A stretch of DNA of 64,000 nucleotides, from contig NC_089435.1 in NCBI RefSeq assembly GCF_026210795.1, forward strand, positions 5,270,001-5,334,000. Direction: 5' to 3'. A model generated the notes under the pieces. The model was not told the DNA's origin. It ran no database searches and was given only the letters and a program-made list of their open reading frames with translations. Origin of the DNA: Rhizophagus irregularis (lineage: Eukaryota; Glomeromycota; Glomeromycetes; Glomerales; Glomeraceae). The position numbers and the translations under genes are program-made. Below are positions 1-64,000 of the stretch, piece after piece. Numbering within the stretch: position 1 is the stretch's first letter; every line of letters begins with the position of its first letter.

Positions 1-168
1 AGATACCGGTATATGTCTTCGGCTTCCTTAAAGTCTCCAAGAGTCCGGCGTTTCCTTCAAAAGAAAAGAAGTCCGGAGACTACTAAAGTGAAACTTTTTA
101 ATCCGTTTCTGCATGTTGCAGATTATATTCCGAACGTTGGACGAGCTTGCCAGAAGTTAGAAATTTGA
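1..168 (+). CDS. 3' end of an unidentified gene (partial)
   Basis: The frame is open from the first base and ends at TGA 166-168. It reads about 55 codons, with a Met at codon 5 (position 13). The visible tail is basic, with a KSPRVRRFLQKKRS stretch, and ends HVADYIPNVGRACQKLEI. Base composition is much richer in G and C than the AT-rich sequence that follows, which supports a real coding end. No family is recognised. It could be the last exon of a gene lying to the left of the window, or a chance ORF; only the composition contrast and the uninterrupted frame support it. Confidence 0.45.
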   Translation, partial: RYRYMSSASLKSPRVRRFLQKKRSPETTKVKLFNPFLHVADYIPNVGRACQKLEI

Positions 169-475
169 TTTCGAGTTAAATATTTGGTTCTTCAAAAGGT
201 GTGATAAAAATTTATTTATTTAAAGTATTGTAAGAAAAAAGTTAAAAAAAAATTAACTTTAAAGTGTAAAAAAAAAAAGTTTATCAATTAAAAAAAAGAT
301 CAAAGATTTTTGTGGGAATAGAAATAATTACATGCCGTAAATTATTCCAATGACCTATCAGACTACTGATAGGTATAATAAAATTTTCTGATATTTTAAT
401 GATATGTCTTTAAAAAATCAGATTTTTTTCATAAAATATTATTAAACATTTCGGATTACCGATACTTGTAAATGT
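169..475. other. AT-rich spacer, nothing recognised
   Basis: Poly-A/T runs and a short inverted pair around ACCTATCAG/CTGATAGGT at 351-374. It probably holds the 3' flank of the hAT gene that follows on the minus strand. A left terminal repeat matching the right end near 2990 was looked for and not found here. Confidence 0.4.
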
Positions 476-2476
476 TTAATATTGCCTATCATGCCATATC
501 GGGTTTCTGATTATTTCCTGATATTTGACCAATACGTTATTACCCGATATTTCATCATTTGACCAGTGATTCTTTTTTTGATCAATTCCATAAAATCCAA
601 GTTCAGTTTTTGAATTGGATTTCCAATACAAAATTAATTTGCACATGGATTCTAGTTTATCCACATTAAGATTTAAGCGACGTTTATGAAATAGCCATCC
701 TAAAGTCGAAAATCCACGTTCGCAAGTTGCTGAGTTAGGACATATTGCAAATAGATAACTTGCAATTCTTGGCAGGACATCTGGTTCTGGTTCGGTATTA
801 ATATATTTCCACCAATTCACGGGATTATCTTTAGCAAAACCGATATCTAGGTCAAATGGCTCTTGCTCATTAATATATTTCTGTATTTGATCACATAAAG
901 TTTCAGCTTCGTAACGGTCGAAACCTAAATTTTTCCCGATTGAAGCTGCACATTTGATAATTCTCATGAGGGCGCATTTTTTAAGTGGCGCGTTTCTAAA
1001 TCTGGGATCCATAAAAAAACAAGTAATATACTTATCATCATCGAATTCATCAAATCTTTCATTTATTACTTTGATACAATGACTTCGGAATGCAGGATTT
1101 AATGATTTGGGTAACTTTTTTAATGTAGCTGCAAGTCTTGCCAAGCTCAGGAAACAATCTGCAAGTGTAGCTCTTCTCGATTCTAATGAAAGTACCGCTT
1201 TTCTTAGAGGATCCAGAACAAACCCAAGAACTCGTAAATTTGAAAAAAAATTTCTCGATTGAATAATCGGTTTTATTTTATCATTTGTTAGCACTTTATC
1301 GTGATCGCTGGCCATTTCTTCTAGTGCTGATTCCAAATTTATTACTGAATTTACGGATTCACTAGCAGTAGTCCAGCGTGTCTTGCAATATAATTTTAAT
1401 CCTCCTCCACTAATTCCTTTTTCTTTAATTATTTGAGCAAGTTTTGCATTAGCCTGATGAGAACTTCTAAAAAAGGTTGTCAAAATATTAACACGTTTTA
1501 ATAAACGTTCCCCAAACTTCTCCTTGACGATGTCGCATGCAATTAAATTGATAGAATGTGCAACGCATCGCACATTCTCAATCTTTGGATGATTCTCATG
1601 TATAATTTTTCGTGCATTACGAACATTGGCCGCATTATCGGAAACTACAGCACATATTCGATCTTCTCCAATACCTTCTATAACCTTTTCAATTACCGTA
1701 ACTAGATATTCTGCAGTGTGCGAATTTTCAGACAAATCAGAAAGTTGATAAAGATATTCTTTACGCGACGGAGTCATTACAATGAAGTTCCAAATTGAAC
1801 GATGTGTACCAGACGTCCAACCATCAAAGGCTAAATTATAAATTAATATTATATAGTAAGTAAGATTAAATAAAAATGACGTATGATAGCCTATTTAATT
1901 TAACAAACCTAACGTTAAATTCGTTTCCTTTTCAAGCTCAGAATTAACTTTGAAGTTCACTTGAGCTAATTCACGTTCAAGTAGTTGATTTACTAATACT
2001 TCCCTTGTTGGTGTATTGTACCCGGCATTAAGCTCTTTTATAAAATTGATGAAAAAGGGATGTTCCACTACTCTAAACGCAATTCCGCACGCAATAAAAA
2101 ATTTAACTAATGCACGATTAATTCGTGTACATCTTTGTTCGTTAAGCTCTGTTGAATCACGGTAATCATCCATGTTACTTTGACCTTCAGAGTATTTTCT
2201 TTTTTTGGATGACTTGGACTTATCTTGCCGTTCCATTACTTTAGTCATATACCTTCTAACAACTGCTGCTGGCGCATCTGGACAATGGTTTGAAAGATGC
2301 TCTTCAAGCTTTCAAACTTCACCGCGTGACCACGTATTCTTACAGTACTTGCAGGAGGCGGCAAATTTGCCAGAACCAACAGCTTCTCCTTTATTAATAT
2401 CTTCCCAAATGCTATTAGGTGGCCGACCTCCTCTATTTTTCATTTTAATGGGTGAATCTTCTATGTGATCAGTCAT
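476..2476 (-). pseudogene. hAT-family transposase with BED zinc finger, one in-frame stop
   Basis: Two exons on the minus strand: 2476-1909 and 1830-476, joined by a 78-bp intron with GTTTGT donor and TTTAG acceptor; the joined frame is 641 codons including stop. Residues 35-70 form a BED-type finger (CKYC then H-x3-HC). The middle has AFDGWTSG, VSDNAANV, AHSINLIACD and RWTTASESV, typical of hAT transposases. The C terminus carries the hAT dimerisation block (SYLFAICPNSATCERGFSTL then RRLNLNVDKLESMCKL). The only break is TGA at 2314-2312, codon 55, in the finger between GEV and KLEEHL. The catalytic half is uninterrupted, so this is a young copy. Its product would cut and paste DNA flanked by 8-bp duplications. 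A decayed relative lies at 20780-22700. Confidence 0.85.
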
Positions 2477-3166
2477 TTGAAATAGTTTATTATTAATATT
2501 ATTATTAAGAAAACGGAAGAAAGTAAAAGAAACTTTAGTTCAGTGTTAAAGGAGATGACGGAATTGGGTTTATTAAATGCATATTACGCATTTTCCTTTA
2601 ATGAATATAAGCCCCTTAAAAAAAACTGTAAAAACGTGTAATATCATAATATTAATATGGGAGTTAGAAATGAAAATTCTAACACTAGATAAAGCTTAAA
2701 AGAACTAAGATGACGGTAAAATATTGAAGTTTAATCTTTTATCTGTAGATTATTTGATCATCTAAATTATATTATTAATTGGTGTAACTTGGCGTAACTA
2801 TATGCAAATCTTATGATCAACTATGCCGAAACTACGGAGAAACCTATTATAGAGGTTTCGGCATGTTTCGGCAGTTTCGCAATTTTGACAGGTTTCGCAG
2901 TTTTGGCGTTTCGGCGTTTCGGCACTATATAAGAGGTTTCGCACCTTTCGGCATTAGGCCGAAACACGGTTTTGCGACAAGCAACCCTTAATTAATATTA
3001 TACAAAATATTTTGTTAGGTACTAGTTCACAACATATAAAGTTACAATAATATTATAATATAAAAATATAAAATAATAATCAACTTATAAGTTATAAATA
3101 GTTTTCTAATAAATAAATAATATAAATTTCCTTTTCGTTTAATTATTATAGTATATATATTAAGCA
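2477..3166. other. hAT 5' flank with TTTCGGC repeats and a right terminal repeat
   Basis: From about 2820 to 2965 the sequence repeats GCCGAAAC/GTTTCGGC in both orientations, the style of hAT subterminal transposase-binding sites. It ends at 2990 in what reads on the minus strand as TAAGGGTTGCTTGTCGCAAA. The small element at 52279-52522 has the related end TAAGGTTGCTTGTC, so 2990 is probably the right end of the hAT element whose transposase lies at 476-2476. The left end was not found. Confidence 0.5.
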
Positions 3167-3174
3167 CTTATAGT

Positions 3175-4150
3175 AGGACCCAGAAATATATATATAGGGG
3201 TCAAGTAGCGAAAATTTTTTTTTACTATGAGCTATATGCAGAGACTTTTTATATGAGTAGTACGCATAATTGACACCTGATATTGAAAATCCTGCAAAAA
3301 TATGCAAATAAAATTTCAGATATTAAGTTATTAATTATTTTATCATGGCTTTTATATTATTTATAAAACCAAATACTAATGTGAAAAAATAGAATTTACC
3401 ATTTTTTTAATAATATTTTTCTAAAATTTCACTTTTTAACTCTTAGAAATTTCTTTCAATTTATACTAAATATTACAATGCTGTTAGTACGTACAGTAAA
3501 TATATTACAGTCGACTCTGGTTATAACGAACTTGTTTGTACCGAAACCTCGCTATACCGAATCATAATTTCCAGAACCGATTTTTTATAAATAATTTCAC
3601 TGGATATAACGAACTTTTATAATAAAACACTATATAACGCATCTGAACCAAACTTAACCAGCCCCTATATATCAGCTATATAATAACTTTATACTTTTTA
3701 TAACGAACGGTCATGTGACTATATAGTAGTTCAGGCCAATTTTATAGTGCTGGCCAGAATTACTAGTAATTTTTTCAAAAATTTATGTTAAAAGAAATTA
3801 TAATTTTGGCCAGCATTACAAATTTGGCCTAAATTACCTATAAAGAAAACTAGTTTGGTATATTATATAACGAATTCACTATATACTGAACTAAACCTCC
3901 TAGAACGGAAGGTTCATTATATCCAGAGTTGACTGTATATATATAAGATTAGCCAAATTTAGGCTAAAAACACGTAAACTAATTTTTTACATATAAAAAT
4001 TTTGATAAAAAATATGCAATCTTGATGATCTAACTATAGATGAAAATTCTAAAATTGTATGCAAATTATAACTTTACTTCATCTAATTTCACTATGATGG
4101 TGACGTATCTGTATACCCTACATACCCCTGTATATATATTTCTGGGTTCT
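3175..4150. mobile_element. TIR element A, AGGACCC ends, 8-bp TSD
   Basis: Ends are AGGACCCAGAAATATATATA on the left and the inverse of AGAACCCAGAAATATATATA on the right, each followed inward by GGGGT. Flanks are CTTATAGT (3167-3174) and TTTATAGT (4151-4158), a 7/8 match consistent with an 8-bp target duplication. 976 bp, no ORF. A separate TA-flanked element is nested inside it (3508-3935). An 8-bp duplication points to hAT-like mobilisation, but the ends are not a hAT consensus I recognise. Confidence 0.8.
3508..3935. mobile_element. Nested Tc1/mariner- or pogo-like MITE, TA TSD
   Basis: 428 bp. Left end CAGTCGACTCTGGTTATAAC; right end is the inverse of CAGTCAACTCTGGATATAAT. The terminal repeat is about 28 bp and both ends abut TA (3506-3507 and 3936-3937). 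Short lengths of CGAACTT/AAGTTCG recur inside. TA duplication and CAGT ends are usual for pogo/Tigger-type non-autonomous elements. It sits inside element A and is therefore younger than A. Confidence 0.85.
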
Positions 4151-4569
4151 TTTATAGTGATTTATTTATTTCTTTAGTAATCAAAAACAAAGAAAAAAAA
4201 AGCCAAAATGCTTGAAATGTTAATTTGCTAAACCAGTTCAGTTTAAGTTCATCAGTTTAATACAGCTTTAAGTTTAAGCTTTTTTGAAAAAATAAGCTTT
4301 CAAGCGATTGAACTTATTATATTAGTTAAACACAAATATATTATATAGTTAGACTAGATTTATATAAGCGAGTTTGTAAGCCTGCTTATCTATTTCATTA
4401 TATAATAAATCTTAATCAGATTATATTGGAGCTTGAGATTTATTTTTATTTATATTTGATTTTTTATATCTATATTATTTAAATACATATTTGCTAAAGT
4501 TTTATTGATTTTTCAAATAATTTTTAATAATATTTGTTTCATACCAAATTTTAAGGCAGAGGTACAGAC

Positions 4570-4795
4570 ATGACTCGCTTACTTATAAGATAGGTTACCC
4601 CCAGGCTCAAGCGTAAAAATCATATATAAAATTCTTTGCAGATCCTACTATAAAAGGAAATTTTATATTACATTGTTATGATTTTTTTCTTTTTTAGCTA
4701 ATTAACCAATAGAATTTAAGAAAAAAGTAAGGTAAAAACTAGTAGTAAAGAGCCAATTTTCTATGGTGACCTTTATTATAAGTAAGCAGGGTCCT
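4570..4795. mobile_element. MITE family C, copy 1 (CTTACTTATAAG ends)
   Basis: 226 bp. One of three copies (others 5210-5441 and 19895-20120) that share their whole length: a GCTTACTTATAAG end, ATATAAAATTCTTTGCAGAT, AATAGAATTTAAGAAAAAAG, and the other end ATAAGTAAGCAGGGTCCT. The first bases of this copy have drifted (ATGACTC in place of AGGATCT) and no target duplication is seen. Confidence 0.8.
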
Positions 4796-4849
4796 GCTTG
4801 CATGAACATTTTCTGTTGATAACCAGTTTCAGATTGGACTAATTGTATG

Positions 4850-5083
4850 AGGACCCAGAAATATATATATAGGGGTCAGGTGATGAAAAAAATTTTTTAC
4901 TATGAGCTATACACATTTTTTCAGGGCTGAAATTATGATAATGTCAGTCGGTTACTATAATAGGAAATAAAATTCTGACTGAAATTATCAAAAATTATCT
5001 AAAAAAGGAAAGATTTTCATGATTTTTTTAGTTCAAAATACGCAAACTCAAACCTGACTCTTTTATATATATTTCTGGATCCT
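4850..5083. mobile_element. TIR element B, short relative of A, perfect 8-bp TSD
   Basis: 234 bp. Ends AGGACCCAGAAATATATATA and the inverse of AGGATCCAGAAATATATATA. The flanks are identical, ATTGTATG at 4842-4849 and 5084-5091. It is inserted in the BED-type ORF relic that reads on the minus strand here. It shares its ends with element A (3175-4150). Confidence 0.9.
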
Positions 5084-5209
5084 ATTGTATGTTTGGCGAC
5101 TGAAAAAATTTGCTCATTAAGAATATTTTTTGTGGCAAAGGTTACAAGATTGTTATTATCAATATCATCAACAAAGTTCCAAATAAAATTAATTTTTTGC
5201 CGTTTTGAC

Positions 5210-5441
5210 AGGATCTTGCTTACTTATAAGATAGTCGTCCCCACGTTCCTAAGCGTAAAAATCATATATAAAATTCTTTGCAGATTCTACTATAAAAGGA
5301 AATTTTATGTTACATTATTATGATTTTTTTCTTTTTTAGCTAATTAACTAATAGAATTTAAGAAAAAAGTAAGGTAAAAACTATTAGTAAAGGGCCAATT
5401 TTCTACAGTGACCTTTATTATAAATAAGTAAGTAGGGTCCT
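5210..5441. mobile_element. MITE family C, copy 2, perfect 8-bp TSD GTTTTGAC
   Basis: 232 bp. Ends AGGATCTTGCTTACTTATAA and the inverse of AGGACCCTACTTACTTA. Flanking duplications GTTTTGAC at 5202-5209 and 5442-5449 are identical. It interrupts the minus-strand BED-type ORF relic; removing it with one duplication leaves the frame open across the joint (KHMSK then RQKINFIWNF). Confidence 0.9.
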
Positions 5442-5514
5442 GTTTTGACATATGTTTTGTAATAGATTTGGATGAAGTTAATGCAATTTTATTTGTGTTA
5501 TCAGGCGGCGTATC

Positions 5515-5749
5515 CAGTGTTTATTTTTCACTGTGCGGCATGTGCGTACACATACGATCAGAATTTTGCGCACACCTTTTTTAGAAAAGATACAGAGACA
5601 CACAAAAAATTTTGAAATATCCTTATACGATTGGGCGCATATGTATTACAGCGCCATATATAGTATAGCCATACCACTTTGCCGCACAGTAAGACTCAAT
5701 AAATTGTGCGCTATCTGCACAGTAACTTTTTATCAAAAAATTAACACTG
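5515..5749. mobile_element. CAGTGTT-ended hAT-like MITE, 8-bp TSD GGCGTATC
   Basis: 235 bp. Ends CAGTGTTTATTTTT and the inverse of CAGTGTTAATTTTTT. Perfect target duplication GGCGTATC at 5507-5514 and 5750-5757. CAG termini and an 8-bp duplication are the hAT pattern. Inserted in the minus-strand BED-type ORF relic just after NNDTP. Confidence 0.88.
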
Positions 5750-5880
5750 GGCGTATCATTATTTATTAATGTAACATTGTAATTATTATTTATTAAATTT
5801 ATTTCTGTAAGATTTGTATTATCATCAGTAATAAGAAAAAATGCATTAGTATCATATTCTAAAATTTCATTGTCAGTCAT

Positions 5881-6917
5881 TTGGATTTATTAGAAAAAAT
5901 TATGATGAGTGAAACTAAAGTTATTTTGGTCAACTGCATTATATATACTTTTTTAAGTTTATACTAACAAAAGTATTAAGCAAGCTCAAAGCACGTTTAA
6001 AAGCATATTAAAGCTTATTGAAAAAAGCTTGTAATTAAACTCAGTTTAAATATGCTTTGTTGAAGCAATTTAACATTCCTATAAAACGCCCAAAATGTAC
6101 CATTAACTAATAATAAATAAATGTCACGTAATGTATTGTACAGTTGTACTGTACAACTGTACATCATAATTTTTGCCAAACAAAATTTCGGCCAAAATTA
6201 CAAAATCACGTAAAGGTGAAAAATCTTGGGGCAATGCTGAGAAAGATGATTTACCCAGTATCACCCCAAGATTTCTAAGTAAAATTCTGCCCACATAACC
6301 GATGATGTTTAAAGGAGTGTAAAAAAATATTTTTTTGCCACTAAAAATTTTCCAAATTCCCAGAATACTAACTAGCCTAGCATTATTCTAAAAAAAGCAC
6401 TGGTCACATGACCATGTAAAAATCATTACATCCGTCACACTTCTTAGTGTTTCATTGTTTATATTTATCTGAGGGACTTAGTTTTTTTCAAGTTGATAAA
6501 AACTTATTCGTCACACATTATCTGTCCCACACTGTTCACGTGACTGTGCATAATTCCGCATAATGCCGGCCACAAGTGCTTTTTTTTTGGGATAACGCTA
6601 GGGTAGTTAATACTTATGAAAAAATGAAAACGGTGAGGTGTGACACGAGATGACATTTTATGCAGGTCACGTGGGGTCAAAAATCTTGGGAAGATCAATT
6701 AAATGTCACTCGTTCCTTATATGGTGATGACGATGTGATAATTAAAACAGATCACGTGATCGAAGAATTTGGATTGTTTATATGGTGCAGCTATAATTTA
6801 AAATCTTCACAAATTATCTAAATCGTACTTTATACTGCACAAAAAATTTATCTTCAATGCTTTGATTAATTATATTTATTTATAAGTGTAAAAATTTTAC
6901 AAATCCTAATAAATATA
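5881..6917. other. Intergenic, several inverted repeats, no gene
   Basis: Contains a near-perfect palindrome GTACAGTTGTAC/GTACAACTGTAC at 6137-6161, and the pair AAATCTTGGGG (about 6222) / CCCCAAGATTT (about 6264). AAAAAAGCACTGGTCAC (about 6392) faces an inverted partner near 6571-6590, perhaps the ends of a short element. A run of GTCACACNTTA-type repeats lies at 6490-6660. No coding signal was seen. The last part is the 3' flank of the gene at 6918-8378. Confidence 0.45.
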
Positions 6918-8378
6918 TTACATATTATCACTATTATTAGACTGACTCCACATTCCACGTCCAGCCTTACGCTGTTCTTCAGCTAATTTTTTAAACATAT
7001 CCATTGTATTTTGTTCTTTTGATTGATATGCAATAGCCTTTTCCTGTAAACTTGCTGCTTTTTCCGCTTTATAAGATTGTTTTTGCTTTTCTCGTGCATC
7101 TCTTGCTCGTTTATGAGCTGCGAATCTGCGAAAATATATATTAAATTAATATTCGCACAGTGACATATATAAACTATGTAATTACCTCGATTGAAAATCA
7201 TCGTCACCCATCAAATCCCTATCGTTTAATTCAACATCCGGACTTACTTCTCTTCGATGATATGCATTCTTGGCCCTCTTTTTTTCTATAATAGCTTCTC
7301 TCCCTATATAAGATAAAACGATACTTATTAGCTTAATAAACATTTAATTACCATAAATAACTAAACTTACCCGTTTCTCTTGGTACTAATTCATCAAGAG
7401 TGGCCTCATGCGTTTTTTTAAAATCTTTAAGTTCTTTCTTTTTCAACGCACGTTCATAACGTTCCCTATCTTCCTGATCCATTTCTACGGACTCGGAACA
7501 AGGTGAACATTTACAGTATATTTGATAATTATTTAAAAAAATTAGCGATGAACGAGATTTCAATGCAATTTAAATACGATCGCAACAATCTCACCTTCTT
7601 CATATCCACCCTTCGATAATGAAGGTGGCATTATCGGACCTAAAAGAAAGAAACATTGAATATTCAATATTACAAAAAAAAAACTTTGAATTTTATTACT
7701 TACCAATAGATCTTTTAGATGTTGTATCAATTTTGTTATTTCCAGATCTCATTTGAACTTCCATTGCAAAATTAGTATTAGTCTGTCTATCTACAGAATG
7801 TTTAATGGTATCAATTTCATCTTGATTAATTTTTAAATTTTTCCACTTGTATCGAGTCGTTTCTGAACTCGTTAATTGCGAAGAACGTATCCCATCATAA
7901 TATTTTTCTAATATCAATAAGTGTGATTCGAGTTATTAACGCGAATAAAAATTTAAATGCTAAACGATGTTACTTACTATCCAATTTATGTTTATTCCAA
8001 GCACTAACAAATTTTTTAAAATAACGATGTGCCTGTTCAGAACTCAATTCATCAAAGAACTTATCTTTATCTTCCCTCAACCAAGTACGAAACTCTGTTG
8101 ACTTTGAGAAATAATCATCTACAGAAATCGCTATTATAAACATAAGGAGTTAGCTAAATTCTTAAAATACGTACAAGCGTGTACGCACATTTAAAATCTT
8201 TCAGCGAAGAAACTTCTGACTCGGTATCTGAACGTTGACGTTTGTGACTCTTTTTTTTATGTTTCTTTTCTTTTCGAGAACTATATTCATGTTCGCTATC
8301 GTCTCTCGAATGAACACGATGACTCTTTGGACGAGGCGACGCAGATCGTGACAGATCGTAACCAAGATGGGAAGACAT
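6918..8378 (-). CDS. Lys/Arg-rich nuclear protein, seven exons, probable splicing-related factor
   Basis: Exons on the minus strand: 8378-8189, 8130-7978, 7907-7704, 7639-7595, 7484-7371, 7303-7186, 7125-6918. Introns are 58-110 bp, GT...AG, phases consistent. The product is 343 aa. It begins MSSHLGYDLSRSASPRPKSH, followed by an RS/KKHKKKSHKR-type basic stretch (about 1-60). A conserved block with DDYFSKSTEFRTWLREDKDK and YFKKFVSAWNKHKL follows, then KKYYDGI, a GPIMPPSLSKGG motif, and a long charged coiled C terminus (KRAKNAYHRREVSPDVELND... ending EEQRKAGRGMWSQS). The WLREDK...F...W...YYxGI block recalls the eukaryotic family annotated in plants as splicing regulatory glutamine/lysine-rich-like protein; that identification is from memory. 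No stops or frame breaks: this is an intact host gene. The start is the first ATG in the frame. Confidence 0.85.
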
Positions 8379-9082
8379 TTTAACAAGCTTTTACCTAAAT
8401 AATTTGCAATCTCCCGAGTATTTATATAAACTGTTGGCATTATTGCACCAATCAAAAGTGATTATAATTATGACTAAAAAAAATTGTCGCATTCTCTCAC
8501 GCTTAGATAATAAATCTTCATCTTATATCTTTTTTGAAGCTTATATAAAGGAAAATCAAGAACCCAGCCACATCTGAGCAACCAAAAATTTTTTATTTTT
8601 TTTATTTCCTTCATTTATTTCGGTTTATTTAAACTGAAAATTTTTTATTTTTTTTATTTTCTTCATTTATTTCGGTTAGCAACAATGTGCTGATTCCAAT
8701 TCATTTTATAATAAATTGGGATATTATTCACGTTTCAATGAATAATGTACGGTGCTCTTGTAGGCCTTGTGTTTGGTTCGTCGCAGGTGTCGCACTGTCG
8801 CAGGTGCCGTAGCTCATACGACAATGCTTATCTCCTTATCTTTTTTCCCAGCAAGATATTAAGTGTGTAGGAGTATATAAAAGTTCAGCCAACTTTCTCG
8901 CGCAAAAACAAGGTATGTACAATATATGCCAGAAGTTATGTATACATGGGACAAGTTTTTCTAGGAAAATGAAATATGACCATCCCCACTGGTTGCTTCA
9001 TTGGAATCCTACATAATAATATTAATCTAACGATTCAATTTCCCATTCAAAATAAGTTTGACTTAAAGCAATTATAATAAAA
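8379..9082. other. Upstream region of the 8378 gene, tandem 50-bp repeat
   Basis: Two copies of a unit of about 50 bp (AAAATTTTTTATTTTTTTTA... CTTCATTTATTTCGGTT) lie at 8585-8680. Around 8740-8900 the base composition is more balanced, with GTCGCAGGTGTCGCACTGTC repeats and a TATATAAAAG at 8874-8883 that could be a promoter on the plus strand. No ORF follows it. Confidence 0.35.
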
Positions 9083-9290
9083 CTACTAATCATAAATTTT
9101 TGATTCTTTTAGTTAAAAGATGAAAATTGAATCAGTGGTTAAAGAAAAATTTAATTGTTAAATAATCACTATTTCATATATAAAAGGTATTTTTATATAT
9201 AAAATAGTGATTTTTTAACAATTGATTTCTCCTTAACTACTGATCCAATTTTGCTTGTTTTTGATCCTTTTAATTAGAAGAATTCAAATT
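9083..9290. repeat. Long imperfect palindrome (foldback)
   Basis: AATTGTTAAATAATCACTATTT (9153 onward) pairs with its inverse near 9206-9228 around a centre at about 9190. Pairing extends outward through TTGAATCAGTGGTTAAAG and its partner CTTAACTACTGATCCAA, giving arms of roughly 90-100 bp. No target duplication was resolved. It could be a foldback MITE or a hairpin-forming terminator-like region. Confidence 0.6.
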
Positions 9291-9452
9291 TATTATTAAA
9301 TTTGTGATTTAAAATTAAATATTTTAATCATTTTTTCAAAATTTCAATTCTTAATTTTGACTAATTTTTATTAAATAATAATTATAATCATGTATTTTTT
9401 CCAAAAAAAATTCCCAATTCTTGGAAATTTTGCACAATTTCAAATTAAATTT

Positions 9453-9884
9453 GGGTATTGCTAAATATCACCAGTGGTGATTGTCACCACACACTTAATT
9501 CTGGCCGAAAATTATAATTTTGGCCAGAGTTAAAAAACACATTGGAAATTTTTTTTCAAAAATTTCAATTTAAATAATAAATGTGTAAAACAAACCCGAG
9601 TAGATACTAATCACACTAAAATTTTGAAAATTTGACTAAAAAAAATCTTTTTTAAAACAAAAAATTGTATTTTGCTTATAAAATCAAACTTTTCTATTTT
9701 TTTCAAAAACTATCTAAACAACAGCCTTTATAATCTAAGGTAAACATATTTTACCCATAAATTTACATATAGTAATAATATTTACATTATAATTAGAATA
9801 ATATCTTAGTCAAAAATTTTTGAAAATTCAAAAAAATATTTTACATGTGGTGATGATCACCACTGGTAATATTTAGCAATACCC
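9453..9884. mobile_element. GGGTATTGC-ended TIR element, 8-bp TSD TTAAATTT
   Basis: 432 bp. The terminal repeats are about 37 bp: GGGTATTGCTAAATATCACC at the left and the inverse of GGGTATTGCTAAATATTACC at the right, continuing into AGTGGTGAT...CACCAC. The flanks TTAAATTT at 9445-9452 and 9885-9892 are identical. No ORF. The inner part of the TIR is itself a small palindrome (GTGGTGAT/ATCACCAC). Confidence 0.88.
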
Positions 9885-9892
9885 TTAAATTT

Positions 9893-10349
9893 TTTACCTT
9901 TGAAAATCACCCTTTTTGAATTGAAAACTGTGGTTTGTATTATAAATGTTTATAAAAACTGTTACATTAAGAATTTAAAAAAAACAGGTGACATAAAAAA
10001 AATGTTAAATTTCTTTTTTTTAATATATATAACATGTTAAAATAAGATTTAACTTTTATTATCTATTACTTATAGGTGCAATCAGAATTTCTTAATTATG
10101 GCATTTTGGCATTATGACATGTCATAAATAATGCTGTAACTGTAATAAAATACTGTAATCAAGGGGAAGTATCTATGTAAATCATTTTTTACTAATGGCA
10201 ATGGCTAATTGAAAATGATTGACATACAAATTACATGACTGATTCAAACAAACAAAATTCACTTTTTTATTATAAAATTTATAAAATCAATAAAATAAAA
10301 TTTATAAAATTATATAAGTTTTTTTCTTTTATTGTTTAAAATAATATTT
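9893..10349. other. AT-rich spacer, nothing recognised
   Basis: Poly-A/T and short direct repeats (ATAAAATTTATAAAAT at 10267-10310). No ORF, RNA or terminal repeats seen. Confidence 0.4.
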
Positions 10350-10819
10350 TCATATAATGTGTTTTGCTTCTTTCTCAGCATTATTTTCTAGTCCAATAAT
10401 TACTGACTTGAAGGAAAAGTTTTCAGTTAAGGCTGCTATTTTTTGAAGTTGAAAGTTCAAAACTATAAAACCTTTAGCATAAAGTTCGTCTATGACTAAG
10501 GATGGGCCCTCAAATGATTTTTCAAATCTGCAATATTGCAGATTTTGGAGTCAAATTGCAGTTAGTAATCCGCAATTCCACAATTCTGATTGGCTAATAT
10601 TTTTAAATAATAAATTATTTTTTAAACGTTTATAATGATAAATAAATAAAAATATTTTTTAAATCAATATAATAAATTTATTTATTTATTTATTTATTTG
10701 TTTATCATTCGTCTTAAACATAGACTGATATTTTTCTAAATTGCATAACTGTGCCGTTTCTTAGAAAAAATTCTGGACAATTTTGTCCATTTTTAAAATA
10801 AGTCTTCCTGTTATATATA

Positions 10820-11660
10820 TTTTTATCAAGCAACCCTATAAAAAGAAAAGAAATGTTAGTGACGTTTCTTTTTAAAGAAAATTAGCAACAAACATCTTTT
10901 TCTTCGGTTCTCCCTTACCTCAATTTCAAAATTCTGGTTGTGTCTTTAATTATTAAACCCTACGAAAAGAAAAAAAAATAAATTAATTAAATTTATCAAA
11001 AAAAAATAATGAAAATTTTCCGGTCCTCCCTTACCTCAATCCAGAATTCTGGTCATACTTTTCGTCTAGCAACTCTACAAAAACGAAAAAAAAAATAAAT
11101 TAGTGAAAATTATTTAAAAAAAGTAACAAAATCCCTTCCCGGTGGCCCTCCCTTATCTCAATTCCAGAAGTTTGGTCACGCTTTTCATTTGGCAACTCTA
11201 CAAAAATGAAAAAAAAATAAATTAGTTTGAAAATATTAAAAAAAAAAGCAATAAAAACCCTTCCTGGTCCTTCCTTACTTTAATTTCAAAAGTCCAGTCA
11301 TGCTTTTTTTCCGGCAACTCAACAAAAACAAAAAAAAATAAATTAGTTATTAAAAAAAATAACGAAAACCCTTCCTAGTCTTCCCTTATCTTGAGCTTTT
11401 CATCCGGTAACACTACAAAAATGAAAAAAAAATAAATTAAAAAAAAATAACAAAAATTCTTTCCGGTCCTTCTCTTACCTCAATTTCAAAAGTTCGGCCA
11501 TACTTTTCGTCCGGCAACTCTACAAAATCAAAAAAAAAAAATAAATTTATTAAAAAAACAACTTGCTGTCCAGTTTCTCCTTATCTACATGACTCCATTT
11601 TAAAAAGTTCAGTCATAATTTTTGTCTGGAAACTTCAATAAAAAAGAAAAAGAGATCATC
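10820..11660 (-). repeat. Intron-like tandem array 1 (about 8 units, minus strand)
   Basis: Read on the minus strand, each unit of about 110-120 bp has a T-rich tract ending TTTTTGTAG, then a segment of about 40-45 nt starting AGTTGCC and ending near CCGGACTTTTGAAATTGAG, then GTAAGR and an AT-rich spacer. Acceptor-like TAG sites correspond to CTACAAAAA on the plus strand at about 10955, 11075, 11200, 11410 and 11520. Some units have lost consensus (CAACAAAAAC at 11320). The same architecture recurs at 19640-20490, 36440-37995 and 52640-56050. Confidence 0.65.
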
Positions 11661-12192
11661 AGATGATTTGTATTACGCAATTCATTTGATAATCTGTGTC
11701 GGACTGGCAGACTATAATTGGTAAATCTGCAAATCTGCAAATATTCTGCAATTTTGTAAAGTACCGCAATAGGCTCCGGATAATTATAATAGAGGTCATA
11801 TACAAAATAAGTATAAAATTTTGTATTTTTAATTAAAAGGTTATATGAAAAAAACGTATATTTTAAGAAAATGTTATATGCAAAAATAGTATATTACAAA
11901 AATAGGTTATAGTAAAAAAAAGTATAAAATTTTAAATAAAAATTTAAGGTCATATATAAGCTTTATTATAAAAGGGTATATTCGAAAATAAAATGATTAA
12001 CGTATGCCATAAGTCAAATAATCAAAAAGATATAAATCAATAATCTGCGGATAATCAGTTAATCAGATATTACTTTAATTGTATTAAAAACATGAGTAAA
12101 ACGCGCATGTTAAATTAATAATAACGCGTATTTTATAATTTGAAAATAGCATCTTTTCTTTCTTTCTTATCATTTAAAATAAAACATCACAG

Positions 12193-15100
12193 GTGCTTAT
12201 TTCATTTTCCAATACGTTATAAAAAATGATAATAAAAGTGTTAATGAAAACCTTTTTAATATCAACAAATTTCTTTCCGTAAACCTTCCTCCCAATATTT
12301 ATACTGTTCAAAATTATGCTTCAGCTATTGATGTATCTAATATTTTTTCCATTACTTTTAATGCTCCTTTTGAAACTCTTCTTCCGTTAGCTAGAATTGA
12401 TACTGCTGCTGAAAAGATTCTTCATCTTCAATATCCATACTTAACTCCTGCAATAGTTTTTTCTGATGGAAATTGCTTATTAAATTCTCTCTCTTTAATT
12501 TTTACTGGAAACCAAACATCTGCATTACAATTTAGATTGGCCATGGTTATAGAATTAATGAAACATGCAGATTTCTATCTTAGTCAAAATTTTTTTGAAG
12601 AAGATTATTATTTTTCTGATGCAGCTTTAAATTCAGCTAAAAGTAATTCAAATACACAAGTTACATATAATAAAGAAAAAGAGTATATAAGTGAAATTCT
12701 CTATATGTCTAAATCACATCAGTTTTGTTCAATTATTGGAATTTATGGATTAGCATCAGTAATTCAAAGACCAATAATGTCAATATATCCACCAACCATT
12801 TTCCAATTGATTAGTACTTTATATCATAAATTAATCGAGCCACGAATTAAAGCTTATGACGAATATATTACAATAATGTGGACATCTTCAAATGGAAAAT
12901 AGAATATTAATAATCCTTTGCCATAAATGAATCATTTTGTTCTAATTTTTAAATTGAATTCATCATTTCCTTTTGTAAAATCTAAAAAAAAATGAGTGTG
13001 AACGCAAATTGGATGTTAAAATGCAAGATTCGCAACTTAACAATGAAGATAGTACAGAAAAGTGTGATGAAAAATATAAAAGTAACAATTTATTGGATGA
13101 TGATGGTAATGTATTATCAGATGATGGTGATAATGTATCATCAGATGATAATGGTAATATATTATCAGATGATGGTGATAATGTATTATCAGATAATGAT
13201 AACGATATATTACCATCAATATCATCTGATACATCAGATAACAAAAAAAAACCAAAAAATCAAGTTCATGCTAAGCAAAAACGAATAACCAAATTGGACC
13301 AAATTAAGGTAGTTCTATTTATTTTATTTAAATTAAATTTTATTTATTAATTAATTAATTAAAATTTAATTCTACTTAGAATAAAAATTTACAAAGACAT
13401 CCAATAGTTAATAAAATTATCACTCGTAATAAAGTTCAGCGTAAATGTGGAAAGATTATCAAGTTACACCAAGCTTATAACTCCCAAAATTTGGAAATAT
13501 ATAGTAAAACTGGTAGCTGTTTATTGATAAAAGGAACACATCCACTTACAGATTACTTTACTACGATTACTACAAAATCAGGAAATTCATATGTTAGATT
13601 AAGAGAAAAGAAACATGTAAAGTATTTGCAAAGAATTGGTGGAGTTATTCATTATGGTGGTGCACCACGTATTAAAATATTGGGAAAGGAGTTATTTCCA
13701 AAAAAATTTAAAAAAAACTTTAGTTGAAAAAGACTAACAAGTAAAGAAACAGCACAATTAGAAAATGAGTTAGCTGCAAGAGCAAAGTGGTATAATGACT
13801 TTAGTGCTGGTTGTATTCGAAGTATGGAATGTGAAATTCTAACAGTAAATAAAGAAAATATTTGTAATAAATGTATGGAATTAAATAGTGATAAAAATTT
13901 AAAGGTAATTACAAACTTACAATTTTAAAATTTATTAAAAAATTTTACATATTAATTTGTATATTTTATTTAAATTAGAATGTTATTATACGACCAATTC
14001 CACAAATAGAGAATCGGAAATTTATACCAAAATATTTGGTTAAAAAGAATCCTATCGTTAAATATTTAAAGGATTCTAGTCTCAATTAGAGATGCGATCC
14101 GAAATCCGAAAATTCGGATCATCCGCCAATCCATCCGATCCGAACGGATAATGGATGCATCCGGATGGATTAAGGATATCCGTTTTAATCCGAAACAGCA
14201 TCCAATGATCGTAGAGAGATGCACAATAGCTCATTCGAATCGTCGTAATGAGACGATTTGAATGAGCTATTGTGCATCTCTGTACGATCACTGGATGCCG
14301 AGATATTCGGCAAAACGTCAAACATCGGCATTTTCATTTTACGATTATGCAAAATTTTACGTTGCCGAATATCTCGGCATCCAGTGATCGTACAGAGATG
14401 CACAATAGCTCATTCGAATCGTCTCAATGCAACGAATCGAATGAGCTATAGTGCATCCCTGTACGATCGTTGGATGCCGAGATATTCGGCAAAATGTCAA
14501 AAATCGGCATTTTTTATTTATGATACTACCGATTTTTGACGGTTTGCCGAATATCTCGGCATCCAACGATCGTACAGGGATGTACAATAGCTCATTCGAT
14601 TCGTTGCATTGAGACGATTCGAATGAGCTATTGTGCATCTCTGTACGATCACTGGATGCCGAGATATTCGGCAAAACGTAAAATTTTGCATGATCGTAAA
14701 ATAAAAATGCCGATGTTTCACGTTTTGCCAATTATCTCGGCATCCAGTGATCGTACAGAGATGTATTATAGCTCATTCGATTCGTCTAAATGCAACGATT
14801 CGAATGAGCTATAGTGCATCTCTATACGATCGTTGGATGCAAAGATACCCAAAAATTTGAAGTTAATCCGGATTATCCGGATTTAATCCTATGATAATCC
14901 GGATTGATCCGTGCGGATCACGGATTGTAAAATTTCATCCGGATCGCATCTCTAGTCTCAATGAACTCTATTATTCAATAGATTTAGCACAAGATTCTGA
15001 CTCATCATTTTGGGTAATATTAGCAGAAAAAAGACGCCAAGGAGTATTTAAAAATAAAAAAATTTTTGAAGGGTTATGTAAAATAATGGTAGAAATAGCA

Positions 15101-18100
15101 GATCGTGAATAGAGAAATAAAGGAAATCAAAATTTAAAATATCCAGAAAATTTTGCAAATTTTACAACTATTTTAGCATCATTTGGAATAAGAGAATATG
15201 AAATGTTTAAACAAAATTTAGCTAAACAAACACTTCGTAATATTAGGTAAATATTTTATTATATATTAATATTGATTATTAATCTAACCAAATTAAATTT
15301 ACATTACGCCTTTTTAGATTACATCATGCACAATCAGATGAATCAATTAGTAATACAGATATTTGTTATGAAAATATGATGCGATTTAAAAAATTTGCTG
15401 ATTCATTAAATTATAACGGACCTGTTGCCACCATGACGGATAATACGAAATTAAAAGAAAGTCTTAGTTATTCAGCAACTTTAGGTTGTGTTATTGGATC
15501 AACCTTATCAGTTTCTGAAACAAAAGTATCAAATTATGAAGAAGTTATTACAATCATTGATAAAATAAAGGTTGAAAATACTATAGCAAAACAAGTTCAA
15601 ATTTATTTACTTCAGGTATTTGTTTTTAATGGTGCAATTTATTTCAATTCTACATTTTTAAATTTTAAATATTACTAATATCTAAATTTTTTTTAGATTC
15701 CCTTACCCAAAATTCCACCGATAGTTATTGGTTTAATTCCAAATAATAATAAAGAAAAAGCTGCTGATATTTTTGCTTATCATCAAAAAGTTTTACAATA
15801 TGCAGCGCAATTGAAGATTAATATTGTATCATTTGGTTCAGATGGAGCAGCAAATGAATTCAATGCACAATTAATGTTAATGAGTACATCAACTACTGAA
15901 AATATTATTTTTGAAGATCAATTGTACAATATAAAGTTTAAATGTCCTGTTTTTCCTGGAATCGGCCCAGAAATTCGTATCTAAGATGCTAAACATGGAA
16001 AAAAGAGTGAGAGAAATGCATTATTTTCTGGTGCTAGATTGCTTACTTTAGGAACTGGAATAGCAAGATATGATCAAATACTTACACTTAGTAAAATGTC
16101 TGATAGTGTACTTTATATATGTGATGTTGAAAATACTGATCGGTAGGATGATGGTGTGGCCTATCAAATTTTTTGTTCAGCATTTTTAGAACAAGTATAT
16201 GATCAAAATGGTTCACAAGATCCTAATAAACATGGTTTATTTATTTATCTTTTTGTAATTGGTGAATAATTTTAATTAATTGATTGATTACTTATTTATT
16301 TATAATTATTAAACTAATATAAATATATAAATTTAATTTTTTAGGTGAGTTGATTGATGCATATCAAAATCATACTATTTCACATAAAGAAAAGTGCCGA
16401 ATGGTTATGTTAGCTTATTTTTTTCTTTATATGTGGAATAATCATATTGAGCAAATTCAAAAAGATCATCCAGATATTATTGATATAAGAAAAAACTTTC
16501 TTGCGCCTCAAACATTTAAAATACTTATCAGTTTAGCAGAATCGTTGGTGAATTTCTGTTAGTAAATTTATATTTATTAAATATATATTATAATGAAATT
16601 TATAATTTTTTAAAGATTTTACTAATATTGGCATATCGAGATTATTATCCAACTGTTCCGTTATGCACATGGATTCACAGTTCAGAACTATATGAACATT
16701 TTTTTGGATTAAGTTGACAACTACGTAATGATTTTACTTTTGGAAATCTGATAAAAATAATTCCAAAAATTAATCATATGTTTCATATTTATACTGATGT
16801 ATCTTTAGCAAAGATATACAGTGAAAAAACTTCAGCAGAAGGTAATTAGTTTAATTAACATATTTTTATTTATAATATATCTGATATACTTATTTATTGG
16901 TTTATTTAATATTAGGTTATATAGTGAATTATTATGAAGATACCATAGCTGATAATATTGGTAATTTATTAGCATATCCCACAAATGAAGAAATGCATTT
17001 AATTATTCATGAATCTCATGAACAGGCAATTGCATTTGCTCAAATTCTAGAATTTGTTGGGTACAATTGTACAAAAATCTTTTTTACGGTAGATCATTTA
17101 ATACATATATATTATTTTATGAAAACGATATACTAGATGAAAATTTAAATCAGGATGACGATAAAATGGAAAAAGCTGATAATTCTGAATCAGATGAAAT
17201 TAGCAAGGCTGCAGATTTGGTTAACATATGTAATATTAATATTTTTAATTCGGGAGATGATGATAATTTAATTATAAAACAAAGTCAGGCAGAAATAAAT
17301 TTAATGTATAATCAATCAGATAAAATAATTACTCAAGATGATGAAACAACATTTCAAACCGGAATTATATTATCATCAGGTAAATTAGATATTAAAATTT
17401 TAGTATTACAGCGCCGTAAACATGAATCTTATTCTAGTCAAAGAATGGAGAGAATTCAAGTGACACAAAGATTTCAAACGGAATTAAATTTTAATCCTAA
17501 TAAGGTTAATAATATTATAGCTTTGAATCAAAATAATGGTGCGAGATCTAGAATTTTAAGAGTAAAGAGATGGCAAAGTAGAAATCGTTTAGAAACATTA
17601 GAAAGAATACTTCATGCTCCAGGTAATAAATTTTTACAATTTATTAAATTTATTACTAAATATATATTTATTAAATTTAATTTATTTTTTAGCCTTGCCA
17701 AGAATTTGCGTTGCAAACATTACTCCAGAAGATCCTGCCAAAAGTGGTGGTTATGCATTTGCTCTTCTAGGGTCAAAAATTTATCTCGTCCGGTTCTTGG
17801 CAATATATCGTCAATCATCAAATTACTATTCTTATGTTGATGATAATGTTACTTGTATTGATTCACTTTCCTATATTTCTGTATGTGTTTATGAAGAAAG
17901 AGTACCAAATATTTTTGGATGTTTTTCAATAGCCAGTCCTAAATATATCTTATACTCGCACATTTCTAGCAATTCCATCATTTATTATCTAGGAAATTGC
18001 GAAACATGTAAAGAAAATATGGGATTTATTATAGTTGGAAAAAGAGAAATGGAAATTTATAATTTTTTTAATTCAGTAAAAGACAAATTACAATTAATAT

Positions 18101-18111
18101 TAAATAAATAA
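12193..18111 (+). pseudogene. OTU-type protease plus RNase H-fold DDE transposase relic
   Basis: Multi-exon reading on the plus strand with several in-frame stops. The first part, from 12193 (after CACAG) to 12902, contains SDGNCLLNSLS, the Asp-Gly-Asn-Cys signature of OTU/vertnin-like cysteine-protease domains, and RPIMSIYPP. Next is an acidic repeat (DDDGNVLSDDGDNVSSDD, about 13080-13250). Then comes a transposase-like body: FGSDGAANEFNAQ (15836), DAKHGKKSERNALFSGARLL (15988), then SELYEHFFGL (16678), which could supply Asp, Asp and Glu of a DDE site. The tail (17500-18111) has RSRILRVKRWQSRNRLETLE and ends KDKLQLILNK. Stops at 13725-13727, 15110-15112, 15982-15984, 16144-16146 and 16717-16719. 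A MITE (14087-14954) splits it after KYLKDSSL; removing it restores NELYYSIDLAQD. P-element/Kolobok-type is the likeliest class; this is inference. Confidence 0.65.
14087..14954. mobile_element. 868-bp MITE built from stacked palindromes, 8-bp TSD GTCTCAAT
   Basis: Ends TAGAGATGCGATCC and its exact inverse. Perfect duplication GTCTCAAT at 14079-14086 and 14955-14962. The interior repeats two palindromes alternately. One is built on GATGCACAATAGCTCATTCG with a centre at ATCGTC..GACGAT. The other is built on GGATGCCGAGATATTCGGCA facing its inverse across a GTAAAATTTTGCATGAT or GACATTTTTGATG spacer. About three rounds fit in 14200-14850. It sits in the relic gene at 12193-18111. The ends are CGGAT/ATCCG rich. 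No protein is encoded, though the palindromes create short ORFs on both strands. Confidence 0.88.
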
Positions 18112-18565
18112 ATGACAAAATTTTAATGCAAATATATATTTAAGTCATATGACAAAAAAGTATATTTTAATGTTATATAAAGGTTATAGGATAAAAGCGT
18201 ATAATAAAATGGTTAAATTTATGTATATTTTTTTTGAATTTTTATTAGTATCATGGATATGACCTCTATTATAATTATCTGAGGTCCTACCGCAATTGTA
18301 CTGCAATTGAATTGCGGTACTTTAGATCATTTGCGGAATTGCGAAATATTTGCGGAATTGCAAATAATTGCGAATTGCAGATTTGCAGATATTTAGACTT
18401 CAAAATCCGCAATGTTCTGCAATACCGCAAATCGCAATTATTCTGCAATTGCCTATTTGCAGCGTCATCCTTATCTATGACATATAATGTATTATCTTTA
18501 TTTTTCAATTTACATTTAAAAGGCTTATTATAAACTGGTAATTCTGAAAGTCCTAATTCATTTAC

Positions 18566-19186
18566 TAGTGTTGTTATCAGCCCGGTTCGGTCCGACTTGA
18601 AGCTAAAGTCAAGTCGCGCTGATAAAAAGTTAAGCCGAACCAAGCCGAACTGAATCGACTTGAAAACTCAAGTCAAACCAAGCCGAACCGTGTTGTGGCG
18701 GGCCAATGGGGCCGATTGACACTGCAATATCACGTGACATTACACAAAATTCCAAAAAAGGAAATTTTATTATCCACGAAAATTGAAACTTTGAGTTACA
18801 CAAATTTCCAAAAAAGGAAATTTACATGCAGATCATTTAATTCCGGCTGGAATTAAAGGTCTATTAATTCGGCAGAAATATGTATGTTACACGAAATTCC
18901 AAAAAAAGGCAATTTTATTTTTTACGAAAATTAAAATTTTGGATTACATGATATTCCAAAATAGGAAATTTATGTGTAGATCATTTAATTCCGGCTGAAA
19001 TTAGGATTTATATCCCATCGGCTCCATCGGTCCCATCAGCCCGCTGCAACTCAAGTCGAACCAAGTCGCGACTTGAAATTATCAAGTCGAACCAAACCGA
19101 TTCGGCTTTAAGCTAGAAGTCAAGCCGAATTGATCCCATCAGCCCGGTTTGGCCCGGTTCAGCTTGACTTGGACTTAACAACACTA
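18566..19186. mobile_element. TAGTGTTGTTA-ended TIR element, 8-bp TSD TCATTTAC
   Basis: 621 bp. Ends TAGTGTTGTTA and its inverse, continuing through CAGCCCGGTTCGG-type sequence in inverted copies. Flanks TCATTTAC at 18558-18565 and 19187-19194 are identical. Subterminal AAGTCAAGTCGG/CCGAACCAAGCCGA repeats occur in both orientations. The middle carries two imperfect copies of a TTACACAAATTCCAAAAAAGG...TCATTTAATTCCGGC unit. No ORF of its own. Confidence 0.88.
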
Positions 19187-19194
19187 TCATTTAC

Positions 19195-19640
19195 TCTTTT
19201 TTACTGAAATATTCAAATCTAAAATAATATCTTAACGATATCATTATGAGATCATAACAATTTTATGATGATTTTCTAAAATGATAACATATTGATATAG
19301 TTACGACTCTCTTAACAATAACGTAATAATTAAAGTTGCTTGCCAAAATTAAAGAGTTTCAACATGTCAAAATAGTCAAAACTATTTCGACATTTTGACA
19401 ATGGCCTTCTGATTTGTCGAAATGCCGTAATAATTTTAATATATCAAAATCGTTTTGGCATTTTGACATAGTATATCATATGATATACATATAGTTTCAG
19501 CATTACTCTATTCGGTTAGGATTGGTCAATTATACTGATCATCAATAATCAATATATAAAAAAAAATTTTTTTTTTTATTTTTGTTATTTTTGTATAGAC
19601 ACTGAACTGGATAAACTTGGACATGGATAAATTTGGACAT
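19195..19640. other. AT-rich spacer with AAAATGCCGTAA/TTTTGACAT repeats
   Basis: Short inverted motifs around TGTCAAAATAGTCAAAACTA and TTTTGGCATTTTGACA (19360-19470) suggest another small degraded element. No gene seen. Confidence 0.35.
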
Positions 19641-20490
19641 GGATAACATGGACATTAAGATAAGTGGGTATTCTTTTTTAAATTTATTATAACTTAAGAA
19701 ACATTTTCTAACGAAAAATGAAATATTATAGGGATACCAGTTTTCTTGGAATTGATGAAACTGGAATTTACATACAGACGGATAGGTAAAAAGAAGGTTT
19801 TTTTAAAAAAATTTTAATGTTTTAAGAAACGTTTTTAACGTTTCTTTTTTTCTTTTTTTTTGTTTGTAGGGATACCAGCTTCTTGGTATTGGACAGGACC
19901 CTGCTTACTTATAATAAAGGTCACCGTAGAAAATTAGCTCTTTACTAATAGTTTTTACCTTACTTTTTTCTTAAATTCTATTGGTTAATTAGCTAAAAAG
20001 GAAAAAAATCATAATAATGTAACATAAAATTTCCTTTTATAGTAGGATTTGCAAAGAATTTTATATATGATTTTTACCTTAAGCCTGAAGGTGACTTATC
20101 TTATAAGTAAGCAGTGTCCTTATTAGACTTAAAACGAAATGATACCTAAAAAAGAAAGGTTAAGTCTTTTTTTGTTGCTTCTTTCGTTTCTATACTAACT
20201 CGTTACTAATGTCTTTCTTTCTTTTTTAGATCTTTGTCTTTAGTATTTTAAGAACAAAGATTTGGTGAAAGGTGAGTGAAATGAAGGATTTTTTTAATTA
20301 TCTTTGGTTATAGAACGTTTACTAATGTTCTATATATTTTTTTGTAGTAATAACTTCTTAGAGACAAAATCAGTATTTGAACGTGAAATATAAATGTGGG
20401 TTTTACTTTTCTTTGGTTACAAAATGTTTGCTAACGTTTTTTCCTTATTTTTTTTGTAGTGACAACTTTTTGGAAATAAAATTGACATTT
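19640..20490 (+). repeat. Intron-like tandem array 2 (about 6-7 units, plus strand)
   Basis: Successive segments bounded by TAG acceptors after long T tracts and GTAAA/GTTAAG/GTGAGT donors. For example ATTATAG (19730) then GGATACCAG...GGATAG (about 50 nt) then GTAAAA; TTTTTAG (20229) then ATCTTTG...GTGAAAG (about 42 nt) then GTGAGT; TTTTTGTAG (20347) then about 50 nt. The T tracts are preceded by CTAACG/CTAATG inside GAAACGTTTNTAACGTTTC-like palindromes. One micro-exon is interrupted by the MITE at 19895-20120. Same design as the arrays at 10820-11660, 36440-37995 and 52640-56050. Confidence 0.65.
19895..20120. mobile_element. MITE family C, copy 3
   Basis: 226 bp, inverted relative to copies 1 and 2. 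Begins AGGACCCTGCTTACTTATAA and ends with the inverse of AGGACACTGCTTACTTATAA. Flanks TATTGGAC (19887-19894) and TATTAGAC (20121-20128), 7/8. It lies within a micro-exon of intron-like array 2. Confidence 0.88.
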
Positions 20491-20779
20491 ATGTCACAAT
20501 GTGTCCAAGGAGTTTTTATAAAAAAAATGTCATAATCTTATTTTATATATCACGAGAGTGATATTTTAATTTATAAGTATAAAGATAATGAGGGTTGCCT
20601 ATTATGAGATGTTTTATGTAATTTCAACGATAAATTTGTGTAATTTTAATTTATTTTAATCATTTCAGTTAGGAAAATTTTGCAATATTAATTAAATTAA
20701 AAATCGTCATCATTCCAAAAAATTTGTTTTTACAACATGTCATTTTTTGATAAAAAAAAATTTTTTTATTCTCTATAAA

Positions 20780-22700
20780 AATGATTACTAATAAACGCAA
20801 AGAAGGTTGTTCGCAGAATGAAGTATAGGAGCATTATACGCAAGGTGAGCATGATTCAGAAGGGCATGCAAATGGAACTTGTAAATTTTGTAAAAAAATT
20901 TTTAGCAGAAATAATGTGTCTACATTATAGAGACATATTGCAAACCATTATTCAAATGCCCCACCTCACTTAATTCAAAATTATCAAAAAGTATTTGAAG
21001 AGAAAGCAAACAATAATAATAAAAAAAGAAAATTTTCTAATCAAACATTTTTATATGATTATCACGATGCTGATGAATTACTTCAAAGAAGAATTGATAG
21101 AATCAACAGAGCTTTGTTAAAGTTCTTTGTATGTTATAAAATATCTTTTGTATAGTAGAATCACCATTTTTTACAGATTTTATCAATAAATTTAACATTG
21201 CATATGACCCTCCATTTCGGGAACTATTGGCCAATCGCTTATTTGAAGATGAATTAGGGAATGTTAATTCTAAAATTCATAAAGAATTGCAAATGTCAGA
21301 CAATTTAACACTAAGTATGTTACTTAAAAAAAATTTTTAATGAAAATCTGTTGATAACTTGATATATTTAATTTATATTTAATTTTTAATATTAGCTTTA
21401 GACAGGTGGTCATCTTCTAACTATAGATCTATATGGAATTTTACTATACTAACTCCAAATAGAAAAGAATATATATTTCAATTTTCTGATCTATTTAGTG
21501 ATTCACATACTGGGGAATATATTGCGGAAAAGAAGATGTTATCAATCGAGTTGGAGTATCAAAATTTTCAGCTATTGTCAGTGATAATGGATCTAATGTT
21601 CAAAAAGCACGTGAATTAACTGAAAAAAAATTTCCAAACATAATAAATGTTCGATGCATTTCACACTATATAAACTTAATGTTATGTGACATAGTTCAAC
21701 ATCCATTCGCTAATAAACTCCTAAAAAAAGTGAATATTTTAGTAACATTCTTTAGAAATAATACTAAAGCAGGTAAAAATATTTTAAACTTAAATGTAAT
21801 AATTTATTTTATCACTTGGCTACTAATTGGTATTTAGGATTTTTTTTGCCAGTTATAAACTGGCAGACTAATTAGTATATCTAGGATGATAAAAAAGTTA
21901 TTTACTGATCTAGTTTAATATATAAATGGGTTTCGGATGATAACCCATTTATATACTACTAGATTAGTAAATAACTAATACTTAATAATTGCTAAATTGA
22001 ATTTTTTTTTTTTTACAAAAAAAAATTACTGTAGATGCTAAGTTCTAGGAACTTTTAAATACAATGAATATTAAAGGTGGCGTGATCGTGCTTTACTGCA
22101 AAATAAGGTAGACGACTGCTTATAAAAGCATTGATGATATTTTGAAAGTGAAAGCTGTTCTAGAAAATATAAGTAAAACTAATTTTATTATTTATACTAT
22201 TATTATATGAATAATAAATTTTTCTATAGATGGCAGCCAACCACTCAGATTTATTAACAAATGATAAAATTAAACCTATCATTTGTTCGTGAAATTTTTT
22301 TAATGAGTTGAAGGTTCTTGGATTTGTTCAAAATCCATTGTGTAAAGCTGTGTTAGCATTAGAAAGGAGAGAAGCTGATTTAAGCGATTGTTACTTAGAA
22401 TTAGCTTGAATTTCTCTTGCAATAAAAAAATTACCACGTCAAGTTTATTCAGAATTTCATAATTATTGTATTGAAAAAATTAATGCACGTTTCAATGAAT
22501 TTGATGATAATGATTACTTGCTGGCATTTTTTTTGAACCCTCTTTTCCAAGGTATTGATTTATTTATTTATTTTATTTATTATTATTTTGACTCACTATA
22601 ATAATTAAATAATACTAAAATTAAATATATTTAATTAGCCGAACCTCTAAAACATGGAATTTAGACACAAATAGTTAAATATGCTAACATATCAAATATA
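20780..22700 (+). pseudogene. Second hAT transposase relic with BED finger
   Basis: Starts MITNKRKEGC, with a BED finger (CKFCKKIFSRNNV...RHIANHY). It continues with IDRINRALLKFF, SPFFTDFINKFN, LDRWSSSNYRSIWNF, AIVSDNGSNVQKAREL, CISHYINLMLCDIVQ and LTNDKIKPII. It aligns piece by piece with the hAT gene at 476-2476 but has in-frame stops (20825, 20930, 22051) and at least one frameshift near 21530. The frame is lost after AFFLNPLFQG (22550); the C-terminal dimerisation block is not found. The LTR retrotransposon at 22783 inserted just downstream, in a CACATATCGGGTACCGA context typical of hAT-flanking repeats in this window. Confidence 0.75.
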
Positions 22701-22782
22701 CCTAAAAATTGGATTCCTGATATTTAAACGATTAGTCACTAATATGTAACACTGAATCAATCTTACACATATCGGGTACCGA

Positions 22783-24016
22783 TGTAAACGGCCGAATATC
22801 AAGCACGAAAAGAAGATAAAATTCAACCGCCAAATGTAATTATTAAGTATTAAGAACGAACAAATTAATCGTGGATTGGCGTAGATGGATAAATAATTAG
22901 CCGAAAAGGATAAACATTTAAGAAGAGTAATGATCTGCATGACGTAATATTTATTGAATGATTGACAAAGAACCAATAGGATAAATAGAGTCGATCATTT
23001 GCGGCTTAGCGATCTTTACAAGAACGATAAGAAAGAATAATTATAAGCCACGAAAGATAGATTATAAGCAAAATATATAAAGTGGATTAAAAGAACATAT
23101 AAAATAATGTCGGAAAGATTAAAGAACACAAAATAATATAAAAGATAATATGAAAAGATGGCATAAAGATGGAATATAAAAGATAACATATTAAAAAGAA
23201 CATATATAAAAGATAACACAGCCACAAAAGATGAATTATATCTTTACGACATAATATTTGAAAGATTATTTTAAAGAGAAGATAGCACAGCCATAAAAGA
23301 TGGGTTATAAATTATTTCTTTACGATGTAATATTCAGATAATAGAAAAGATAATATATAAAATAATATATAAGATAGCATATTAAAAGATAGCGTATTTA
23401 AAATATAGATAGTATATTAGAAAGATAGTTCAAAGATAATATGTAAAGAACATGAAAGATAGTATATAGATAGAATAGAAAGTAGCATAAAAATTGTATA
23501 TATAGAGAACGGAATTCAAAGTAATTCCATAGTTCGCATCCACAGAACTCAATAAAATATAAGTTTCGTTTAATTATTTGTTAATGAAGTTTAATATTAA
23601 TTAAAGGTAATAGGTTCGCCCTAAACTTTAATTAATGTTTGATTAATTAATTTTAATTAATGAAAATTTAAGAAGAATTAAATATATGTTTTGAAAAGTG
23701 ATAATTCGTAGCGAGAGCTATCGAAGTTTGAAATTAAAGGTAAAAGTGGATATAATTTGAGGAAAGAGACGTATATTTTATTTTATATCGTTTAATGTTT
23801 TGTATTACTAACACTATTTATTTTATGAACCAAGAATGTTGTTGTACGTTGTTCGCTGATGTTGTTGTTTGTTAATTATGTTTTGATCACGTGCTTGTTC
23901 GTTTAATTGTTCGTTCGTTCGTTTGTTTGTTCGTTCATTCGTTCGTTCGACCATGAGAATGCCCGTTCGATGTGGCAACCTTGTAAATTGATGACAGGGG
24001 GAATTGGGGGATCTCA
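22783..24016 (+). repeat. 5' LTR
   Basis: 1,234 bp, TGTAAACGGCCG...GGGGGATCTCA. Contains AAAGAT/AAGATA-rich repeats (23040-23470) and a TTCG/TTTG microsatellite (23903-23951). A candidate TATA box and a polyadenylation motif lie inside. Followed by TA then TGGTGCATGCTCGCAAG (24019-24035), a plausible primer-binding site because it begins TGG; the matching tRNA is not identified. Confidence 0.95.
23497..23556 (+). promoter_or_regulatory. LTR promoter TATA and AATAAA signal
   Basis: GTATATATAGAGAAC at 23496-23510 is the best TATA box in the LTR. AATAAA at 23551-23556 follows about 50 bp later and would be the polyadenylation signal in the 3' copy (32738 onward). This implies a short R region. 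Inferred from motif and spacing only. Confidence 0.45.
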
Positions 24017-25587
24017 TATGGTGCATGCTCGCAAGAAAGGAAATGATCATCATCACATGATTATTATTAATATGAAAATTTAATTTCGTTGGTAAGTCAC
24101 TGATAGGTATTATTAATCAATATTTTATTTTAGAATTTATTTTTAGATTTCAGGTTTTGACGAGTTCAAAAGGAACCAATAAATCAATAAGGATTTAACG
24201 AGTTAAAAACTTGAAAAGGTGAAAGATTGGAGTTTGAAGTTGTGCAAGTAATCACTTAATCGATAGAAAGCACAAGAATGTTTCTTTCGGGAATAAAGTA
24301 CCTGAGAAATTTCATAAGGAGATGTAGAAGTTAAAGATAAATTTTGGAATAAAGATTAATAATGGGAGAACACCAATGTATTATCCGGGGTTCATCTGTG
24401 TGGTATGGGTTACCTCTGAGTTTGGATTTTGGATAAATGCTCAAGATTGGAAAATTTTTATTCTTCGACATTAAAGATTATAACGTATGGGTTACGTCAA
24501 ATCTGGATACCCAGCTCAATAAATGCGCAAATTGCTTTGGGGACGGAAAATGAAGATTGTAAAGACACCTACTATCAAGAAACATTGAATGGATAAAATA
24601 GGACAAACCTGAAAACTGTCGTGCTTTTATTCCAATGTGGGGTATCTCCAGCGGGTAAAAGATAGAGATAAGCTCAGTATAGGTCAGGAAGATAAGTTGG
24701 TTAGACGAGTTTTGAGGATAGCAGATGACTTTTGAAACTGGATTTTGGAAGGTTAGATTCACCCGTTGAGAAACGAGTCGGCCAACGAAGAAGGAAAAAA
24801 CGGACACGTTGTATTGTTACAGGTCCTAGGCTACATTTCAGATGAGGGTTCCTGGTGTAGTGTCCTAGTTCACGCTCTCACTACAATGTTCCGTTAAAAG
24901 AAGAAAAAATAGAAGGATATTTACACATTAACGAGCCGTATAATGAACATTACGTGCAGTATTTAATAATAGAGTAAAATCCGAAAAGAAGGACATTTAT
25001 TTAAAAGAAGAACATTTATTTGAAAAGAAGGATATTTATTTGAAAAGAACGACATTTTGTGTGTTATAGATTAATTTATATAATATAGAATATATAGTAA
25101 GAAGGATTTATATGGACGATAAGAAAGATTGGAAATTCGCAAACCTTAAAAGTTACGAAAATTTTGAAGTTTGTGATATGTGAAATTATGGATCTTGGTG
25201 ACAAAAAGATGTGACAAAAAGAGGTGATAAGTGAAACTATGAATCACGGTGACGAAAAGATGTGACATGTGAAATTATGGAAATCGGTGATAAAAGATAA
25301 ATTTTAGGGCGCAGTAAAAACCTCCGCAGCCTGAGGAGATTGTGGACTTAGAAAAATTTTTGAAATTTTATGGCGCAGTAAAAATTAATAGTAAAATATA
25401 GCGTAGTAAATATATAGAACTGAAAGATGGAATTTAAAGATTGAGAGAAGTAATCTATTTGAAGATAAAAAGAATGTTTAGAAGATCAAAAATAGAAACG
25501 ATAAGAGTGAAATATATATATATATAGAGAGAGGAGTCCGATTGAAATTCTGGATGGATATTCATGGCAATTTAACTAAAGCATACA
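24017..25587 (+). other. Retrotransposon leader, no ORF
   Basis: 1,571 bp between the 5' LTR and gag with stops in all frames. Features: the putative primer-binding site at 24019; four copies of a GAAAAGAAGGACATTTATTT unit at 24988-25059; a repeated GTGACAAAAAGATGTGAC/GTGAAATTATGGA unit at 25170-25290; and GGCGCAGTAAAAA repeated at 25308-25400. It could hold the packaging signal. Minus-strand ORFs here are unsupported. Confidence 0.5.
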
Positions 25588-28500
25588 ATGGAATGGTACC
25601 ATCAATGGGAAAGCGAATATAGAACACATAAAGAAGAACACGAATTAGGAACGGAAGAATTGGACGAATGTTTAAATTGTGAATTATGTTATCCAATAGT
25701 AAATGAACCAATAGTATTCAAGAAATTTTGGGACGCATTATTTAAATTTGAAGATGCAATAATAATATATAATGACGTAACAATTAAGGGAGTATTAGAT
25801 TTATTAAGTATGAACAATTCAGAAAGAGAGGATACAATACATAAAGGAAAATGCAGAGATATAATGGATAGAATAACAGAATCAATAAGATATAGAATAC
25901 AACCAAAGATGAAAGAAAAAGGATTACGAACAATTATATTAGTAATTGTAAGAGATTGTATTGAAAGAAATCTGGAGAATGAAGTATTTGATAGATTAAT
26001 TGGAAATCCTGAATTAATAGAACACAAATATATTTTGGAAGATTGGGATGTTGAAAGAAGGTTTGAAAAATTTTGGCAATGGTATAGAATCACATCGAAA
26101 GAAATTGGACCATTACGAGTAAAGATAGGAGCAATAAAGACATTTAGGGAATTACTATATGAAGAAGAAGGAATAGCTATGAATGAAGAGAAAGTAAAGG
26201 AACTAATGTCCGATGTAGAATATGAGAACATACATATAGAAAATGTTCATGAATATCATAGGAATATGGTACAAAAGATAATAAGAATATTTATAGATAC
26301 TAGGGGTTTTACAAAAGAACCAGAAGATTCAGAAAGTGAAGATAGTCCAGCAAGTTACGAGTTGGAAAATGATTCTGAGGAAGAATTAGAGATAATAATA
26401 GGAGACAAATCATGGAAATTTAGTGAATTAAGAAGAAGGTCAAATGTTATGGATAAAGATCAACTGAGGTACATTTGGAAGATAGGAATAAAGTTGATGA
26501 TAGAAATGGATATATTGGTAACGAGAATATTTATGGACAAAATTCAAGAGGTAGAGGAATTGGATGAAAGAGAAAAAGAATTGAGGATAAAAGAATGGTT
26601 AGAAAAAGAAACAATAATGTGTGAAAAATGTGGTAATAGAAGGTTCGAAATGGACGAAGCGGATAGCGAGTGCGGGGAATGTGTTAAAGAAGCGCAGAAG
26701 AATGAACAAGATGAGCTAATAGAATTAAGAAACAACTTAGAAAAATTGGGATATGAAATAGATGTGTCAGAAATTCAAAGAATGAAGAGTTTTGGGGTAA
26801 ATAATCGAATAATGGTAACTAAAGAATTTGTGGAAGAATATATGGAAGTGATAGATTTGGAAGATAAAGAATTAAGAAAAGAAATCCATAAGTGGTTAAA
26901 CAAGAATACAACTTGGTGCGAAAGATGTGAAATAAGATGGATGAATGATATGTTTAGATTAGGATGGATGGATGATATGTCTAGAGTAAGAGGAATGGTA
27001 TGCAAAGATTGTGAAGAAGAAAATATCGATGAAATTGATGATCGGGTAAAAAGATTACAGAAGATTTTTGAAGATATTGGAACAATAATAACTGAAGAAG
27101 AATTGTTGAGATTAACTAGTATGGGATATACAGATGGAGAAATTTTAGATAAAGAATTCATTGAAATCTTTCAAGAAAATAAAAATAAGTCGGAAAAAGA
27201 ATTGAAGAAAAAGTTAGATAAGTTGTTGAAAGGACAAACAGGAACAATAGATAGTGAAGAAAGTGGCGAAAGAAGCGATAATGAAGAATCAGAAGAAGAT
27301 AATACAGATGATTCAGAAAAGATTGGAGAAATATTAAGTCCGGATGAAAGATGGGATGAAGATATTGAAAATTTTAACGAAGAAGAATTTGAAGATGAAG
27401 TTGAAAATGTTATAAATAGAGGGGATAGCGACTTAAGTCAAAACTCAGATACGAATAGTTCATTAAATATTAAAAATTCTGACAACGAAAGTGAATTATC
27501 TGATTACAATTTACAAGATTTATTTCAAGAGAATATATTGAAGATGGCAACTGAGGGTCAAATAAAAAGAGTGATAGAAAATGCTTTAGGTTTTCCAGCA
27601 AATACTTTGAACGCAGCAGTAGGAGCAGGAGGAAGTTTGATAGAAAGGATCGAAAATGCAGGGAACGAAGCAGGAGGAACAATTAGTATACCACTCTTTT
27701 ATGGAAGAGAAGATGAAGATGTTACTGATTGGGTTAGACAATTCGAGGTAGCATTTGCAGCAGTCGGAAAAGCAGCGGGGGCTAATGGCGTAAGACAAGC
27801 GGTATACGCAGCAGCACATTTAAGAGGGGCAGCAGCACAATGGTATAATGAAATGAAAGAAGTAAATGCGGGAAACTTAGTGAATTGGGCAGATGCAGAT
27901 AATGATAATGATTTAAAGCATAGAATAAAAAGAAGATTTACCAGAGAGGATGTTAGAAGAAAGAAAATGCTAGAATTAAGAAAAACCCGACAAGAAACAA
28001 GTGAAAGTGTTGAAGAATATACAAGAAGATTTAGACAAATATTAAGAATAGCAACTAGAGGACATGCCTTAGCAGACGAATATCAAGTAGATTTTTATAT
28101 TGAAGGATTAGAACCAACAATAGGGTATCAAGTTAGAAGACAGAATCCAGCGAACTTAAATGGGGCGATAGAAATAGCAGTAAGGGAAGAAGGTGCGAAA
28201 GACGAATTTTTAAGAAAAGCAATAGGAACGTCAATTAGTACGAAGATAGACATCGGAAAAGACGATAATAGACAAAATATGTTCGCAAAACCATTGAACG
28301 AAAATTATGAGGACGAATTAGCTGAAATGTTTAAAGAAAAGGCAAAAATCAGTAAATTAGAAGCACAAATAGCAAGTATGGAGAGAAGATTAAATAACGA
28401 TAATAGGAATAGGTATCGATCAAATATGGGAAGGAGATTAAATAATGGTAATAGGAATAGTTATCAACCAAATCAGATTAGGGTACCAACATGTTACGGA

Positions 28501-29181
28501 TGTAATAGAGTGGGGCATTATAAGAATAATTGTCCTGAAGGAAGGAATGCAAGATTAAATATGATAGACGAATATGATGATCAAGAAGAATACTATTATG
28601 ATGAATATGGATACGAGGAACCACAATACGGTGAAATGTATTATACACAAGGCTATTACGATGATTATGAAGATAGAGAATTAAATTATCATAGTGAATT
28701 ATACGCAAAAGATGACGCAGTAAAAGGAAGAAGACAATCAAGAAGAACGAGTCCAATAGTGGGATATAAAAACAATGATGAAGGAAGAAATTTACAAGAA
28801 GAATTAAGAGAAGCAGGAAATAGAATGGATGATAGAGAAATACCAACTGGTACAACAGCACCAAATTATATACCTGAACGAACTGAACAAAATGGGGATA
28901 GACCAATGGGACCAAAAGGAATGAGGTGGAGTAATAAAAGGCAAGCTTATTACGACCCAACAGAAGGACTAAGAAAATGGAGAGAAGCAGGAGGACCAAC
29001 AAAGCCCAGAGAATATGGACCAAGACTAACTGACGGAATACCACCTTATGACATTGTGGAAGATGTGAAAAATTGTAGAGCGAATATAACATATGGACAA
29101 TTAGTAAACGGGAATCCTAAGTACCATAAACAATTAAGAGAAGGAACATATAGACCAAGAAGTATAAACGAGAAAAATTGA
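25588..29181 (+). CDS. gag: Gag polyprotein with a 650-residue N-terminal extension
   Basis: 1,197 aa. Residues 700-870 are a retrotransposon gag (capsid-type) domain: IPLFYGREDEDVTDWVRQFE, AAHLRGAAAQWY, RRFTRED, VEEYTRRFRQILR, DFYIEGLEP. A CCHC zinc knuckle follows at 969-982 (CYGCNRVGHYKNNC). A Tyr/Glu/Asp-rich linker runs 993-1040, and the ANITYGQLVNGNPKYHKQLR motif at 1165-1184 normally leads into protease. Residues 1-650 match no Gag region I know. They start with a C28-x2-C31-x2-C34 cluster and hold three related segments of about 90 residues (about 290-380, 385-480, 485-550); the first two carry CxxC pairs (C345/C348 with C362/C365, and C444/C447 with C472/C475). A very acidic linker follows (555-650). 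Ends at TGA with CTA after it, and the protease ORF continues in the same frame. ATG 25588 is the first Met of the frame. Confidence 0.88.
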   Translation: MEWYHQWESEYRTHKEEHELGTEELDECLNCELCYPIVNEPIVFKKFWDALFKFEDAIIIYNDVTIKGVLDLLSMNNSEREDTIHKGKCRDIMDRITESIRYRIQPKMKEKGLRTIILVIVRDCIERNLENEVFDRLIGNPELIEHKYILEDWDVERRFEKFWQWYRITSKEIGPLRVKIGAIKTFRELLYEEEGIAMNEEKVKELMSDVEYENIHIENVHEYHRNMVQKIIRIFIDTRGFTKEPEDSESEDSPASYELENDSEEELEIIIGDKSWKFSELRRRSNVMDKDQLRYIWKIGIKLMIEMDILVTRIFMDKIQEVEELDEREKELRIKEWLEKETIMCEKCGNRRFEMDEADSECGECVKEAQKNEQDELIELRNNLEKLGYEIDVSEIQRMKSFGVNNRIMVTKEFVEEYMEVIDLEDKELRKEIHKWLNKNTTWCERCEIRWMNDMFRLGWMDDMSRVRGMVCKDCEEENIDEIDDRVKRLQKIFEDIGTIITEEELLRLTSMGYTDGEILDKEFIEIFQENKNKSEKELKKKLDKLLKGQTGTIDSEESGERSDNEESEEDNTDDSEKIGEILSPDERWDEDIENFNEEEFEDEVENVINRGDSDLSQNSDTNSSLNIKNSDNESELSDYNLQDLFQENILKMATEGQIKRVIENALGFPANTLNAAVGAGGSLIERIENAGNEAGGTISIPLFYGREDEDVTDWVRQFEVAFAAVGKAAGANGVRQAVYAAAHLRGAAAQWYNEMKEVNAGNLVNWADADNDNDLKHRIKRRFTREDVRRKKMLELRKTRQETSESVEEYTRRFRQILRIATRGHALADEYQVDFYIEGLEPTIGYQVRRQNPANLNGAIEIAVREEGAKDEFLRKAIGTSISTKIDIGKDDNRQNMFAKPLNENYEDELAEMFKEKAKISKLEAQIASMERRLNNDNRNRYRSNMGRRLNNGNRNSYQPNQIRVPTCYGCNRVGHYKNNCPEGRNARLNMIDEYDDQEEYYYDEYGYEEPQYGEMYYTQGYYDDYEDRELNYHSELYAKDDAVKGRRQSRRTSPIVGYKNNDEGRNLQEELREAGNRMDDREIPTGTTAPNYIPERTEQNGDRPMGPKGMRWSNKRQAYYDPTEGLRKWREAGGPTKPREYGPRLTDGIPPYDIVEDVKNCRANITYGQLVNGNPKYHKQLREGTYRPRSINEKN

Positions 29182-29694
29182 CTACACTCGGTGGGAACTA
29201 TGAAAGATGAAGAGAAAAGAACTACAGCGATGAGAACGGAATTAGAAGTTGAAGATCAATTAGTGAGTGTAATAATAGATACCGGAGCAGCAGTAAGCGT
29301 GATAACAGATAAATTAAGAAGAAGATTGAATATACCTATATTTGGAAAAAGTAAATTTAGATGTACAATAGCAAATGGGCAAAAGATAGCAGCATTAGGA
29401 AAGGCAAATATAACTTTAAGATACAAAGATGAATTAGAGATATTAAGAGACGTTGAAGTAATCGATTCAGAAGAGGAGGATCTAATTTTGGGAAATGATA
29501 TATGGAAGCTGTATAATGCAAAAATAAATTTCGAAGATCATACCTTAAGAATAGAAGAACGGGGAGAAATAATAACGATCCCAGTAGGATATGAAAGAGA
29601 AGCAATATATGAAAGCGAAGAGAGCGAGGACGATGAAGAATATGAAAGTAACGATGAGGGAGAGGTATTCAAAATGCACCAGAATTTTAAATAG
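29182..29694 (+). CDS. pro: Retropepsin-like aspartic protease (same frame as gag)
   Basis: Lies in the gag frame directly after the gag TGA (29179-29181). The first ATG in this segment is at 29200; without a good separate start, expression by read-through is more likely. The active-site motif is IIDTGAAVSVI (Asp about 13 codons after the second Met block) and the second conserved block is LILGNDIW, as in Ty3/Gypsy proteases. The last 30 residues are acidic (SEESEDDEEYESNDEGE). Ends TAG 29692-29694. It would process Gag and Gag-Pol polyproteins in particles. About 170 aa. Confidence 0.85.
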   Translation, partial: LHSVGTMKDEEKRTTAMRTELEVEDQLVSVIIDTGAAVSVITDKLRRRLNIPIFGKSKFRCTIANGQKIAALGKANITLRYKDELEILRDVEVIDSEEEDLILGNDIWKLYNAKINFEDHTLRIEERGEIITIPVGYEREAIYESEESEDDEEYESNDEGEVFKMHQNFK

Positions 29695-29729
29695 AGAGTC
29701 TTGGCTCTGAAGAGAGAGAGACGGAAAAG

Positions 29730-31817
29730 ATGCTTAAACCTAGTGAAAAATTTATGCAGAAATTAAGTATAGGGAAAGTGGAAGAACCAATTTGGGAAAA
29801 TATGGTAAAATTATTATTAAAATACCAAGATATTTTGGAATATGACAAAGAAATAGAAGGAAGAACAAAAGCGGCGCAACATGAGATAAAAATAAAAGAT
29901 GGGGTAGAACCAATAAAGCAAAGAAGATACAAAGAAACAGATGAGAAGGCAAAATTTATAAGTGAAGAAGTAGATAAATTATTAAGACAAGGAAGGATAA
30001 GAAAATCAAAGAGTCCGTGGAGTTCACCGGTTACATTAGCAGGAAAGAAAACAGGAAAATATAGATTTTGTATTGATTACAGAAAGTTAAACAAGATAAC
30101 TATAATGGATAGTTTTCCTTTACCAAGGATGGATGAATTGTTAGACAAATATAGAAAAGCAAAATGGTTTTCAAGTATAGATTTAGCGGCGGGATTTAAT
30201 CAAGTAGAAATGAAAGAAGAAGACAAAGAAAAAACAGCATTTGTATGTTCAAAGGGATTATTTGAATATAATGTAATGCCGTTCGGTTTAACGAACGCAC
30301 CAGCAACATTTCAGAGATTAATGGATGAAATATTAGAAGAATACATAAACGATTTTGTGGTAGTATATATCGATGATATTATGATATATTCAGAAAATTT
30401 AAAAGACCATATGGAACATGTGGAAAAAGTATTAAAGAAGCTACAGGAGAATAATTTGATAATAAAATTAAAGAAATGTAGATTTTTGGAAAGAAATATA
30501 GAATTTTTAGGACATATAGTAGGAAATGATGGATTAAGGCCAGACGATAAAAAGATAGAAAAGATAAAAGAAATGAAGGCACCAACAACAGTGAAAGAAG
30601 TTAGATCATTTTTAGGACTTTGCTCATATTACAGAAAATTTGTGAAGAATTTTTCAAAGATAGCAAGACCAATAAGTGATTTGAGAAAGAAGGGAATACC
30701 TTTTATTTGGGGAAGAGAACAACAAGAAGCGTTTGAAAAATTGAAAGAAAAGTTAATACAATATCCAATATTGCGACATCCAGATTGGAAGAAAGAATTT
30801 TTATTAATAACAGATGCATCAGGAAAAGGATTAGGCGCAGTATTGAGTCAAAAAGATGAAAAAGGAAAAGAAGTAGTAATAGCATATGCAAGTAGAAGTT
30901 TATTACCAGCGGAAGAAAATTATCCGATAACAGAGTTGGAATGTTTAGGAATAGTTTGGGGAATCCAACATTTTCATAAATATTTAATCGATAGAAAATT
31001 TAAAGTAATAACAGATCACAGTGCATTAAAGGGATTAATGAATGCGAAGATACCAAAAGGAAGAAGAGCAAGATGGGTAATGGAATTACAGCAATATAAT
31101 TTTGAAGTAGTACACAGGTCGGGAAAAGAAAACACGAACGCTGACGCATTAAGTAGATTATTAAAGATAGTGGAGGAACAACCAGAAATAGTAATAATCG
31201 ACGGAGTAGACGGATTGGGAAAAACAAGTATAGTACAAAATTTAATTGGAGAATGGGAAAAACAAGGATTAAAAGTAAGATTCAATACTTATAAAAGAAG
31301 AAGAAAAGATAAAGATGAATTTCACGAATCAAAGATGGATACAGAATGGAAATTCAGAAAAGAAGTAGTGGAACAAATAAATAGAAGAATGTTAGAATAT
31401 GATGAAGATACAGATATAATAATTTTAGACAAATCACCATATTGTGAATATTATTATCAAAAGACGAAAAGTTTTGACAGAGGGTTAATTACTCCACATG
31501 GAAATCATGAGATGGAAAAAGAAATATTTAGATTGAAAGAAACAATAGATAAATCAATAGTGATATTTTTAGAAAAAGATGGCAATGTATGTTGGGAAAA
31601 TTACATTGGAAGAGAAACAAAGAAAACGGAAAAATCATCATATCCAACATTAAAAAAGGATGAATATTTGGACATGGTTAAAATGTTTGAAGAAAATCAG
31701 AGCGTATACAAATATACCAAAAGATACAGTCGAGTAAAAGTTAAAAATGACAATAGTAGTTGGAGAAAAGTATTTAAAGAGGTGGAAAAATGGAGAATGG
31801 TTAAAGAAATTTTATGA
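29730..31817 (+). CDS. pol: Reverse transcriptase-RNase H-thymidylate kinase-like fusion, no integrase
   Basis: 695 aa. RT: FCIDYRKLNKITI (113-125), SSIDLAAGFNQVEM (D151), MPFGLTNAPATFQRLMD, and the catalytic YIDDIMIYS (213-221). The connection ends around SFLGLCSYYRKFV. RNase H: TDASGKGLGAVL (D362), ELECLGIVW (E402/E404), ITDHSAL (D429), NTNADALSRLL (D472). From 485 the usual integrase is absent. Instead VIIDGVDGLGKTS (487-500) is a Walker A of the thymidylate/deoxynucleotide kinase style. IIILDKSPYCEYYYQ (563-577) matches the DR-x-S...AYQ position, and FDRGLITPHGN and VIFLEKDGN follow. The rest resembles the LID and C-terminal helices of thymidylate kinases. The frame is -1 relative to protease with almost no overlap; ATG 29730 is 35 nt past the protease stop. 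The family of the last domain is inferred from motifs only. Confidence 0.9.
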   Translation: MLKPSEKFMQKLSIGKVEEPIWENMVKLLLKYQDILEYDKEIEGRTKAAQHEIKIKDGVEPIKQRRYKETDEKAKFISEEVDKLLRQGRIRKSKSPWSSPVTLAGKKTGKYRFCIDYRKLNKITIMDSFPLPRMDELLDKYRKAKWFSSIDLAAGFNQVEMKEEDKEKTAFVCSKGLFEYNVMPFGLTNAPATFQRLMDEILEEYINDFVVVYIDDIMIYSENLKDHMEHVEKVLKKLQENNLIIKLKKCRFLERNIEFLGHIVGNDGLRPDDKKIEKIKEMKAPTTVKEVRSFLGLCSYYRKFVKNFSKIARPISDLRKKGIPFIWGREQQEAFEKLKEKLIQYPILRHPDWKKEFLLITDASGKGLGAVLSQKDEKGKEVVIAYASRSLLPAEENYPITELECLGIVWGIQHFHKYLIDRKFKVITDHSALKGLMNAKIPKGRRARWVMELQQYNFEVVHRSGKENTNADALSRLLKIVEEQPEIVIIDGVDGLGKTSIVQNLIGEWEKQGLKVRFNTYKRRRKDKDEFHESKMDTEWKFRKEVVEQINRRMLEYDEDTDIIILDKSPYCEYYYQKTKSFDRGLITPHGNHEMEKEIFRLKETIDKSIVIFLEKDGNVCWENYIGRETKKTEKSSYPTLKKDEYLDMVKMFEENQSVYKYTKRYSRVKVKNDNSSWRKVFKEVEKWRMVKEIL

Positions 31818-31969
31818 TCGAGGGGGATTTACACCAAGAATAGTAATTAAAGGAAAAGAGGTATTCGATAAGACCCGAGTTCGATTCAATTAGAATTATT
31901 ATGAACGAGACCCGAGTTCGATTCTTTTAAAGTTATTTGTGAGGTCACAAATAGCGAAGAGGGGGATAA
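31818..31969 (+). other. 3' internal region with purine tract
   Basis: GACCCGAGTTCGATTC occurs twice (31871-31886 and 31909-31924), each like a pol III B-box (GTTCGATTC). The sequence GCGAAGAGGGGGA at 31954-31966 is the polypurine tract, three bases before the TG of the 3' LTR. Confidence 0.65.
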
Positions 31970-33203
31970 TGTAAACGGCCGAATATCAAGCACGAAAAGA
32001 AGATAAAATTCAACCGCCAAATGTAATTATTAAGTATTAAGAACGAACAAATTAATCGTGGATTGGCGTAGATGGATAAATAATTAGCCGAAAAGGATAA
32101 ACATTTAAGAAGAGTAATGATCTGCATGACGTAATATTTATTGAATGATTGACAAAGAACCAATAGGATAAATAGAGTCGATCATTTGCGGCTTAGCGAT
32201 CTTTACAAGAACGATAAGAAAGAATAATTATAAGCCACGAAAGATAGATTATAAGCAAAATATATAAAGTGGATTAAAAGAACATATAAAATAATGTCGG
32301 AAAGATTAAAGAACACAAAATAATATAAAAGATAATATGAAAAGATGGCATAAAGATGGAATATAAAAGATAACATATTAAAAAGAACATATATAAAAGA
32401 TAACACAGCCACAAAAGATGAATTATATCTTTACGACATAATATTTGAAAGATTATTTTAAAGAGAAGATAGCACAGCCATAAAAGATGGGTTATAAATT
32501 ATTTCTTTACGATGTAATATTCGGATAATAGAAAAGATAATATATAAAATAATATATAAGATAGCATATTAAAAGATAGCGTATTTAAAATATAGATAGT
32601 ATATTAGAAAGATAGTTCAAAGATAATATGTAAAGAACATGAAAGATAGTATATAGATAGAATAGAAAGTAGCATAAAAATTGTATATATAGAGAACGGA
32701 ATTCAAAGTAATTCCATAGTTCGCATCCACAGAACTCAATAAAATATAAGTTTCGTTTAATTATTTGTTAATGAAGTTTAATATTAATTAAAGGTAATAG
32801 GTTCGCCCTAAACTTTAATTAATGTTTGATTAATTAATTTTAATTAATGAAAATTTAAGAAGAATTAAATATATGTTTTGAAAAGTGATAATTCGTAGCG
32901 AGAGCTATCGAAGTTTGAAATTAAAGGTAAAAGTGGATATAATTTGAGGAAAGAGACGTATATTTTATTTTATATCGTTTAATGTTTTGTATTACTAACA
33001 CTATTTATTTTATGAACCAAGAATGTTGTTGTACGTTGTTCGCTGATGTTGTTGTTTGTTAATTATGTTTTGATCACGTGCTTGTTCGTTTAATTGTTCG
33101 TTTGTTCGTTTGTTTGTTCGTTCATTCGTTCGTTCGACCATGAGAATGCCCGTTCGATGTGGCAACCTTGTAAATTGATGACAGGGGGAATTGGGGGATC
33201 TCA
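31970..33203 (+). repeat. 3' LTR
   Basis: 1,234 bp, same length as the 5' LTR. Substitutions noticed: TTCAGATAA (23334) against TTCGGATAA here (about 32521), and CGTTCG against CGTTTG in the microsatellite. Ends GGGGGATCTCA followed by CCGAT. Confidence 0.95.
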
Positions 33204-33906
33204 CCGATATGCAAAATATTTATTTATTGTATTTGTATTATATAATCCAAAGAGGTATATTAAAATTATTACTAAAAAAGTATTTTAATATTAAAGATAA
33301 TCGTTTATTCATATAAAACCCCTTATTTTCAATTTTTTTTTATTTTTTCTAATATCACGAATAACTGACAAAAATATTAAAAATATACATACCGTATTTT
33401 GTGGGCTACAGTACCCCCCCTATACACAGTATTTTACACAAATTTTTTTTTGGATTTTTTAAATACCCAGATTATACATGTAGCTGAAACCTCTATGAAG
33501 CTAAACAGGGTTTCAGACTTTCAGTAATTTAATTATAATAAATTATAATAAATTATTAAAAACTATCCAAAAATCCATCTAAAACTCCAAAGACTTTATA
33601 TTATAGTTTCGGCTGGATGTAGAGATTAATTTTTATCATTTTTTAACTTAATTTTGATTTAAAGATGTGGCTAAAAATCACGTGAAAAAGTTTTGGCTAC
33701 AAGTATAACCCAGATATTTCGCACAGAGACATTCGATTTTTAACCTCTAAAATTTATAAAATATCTGAGGTACAACACTAGAAAAAAAAATATATACACT
33801 GTATAATATCCGGGTATTTATTATCAACTTTATTTATTATATATGATATTACAATATGCAATACATTGTTAAAATCCTTTATATTATTTCCTAAATTCTC
33901 TCAATA
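33204..33906. other. Spacer with a TA-flanked CCGTATTTTG element end
   Basis: CCGTATTTTGTGGGCTACAGTACCCC from 33392, preceded by TA, is the same end as the inverse of the right border of the MITE at 57404-57649. A weaker inverse (AATATCCGGGTA, about 33808-33819) may be the other end. Inside are repeated TCTGAAACC/GTTTCAG bits. No ORF. Confidence 0.45.
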
Positions 33907-34689
33907 TAGAACATTATTTTTCATCAGAAGTTAGTTCTTGATTTTGATTTCCATCTTCTCCACTACTATCATTACCACCATTATTTTCTTTACTCTTACC
34001 TTTATCTGTTTCAATTTCCCACTCATTTTCATAATCATTTTCTTCGGTATTCATTTTCTTCATCATCTGAATTATTTATATCTACCTCATCATCATCCTT
34101 CGGCATGTCCAGTAACTTATCATAATCAAATAAATCATTATCTTCTGAATCATCAGTATTTGTTGAAACTTCACAACATTTGAAAAACCTTCTAATAAGA
34201 TCTTCATCAACATCATCCTATGATTCCTTGACTCATGTTGCAACTGTTGAATAGGAAGGTCTTTTAATCCTTCTGGCTGGAATAAGAGCATGAATGGTAG
34301 AAGACATCCAATTATTATATCATTTTTTAACCTGCAAATTATAAATAAATGTTAACAAAAATCAAAGAATTTATAAATAAAATATGCTAAATTGCTAACA
34401 ATAAAAAATTTTAAAGAATTATATACAATTTTTACCTTAGCATCAGCAAGTTTGAAAAGTGTTGATTCACACCAGTATACGCGTTGATCAACACCAGCTA
34501 GTTGTTCAACGCGATTAATAATATTAATCAACACCCGTATACTGGAGTATATTAACGCTTAATGTTAATATACGCGTCATTCAACTCTAATGTGTAGTTC
34601 AACACATTATACATTGTTGTTTAACGCACTGTATATTAACACATACTATACTATTTTAATTAAATTAAATTATATTTATTTTTATTCAC

Positions 34690-34757
34690 CTTAGGAATCG
34701 AACCAAATACCTCAACTTACACTATTAATTATTTCACGATCTAACCACTGCACTATT
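34690..34757 (-). ncRNA. tRNA-derived (SINE-like) pol III promoter module
   Basis: On the minus strand TAGTGCAGTGGTTAGAT (A-box-like, 34755-34739) is followed about 35 nt later by GGTTCGATTCC (B box, 34704-34694). Spacing fits a tRNA body, but the acceptor stem does not pair, so this is a tRNA relic or SINE head. Confidence 0.55.
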
Positions 34758-34904
34758 TAATTTAAGTATATATTTATATATATTAAACTTAATATTTAAA
34801 AAAAAAATTATTTCGGCAATTGCGTAATGTACTCTTATCATGTGTATCACGTGATACTAGACTTAATAATTACCGCTGCGGCAGTGCTGCGGCTGCGGTA
34901 TAGC

Positions 34905-34950
34905 AAAAAAAAAAATTAAGCTTTTTTTGGCAAAGCTTAATTTTTTTTGC
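34905..34950. repeat. AT-rich hairpin
   Basis: AAAAAATTAAGCTTT, loop TTTTGGC, AAAGCTTAATTTTTT: a near-perfect stem of about 15 bp at the start of the pyrimidine-rich zone. Could act as a transcription boundary; purely structural evidence. Confidence 0.6.
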
Positions 34951-35324
34951 TTTTTCCTCTTCGTTCTCCCCTTCCCTTTTGTTTTCCCATTACTCTTTCG
35001 TTCTTCCCTTCCTTCTCCCCTTCCTTTCATTTTCTCATTATCCTTTCGCTCTCCCCTTCATCCCTATAAAAAGTTCTATCCGTTATTTCTGTAAAAACCC
35101 GTAAAAATGAGCCTTTCACAGATCCATTCACGGAAAATGATAAATTCCGTAATAAAAGGTTATTAATTCTGGACCTTTTACGGAAGAAAGATGAAATATA
35201 AGAAATGGATTAACTTTCCCTTTCGTTCTCTCCTTCCCTTTTATTTTCCCATTACCCTTTCATCCCATTTTCCCCTTTACTTTCCCCTTTACTTTCCCCT
35301 TTCACTTTCCATTTCACATTCTTT

Positions 35325-36030
35325 AACGAAACGTCAAAAAACGTTTCGAAAATAATTTTTTTCATATTGTTTTAATCGGAACGTTGGCTAACATTCTGAT
35401 TTTTTTTTTTATTTCATTTTTTAGCGAAACGTTAAAAAATGTTTCGAAATACATTTTTATTTCATATTTTTTTAATCGGAACGTTGGCTAACGTTCCGAT
35501 TTTTTTTGTTTTTTCATTCTTTAACAAAACGTTTTTTAACGTTTCGAAGCATTTCTTTTTTTAACTTTTTTAATCGGAACGTTAGCTAACGTTCCGATTT
35601 TTTATTTTATTTCATTTTTTTATTTACAAAACGTTTTTTAACGTTTTGAAACTTTTTTTTTAATTTTTTTTTAATCAGAACGTTAGCTAACGTTCCAATT
35701 TTTTTTATATTTTATTTTTTTACGAAACATTTTTTAACGTTTCATAATATGATTTTTTTTTCATATTTTTTTAATCGGAACGTTAGCTAACGTTCTGATT
35801 TTTTTATATTTTATTTTTTTACAAAACGTTTTTTAATGTTTTGTAATAATATTTTTTTTTTTCACATTTTTTTAATCGGAACGTTAGCTAACGTTCCAAT
35901 TTTTTTTATATTTTATTTTTTTACGAAACGTTTTTTAACGTTTCGTAATAATATTTTTTTTCACATTTTTTTAATCGGAACGTTAGCTATAACGTTCTGA
36001 TTTTTTTTCATTTCATTTTTTAACAAAACG
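35325..36030. repeat. Palindromic satellite, about 7 units of about 100 bp
   Basis: Each unit has two palindromes: CGAAACGTTNNNNAACGTTTCG-like and CGGAACGTTAGCTAACGTTCCG-like, separated by T-rich runs of about 30-35 bp. The second palindrome occurs at about 35379, 35479, 35576, 35678, 35776, 35875 and 35970. The same palindrome types, with CTAAC at the centre, occur as the branch-site palindrome of the intron-like arrays, but only the first units here retain a TTTTTAG. Confidence 0.85.
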
Positions 36031-36439
36031 TCAAAAAACGTTCGTTCTCCCTTTTTGTTATTTTCCCCTTTCCCTTTTCATTCCGTTCTTCCTATTCCCC
36101 TTCGTTTTCCCCTTTCCCTTTACGAATATTGAGAAAAAATCATTTTTTAAAAGTGTTTCTGTATTATTTTTTTCTTGAAAAAAGTAAATTTATTAAGTAA
36201 AATAAATTATAGAAAACTTTTTAAATATACATAAAAAATCTCTTTATTTGAGATTTTGATATAAAAAAATAATTTAGCAATTAAAACGCGTCTTTCCCTT
36301 TCGTTATCCCTTCCCCTTTTCATTTTTCCCATTTTTATTTCGTTTCTTCCTTTTCCCTTTCGTTCTCCCTTCCCCTTTCGTTATCTTCTTTCCCTTTTCG
36401 TTATCCCCTTCCATTTTCGTTTTCCCTTTCCCTTTCGTA

Positions 36440-37995
36440 CTCCCGTTTCCCAAATGGTAAGTTTCAAAGCGTTCGCTTCAAAACTTTTTTTTTAATTTTA
36501 TTTTTTATTGTTTATGAGGGAACGTTTCTAACGTTTCCTTTGGTTTTTTTTTGTAGGACCTTCGTTATTGTACTTCGGAGCGAAATGGTGAGTTTCGAAG
36601 CGTTTCACTTTGAAACTTTTTTTTTTAAAGTTTTTTTTTAATTAGGAAACATTACTGACGTTTCCTGTATTTTTTTGTAGGTCTTTTGGCTCGTTTTCAG
36701 TTCGAAATATTGAAAACGGTAAGTTTTGAAGCGTTCGCTTCAAAACTCTTAAAATTATTTTTTATCTTTTAGGAAACATTACTAATGTTTCTATATTTTT
36801 TTTGTAGGTTTTTGGCGTGTTCGATTCAGTATATTGAAAACAGTAAGTTTTTGACACGTCGAAACTTTAAAAAAAAAAAATATTTTTTTAAATTACTTTT
36901 TAGGAAACATTTCTAACGTTTTGATACTTTTTTTTTATAGGCCTTTCAGTGTGTTTGACCTCAGAAAACGAAATGGTAAGTTTCGAAGCGTTCGCTTCGA
37001 AACTTTTATTATTTTTTTTAATTTCTTTTAGGAAACGTTTCTAACGTTTCCTTTCTTTTTTTTGTGTAGGGATTTTGGTGACTTTGGAAAACTTGGAAAC
37101 GAAAGTTAAGTTTTTAAAGCTTTCGTTATAAAATGTTTTTTTTTTACTTTTTTATAAGGAACGTTTCTAACATTTCCTTTATTTTTTTTTGTAGGTCTTT
37201 CGTTATTTTTGGCTTTGGAAAACGGGAAATGAAAGGGTAAGTTTTAGCTTCGAAACTTTTTTAAAAATTTTTTTTTTAATTCTTTTTTTGTAAGGAAACG
37301 TTTCTAACGTTTCCTTTCCTTTCTTTTTGTGTAGGATTTACGGTATTCGACTGAAATGGTAAGTTTCACTTTGAAACTTATTATTTTTTTTTATTACTTT
37401 TAGAAAACGTTTACTAACGTTTCCTTTCTTTTTGTAGGTTCGGAAATATCTGGTATTGGATACGGGTCCTGAAACGGTAAGTTTCGTTTGCAATGAAACT
37501 TCCGTTTTTTTGTTTTTTTTCTTTAAAAAACGTTCTAACTTAACGTTTATCTTTTTTTTGTAGGTTCAAGAATATGGTTTTGGATATGGGTCATGAAACG
37601 GTAAGTTTCGTTCGCTACGAAACTTCTGTTGTTCTTTTTTTATTTCTTTTTAATTAGGAAATGTTTACTGACATTTCCTTTTTCTTTTATTTAGGTTTCG
37701 GGAATTCATATCTTGGTTAGTTGTTGTAGATTCAGCCGTTTCGAATTCGGAAACTTAGATTTGGTAAGTTTTGCGAAATATTTTTTTTTGTTTTTTTTTT
37801 AATATAAACGCTTGCTAATGTCTCTTGATTATTTTTTGTAGGTTTAAGCTCGTCTTCAACTGGAAACTTGAAATGGTAAGTTTCGTCGCGAAACTATATA
37901 TATATGTTTTTAATAGAAACGTTTCTAACGTTTCCTTTTTCTTTTTTGTAGATAGGCTTGGATCAGATTGTGTAAGTTTCATTAACGAAACTTTT
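36440..37995 (+). repeat. Intron-like tandem array 3 (about 13 units, plus strand)
   Basis: Alternation of micro-exons and complete intron-like units. Worked examples: micro-exon 36557-36587 (31 nt), intron 36588-36680 (GTGAGT...TTTTTGTAG), micro-exon 36681-36718 (38 nt), intron 36719-36807. In nearly every unit the donor lies in the stem GTAAGTTTCGAAGCG/CGCTTCGAAACTT. A second palindrome GGAAACGTTTCTAACGTTTCC with a CTAAC branch motif lies 20-30 nt before a T tract ending TTTGTAG. Micro-exons are 24-68 nt, begin with G and mostly end GAAACG or GAAATG. Their lengths do not keep a reading frame, so they do not look coding. It lies inside the 34441-38496 TIR element. Confidence 0.8.
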
Positions 37996-38838
37996 ATTTG
38001 TGTTTTTTTTATTTGAAATCCCACCTTGTTATTGTTGTGTCACCAGAGGCGCTTTGTCAACGGAAATTTAGTACGTTGATCGCTTAAAAATCTGCGGCAA
38101 TCCAATTATAACAAGAGGAATTAAATTTTTTAGATAATGTATTTGTATTATTTGTATTTTACAATAAATTTATAATATTTACAATTAAATTTTATATGTT
38201 AAATAATATACAATAAATTATGTTAATAAATTACTATAAAGTTAACTATTGTACAAACCATTGCTATACGCGTTTTTAATATCAATATACGCGTTTTTAT
38301 ACATTGTATACACGTTTTTAAACTATCGTTGTTTTACTACGTGTAGTTTTACATTTAAATTGGTGTTGTTTTACGCGTTTTTAAACATTTTTAAGTAGCG
38401 TTGATTGACAAAGGGTTTGTTTCCCTACGTTTTTTGGCGTTGAACAACACATGGCATTTTTTAACAATTTATACGCCTGTTTAAAACTTGCTGATGAGCT
38501 TTAAAGCTTTTGTTAATTGCAATATTTAATGGTTGCAATTTAAATGTGCAACCACCTGGAATTATGGCAATATTTGTATTTTTTTCTACCAACCGATTTT
38601 TAACAGAACTTATAATATGACTACGAAAAGAATCCAAAACCAGTAAGGAATGTGAATTACTAAAAGGGTTTCTTGAGATCCATACAGTTTCAATCCACCA
38701 TAGCATTTCCTTTTCATTCATCCATCTTTTTTCATTAGCTTGTATATGAATACCATATGGAAAATTTTCTTTTGGCACATTTTTCAATTTAAAAATGCAA
38801 ACTGCTAGAAGCTTACTGCCATCAGCTATACATACAAG

Positions 38839-39160
38839 CAGGGTTGGGAAATGTACTGTACTGAGTTTTTTTAGTATAAGTACATTTTTTTATATAAATT
38901 ACAGAGGTATTTTTAATCATATATACCCTGATTTTAAGTGGTCCAGTGATTAGATTTCAATAAAATTAAGCTTATTAGATTCGTCTCAATGAGAGGAATT
39001 TAATAGTATTTATTTTATCATAAATAAATAAATATTGACAGAGTTAGCATTTGAAGTAACTTTATTAAATATATGGTATTTAAAATTTTAAGTACAATGT
39101 ACTAATTGTACTGTACTGTACTGTACTGTACTGTACTAAAATTTTACCTTGTACGTCATA
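38839..39160. mobile_element. hAT-type MITE remnant inside the pogo relic
   Basis: Left end CAGGGTTGGGAAATGTACTG is a classical hAT terminus. The interior ends in a (GTACT)n run at 39110-39137. The right terminal repeat and target duplication are not visible, so the right border is approximate and is judged from where the pogo reading resumes. Confidence 0.5.
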
Positions 39161-39729
39161 TTTTAAGCTGCTGTCATGCAAGTCTACTTTATAAAAGATG
39201 ACATTCATGGCGCGTAGTATGAATGCTGACTGTTTTTGTGCCCTTATGGTCTATAGTGAAATTACTTGGCAAATCAAACCATAGTAGTGTCTCATCTATA
39301 TTACCTATATATTTTAATGGATAGTCATGCTGAATCCTTCTATATAAAATATAATTCAAAAAAACGTTTTGTTTTTCAATTAAATCTAATGGTAATTGTT
39401 ATGCTATAGTTATTTTACGACATTTACTAAGATTATATTTTCCTAAAAAACCACTTAGCCATTTATTTGAAAATTTAAATGAAGTGATATTTGGATTATT
39501 TGCTAAAAAATCCTGATTTCTAGACAACGTAATAGCTTTTTTGGTAATCATTTTTTGAGTAACAGGATTTTGATTCGTTTTTTTTTCACAAATCCACGTA
39601 AATAAATCATCTTCTAAATCTGGATATTTGGCAGATTTACCCGAAAGAAGCTTAAGAAAGGACCCCAGATATCTAATATAAAGGTCATAATAAACTTTTG
39701 GCCAAAAATACCTCTTTTTGCTGAAACTC

Positions 39730-39886
39730 GAAAAATCGTTTTTTGTAAATATCTCAGCATCCAGTGATTCAATTTTAATGAAATATTTTTTATTTTGTAG
39801 CCCTCATTTAGCTCTACAATTTAAAAAAAAAGTTCATTAAATTTGGACCACTGGATGCCGAGATATTTACAAAAAACGATTTTTTG
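39730..39886. repeat. 157-bp palindrome
   Basis: AAAAATCGTTTTTTGTAAAT continuing into ATCTCAGCATCCAGTG (from 39731) faces its inverse CACTGGATGCCGAGATATTTACAAAAAACG ending at about 39886, with a T/A-rich loop. The CATCCAGTG/GGATGCCGAGATAT words are shared with the palindromes of the MITE at 14087-14954. Confidence 0.7.
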
Positions 39887-40014
39887 AACTCCTGAAAAAT
39901 GGGCCAATCTGCCGAAAGTGTGACTTGAACTCTTTCTTGTAGATCCTTGGTCAAAAATTTCACGAAAGAAATTTTTACTCTTCGTATTAACACATCTCTT
40001 ATTTTACTACTAAA

Positions 40015-42171
40015 ATGCCTCCCAAAGGTAACAAAAAAGCTGGCAATAACCCTAACAGGGGACCTGCCAAGTGACAAGACAAACGAAACAAAAATAAAGA
40101 CTCTGGCTCTGACGTTTCGAACTCAGATAATGAACAAACAAACAATAAAAACAACCCTTCCAAACGTACCCGTACGCTTCCAGATAATCCTATGGAAGAA
40201 GACTACGTCGCCGACTCAGCGGCTGACGCTGGAGGTAGCAATACTACTCCTTCTCAACAAAATAATGCTGACAATTTTACGTCTCCTCCTCCCAAAGATA
40301 CTACTGCGCCTTCTGCGCCTGGTTCTGTCGTGTCTGGTACCGACGTGTCCATGCATGCTCCAAAAGACAAAGAAACTTCCCCCTTAGACGCGTCTCCTAA
40401 TAAGGATATTATGGATACCAATAATACTTCTCCTCTTCCCCTTGACACGCCCACTATTTCCATTCTTAGGTATGATTATCAGGCTGCTGCGGCGCCTAAT
40501 ACTTCCCCTGAATTTGTCAAAAAGTATCCTACCAATCGGGCTATGATTGACGCTGTCAATAATCTCCTTTTGAAAACTTATCACTCTTACACTGGCCGTG
40601 CTCGTATGTCTGGTTCTGGTGACCTCAAAAGATTGGTCATTCATTTTAATTCAACTACTGAACGTGATGCCTGCCTTTCTCTCCAACATGATGATCTTGC
40701 CGATCTCAAATTCTTTCTGTATGACCCTCAGCAACTCCGAACTGATGAAGATCTCTGGGCTATTCAAGTTACTGACATCCCGTTTTTCATCAAAAAGGAT
40801 GATATTATTGCTCTTTTTAAAAAATATGGTAACATACAATCCTGTCGCCTCCATACACGTGCCAACACTAAAGTCCAGCAAGCTCGTATCATTTATGATG
40901 ATGCTTCCTCCATCCAACATTTCATAAATAAACAGTGGGCGATTTATTGTTATTCCACTTGTTTACGCATTACGCCTTGCTCTCTCTCCCTCGATCAAAA
41001 GAAATCACGGCGTGAATTCATCGCTGTTTTATCTCAGCTCCCTTCTAACACAAAAGATGTGCATTTAGCGCCCTTAGTACGATCAATTGGCGCTATGGCC
41101 GTCAATATCCCCCTATCTCTTAATTTTTACAAACCTAAATGATGGGCTTACATCACCTTTAAATCATAACAAATGATGGACACCGCAATGGAACAATCAA
41201 TCGTTCTGCAAGGTCATAGGCTCCAATGGGAACTCCCGGAGAATACAAATAAGCTTTGCCATAGATGTGGCAAACTTGGCTGCGCTCTTACTGCATGCCC
41301 ATTGAACAATTCTCGAGGTTGCTCACGCACCCGTAACCCTGTTGCACACTTAAAAGAACGTTTCAAAATTGGACAATCGAATAACTCTAACTCTTCTGCC
41401 AATCAAAGTAGACATCGTTCCCGTTCTCAATCCAAAGATCGTTCTAATTCTCGACAACATAATCATTTAGCCAGTCATACTGGACAGAACAATAATAATA
41501 CCAATAATATTTCCTCGCCCAATTTTTCTACTTCCGATAATTCTACCCAATCTGCACAACGACCTCGATTTAATGAGCGTAAAGGCAAAGACCGTTCAGT
41601 TTCCTTTTCCACTTCCCAACGTAATAGTACCTCTACTCCCAACTCATCTGGCCATAAACCTCCTTTGGTGGATCTTAATTGTCCCCAAATTCAGGAGATT
41701 CTCTCGGTGCTTAGAAGCCTTCAAGATGATATGGCTAGTGTACATGCTAGAATTTATGCTCTTGAATTAGCTGATCAGAGAATGTCTCAGCTCGAACTTC
41801 GTGTTTTTGGACATATGCAAGATGATGTTCTCCCACCTGATTCCAATGATTCCTCACATATGCTTGTTGACAACCACCAACGCACCCCCCTTATATAACA
41901 CAATCCAACTCGCCCACTTCGTACAAGCCTTTTTCTGGCCCGGTTCTCCCTCTCCCATCGGTTCCTGTCTTCCGTTCCACCATTTCCTTCTTTCCCATCC
42001 CCGAAACTGCTGATGAAGTTACCATTAATAAAGAACGTGCTGAAATTTATTCCTTTCAACGATCTTTAGATAACAAATTCGATCACCTATCCAGCTCTAT
42101 TGAAAGATTTATTAGCTCCATTTCTGGTGGCTCTTCCTCGGACTTAGTCAATAAGACTTCGTCTGATTAAT
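40015..42171 (+). pseudogene. LINE ORF1 (RNA-binding, RRM-like plus zinc knuckle), broken
   Basis: Starts MPPKGNKKAGNNPNRGPAK, then TGA at 40072-40074 where the second copy has CGC, so an Arg codon was lost. Ser/Thr/Pro-rich to about 40480. An RRM-like fold around LWAIQVTDIPFFIKKDDIIA and FKKYGNIQSCRLHT (40755-40860). Stops at 41140-41142 and 41167-41169 in the same frame. Then CHRCGKLGCALTAC (41258-41299), a zinc knuckle in which the expected His is Cys. An RS/Asn-rich region, a short coiled segment (EILSVLRSLQDDMASVHARIYALE), stop at 41896-41898, and a frameshift before the end ETADEVTINKERAEIYSFQR. The product would coat LINE RNA. Confidence 0.8.
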
Positions 42172-42217
42172 TTGTTATCCTTCTCTTTCACCCCGCAGTT
42201 TTTATCATAGTGTTATA

Positions 42218-45200
42218 ATGATGAATGATAATATAGATTATGATACCTTTGTGCGAAATCCCCCCAACCCCGTTGATTTTAGTGATATTTTTAATGATCT
42301 TTTATCTGATACTTTATTTTCTTCCTCTTCTTCTACTTCCCCCATTCCCAATTCTTTTAACATTTCTTCCTTTAATGTTAATGGTCTTAAAACTCCTGGT
42401 CAAGGTTCCTTTAAAATGGACCAAATTTCTTCTTTCTTTTTACAAAATCATATTTCCTTTGGCAGTATTGTTGATACTCATCTATCGCCTAAACAAATGA
42501 AATTTTTATCTAAACGAGTTTGTGATTATACCATATGGGCCGATCCTTGGAATCTAATTTTTTTACACAAAAATAATTTTATTAAAGCAAATATAAATTA
42601 TCATTTATATAAGAATAATAAATTTATACTAGATAATGCAAAAAAAACTAATTAATTATATAATTTTTAATTTTTTTTTAATATAAGATATCATTAAAAT
42701 TTAAAAGATCAAATATAACTCTCATGACAAAATCATTGATAATTCTTCGTAGAAATAAGCTATACAAATAAATTTACATTCATTTGAAAGAGAAAATCGA
42801 GATCTATCTAATGAATCTAAAATCAAGTGAATTGAATCACTAGTTGTTCAGTAATCACGTTCAGTATATTTATTGAATTTTATCTAAATTTGATCATTAA
42901 TTACTTCACATGTAGTGATTCAATTTGAATGATCTTTGCTCCCTAAGGTGATGCCAACTTTTATCTTTAAAATAAATTTAAAATAATTCGTTTAATATAT
43001 GTAGATGTTTAGGAATCATCAATTATATTATTAATATAAAATTTTATAAGTTTGATAAAATCTGATATAAAAAAATTTATTAAATACCTGTAGATGCAAG
43101 CTACACGAATGAAATTATATTCATTTGAAAGAGAAAATTGAGGTCTATCTAATAAGCCTAAAATCGAATGAATTGAATCACTGGATTGTGAATAATTACG
43201 TCTAATATATTTATTTTTAATTTTTAAATTTGATTTGACTTTGATCGTTAATTACGCCTCATCCAGTGATCCAATTTTCCTGATCTTTGATTCTTACGAT
43301 AGAGCAAATTCTCAGCTTTCAAATGAATGTAAAATGATGACGTTAGCATATCTCCAGGAATAATAATGCACGATTTTGTCACCTGCATAAAGTCCGATCT
43401 GAAAATTTTATTTCTTACCAAAAAATGCTTTCATAAGAGAATCCCAAATTCTTTTACTTTATTTAAAAGATTTTATTTGCCATTTAAGGATTTTAGTAGA
43501 ATAAATCTAATAAAATAATTTTAAAAGATAAAAAACAAATATATAATTAGTTATTTTGAAAAAAAAAGAATATCTTATTATTCATTTTACAACTATTTTA
43601 CATCATAATTATTTTTTATTTGCATGTATTTTATATAAAGAAAAAACAATAAATTAAAGCTAAAAATTATGAAAAAATATGTCTTATCTATGTATATAAA
43701 ATATTAAGTTTTTTCTTTTACTTACCACTTAAAAATAACTGCTATATTTGCTTATAAACTTTTTTGTCATATTTAATAAAAGTGAATAGAAAAATGATGG
43801 AAAAGTGATGGGCAGTGATGGGGAAAAAGAAGTGGTTATTACCGTTATTTTTGAATATTGATTAAAAAAATTTTTTTTATTTTTTATTAAATCTGAGTTA
43901 CGTAAATATGTAACACATATTTAATTTAGATTTGTGTAATGTTAATCTTACTAAAATATTAAATTTTTATAAAAATCTTAATTTAGACTAATTCCAAAAA
44001 TCGGCACATATGCTTCTTTTCATTCTGATTTGGATTCCACCAAACACGGCCGGTCTTCTGGTGGTGTTTCTTTATTCATACATAACTCGTTAGCCACTCA
44101 TGTTCAATTTTATTAATCCCATTCCTCCTGAATTCTTTCTGTAGACTTGTTTTTTAAAGGCAATGTTAAATTGCGTATATTTGTCGTCTATATCCCACCT
44201 ACAAATGATCTAGTTCTTCGTTACGAAGTCATTGATCAATTAATTTCTCTAATTTCCCAAACTTCTTCACAAAACTTTCACCATGCTATTTGCGGTGATT
44301 TCAATATGAATTTAGAGAAATATTACTCTATTTTTTTGCATCAACCTCAGGTTGCTGCTAAACGAATTCACAAATTGTTTCACTATTTGCTTTCTCATAA
44401 TTATGAGGACTGCATTCCCTTTAATTTATCCGGTACCTTAGGTACTTATCATCATTTGGATACTATTACCCGTATTGACTTTGTTTGGTCTTGTCCACTT
44501 CTTCGCCAATATTTGTTAACAGCTTCTATTTTTGATGCTCATGATTTACACATTTCTGACCATAACCTTATTATTACATATTTTGATGTTTCATTATTAT
44601 CAGATGCTATTAAATCTGCACGAGCTCGTCAAATTGGTCGTAATACTCGACATGTTTTTAAATATGATTCTATTTCTACTGAACAGTGGACTGTTTTTGC
44701 TGATGATTTGGATAAATTATGTCCAATTGATCCACTTATTTTTGACGCTTGGCCTCTCAATCAGAAGTGTGAATATCTCCATTCTAGGATTATCAAAGCT
44801 GCTAATTCCGCCTTACCTTCAATTACTGTGGGCAATACTTATGTTCCAAAAAAGCCTAAAGACTTGGAAAGTTTATGCCAATCTTATAGATTTTTGTCTA
44901 AAGTGGCTAAGACTATCCGTTTTCTTCACAAGACCCCTACATTATATTCTATTCATCATGAAACCAAGTGGTCTTCATATTATATACGTCTTAATAATAT
45001 TTTATCCTTTTATAAACAAACCTTTGTTACGCCTATTATTTTTCCTCTCTTTCTTCGAGATGCAAGAATTGATGATTTTGCCAATTTACTTCAAATTCTA
45101 GAAAATATGACTTTGCTTTTGCAAAGTCTTCTTTTGCTTAAAGAAAAAGAATTTCAAGCCTTTTCTATCCAGGCTAAAATTGATGCTCGGAATGATAACT

Positions 45201-48200
45201 TCACCAATGATATTTCCACTTTTATTGAATCTGCTTTGTCACAAACCAGACAACAAATTGTTCTTGATCGTGTTTTCATTGATCATCCAACACACCCTAC
45301 TTTATTAACTTCTCCAGATGCTATTGATCAAGAAGTTATTGAACATTTTCAAAACTTTGTTCCAATTACTTCTACTCTTCCATCTTCCATACAGGAATTA
45401 CCTGAACGATGGTCTAATGCTTATGCACCATTTGCTGATGTTTCTCCAGCTATTTTTGATTCACTAATGGATCCTCCTACCCTTGATGAATGGTCCTTAA
45501 CAATTTCCTTCATGCCTAATGATAAAGCCCCAGGACCTTCCATAATCTCGTATGAGATGTTAAAACACCTAGGTCCTTCTGCTTCTGCTCTGCTTTTCAA
45601 CTTGATTTGCGCCTGTTTATCAGACACAAATATCCCTGACTTATGGAGACAAGCTACTGTCTTTCCTATTCCCAAACCGCATGAATGGAAGTGCTAACTC
45701 AAAAATACTCGTCCTATTACTTTATTGGAGGTGATTTGCAAGGCTTTGGTTAAGCTCTTTTACAATCGTCTCGCTCCTTTGCTCGCCTCCCACCATGTTC
45801 TTCAAGGTGGTAATTTCGCAGGTTTACCTGGGGGTTCCTACCGTGATCCTATTATTACTCTGGAATCCATCATCCATGACTCAGTAGTCACTAAACAACC
45901 TTTATGGATCCTCTCCCAAGACATTTCAAAAGCATTTGATTCTGTAGATTTATCTATGTTGCGTTTTGCTCTTTAACGTTTACGTTTGCCTCAAAATGCA
46001 ATTCAATTCTTACTCTCTTTATTTATGTCACGTTCTAACCGTGTCATTACTGCACATGGCCCTACTCCACCATATAGAGTTAGAATTGGAATAGACCAAG
46101 GTGAAGTTATCTCTCCGCTTTTATGGGTTATTTATTTAGACCTTCTACTTACAACTCTTAAACATGAGAAGAAAGACCCTTATTGTTTGGTCTCTCCATT
46201 GGCTCCCTATACTGTTTTATCAAATTCTTGCTCTCCGGACGTTTTAGAAATTAATAATTTGGTGTTCATGGATGATTCTACTTTAATCTCTTCTTCTAAA
46301 GAAGGAATGGAACATATGTTGTCTATTACTGAAGAATTTTATTGTTTAAACAACACCTCAGCCAACCATAACAAATATGTTTTAGCCACTAATGCAATTG
46401 CTGCTTCTCGAGATTTGTCTCCTATAGCCTTTAATTTTATCGCTCAACTCCACGCCCAACATTATTGTTACTCCTATCCCTATGTCCTCATCTTTCCGGT
46501 TTTTAGGAGTTTGGTTTAATATTAACGGCTCTAGAAACTTTATCCGACAACAACTTAAACGAGAATGTAATTCTTTCTCTGCAATTCTTCGCTCTGCGAA
46601 ATTGACTGTTCAACAAGTGGTGTATCTTTATAATACTGTCTTGATCCCGAAATTGGATTTTTGAATGCAAGTCACACATTTATCTGAGGCTGAATGTTCC
46701 ACTATTACTTCTTCAGTTCGTGCTCTAGTTAAACACAAGGCCAAATTATCACGCTCTGTTCCTAATGTGGTGTTATATTTAACACATGCTTTGGGTTTGA
46801 TCAATTTATTTTCATTTCAACAACAAAGTCATTTTACTAATTTATTTTTGTTAGCAAATTCTTCTTCTGTTTTTATGAAATCATTATTCAATTATAGGTT
46901 GCGATTTATTCAATTTTATTGTTTAATTCCTATTTCTCCTTTGATGGTTTTGGATTGGACTTGTTGGTCTTCTCTTATAATTTTTAAACAAGATTATATC
47001 GCTAATACTCTAGCTTCATTACTCTCAACTCCCTTTCATTTGTCACACGCTAATCTATCATCTGTGCCTGATTTAACCTACCCCAATGGCCATACTCCCA
47101 TTTATCAATGTCTTTCTTTGGATGTATTTAAAGCCAATTTAACAAGACTTCGAAAACGCGGCCTTTTTTACTTTTCGCAACTTTTGACACCTCAAGGAAC
47201 ACATTTGCTCTCTTGGTCTGTCATATATGTTAATTCTGTTCAAAAGCGTGATAATGCCCGTCTTTCCAATTGGTACAAAAATCTCTCCACTAATGTCACG
47301 ATTCCAGATAAACCTGGTTTGTTAAAAGACCAATTTATGGCTGAACAACGACCTGTGAGCCAGATTGCAAAAGAACTTGCTCCTTGCATTCCTCCTTCTG
47401 GTTATAAGAAGAATTGGATTGTCACGATGAATGATGATGGCTTGGAAAACAGATCCAGATCCAACCCAAACGCTTCACATGTACTATTGTACATTGGATT
47501 TCAGACTGCTTATCTCATTCGAGCGATTTGATTATTCTACAACCTTGTCCTGGCTGCAATTTAAATATAAATAAATCTTCCTATTCAAAGAAATCAGTTG
47601 CTACTGGTTCTGTTTCCTGCTCTTATTCAGCCTCTCTTCGTCAGTCATGGATCTTACCTATGAAGAAATCATCTATTTTGATTCACACATCCAGCTTGAT
47701 TGCTACGGTGTCGTGAGTGGAAATCATGGATTTTGTTACTTCTTTTTGTAATCCTTCAGTTCGCTTGATGCCTGCTGCTGATCTTTCTCATACTTCCTTT
47801 AATACTGTTGACAGGACTTTGCCTACTCCACATTTGCTTACGGCTGGCGATGTTGCTGCTTCATCATCGGTCGTGTTTTCTCCAGACTCTTAATATATCT
47901 TTTACACTGATGGTTCTCTTATCAATTTAAGAACGTGTGATATTTCTATAGGATGGGGCTGGGTTCAAATTGTCAAGGATTCTGGCTTTCTTAATTCTAT
48001 TGCCACTTACAGTATAAGCGGGTATTATTCGTGATTGGCCTTCCTTTTCACGAGCCGAAGCTGCTGCTATTTATGCAGCTTTATCAGCCTCTCCTGCCAA
48101 CTCTGTAGTTCATATTTATACAGACTCACAGTCTTCCATCGAGGGTTTGAAACATTGTTTCTTATCTGATTATTCAGATACTCGTCTTTATTATAAGACT

Positions 48201-49346
48201 ACCAATTTTGAACTTTAGGCCATCATTCAACAACTGATTGTGAATAAACAACTTTCAGTTTTACCTTTCAAGGTTAAAGCTCACTCTAATTTTTATTGGA
48301 ATGACTTCGCTGACTCTCTTGCCAATACTGCCCATACATCTGACGATGCTATTCTTATCTTCCGCCTCGACCTTGCTGCAGTTCATGATTATATTATGAC
48401 TTATGATGACGTAATTTGTGAATCCAACCCAAGACATCTGTTTAAACAATATCATCAGATGTTGTATATGAAAGACCTTTTAGCTCTTTCTCGCTTCCGT
48501 TTTATTTCTCTTTTAACAGATCCATCCTATTACGTGGTTGATTGGGCTATTACTTGGTACACGTTAATGTTCCAACCTAAATTTGATAATTCCTTCACCA
48601 AGGAAAATGTCTCTAGACATCACACATTGAAATTCCAACTCTTTCTGAAAAACTTACCTACTTTAGAATCGCTGAAAAGGACACGACCTGATTTATACAT
48701 AGAGATTCTTACCTGTCGTTCTTGTGAAGACCACCTAGAAGATTTTATGCATTTATTTTTATGCAAAAAACGCCACGTCAAATTACACCAAATTTTAACA
48801 TCATATCTCCACCATCTTACCCAAAAAATTAAAGAAGCGGGTGATAATGCCAATTGCGATTACTCTTCTCTAGTTGATAAAGTTACTTCCCTTCCTTGCT
48901 GGACTTTCTCATCTAACAACTGGTCTTCCTATAGTCTTGTCCGTGGCTGTTTGCCTACCACCTTTCTGGAAGTTTTTAAAAACTTAGGTATTCCTCGCCT
49001 CACTGCTATGAATGTGGTTGCTGCCATACATAACAATTTTGTCAACAAATTCCGTAAACAAATTTGGAATCCGCGTTCATATGATAAAGGATTATGGGAA
49101 CGTGCGATAAACATTTTTTCGAAACTTAAACAATCTCCAAGGCCTAAAGGTTTGCCCAAATCTTCTTATTTACCTTACTCGTCTTTACCACCTCTGACCC
49201 ATGTTGATTCACGTGACTCTGGAACCGATTGGTTAAAAAACTTGATGCAATATGGATTATCTTGGTTTAATCACATTTCAGGTTTTATGGGTCGTCTAAC
49301 GGTGCTACTTAATAACCGCTTTTGCAGGATGGAGTGTCGATTTTAA
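42218..49346 (+). pseudogene. LINE ORF2 (endonuclease, RT, RNase H, CCHC tail), broken
   Basis: N terminus NISSFNVNGLKTPGQ, the first APE endonuclease motif. The domain is cut by the element at 42538-44006 and resumes with RSSGGVSLFIHNSL, ICGDFNMNLE (44292) and HISDHNLIITYF (44550). RT: NDKAPGPSIISYEML (45520), SQDISKAFDSVDLS (45920), GIDQGEVISPLLW (46088), and FMDDSTLISS (46267), the catalytic box. RNase H: FYTDGSLIN (47902), SRAEAAAIYAALSA (48050), IYTDSQSS (48115), KAHSNFYWNDFADSL (48276). A C-terminal CRSCEDHLEDFMHLFLCKK knuckle (about 48712). Stops at 45695, 45974 and 46662 and frame changes near 46480, 47520 and 47900 make it inactive. Confidence 0.85.
42538..44006. mobile_element. 1,469-bp TIR element in LINE ORF2, 6-bp TSD CATATG
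   Basis: Ends GGCCGATCCTTGGAATCTAA and the inverse of TGCCGATTTTTGGAATTAG. CATATG at 42532-42537 and 44007-44012. It splits the endonuclease domain. The interior has two diverged copies of a unit of about 230 bp (ACAYTCATTTGAAAGAGAAAATYGAG...AATTGAATCACTRG...), at about 42770-42990 and 43100-43320. No ORF. The duplication size is uncertain because CATATG is palindromic. Confidence 0.7.
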
Positions 49347-51274
49347 TAGTGGGCGCGTCATTCGTTATTTTGTTAGCATAGTTGCTTCCACTTTGGTTGG
49401 AATATATCAGGGGAGATCTAGGAAGTGTTAGTATTAGCGAATTTTCTTTTGAACTTTCTTTTAATTTTAATTTCTTTCTAGGAGACTATATAGCTTTGTT
49501 TTTAGTTAGTTTTTATTTTATTTTCTTTTTCTTATATGTAATTTTGTAAAGTTTGATAAATAATTAATAAAGATAAAGGCTACTATGCCATGTTTGCCCG
49601 AAAGTGTGACTTAGTGATCATCTCCCGTTGGGCTCTGCCCATTTTTTCCCAAGAAGACATGGATGAAAAATATGAGGATTTTTTGCCTTGAGTGATAGTA
49701 AAAGGACTTTTCGACGTTATATGAAGTTATTACCAAGATCTTTAGTTTCGCTCCAGACTCTTTACGGCTTATATTGAGTTAGGACCATTATGTGAGTTTT
49801 GGAGTTACCAATACTGTAAGATGGCAGTTCCATACAAACGTTTTTCTGGGCTTTCTGAAAGGTTAAAAGTAGTGCGTTTTGGTTCCTACACCTTTAAAGT
49901 CTAACTGGCCAAGTGGTTCGCAGGCTGGACAAGTATTTCTTGGAAGGAGCTCCTGACCAACATATTTCTTACTAGTTGATGTATAGTTGCCGCCGAAATT
50001 ATTATTACGGTTACGGCACGTGCCGTAATCACCGTAATTAAAAACCGTAAACCGTAATTGCCGTAATGCCGTAATGCCGTAATTTAACTCGGACCGCCGT
50101 AATGCCATTAAAGTGGTAATATGCCGTAAATAAATAAGACTAAACTTAATTTCAGCCGTTCGTAATGCCCGGTCAACTTTTTTATCACGTTATATCACGT
50201 GACGTTACACTAATTTCCAAAAAAGGAAATTTTGTCCCCAATAAATCAAAGAAATGGGTTACGCAAGGTTACACAAGTTTCTAAAAAAGGAGATATTTTT
50301 GCCGATCATTTGGTATTGTTCAAGTCACGTGATCATAATTAATTACGGCATTTTATTACGGTTACGGCATTATTTACGACATATGCCGTAATGCCGAAAT
50401 GCCGTAATTAGGGAATTTCGACGGCACCTATAAGTTGATGTTATTAACGGGGAGTTAGTCTTCTAAAATAAGGAGACGGAGTTGAGGTGTATGTTTGGTG
50501 ATTTTTACTCAGGTTTTTCTCATTGCACTTTGAGTTTTCCTGAGGTTTATGTTTTTATTTTATGCTTTTTGTTTTTCTTGGTCACTTTTTTCAGTATAAC
50601 CTTATTTTCTTTAGGATGGGGGGATACTGGAAAATTTGATCGTCATAGTGGCTTGGTGTTACTAATTTTAAAATCGATGATCACTCGAATGATAAGGGGG
50701 TGACAGGTTGGATACCGCAGTTTTTGTAGTATGCCGATCATGGTGGTCACATGTTGGACTATCATTAGATTGACTTATCTAGATAGATTTTAGGCCAAAG
50801 GATTGTTCTCAATGAGGTGGGTGTCTTCTGTTAAGGATTGTTCGAAATAAGATGGGTGTCCATATTAGGATTGCACGACACTAAAAAGTTCCCTGAGGTC
50901 TTTTTGAAATAGGTTTGTTATTCATAGTACATAGTCAAATATGGGAAATTGAATTTTGTGTATTTTTGATAGCGCTAATGGTATTTGGCAATGGGATTCT
51001 TTAATCTTTAAATGTAGTGGGGATCTCGCTGGATACGTATAACATAGTCGATTCTACCAGGTTTGAGATATAATTTGGAGGGTAGCCATAGTTATTTATA
51101 TAGAGAGGATGTTGGATTTATAATCTTAGCATTTCTTTTTATGTATTTCTGGAAGATTATTGTTCTTGTATTAGATTAGTTATGCACTTTGTTGCAGTTT
51201 TTTTTTAAATACCTGGTATTCTCTAAAGTAACTTGTGGCAAAAATTAATAAAATTTAAGCGCAGCTTTGTTAAA
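49347..51274 (+). other. LINE 3' UTR and a second LINE-like tail
   Basis: 49347-49592 is the 3' UTR of the LINE. At 49594 GAAAGTGTGACTTAG starts again, but what follows to about 51274 has no LINE coding sequence. It resembles another 3' tail ending AAAAATTAATAAAATTTAAG (51241-51260), directly followed by AAAAGTGTGACTTAAC, the start of the truncated copy. This is a head-to-tail series of LINE ends. A MITE sits at 49982-50432. A short plus ORF at 50482-50703 with a hydrophobic stretch has no support as a gene. Confidence 0.5.
49982..50432. mobile_element. TATAGNTGCCGNCGAAATT-ended MITE, 8-bp TSD AGTTGATG
   Basis: 451 bp. Left end TATAGTTGCCGCCGAAATT, right end the inverse of TATAGGTGCCGTCGAAATT. 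Perfect duplication AGTTGATG at 49974-49981 and 50433-50440. Rich in CCGTAAT/ATTACGG repeats in both orientations near the ends. Confidence 0.9.
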
Positions 51275-51963
51275 CCAAAAGTGTGACTTAACTCTTTCTT
51301 GTAGATCCTTGGTCAAAAATTTCGCAGAAGAAATTTTTATCTCTTCGTACTAATACAACCTTATATTCTACTACCATAACTAATAAAAGTGCTAATAAAG
51401 CTGGCAGCAACCCGAAAAGGGCCCTGCTAAGCGCAAAGATAATCGAAACAATAACAATAAAGACTCTGGCTCTGATATTTCAAACTCTGATATCGAACAA
51501 ATAAACAATAAAAACAACCCTCCAAACGTACCGTACGCTCTCTAAAAATTCCATGGAAGAAGACTTCGTCGCCGACTCAGCGGCTGATGCTGGAAAAAGC
51601 AATACTACTCCTCCTCAATAAAATAATACTGATAATTTTTCATCTCCTCCTCCCAAAGATACTGCTGCGCCTGCTGCGCCTGGTTCTGTCACATCTGGTA
51701 CTGACGCGTCCATGCATATTCCAAAGGACAAAAAAACTTCCCCCTAGACGCGTCTCCTAATAAGGATATTATAGATACCAATGATACCATTCTTAGGCGT
51801 GATTATCAGACTGCTGCAGCGCCTAATGCTTCTCCTGAATTTGTTAAAAAATATCCTACCAATCAAGGTATGATTGATGCTGTCAACAACCTCCTTTTAG
51901 AAACTTGCCATTCATATACTGGCTGTGCCCGCATCTCTAGTTCAGGTGACTCTAAAAGACTGC
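51275..51963 (+). pseudogene. Truncated second LINE copy (5' UTR and start of ORF1)
   Basis: Follows 39914-40640 closely: AAGTGTGACTTAACTCTTTC, TTGTAGATCCTTGGTCAAAA, GCTGGCAGCAACCCGAAAAG, then the Ser/Pro-rich ORF1 up to CACTGGCCGTGC-equivalent sequence. The start codon is ATA where copy 1 has ATG. It has stops (51618) and a short deletion near 51790. It ends abruptly at 51963 where unrelated repeat begins. Confidence 0.8.
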
Positions 51964-52200
51964 ATCAGAAAATTTTTTGGGAAGCAGATCTGCGCAGATT
52001 TTCAGAAATTATATCTACGCAGATCTTATACCCTAGTGCAAAACATTAAAGGAAAAATCCAATAAAAAACTGCGCAGATTTTATAAATAAACAAAGTTCT
52101 GCGCAGATTTTTAAATAAAAAACCTTCGAAATACCTCAGCAATTTTTTTCAGTAAAAATCTGCATCACAATAATACAAATTAATTTATTGCATTAATTAC
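51964..52200. repeat. CTGCGCAGATTT repeat cluster, probable small element
   Basis: The palindromic word CTGCGCAGATTTT (with TACGCAGATC variants) occurs about four times (51991, 52017, 52067, 52100). GCATCAG at 51965 and CTGCATCAC at 52161-52169 may be its ends. It cuts the second LINE copy. No duplication resolved. Confidence 0.45.
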
Positions 52201-52278
52201 TAATTTATTTATATAATCAAAATTACTTTTTTATTATATATTAACAAGTTTACAAATACAATTGAAATCTATTACTAG

Positions 52279-52522
52279 TAAGGTTGCTTGTCTAAACCTC
52301 TTCAAAATCCTACGATTAGTTTCGTCAAAATTTTACTATAGATTTATTATAGTTTCGGCAGAGTTTCGGCAGTTTCGGCATTTATAATAAGTTTCAGCAG
52401 TTTCGCCTTTCTCCAAAGTTTTGCCAGTTTTTTAATATAACTTTAATATAGTTTCAGCAGAATTTCGCTTTTCGTCAAAACACCATCTTGTCTAAACCCC
52501 TAGGTTTCAGCAAGCAACTTTA
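52279..52522. mobile_element. hAT-derived MITE, 8-bp TSD ATTACTAG
   Basis: 244 bp. Ends TAAGGTTGCTTG and the inverse of TAAAGTTGCTTG. Identical flanks ATTACTAG at 52271-52278 and 52523-52530. Subterminal GTTTCGGCAG/CAGTTTCGCC repeats. Same end and repeat vocabulary as the right end at 2990 next to the hAT transposase of 476-2476, which is therefore its likely mobilising source. Confidence 0.9.
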
Positions 52523-52639
52523 ATTACTAGTCATTGCTATTCATCATCTCTTTACTGTATATTTACATGTTGTTAATGGTTTGGAACATTGTTCCAGTTG
52601 GTTTGATTCTAACAAACAATTAGCAAAATGGAAAAAAAA

Positions 52640-55600
52640 TCTATACAAAAATAAAGGAAAAACGAACATTAGTATAAAGTTCGTAAAATTCGTTAAAAAA
52701 AAGTAAAAGGATTTCAAAGTAATTACCTTAAATATTACTTTGAAATTTTGTTCAGAAACCCGTCTAAAGTCATAGGACCTAAAAAAATTGAACGTTAATT
52801 AACGTTCATCAAATAATTTATTAAAAAAATAAACTTTCAACAGTTTTACCTTCAAAAATGAGTCTGGAGCTATACTTCAGTGTTCTGGACGTACAAAATA
52901 TAAAAATGAACGTTAGATAAATTAAAAAAATATAAAAAAATTAAAGAATTTCAAAGTTTACCTTTGAAATTTACGTCTGAAAAACCATAGACCTATAAAA
53001 CCTATAAAAAAAATACAAATGAAACGTTAATCAATGTTTTACTAAATAAAATTAAAAACTTTCGAAGATTATACTTTCGAAATGATGTCCAGAGTACTTT
53101 CGGTGTTCTGGACTTACAAAAAATAAGAACGACATTCGTTAAATAAAATAAAAAAAATAAAAAAAATTTTAAATTTTGAAGTTTTAACCTTCGAAATTCC
53201 ATTATGTCTGGAAAGCCAATAACCTATAAAAAGAGAAAATTGAAACGTTAGCCAACGTTTCATTAAATAAAAAAAAACTAATAGAATTTTAAAGTTTTAC
53301 TTTTGAAATTCCATCCAGACAAAAACAGGAGAGCTGAAACCTTAAAAAAAAGAGAAAGACAAAACATTAATAACATTTTGCTAAAATAAAACAAAAAACA
53401 GAATTTCAAAGTTTACCTTTGAAATTCTGTCCAAGAGGCATCCAGAAAGCCGAAAATCTACAAAAAAAAGAAAACTGAAACGTTAATAATGTTTCGTTTA
53501 AATAAAATAAAAATAAATATTAGTTTCGTAACAAAAAGTTCATTACAAAACTTACCATGTTAAAATCCAGACGAGCTGAAACCCTAAAAAAAAAGAATAA
53601 AAGAACATTAGAAAAATGTTCTTTAACCTTTATAAAATTAAAAAATATATATATATAATTTCGCAATAAGATGTTGCGAAACTTATCATTTTCATTTTGG
53701 GAATCTTTGGAGTACCAAAACTACAAAAAAGAATAAAGAACGTTAGAAACGTTCTTTTATAAAATAAAAAAATATAAGTTTTGTAATGAAAAATTCATTA
53801 CGAAACTTACCCTCTCTTAATATCCAAGAAAAAAAAATTTGAAAGTTAGTCTTTCGGCTTTCTTTACCTAAAAAAAAAAGAAATACGAACGTTAGTTAAC
53901 ATTCGTCAATAAATTAATTAAAAAAAAATAATTTCAAAGGTTTTACTTTCAAATGAGTCTGGAACATACTTTCGGCGTTCTGAACCTAAAAAAAATAAAA
54001 TAACGAAATGTTAGTAAAATGTTCGTTAAAGAAAATCAAAAATAAAAAACTTCAAAGTGCTATTACCTTCGAAGTTCTTCTAAGTTCTCCAAATGGAAGT
54101 TCAGAACCTAAAAATAATAAAAAATGAACGTTAGTATAATGCTCGTTAAAGAAAAATAAAACAAAAAGAAACTTTGAAGTGTTATACCTTTGAAGTTCTT
54201 TCAAATGGAGCCAGAATCTAAAAAATAAAAGAAAAATGAATGTTAATAGAATATTTGTTAAAGAAAAATAAAAAAAAAGAATTTTGAAGTGTTATTATCT
54301 TTGAAGTTCTTTCAAATGGAGCTGAAACCTAAAAAATAAAAGAATACGAACGTTAGTAGAATGTTCGTTAAAGAAAAAAATCACAAAAAAATATATATAA
54401 AGAATTTGAAGGTTTACCTTCAAATTCTTTCATCCAGTAGCCAGAGAACCAAAACCTTACAAAAAAAATACCTGAAACATTAGTAAACATTTCGTAAATT
54501 AAAAGTAACAAAAAAAAATAAGAATTTTGAAGGTTTACCTTCGAAATCCTTCTAAATGTGAACAGGAACCTAAAAAAATAAATGAAAGCTGAACATTAAT
54601 AAAAAAAATACAAAAAAAACACGTTTCAAAAATATACTTTCCATTCTATCAATCCAAAGCGCAAAGTTAATGCCAACACCTACAAAAGAAAGAAAAAAAA
54701 ATTAAATAAAATTTTTTAAATAAAAAAGTTTCAAAGCCTTCCGCTTCAAAACTTGCCAATCCAAAAACCCAGGAATCGAAAGCTGATACCTACAAAAGAA
54801 AGAATAAAAATTGTTAAAATTTTTTGACGATTTTTTTATAAAAAAAGTTTTGAAACTTAATGCATAAAACCTTCGATCCAAGAACTGATGCTAATACCTA
54901 CAAAAGAAAGAAAGAAAGAAAAATTTAATAAAATTTCTCAAGAAAAAATATTTTAAAAAAAAGTTTCGAAGCAAATGCTTCGAAACTTACCAATCTAAAG
55001 CTTGGGACCGATACTGATACCTATAAAAGAATAAAGAAAATTAAATAAAATTACATTTAAAAAAAGTTTCGAAACTTCACTTTAAAACTTACCGATTAAA
55101 AGTCTAAAGATCTGCCGATACTTACAAAGAAAGAAAAAAAAATTAATATAATTTCTTAAAAAAAAAAAATTAAAAAAAGTAGTTTCAAAACTCTCACTTC
55201 GAAACTTACTTATCAAGAATTAAGAACCGAAGCCGATGCCTACCTACAAAAAGATGAAAAAAAAATTTAGTTGAAGTTTTTTTAATTTTTTAAAGAAAGT
55301 TTCAAAGCGAAAAAAAGCTTCGAAACTTACCAATTCAAACCTGAGGACTGATGTTGACACCTACAAAAATGAACATTTAGTAACGTTTCGTTAAAAGTAA
55401 AGATACAAAAAATATAAAAAAAAATTCGAAGGGTTTTACCTTCGAATTTTAGTCTAGAGCCGTTTTTCGGTATCTGAGATATAAAAATAATAAAAAATGA
55501 ACGTTAGCGATGTTCGTTAAACAAAAATATAATAAAAAAATTTCAAAGGTAAAGATTTTACCTTTGAAATAAGAGTCTGGAGCTGTTCTTCGGCATCCAG

Positions 55601-56050
55601 GACCTAAAAGTTTGATAAAACGAACGTTAGTGACGTTCGTTAAATAAAAAATAAAAAATTATTATTTTTTTTTAAAATAAATTAAAAAAAAAATTATTAT
55701 TATTTTTAAAAAAAAAATAAATTAAGATTCAGAGGTAAGCATACCTCCGAATTCCAACTAAAATCATCGATAGATTCTATCTAGAACTTATATAATATAA
55801 AAAAAAATAATTTTTTTTTTTAAAAAATAAATTAAGATTCGGAGGTAAGCATACCTCTGAATTCCAATATCTTTGATAGGTTCCATCTAGAACTTATATA
55901 ATATAATAAAAAATTATTATTTTTTTTAAAAAAATAAATTAAAATTCAGAAATTAATATACCTTCGAATTTTAGGAATCTATATAATATAAAAAAAAATA
56001 ATTTTTTTTTTAAAAAATAAATTAAGATTCGGAGATAAGCATACCTCAGT
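52640..56050 (-). repeat. Intron-like tandem array 4 (about 25 units, minus strand)
   Basis: Read on the minus strand, acceptor TTTTTGTAG or TTTTAG, a micro-exon of about 30-45 nt, then GTAAAA/GTAAGT/GTATGC. Example near 55600: ACTTTTAG, GTCCTGGATGCC...CTTATTTCAAAG, then GTAAAATC. Here the donor pairs with the intron (ATTTCAAAGGTAAA facing its inverse at 55547-55577), so exon end plus donor form one hairpin arm. Each unit has GAACGTTNNNAACGTTC with CTAACG upstream of the T tract. Period about 110-125 bp. The last units (55640-56050) have a different micro-exon (GAATTCGGAG then GTATGCTTACCTC). No reading frame spans the micro-exons. Confidence 0.78.
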
Positions 56051-56915
56051 AGTATGAAAATCCCAGTTCTGGCTCAGCACCACCATATAATCTAATTACT
56101 ACCACTTTCATATAACACTGGTCAAAATTAATACTATCGGGTACCTATCGGGTACCTGATATGTGTACAATATATGTGATATATGTGTATGATATTTAAC
56201 AATGCTACACATATCAGGTATCCGATATGTGTAGTAGAAATGTAGAAAAACGGTGACACATCATGTACATATCACATATACATCTTACACATATCGGGTA
56301 GTTAAATATCGGTCACATATCATAGACTTATTGGGTATCCGATATATTATGATATATATCATATAGATATCATACAGATATCATACAGATATCAGACGGA
56401 TAGATATAGGATAATGATTTTGTATTAATACTAGTAGATTTATAATTTAATTCAGGCAAAAAAATTATAAAATGCAATCATAATTTATATATTTTTTTAA
56501 TTTTAATTCAAAACTTTATTACAATTTAAATTTATTTACACTTTTTAATTAAAAAAAAACAATTATACTAATTATACTTGAATACTTGAATAAATATATA
56601 TAATATATAACTTCTACTAAAAGTAGCATAAAAATAAAATCACTTGTTTGCTTATACCTGTTTGATTATTTAAAAGAAGCATTAATGATAAATATATTAG
56701 TAAGAGAAAAGAGAATGTTATTAAAAAATATTAGTATAGATATATAAATATAGAAAATATTAGTAGAAACATTAGCAGAAAGAAAAAGTTAGTAGAATAA
56801 AAAATGTTAGTAGAAAGAGAACGTATATCAGTAGTAATATAATATTAATAGAAAATATTAAATAGTAAAAATGTTAATATAGTAGAAAAAAATAATAAAA
56901 AATATATTAGTAGGA
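56051..56915. repeat. TATCGGGTAC repeat cluster and AT-rich spacer
   Basis: From 56130 to 56400 ATCGGGTACC, CACATATC, GATATGTGTA and CAGATATCATA repeat in both orientations, like the sequence bordering the hAT relics (22769-22782 and 500-560). Probably subterminal sequence of another hAT element. 56640-56910 is a purine-rich AAAATATTAGTAGAA repeat. No gene. Confidence 0.45.
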
Positions 56916-57010
56916 GTTGATCATCCTATCTCAGTAGTTGGTTACTGAGACCCTCATTAAGCCTGAGTATGGTGAGGTCGCAGGTTCGATTCCCATAATC
57001 ATGGAAATAA
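56916..57010 (+). ncRNA. tRNA-derived SINE head
   Basis: A-box TATCTCAGTAGTTGG (56927-56941) and B-box GGTTCGATTCC (56983-56993) with tRNA-like spacing. The ends (GATCATC, AATCATGG) pair poorly, so a SINE or tRNA relic is more likely than a working tRNA. Confidence 0.6.
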
Positions 57011-57195
57011 AAAGAATTTTACTGCGGACGCTACTACTAATAGCGTGAAAAAGTATAATTTAAATTAATTTGAAATACGCGTTATTATAAAAAATTTTCT
57101 TATATTCACTTTGAGAAGAGAAGAGAAAATTTCTTTAAAAACAAATAAACAAACTACAAATTAAAAAATTGTAAATAACACACGCAAAATCAATC

Positions 57196-57425
57196 ATGCA
57201 ATTAAAACACTTATTGTTGATTTTCGTCTTTACTATTGTTTTAGCGAGTAAATAATCACCTTAAAAAAAATTTTCTTTTTTACTAAATGAATTCTTAATA
57301 ATAATTTGATTCATTATATTGACACAGATGCAGCACCATTTGATCCTAACAATAAGATGGCCTCAGATGTAGATTGCATATCAACAGACTTTGAGAATTG
57401 TTACCGTATAACAGGGGCAGTATGA
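57196..57425 (+). CDS. Small secreted peptide, C terminus altered by a MITE
   Basis: Exon 1 57196-57247, intron 57248-57327 (GTAAAT...ACACAG), exon 2 from 57328. It encodes MQLKHLLLIFVFTIVLANA, a clear signal peptide with cleavage probable after ANA, then APFDPNNKMASDVDCISTDF and ENCY. A TA-flanked MITE starts at 57404, so the present frame ends CYRITGAV and TGA at 57423-57425 (49 aa). Without the MITE it would end a few residues later (FVKHY). Two Cys in the mature part. The size and secretion signal would fit an effector-like or signalling peptide, but no family is recognised and a non-functional remnant is possible. Confidence 0.6.
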
Positions 57426-57649
57426 TACAGATTTCAGAGGTTTTGACCTTATACCCCCCACCATTGCGTGAGTTTTATTAGTTTTATTATTAGTAGATAT
57501 GTATAAAACTTATATAATAATTGGGTATTTATCATGAGTAATACTTAGGTATTATTAAAGTATTTTAAATAATAAATCGGTAGAAAATGGGAGTTCTTTT
57601 TTGTAGGGTACTGTGCATGGGGGGGGTTACTGTGGCCCGCAAAATACGG
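57404..57649. mobile_element. CCGTATNNTG MITE, TA TSD
   Basis: 246 bp between TA at 57402-57403 and 57650-57651. Left CCGTATAACAGGGGCAG, right the inverse of CCGTATTTTGCGGGCCACAG. A relative begins at 33392. It contains runs of C and G (ACCCCCCACC, GGGGGGGG). Inserted in the codons for the last residues of the small secreted peptide. Confidence 0.75.
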
Positions 57650-57719
57650 TATTTCGTCAAACACTACTGATCTACTGCATTTTGGTAAAGCATTTTAATA
57701 AAGAAGCTCGTTATCTATA

Positions 57720-58968
57720 ATTGAAAATTAATTTGTAAAAACTAATACCTATTACCGATCGTGCTCGTCATGATTGTCTTTTCGGCTGTAAAATATATAA
57801 TGAAATTAAATGAACTAGAAGCATCAAAGCGCCAGATGAAAATGTGTTTACTGAATTGTGACATAAAATATCACATTCGATCAGTATGTGTGTGTGTATT
57901 GAATAGTACGAAAAAATTTTTGTGCCATACTCTTTTTATCGGCAACTGTATATATTTCGAACCTGACGCACGCAATGATAAAACAAAAAATAGATAAATA
58001 AATAAATAAAAGCGATTACACATATACATGCATGTATTATAATAAATAAATAATAAACAAATATAAATATATAATAAAAGCATTCTCATTAATTTGTTTA
58101 TTAGAATTATTAAAAAATCAATGAAATCATTTCTATTATAATCTTTTTTTATTCAATTTGAATTGACCGATTCATGATCAATACGGATACAGAGCCACAA
58201 TATTATGGTAGTAAAATATATAGTATACTAGTATTCATAATTATAAATTCAAATATATATATTATCATTAAAACATTTGATCGATATTTCAAGCAATTTG
58301 CTCATCCCATATCAATTTTAATTGAACATGGCGCAACACAGAAAAACATGGCAAAATACGCTTATACACATCCCTTACTTCTCCCTCATTTTCACATTAT
58401 TAATTTAAAATGACTTTGAAAATTTTAACACGGCGGCGCAATTATGAAAATGAAGTATAATATCAAGAGTGATCCCTGTAGGACTATTTTATTTTTTATC
58501 TTGCTAACTCCAGAATTTATACTACAAATCTTAGATACAAGTGAAAATTGGGTAATGGATGAGGTCAAAAATCTGGTGTATGAGATTATCATAGTTAGCA
58601 ATATTAACAATAAAAAAGAAATTTTTCCAAACTGTAAGAAAACAATGAATTAGTATGGTGCAGAGACTCGCATTAAAATGATCTAGATACGCATATCCCT
58701 TCCCTTGAAAGCATGTCATATACATATTTCACTTAATTGCAAAAAAATCACTGCTAATATGTTATATTACATAAAATTTTTGCTTTGGGTGCGTAATGTA
58801 AAATTAAATTTGCATATATCTTTTTATTACATTAATTATAGAGAAATAAGATAATTAAAACAAACACTATAAATGACTATATAAAATAAATCCGCATTAA
58901 TGTTTATTTATTCTTTTTCTTTTTTTTTCTTTTTTCACCACCTTTTTTTGATGCTTCCTTAATTTTCT
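57720..58968. other. Intergenic, no gene recognised
   Basis: Short ORFs on both strands (57761, 58174, 58444) have no motif and are not believed. 58905-58965 encodes, read on the minus strand and in another frame from the Uma2-like gene, a Lys-rich run that may be the original C-terminal tail of that gene. Confidence 0.4.
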
Positions 58969-60173
58969 TGTTGGTTCAAGACTACCTGTTGAATTTGAAA
59001 TAGGTCAATAGTAAAGTTACCAAGAGTAACTGTTGGGGGAACAATGGGGACATATCCAGCAGCAGCAGGAATCGTCGGCGGGTCCCAGAAAACTGCATTT
59101 ACTGGGATAATTATTTGAAATGCGGGGATATTAGGAGCATTACAACCAGAGAGGTGAGCATTGTCTGTTGGATGTCCTAATTGGTGAGTACCGAAATCCC
59201 ACTAAAATATATTGAGGTTATTAAGACGTTTTGATCAAAAATAAAAATTATAAATTAGCATCTTACCGTTAAATATCCAGGTACTCCTTGCTGAAATAAC
59301 ATCGCTGTCATTGATCTGTAGAAACGTCCTTGCAGATCCCGCGTTGTCCTTTTTTCATGAAATTTAATACCAAGTACATATCTTACATAAACTTGATTTA
59401 GCCAATTTTGGCATTTATTTCTCAAGTTACCAATACTTTGTGTATTGGCTACTTCACAAATAATTCGAGCATGTGGATTCCCCTAGACGAAAAATATTAA
59501 TGTTAGAAAATCGTAAATCAAATATCAGGTATTACAAATCTAAAAAAAATACATTTTTATCTCCAGGAGGAGGGCCAGGGTATGGAACAATAGGTTGTTG
59601 GACATGATTCCCATTTGGTTTAACCATAACATCCGAAGCTATGAATTGTCCCATTACAGTAGGATTAAAATGGACTAAAAGAGGGATGTAAAATATTTGA
59701 GAATCAATTATATATAGATTGAGAACCAAATATACTAGAGGAGTTCTCTTACATCCATCACCGGATACACTTATTGGTTTGTTAAGAATGACTCCGCCAT
59801 TTGCAATGTTAAAATAGTCTTGGAGCAACTCGACAACAGCATTATGTTCTGGGTCGCTCATATCGATCACATACACGTCACCATTAGTTCTATGTTCGTA
59901 TTTGTACCCAGAAGATTCTTTACGTTGAAGAAAATTATTGTACTCTTCTGCAGTTATTTTTGAGCCAATCTTACAAGGAAAACTGTCATTCATACAAGTT
60001 AATACTGAACAGATATAAAATAACTTGTGTATGATGCCCACTCACCTGCTTTCACTTAGTGGTTCGTCTTTTATTTCTGGATGTGGTTTAAGTAGTTTCT
60101 TTAAATTTTTTAGAGTCTCCTTCGCTAACCACACACCAGGAATATAATGTAAACGATGATTTCGACTAGACAT
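58969..60173 (-). pseudogene. Uma2-like PD-(D/E)XK nuclease-fold gene, five exons, one frameshift
   Basis: Exons on the minus strand: 60173-60046, 59982-59753, 59674-59553, 59484-59267, 59211-58969; introns 55-78 bp, GT...AG. Starts MSSRNHRLHYIPGVWL. The second exon has ITAEEYNNFLQRKES and YVIDMSDPEHNAVVELLQDY; then FIASDVMVKPNG (acidic residue of the fold) and ICEVA (Glu of the E-x-K position, here CEVANTQS), then LRNKCQNWLNQVYVRYVLGI. This pattern is that of Uma2/PD-(D/E)XK proteins. Exon 4 does not fit in frame: after ARII two extra T (in the T run at 59456-59462) shift the frame before CEVA. It may be a true pseudogene or a homopolymer error. The C terminus ends QQEN; a Lys-rich tail lies beyond in another frame. 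Confidence 0.7.
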
Positions 60174-63100
60174 TTTGGATACTTCTAAAGGGTAATATTT
60201 TTTTCGTAATTATAATGATAAATGTGATCCGATTTCGCATCAATTGCAAAATTTATTTCTAAAAATACAATTTTGCTAGTCGTAATTGTGTCCTTAAAAT
60301 GTTATTAACTAACTTATTGGGTTACTCCTTGAAATAATAAACTCCTGATTACTGATAAATGGATAATTGTGATCCGATTTCAGAACAATTAATATCAGTA
60401 TTTATTATTTCGTTAAAAAATTTGTGCTACAAATCAATTTTTTTGATGATGTAATGCCACAAGTACTGTTGTACTGTACAACGCTCGAATTTTTCGTGTA
60501 ACTGAGTTCCGAAGAAATAAACCTTTCACGCCACGCCGAAATTGCTACATATTTGAAAGGTAAGTGTAGCACAAAATGTCTTCAGAGTCCGGCTATTAAT
60601 TTACTTAATTTGCTAGGAAACTAATTTTTCAAAAAAAACCATTTAGATATAAATATCGGCCTGTTTTCCTTTATCTGAATAATTTACCGCAGTTGTGGCG
60701 CAGTTTCAAGGTTTGAATTCTCTGATGTTCTAAGTTGTTCTAAGTTTTGCGAACGTCGGGTATTATATATATGAAAGAGAGTGGTGATATATTTTCTAAA
60801 ACCAAAATATAAGAGCAACCAGTACTTTCGTATTGATATAGAACAAGAGAAATGAGGTGTATTCTTTAGCACTATTTATACGAAATCTGTTGAAAGTGAA
60901 TAAATAATAGTTTCCACTGCGGCACTAGGTGATAAATAATGCTATATTTCTCTTTTATTTGGTCGTAGGAGTTATGTTTACAACAAATGTCCTGGATTTT
61001 TAACTACAGAGAAAGAAGCAACTCGCTCGAAAGAAAAAGAATCAGTTGATAAGTTATTTCTTTTGTATGCAGTGGTACAAAAAGTACGAAATAACAGAAT
61101 TACGTATTTTGTGCTCCTTGTGCTCCAAGTGGAATATTACTTGTGGTGGGACAGATAAAAAATATCATTTACGTAACGTTACTAACGTGATATGTACACT
61201 ATTTCACCTTTTTTATATTTTTTTTCTCGCAGTTGAGCAGTTTTATGATCAAAGTATTTCTTGTTGCTCTCCAAAGCGAACATATATATTAGCGAACATA
61301 TATATTGTATTCGATGAATGTAATATATGACAAGAATATTTACTTTGGAGTAATCCTCGTACTATTATTAGAATCTGAACGTACATGGAATCCATATAGA
61401 TTTGCGAAGTTACTGGAGTATCCCGAGTGGTAAAAATTTCGGAGCTAGACGAGTGCTAGACGGATAGAAAAGTTAACAAATAGGATCAGAGTATTTATTC
61501 ATAGAATAGTTTTCGATGGAGCTCTGAAATTGCAAACATGAAATGATTTCACTATAATTACAGTAAGTATTGTACTAGCTCATTGGCATGGTGTCTAATA
61601 TTAAGTGTCATCTGTATTCTGTTTCAGTGAGTCATATTTTATTCTCTTCGGTTTGTGCGGGTTCTCACTTAATCACTTTTAATAACTTGTATGCAAGCGA
61701 TAACTATGCTTTGTGGCTTAGCTTACACGAAATATAGTATGTATATCAATTACAATTACGTGACTACTTTCTGAACAATTAGTCCTTCATGTGTGTTGAT
61801 GCGAAGGTATGGTGCTTACGACTTGATGTAACAATTATCAGGGTCCGTACAACTTTCGTTTTACGGATATTCTCCTTTTTCTTCCAAACTCGTTTATCTC
61901 ACTCCAACTTGTTTTTATTCGTTCAAGCTAAAACGTTTTATGTTCACGCAACAAGTTTTGAGATGCTTGCGTTAGCGAAAAAGATTAAGAAGATACTACC
62001 CTATGTAATTTTTACGTAAAGAAGAAGAGTTACATCTCGACGAGATGACTTGAAATTAATTCGCAAGCTAAAGTCAAGTTTTCTCAAGATACACGAATGA
62101 TTTTGAACTACATGGAGTGGAGTTGGGGCTTGCAACAGTTCCCGTGGCTTTCGCCAACGAATGCAGAGAAAAAAATCTTCATTGTTCTCATACAAAAATA
62201 AGACTTAAAAGGGTTTTCAAAATATGCGAAAAGATGTGTGAATAACAGACATACCAGAATCTACACCAAGTAAGACTTTTTTGTATATTATCTTGATCGC
62301 AGCATTCTTTTGATACAACATAACTAATACAAGTATTTTGCTTATTTATGAAAAGAAATTCATAACATAGATGATGAGGACGGGGCTTTGTTGCACTGTA
62401 TTATGACTCAGACTAAGCAATATGGGAAGGGTCTTGAGCGATTCGCTGTGAATATATTTCAGTTATCATCCACTCATATATCCGTATGGTCAAAACTTGT
62501 CTGTTATCGGAAAAAGGAATTTCACTAAATCCGTAATTCAAAGTAGCTGATGAAGAAAATATTTGATGCATTGGTTACACAATCAAGCATTTAGGAGTTA
62601 TTTCCAATGCTGCTTTTGGTAAAGAATATGACTTATAATGTGTCTAAAAAAAGCAACCAGCAGACTCAGTCTGTGGAAATGCCACAATGAGAAGGAATAA
62701 AACGAGAAATGATATGTCATAGACGGTAATTATTTTTAACGGATGGATTTTAATATCAACAGCAAAATTACAAATAGTAATTCTGTTATTTCCTGCACCG
62801 AACACATAGTGTTAAGTGGTCCCATCAGATAACGCCCAGTGTCATGGCACTAAGCTCCTGGTAGTATAGAACACACCGCTTCCCCCTTATCTTGGGTTTC
62901 GATAGAGAAGTAAGTAGTTTTTGCACTACAATAATAATATGTATTTATTTAATTCGATTTGCCCTATGAACGTAGGTTCCTAGAACCCCTCCTCTACGCT
63001 TTAGCGCCCTTCAGGTAATTTCAGTCATAGACTGCTCAAAGAGCACTTCCTTCGAAAGGTCCATAAATGGACTGGAATGGGTCGAGGGCCTCCTCGTTCC

Positions 63101-64000
63101 TCGAAAAATCATAGGGATTTTTTGCGACCATTGATCTACTTCGTACCCTCCGGGTATTAATCATAACGTATAAATGATCGTCATCACAAACCCATTAATG
63201 GGTACTTCTCTTCTAGATGGAATCTAGGGCAAGATGCTCAGTTCATAGAGTCGGAGACTGGGGCTATGCCCAAAAATGTAAATACGTGTTTATGGATGAT
63301 ATCGTTGATATTAGTATCTTCCCTTGGCCAGAGATGAAAACTTACTTGGAATAAAGTTCACATTAAAATACGTCTGCGAAAAAATGTAGTCATTCGTTGA
63401 TCCAAGATATTTGGAAAGATGCATAGGATATGAATCAACGTGATAATAAGGAGGTAAAATACATCTCGCTATCATTATGTGTTTTCATATTATCCAACAA
63501 TAGATACTGACTGATTTTTTTATGTATTTCGTGATCACAATTAAAGGTGGGTAATGAACAGAAATATGACGTGTAAGCTTGCCCAGTGTCATATGACATC
63601 GATCCTTAAGGGTCCTATGTCATGTGTTCATAGATAACTGAAACACGGAAAATGTAATTTATTATGTATATAGCAAGAAGCTCATTTGGCATTTATTTTA
63701 ATAAACCATAATGGACTAACTATTATGTGAAGAGCAATTTTTCATTACATGCTTATAAAGAGCGTGAATATTTGATTTAACTGTATCGATATTAAAATAG
63801 ATTGAAGTTTGTTGTGATTGTATTCAATTTTTTATGAAGTGTTACTTTGTAGAAAAAATCGAATCCATGGATACCAGTGCTTCGTGAGAGAATTGTATAC
63901 AAGTTTTTGCGTTCTTCGACAGAGTGATCGTATTGCGATGTTCATATACCTAAAAGGTACAAAGTAGAACGGGTTTGTTCCTTTAGGTTCTATAACAAGT
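60174..64000. other. 3.8 kb without a recognisable gene
   Basis: Base composition is more balanced than elsewhere, with few long A/T runs and no TIR elements seen. Noticed: GTACTGTTGTACTGTACAAC at 60462-60481, as at 6137. An open stretch on the plus strand after CATAG at 62370 (DDEDGALLHCIMTQTKQYGK and on, to TAA 62526). A GC-richer block at 62820-63270 with a minus-strand open run of about 50 codons (RSMVAKNPYDFSRNEEALDP). These might be exons of an unknown gene or old degraded sequence; I cannot decide. Confidence 0.35.

Follow-up and report, generated by a model that had tools for sequence, protein, structure and literature searches.

A nucleotide-kinase-like domain between RNase H and integrase in Ty3/Gypsy-type LTR retrotransposons of Rhizophagus irregularis and related Glomeromycotina

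A dUTPase is carried by fungal Ty3/Gypsy elements of Postia (PosPlaTy3), Phanerochaete and Tuber, where, according to the portions available of PMC2864245, its position varies and includes the C-terminus of Pol. In bdelloid rotifers, the LTR elements Juno and Vesta bear a DEDDy exonuclease or a GDSL esterase as ORF3 (available sections of PMC5408684). The dUTPase is the only nucleotide-metabolism enzyme that literature searches found in LTR elements, and a pol-resident kinase would be the second, on the same route to dTTP. These searches, which covered open-licence papers, returned no precedent for a kinase in an LTR element, in line with the initial annotation of the locus described here, whose author knew of no Ty3/Gypsy element with a nucleoside-monophosphate kinase. 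For R. irregularis, the sections available of two papers on its transposable elements (PMC11075540, PMC8647823) refer to kinases solely among gene families that are expanded or serve signalling, and two-thirds of these elements are said to remain unclassified (PMC11075540, same sections); the kinase domain may help to classify such repeats.

The window analysed, a stretch of 64,000 nt (C7:5270001-5334000), belongs to a genome of 146.7 Mb in 32 contigs. It contains an LTR retrotransposon (Table 1) whose pol ORF runs from reverse transcriptase (RT) through RNase H into a nucleotide-kinase-like domain, and the observation that a recent LTR element has such a domain joined to its RT-RNase H was confirmed. 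The position, copy number, conservation and predicted fold of the domain were computed, as were the purifying selection on it, its exchange between element families and the loss of integrase from this copy. Two LTRs, gag, protease and RT-RNase H are Ty3/Gypsy features found in the window copy; its RT-RNase H was compared with relatives in this genome and with database matches. Pairwise alignment of the two LTRs gave 1,233 matches and two mismatches over 1,235 aligned bases. Elsewhere in the window there are a hAT-type transposase ORF (DUF659, Dimer_Tnp_hAT; 476-1894, minus strand), a LINE-like endonuclease ORF (Exo_endo_phos_2; 44132-45697, plus strand) and six tandem copies of a repeat of about 100 bp (35354-35972).

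Table 1. Features of the LTR retrotransposon in the window (position 1 is the first base of the window).
Feature	Position	Strand	Basis or remark
Target site duplication CCGA, left	22779-22782	.	Flanking sequence; 4 bp, weak on its own
LTR retrotransposon, window copy (L001)	22783-33203	+	Spans both LTRs
5' LTR, 1,234 bp, TG...CA	22783-24016	+	Pairwise alignment with 3' LTR
Putative primer binding site TGGTGCATGCTCGC, 2 nt after LTR	24019-24032	+	Read from sequence alone
gag ORF, stop-to-stop 1,201 aa	25576-29181	+	Retrotrans_gag 1.1e-12, Ty3_capsid 9.9e-10 within aa 737-872
Aspartic protease ORF, in frame with gag past TGA-CTA	29182-29694	+	gag-asp_proteas 6.7e-9
pol ORF, RT - RNase H - kinase, 708 aa	29691-31817	+	ORF and domain search
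Reverse transcriptase domain	30045-30521	+	RVT_1, aa 119-277
RNase H domain	30708-31097	+	RT_RNaseH_2 aa 340-439; RT_RNaseH aa 365-469
Nucleotide-kinase-like domain, 218 aa	31161-31814	+	Follows RNase H (ending NADALSRL) directly
P-loop GVDGLGKT, domain residues 15-22	31203-31226	+	K21 in 37/38 aligned sequences, one gap
DKSP motif, domain residues 90-93, at place of TMPK/dNK DR/ER motif	31428-31439	+	
Integrase remnant, C-terminal 39 residues	31774-31890	+	tblastn 56% identity, E 3.7e-7
Polypurine tract, immediately 5' of 3' LTR	31956-31969	+	Read from sequence
3' LTR	31970-33203	+	Pairwise alignment with 5' LTR
Target site duplication CCGA, right	33204-33207	.	Flanking sequence; 4 bp

The gag/protease junction, TGACTACACTCGG, is identical in all four junctions compared, those of the window (family A), L032 (family B), L033 (C) and L035 (E), and in each of them CTA comes next after the gag stop (29179-29191 in the window). 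UGA-CUA is a known readthrough context, so that the protease is probably made by stop readthrough. The end of the protease ORF and the start of the RT ORF have 4 nt in common but differ in frame (29683-29694), and RT would therefore need frameshifting or reinitiation; inspection by eye revealed no clear slippery site at this overlap. The approximately 700 N-terminal residues of gag that precede the capsid region (25576-27780) gave only a weak match, to DUF7479 (E 0.15).

The initial annotation had the kinase in place of integrase, which does not hold for the family. Of the 30 loci ranked nearest to the window copy by kinase identity (94-100%, with that copy itself counted), 23 have an integrase 3' of the kinase, in many cases beginning with its own ATG shortly past the kinase stop. 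An ATG-started ORF of at least 300 aa follows the kinase in only 20 of the 30, so that some integrase frames are broken. Most of the integrase is missing from seven loci, with one breakpoint common to L001 (the window copy), L002, L015 and L016, a second shared by L007 and L020, and a third in L023. The distance from kinase to LTR is 173, 300 and 297 nt in these three deletion types, where 1,377-1,379 nt is usual, corresponding to net losses of about 1,205 (the window type), 1,078 and 1,081 nt. All that is left of integrase in the window copy is its last 39 residues, which overlap the end of the kinase in another frame. Across the genome, 98 of the 113 matches scored with a family C integrase query are preceded on their own strand by a kinase, at a distance of 109-673 nt; the 113 were drawn from 451 first-look candidates, and the integrase and kinase counts are lower bounds. 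Replacement of integrase by the kinase is ruled out, since the two adjoin each other in sibling copies, the kinase lying between RNase H and integrase.

The start of the LTR could be located in 26 of the 30 loci, and over its first 127-140 nt all but one of them (25/26; the exception is L030) show 88-100% identity to the window copy. Such close similarity makes integrase help in trans plausible, and the window copy, having arisen by deletion, would have to obtain integrase from related elements whose LTRs resemble its own. The four copies with the deletion of the window have kinases that are 94-98% identical (pairwise dS 0.10-0.27), whereas identity reaches 97-100% in the 194 nt that follow; a near-identical 3' part next to diverged kinases hints weakly that recombination moved the deleted 3' part from one backbone to another. 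In L015 and L016, two of these four copies, the frames upstream are broken.

The kinase has at least 151 matches in the genome and its junction with RNase H is present in many copies; together with its occurrence in several species, this number of matches rules out a one-off capture. In a glomeromycotinan Ty3/Gypsy-type lineage the domain occupies one place, between RNase H and integrase, either at the C-terminus of the RT-RNase H protein, in which case integrase forms the next ORF, or as the N-terminal domain of the integrase ORF. Among the other ARRANGEMENTS, B (L032) and C (L033, L034) have some 75-80 linker residues joining RT-RNase H to the kinase, then a stop and a separate integrase ORF. 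Family D (L031) has an RT-RNase H ORF followed by a single ORF of 600 aa for kinase and integrase, which matches H2C2 (1.6e-17) and rve (9.3e-11), and R. clarus proteins P0083, P0106 and P0112 show RNase H-kinase-integrase and kinase-integrase arrangements. In L032, RT-RNase H shares 88% identity with that of L034 and 69% with that of the window, while the kinase shares 87% with the window kinase; as far as the P-loop, the linker is like those in L033 and L034. The nearness of its RT-RNase H to one family and of its kinase to another argues that the kinase has been swapped in place between element families.

Family E (L035) resembles the kinase-bearing elements in its order of protease, RT-RNase H and integrase and in its gag/protease stop context, and its RT-RNase H is 57-64% identical to theirs, but its integrase ORF starts about 200 nt after the end of RNase H with no kinase between. 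The L035 copy has a stop within RNase H. Fifteen of the 113 integrase matches have no upstream kinase among the kinase matches listed; 14 of these carry an E-type integrase ORF of 386-408 aa (63-64% identity), making E a multi-copy family, and one is B-like (C25, 83%). The absence of the kinase was read directly in L035, and for the other 13 E matches it means that none was found among the kinase matches listed. The kinase was likely gained after the split from family E rather than lost in E, although the RT-RNase H tree on which this depends is unrooted and so does not prove it. Family E could serve as a natural control.

Relatives of the kinase for which an organism is named come only from R. 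irregularis, R. clarus and Glomus cerebriforme, in three overlapping protein searches (55, 38 and 99 hits) that require shared 5-residue words, can thus miss distant relatives, and returned other hits without an organism name. The identity between the domain and database proteins of R. irregularis reaches 97%, so that the host is presumably this species or a very close relative. Profile scans confirmed no relative among 38 pattern matches in viral contigs or 20 in prokaryotic contigs, which disfavours a prokaryotic or catalogued-virus origin as far as close donors are concerned. An origin from giant viruses was also set aside, the word kinase being absent from the main text of PMC10640383. One protein of 393 aa, P0087, has a NUDIX domain fused to a kinase that is 41-50% identical to the transposon kinases, and may be related, as a cellular or a viral protein, to the donor of the kinase. 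Its NUDIX part had no match in this genome in a search run without a positive control, and P0087 was on this basis not retained as the source.

The predicted fold of the domain strongly matches known structures, with deoxynucleoside kinases (dNKs) and thymidylate kinases (TMPKs) tied, and the best 50 structural matches listed are all nucleoside or nucleotide kinases. Neither outcome named in the initial annotation as refuting it thus occurred, since the fold does match and the RNase H-kinase junction is not confined to one copy. Fold, P-loop and a D-[KR]-[ST] motif are features in common with thymidylate kinases (PF02223, TIGR00041) and deoxynucleoside kinases (PF01712), and the domain is homologous to a dNK gene, the genome's own (sequence E 2.0e-7; profile alignment probability 96 over 108 columns, DKSPY facing DRTPL). 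A dNK gene lies as one open frame, strongly A-rich at 47% A, at L065:4485-5495 (C28:1223987-1224994), with decayed pieces of it about 40 kb away (C28:1181428-1185579). Unlike TMPKs and dNKs, the domain is transposon-borne, has DK for DR and an NTFKRRR-type loop after strand 2, and scores below the curated cut-offs in the window copy. All 38 aligned sequences keep N42, K45, R48, F65, R66, N74, D90, K91, Y94, Y99, Q100, R151 and E152, the usual R of the DR motif being K throughout, and in the basic run KRRR right after strand 2 the remaining R46 and R47 are kept in 36 and 35.

Against PF02223 the window domain reached 16.5 bits (cut-off 27), and five of nine relatives, selected in part for already having a precomputed PF02223 hit, passed. 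The TIGR00041 dTMP-kinase equivalog was passed by none of ten proteins, the window domain scoring 17 where 83.25 is required. PF01712 gave no match to the window domain up to E 1; three of 16 relatives matched at E <=0.01 (best 3e-4), P0038 lying below the cut-off at 16.1 versus 27 bits. Sequence searches of the PDB returned P-loop-level matches only, the best being FtsY-type GTPases and one adenylate kinase, and no whole-domain dNK or TMPK. Of the original description as thymidylate-kinase-like, the kinase type stands and thymidylate is one candidate specificity, given the structural tie and the equivalog score.

The kinase is under purifying selection, about as constrained as integrase and less so than RT-RNase H (NG86 dN/dS on codon alignments, at most 80 sampled pairs per set). 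In family A, dN/dS is 0.062 for the kinase (30 loci, bootstrap 0.033-0.082, dS 0.18), 0.072 for integrase (20 loci, 0.047-0.088) and 0.029 for RT/RNase H (the 22 of 30 loci without stops). The corresponding family C values are 0.087 (9 loci, dS 0.28), 0.111 (8 loci) and, for RNase H, 0.033 (codon alignment of 6 of the 9 copies). Two higher values were set aside: 0.59 for family A RNase H, which we think is an artefact of frameshifted copies in the alignment, and 0.265 for the family C upstream region (7/9), affected by unaligned indels and replaced by the codon-aligned 0.033. The family D kinase value, 0.171 at dS 0.02, comes from copies too alike to be informative. The frame is open in 30 of 30 loci, a biased count because ranking by kinase similarity favours intact copies, and 130 of the 150 kinase matches listed, ranked with the same preference, have no stop. 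The early proposal of an uninterrupted domain under selection is thus upheld.

On balance, we favour a resident nucleotide kinase of the dNK/TMPK superfamily that would support reverse transcription in this Ty3/Gypsy-type lineage, and we infer an active dNMP kinase, with dTMP as first guess at the substrate. Gag-Pol would take the kinase into the virus-like particle together with RT, where it would convert dNMP, dTMP first, to dNDP; cellular NDP kinase would complete the dNTP, and RT would be fed with precursors. Such a kinase would complement the dUTPase of other fungal Ty3/Gypsy elements, because both enzymes lie on the route to dTTP. A more specific version is put forward tentatively: an RT with a covalently attached dTMP (dNMP) kinase may supply itself with dTTP precursor where the cDNA is synthesised, suiting an A-rich RNA and a fungus with many non-dividing nuclei, in a module kept since before the split of Rhizophagus and Glomus cerebriforme and swapped between families. 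The sense strand of the ORFs is 45% A and 9% C, so that minus-strand cDNA would be T-rich. This composition is context only, and was rejected as the reason for the kinase since kinase-free family E is equally or more A-rich (49%); being A-rich, multi-copy and kinase-free, E indicates that such elements can do without the kinase. Also weighing against the favoured reading are the K in place of R in the DR motif, equivalog scores far short of the cut-off, the tighter constraint on RT-RNase H, the broken frames of L015 and L016, and the family D value given above.

Somewhat unlikely, in our judgement, is a nucleoside kinase or other small-molecule P-loop kinase (for example for dC, dA or a modified nucleotide) in place of a monophosphate (thymidylate) kinase, with the same feeding role. 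In dNKs the general base is the Glu that follows strand 2, whereas NMP kinases work without a general base; in one pairwise profile alignment with the dNK this Glu faces N42, invariant as noted above, which tilts weakly to a monophosphate kinase. PF02223 was also passed by some relatives, if partly preselected, and PF01712 matched only below its cut-off. More doubtful still is that the domain retains fold and P-loop but no longer makes nucleotides, serving as an NTP-binding or nucleic-acid-handling module in packaging, integration or RT-IN assembly. The conserved KRRR run, the DK in place of DR, and the position adjoining integrase, with outright fusion to it in family D, would suit such a module, but the P-loop, DK and the lid residues R151-E152 are conserved as a set and the structural matches listed are to kinases. 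That the domain is a captured fragment carried neutrally is highly improbable: the existence of a kinase-free sister family would fit a passenger, but this was rejected on the kinase dN/dS of families A and C at their respective dS, and the predominance of stop-free matches (with the ranking preference given above) and the presence of the domain in several species and element families also speak against it. Of the annotation's two parts, then, the kinase domain in pol is confirmed and the interpretation partly supported. A kinase in pol would make a dNTP-supply limit on retroelements in non-dividing cells directly testable.

In comparison with described systems, the element itself is of a known kind, and what is new is the type of domain that it carries. 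As in the dUTPase-bearing fungal Ty3/Gypsy elements and retroviruses, in the portions of PMC2864245 available, an enzyme of deoxynucleotide metabolism has been captured in or beside pol, but here it is a P-loop kinase, in one place between RNase H and integrase, and in Glomeromycotina. With Juno and Vesta it has in common that captured enzyme ORFs are shared among different groups of retroelements; those enzymes are of other kinds and lie in a separate ORF3, with no significant departure from neutrality reported in the available sections of PMC5408684, whereas the kinase described here is under clear selection and is fused to pol or integrase.
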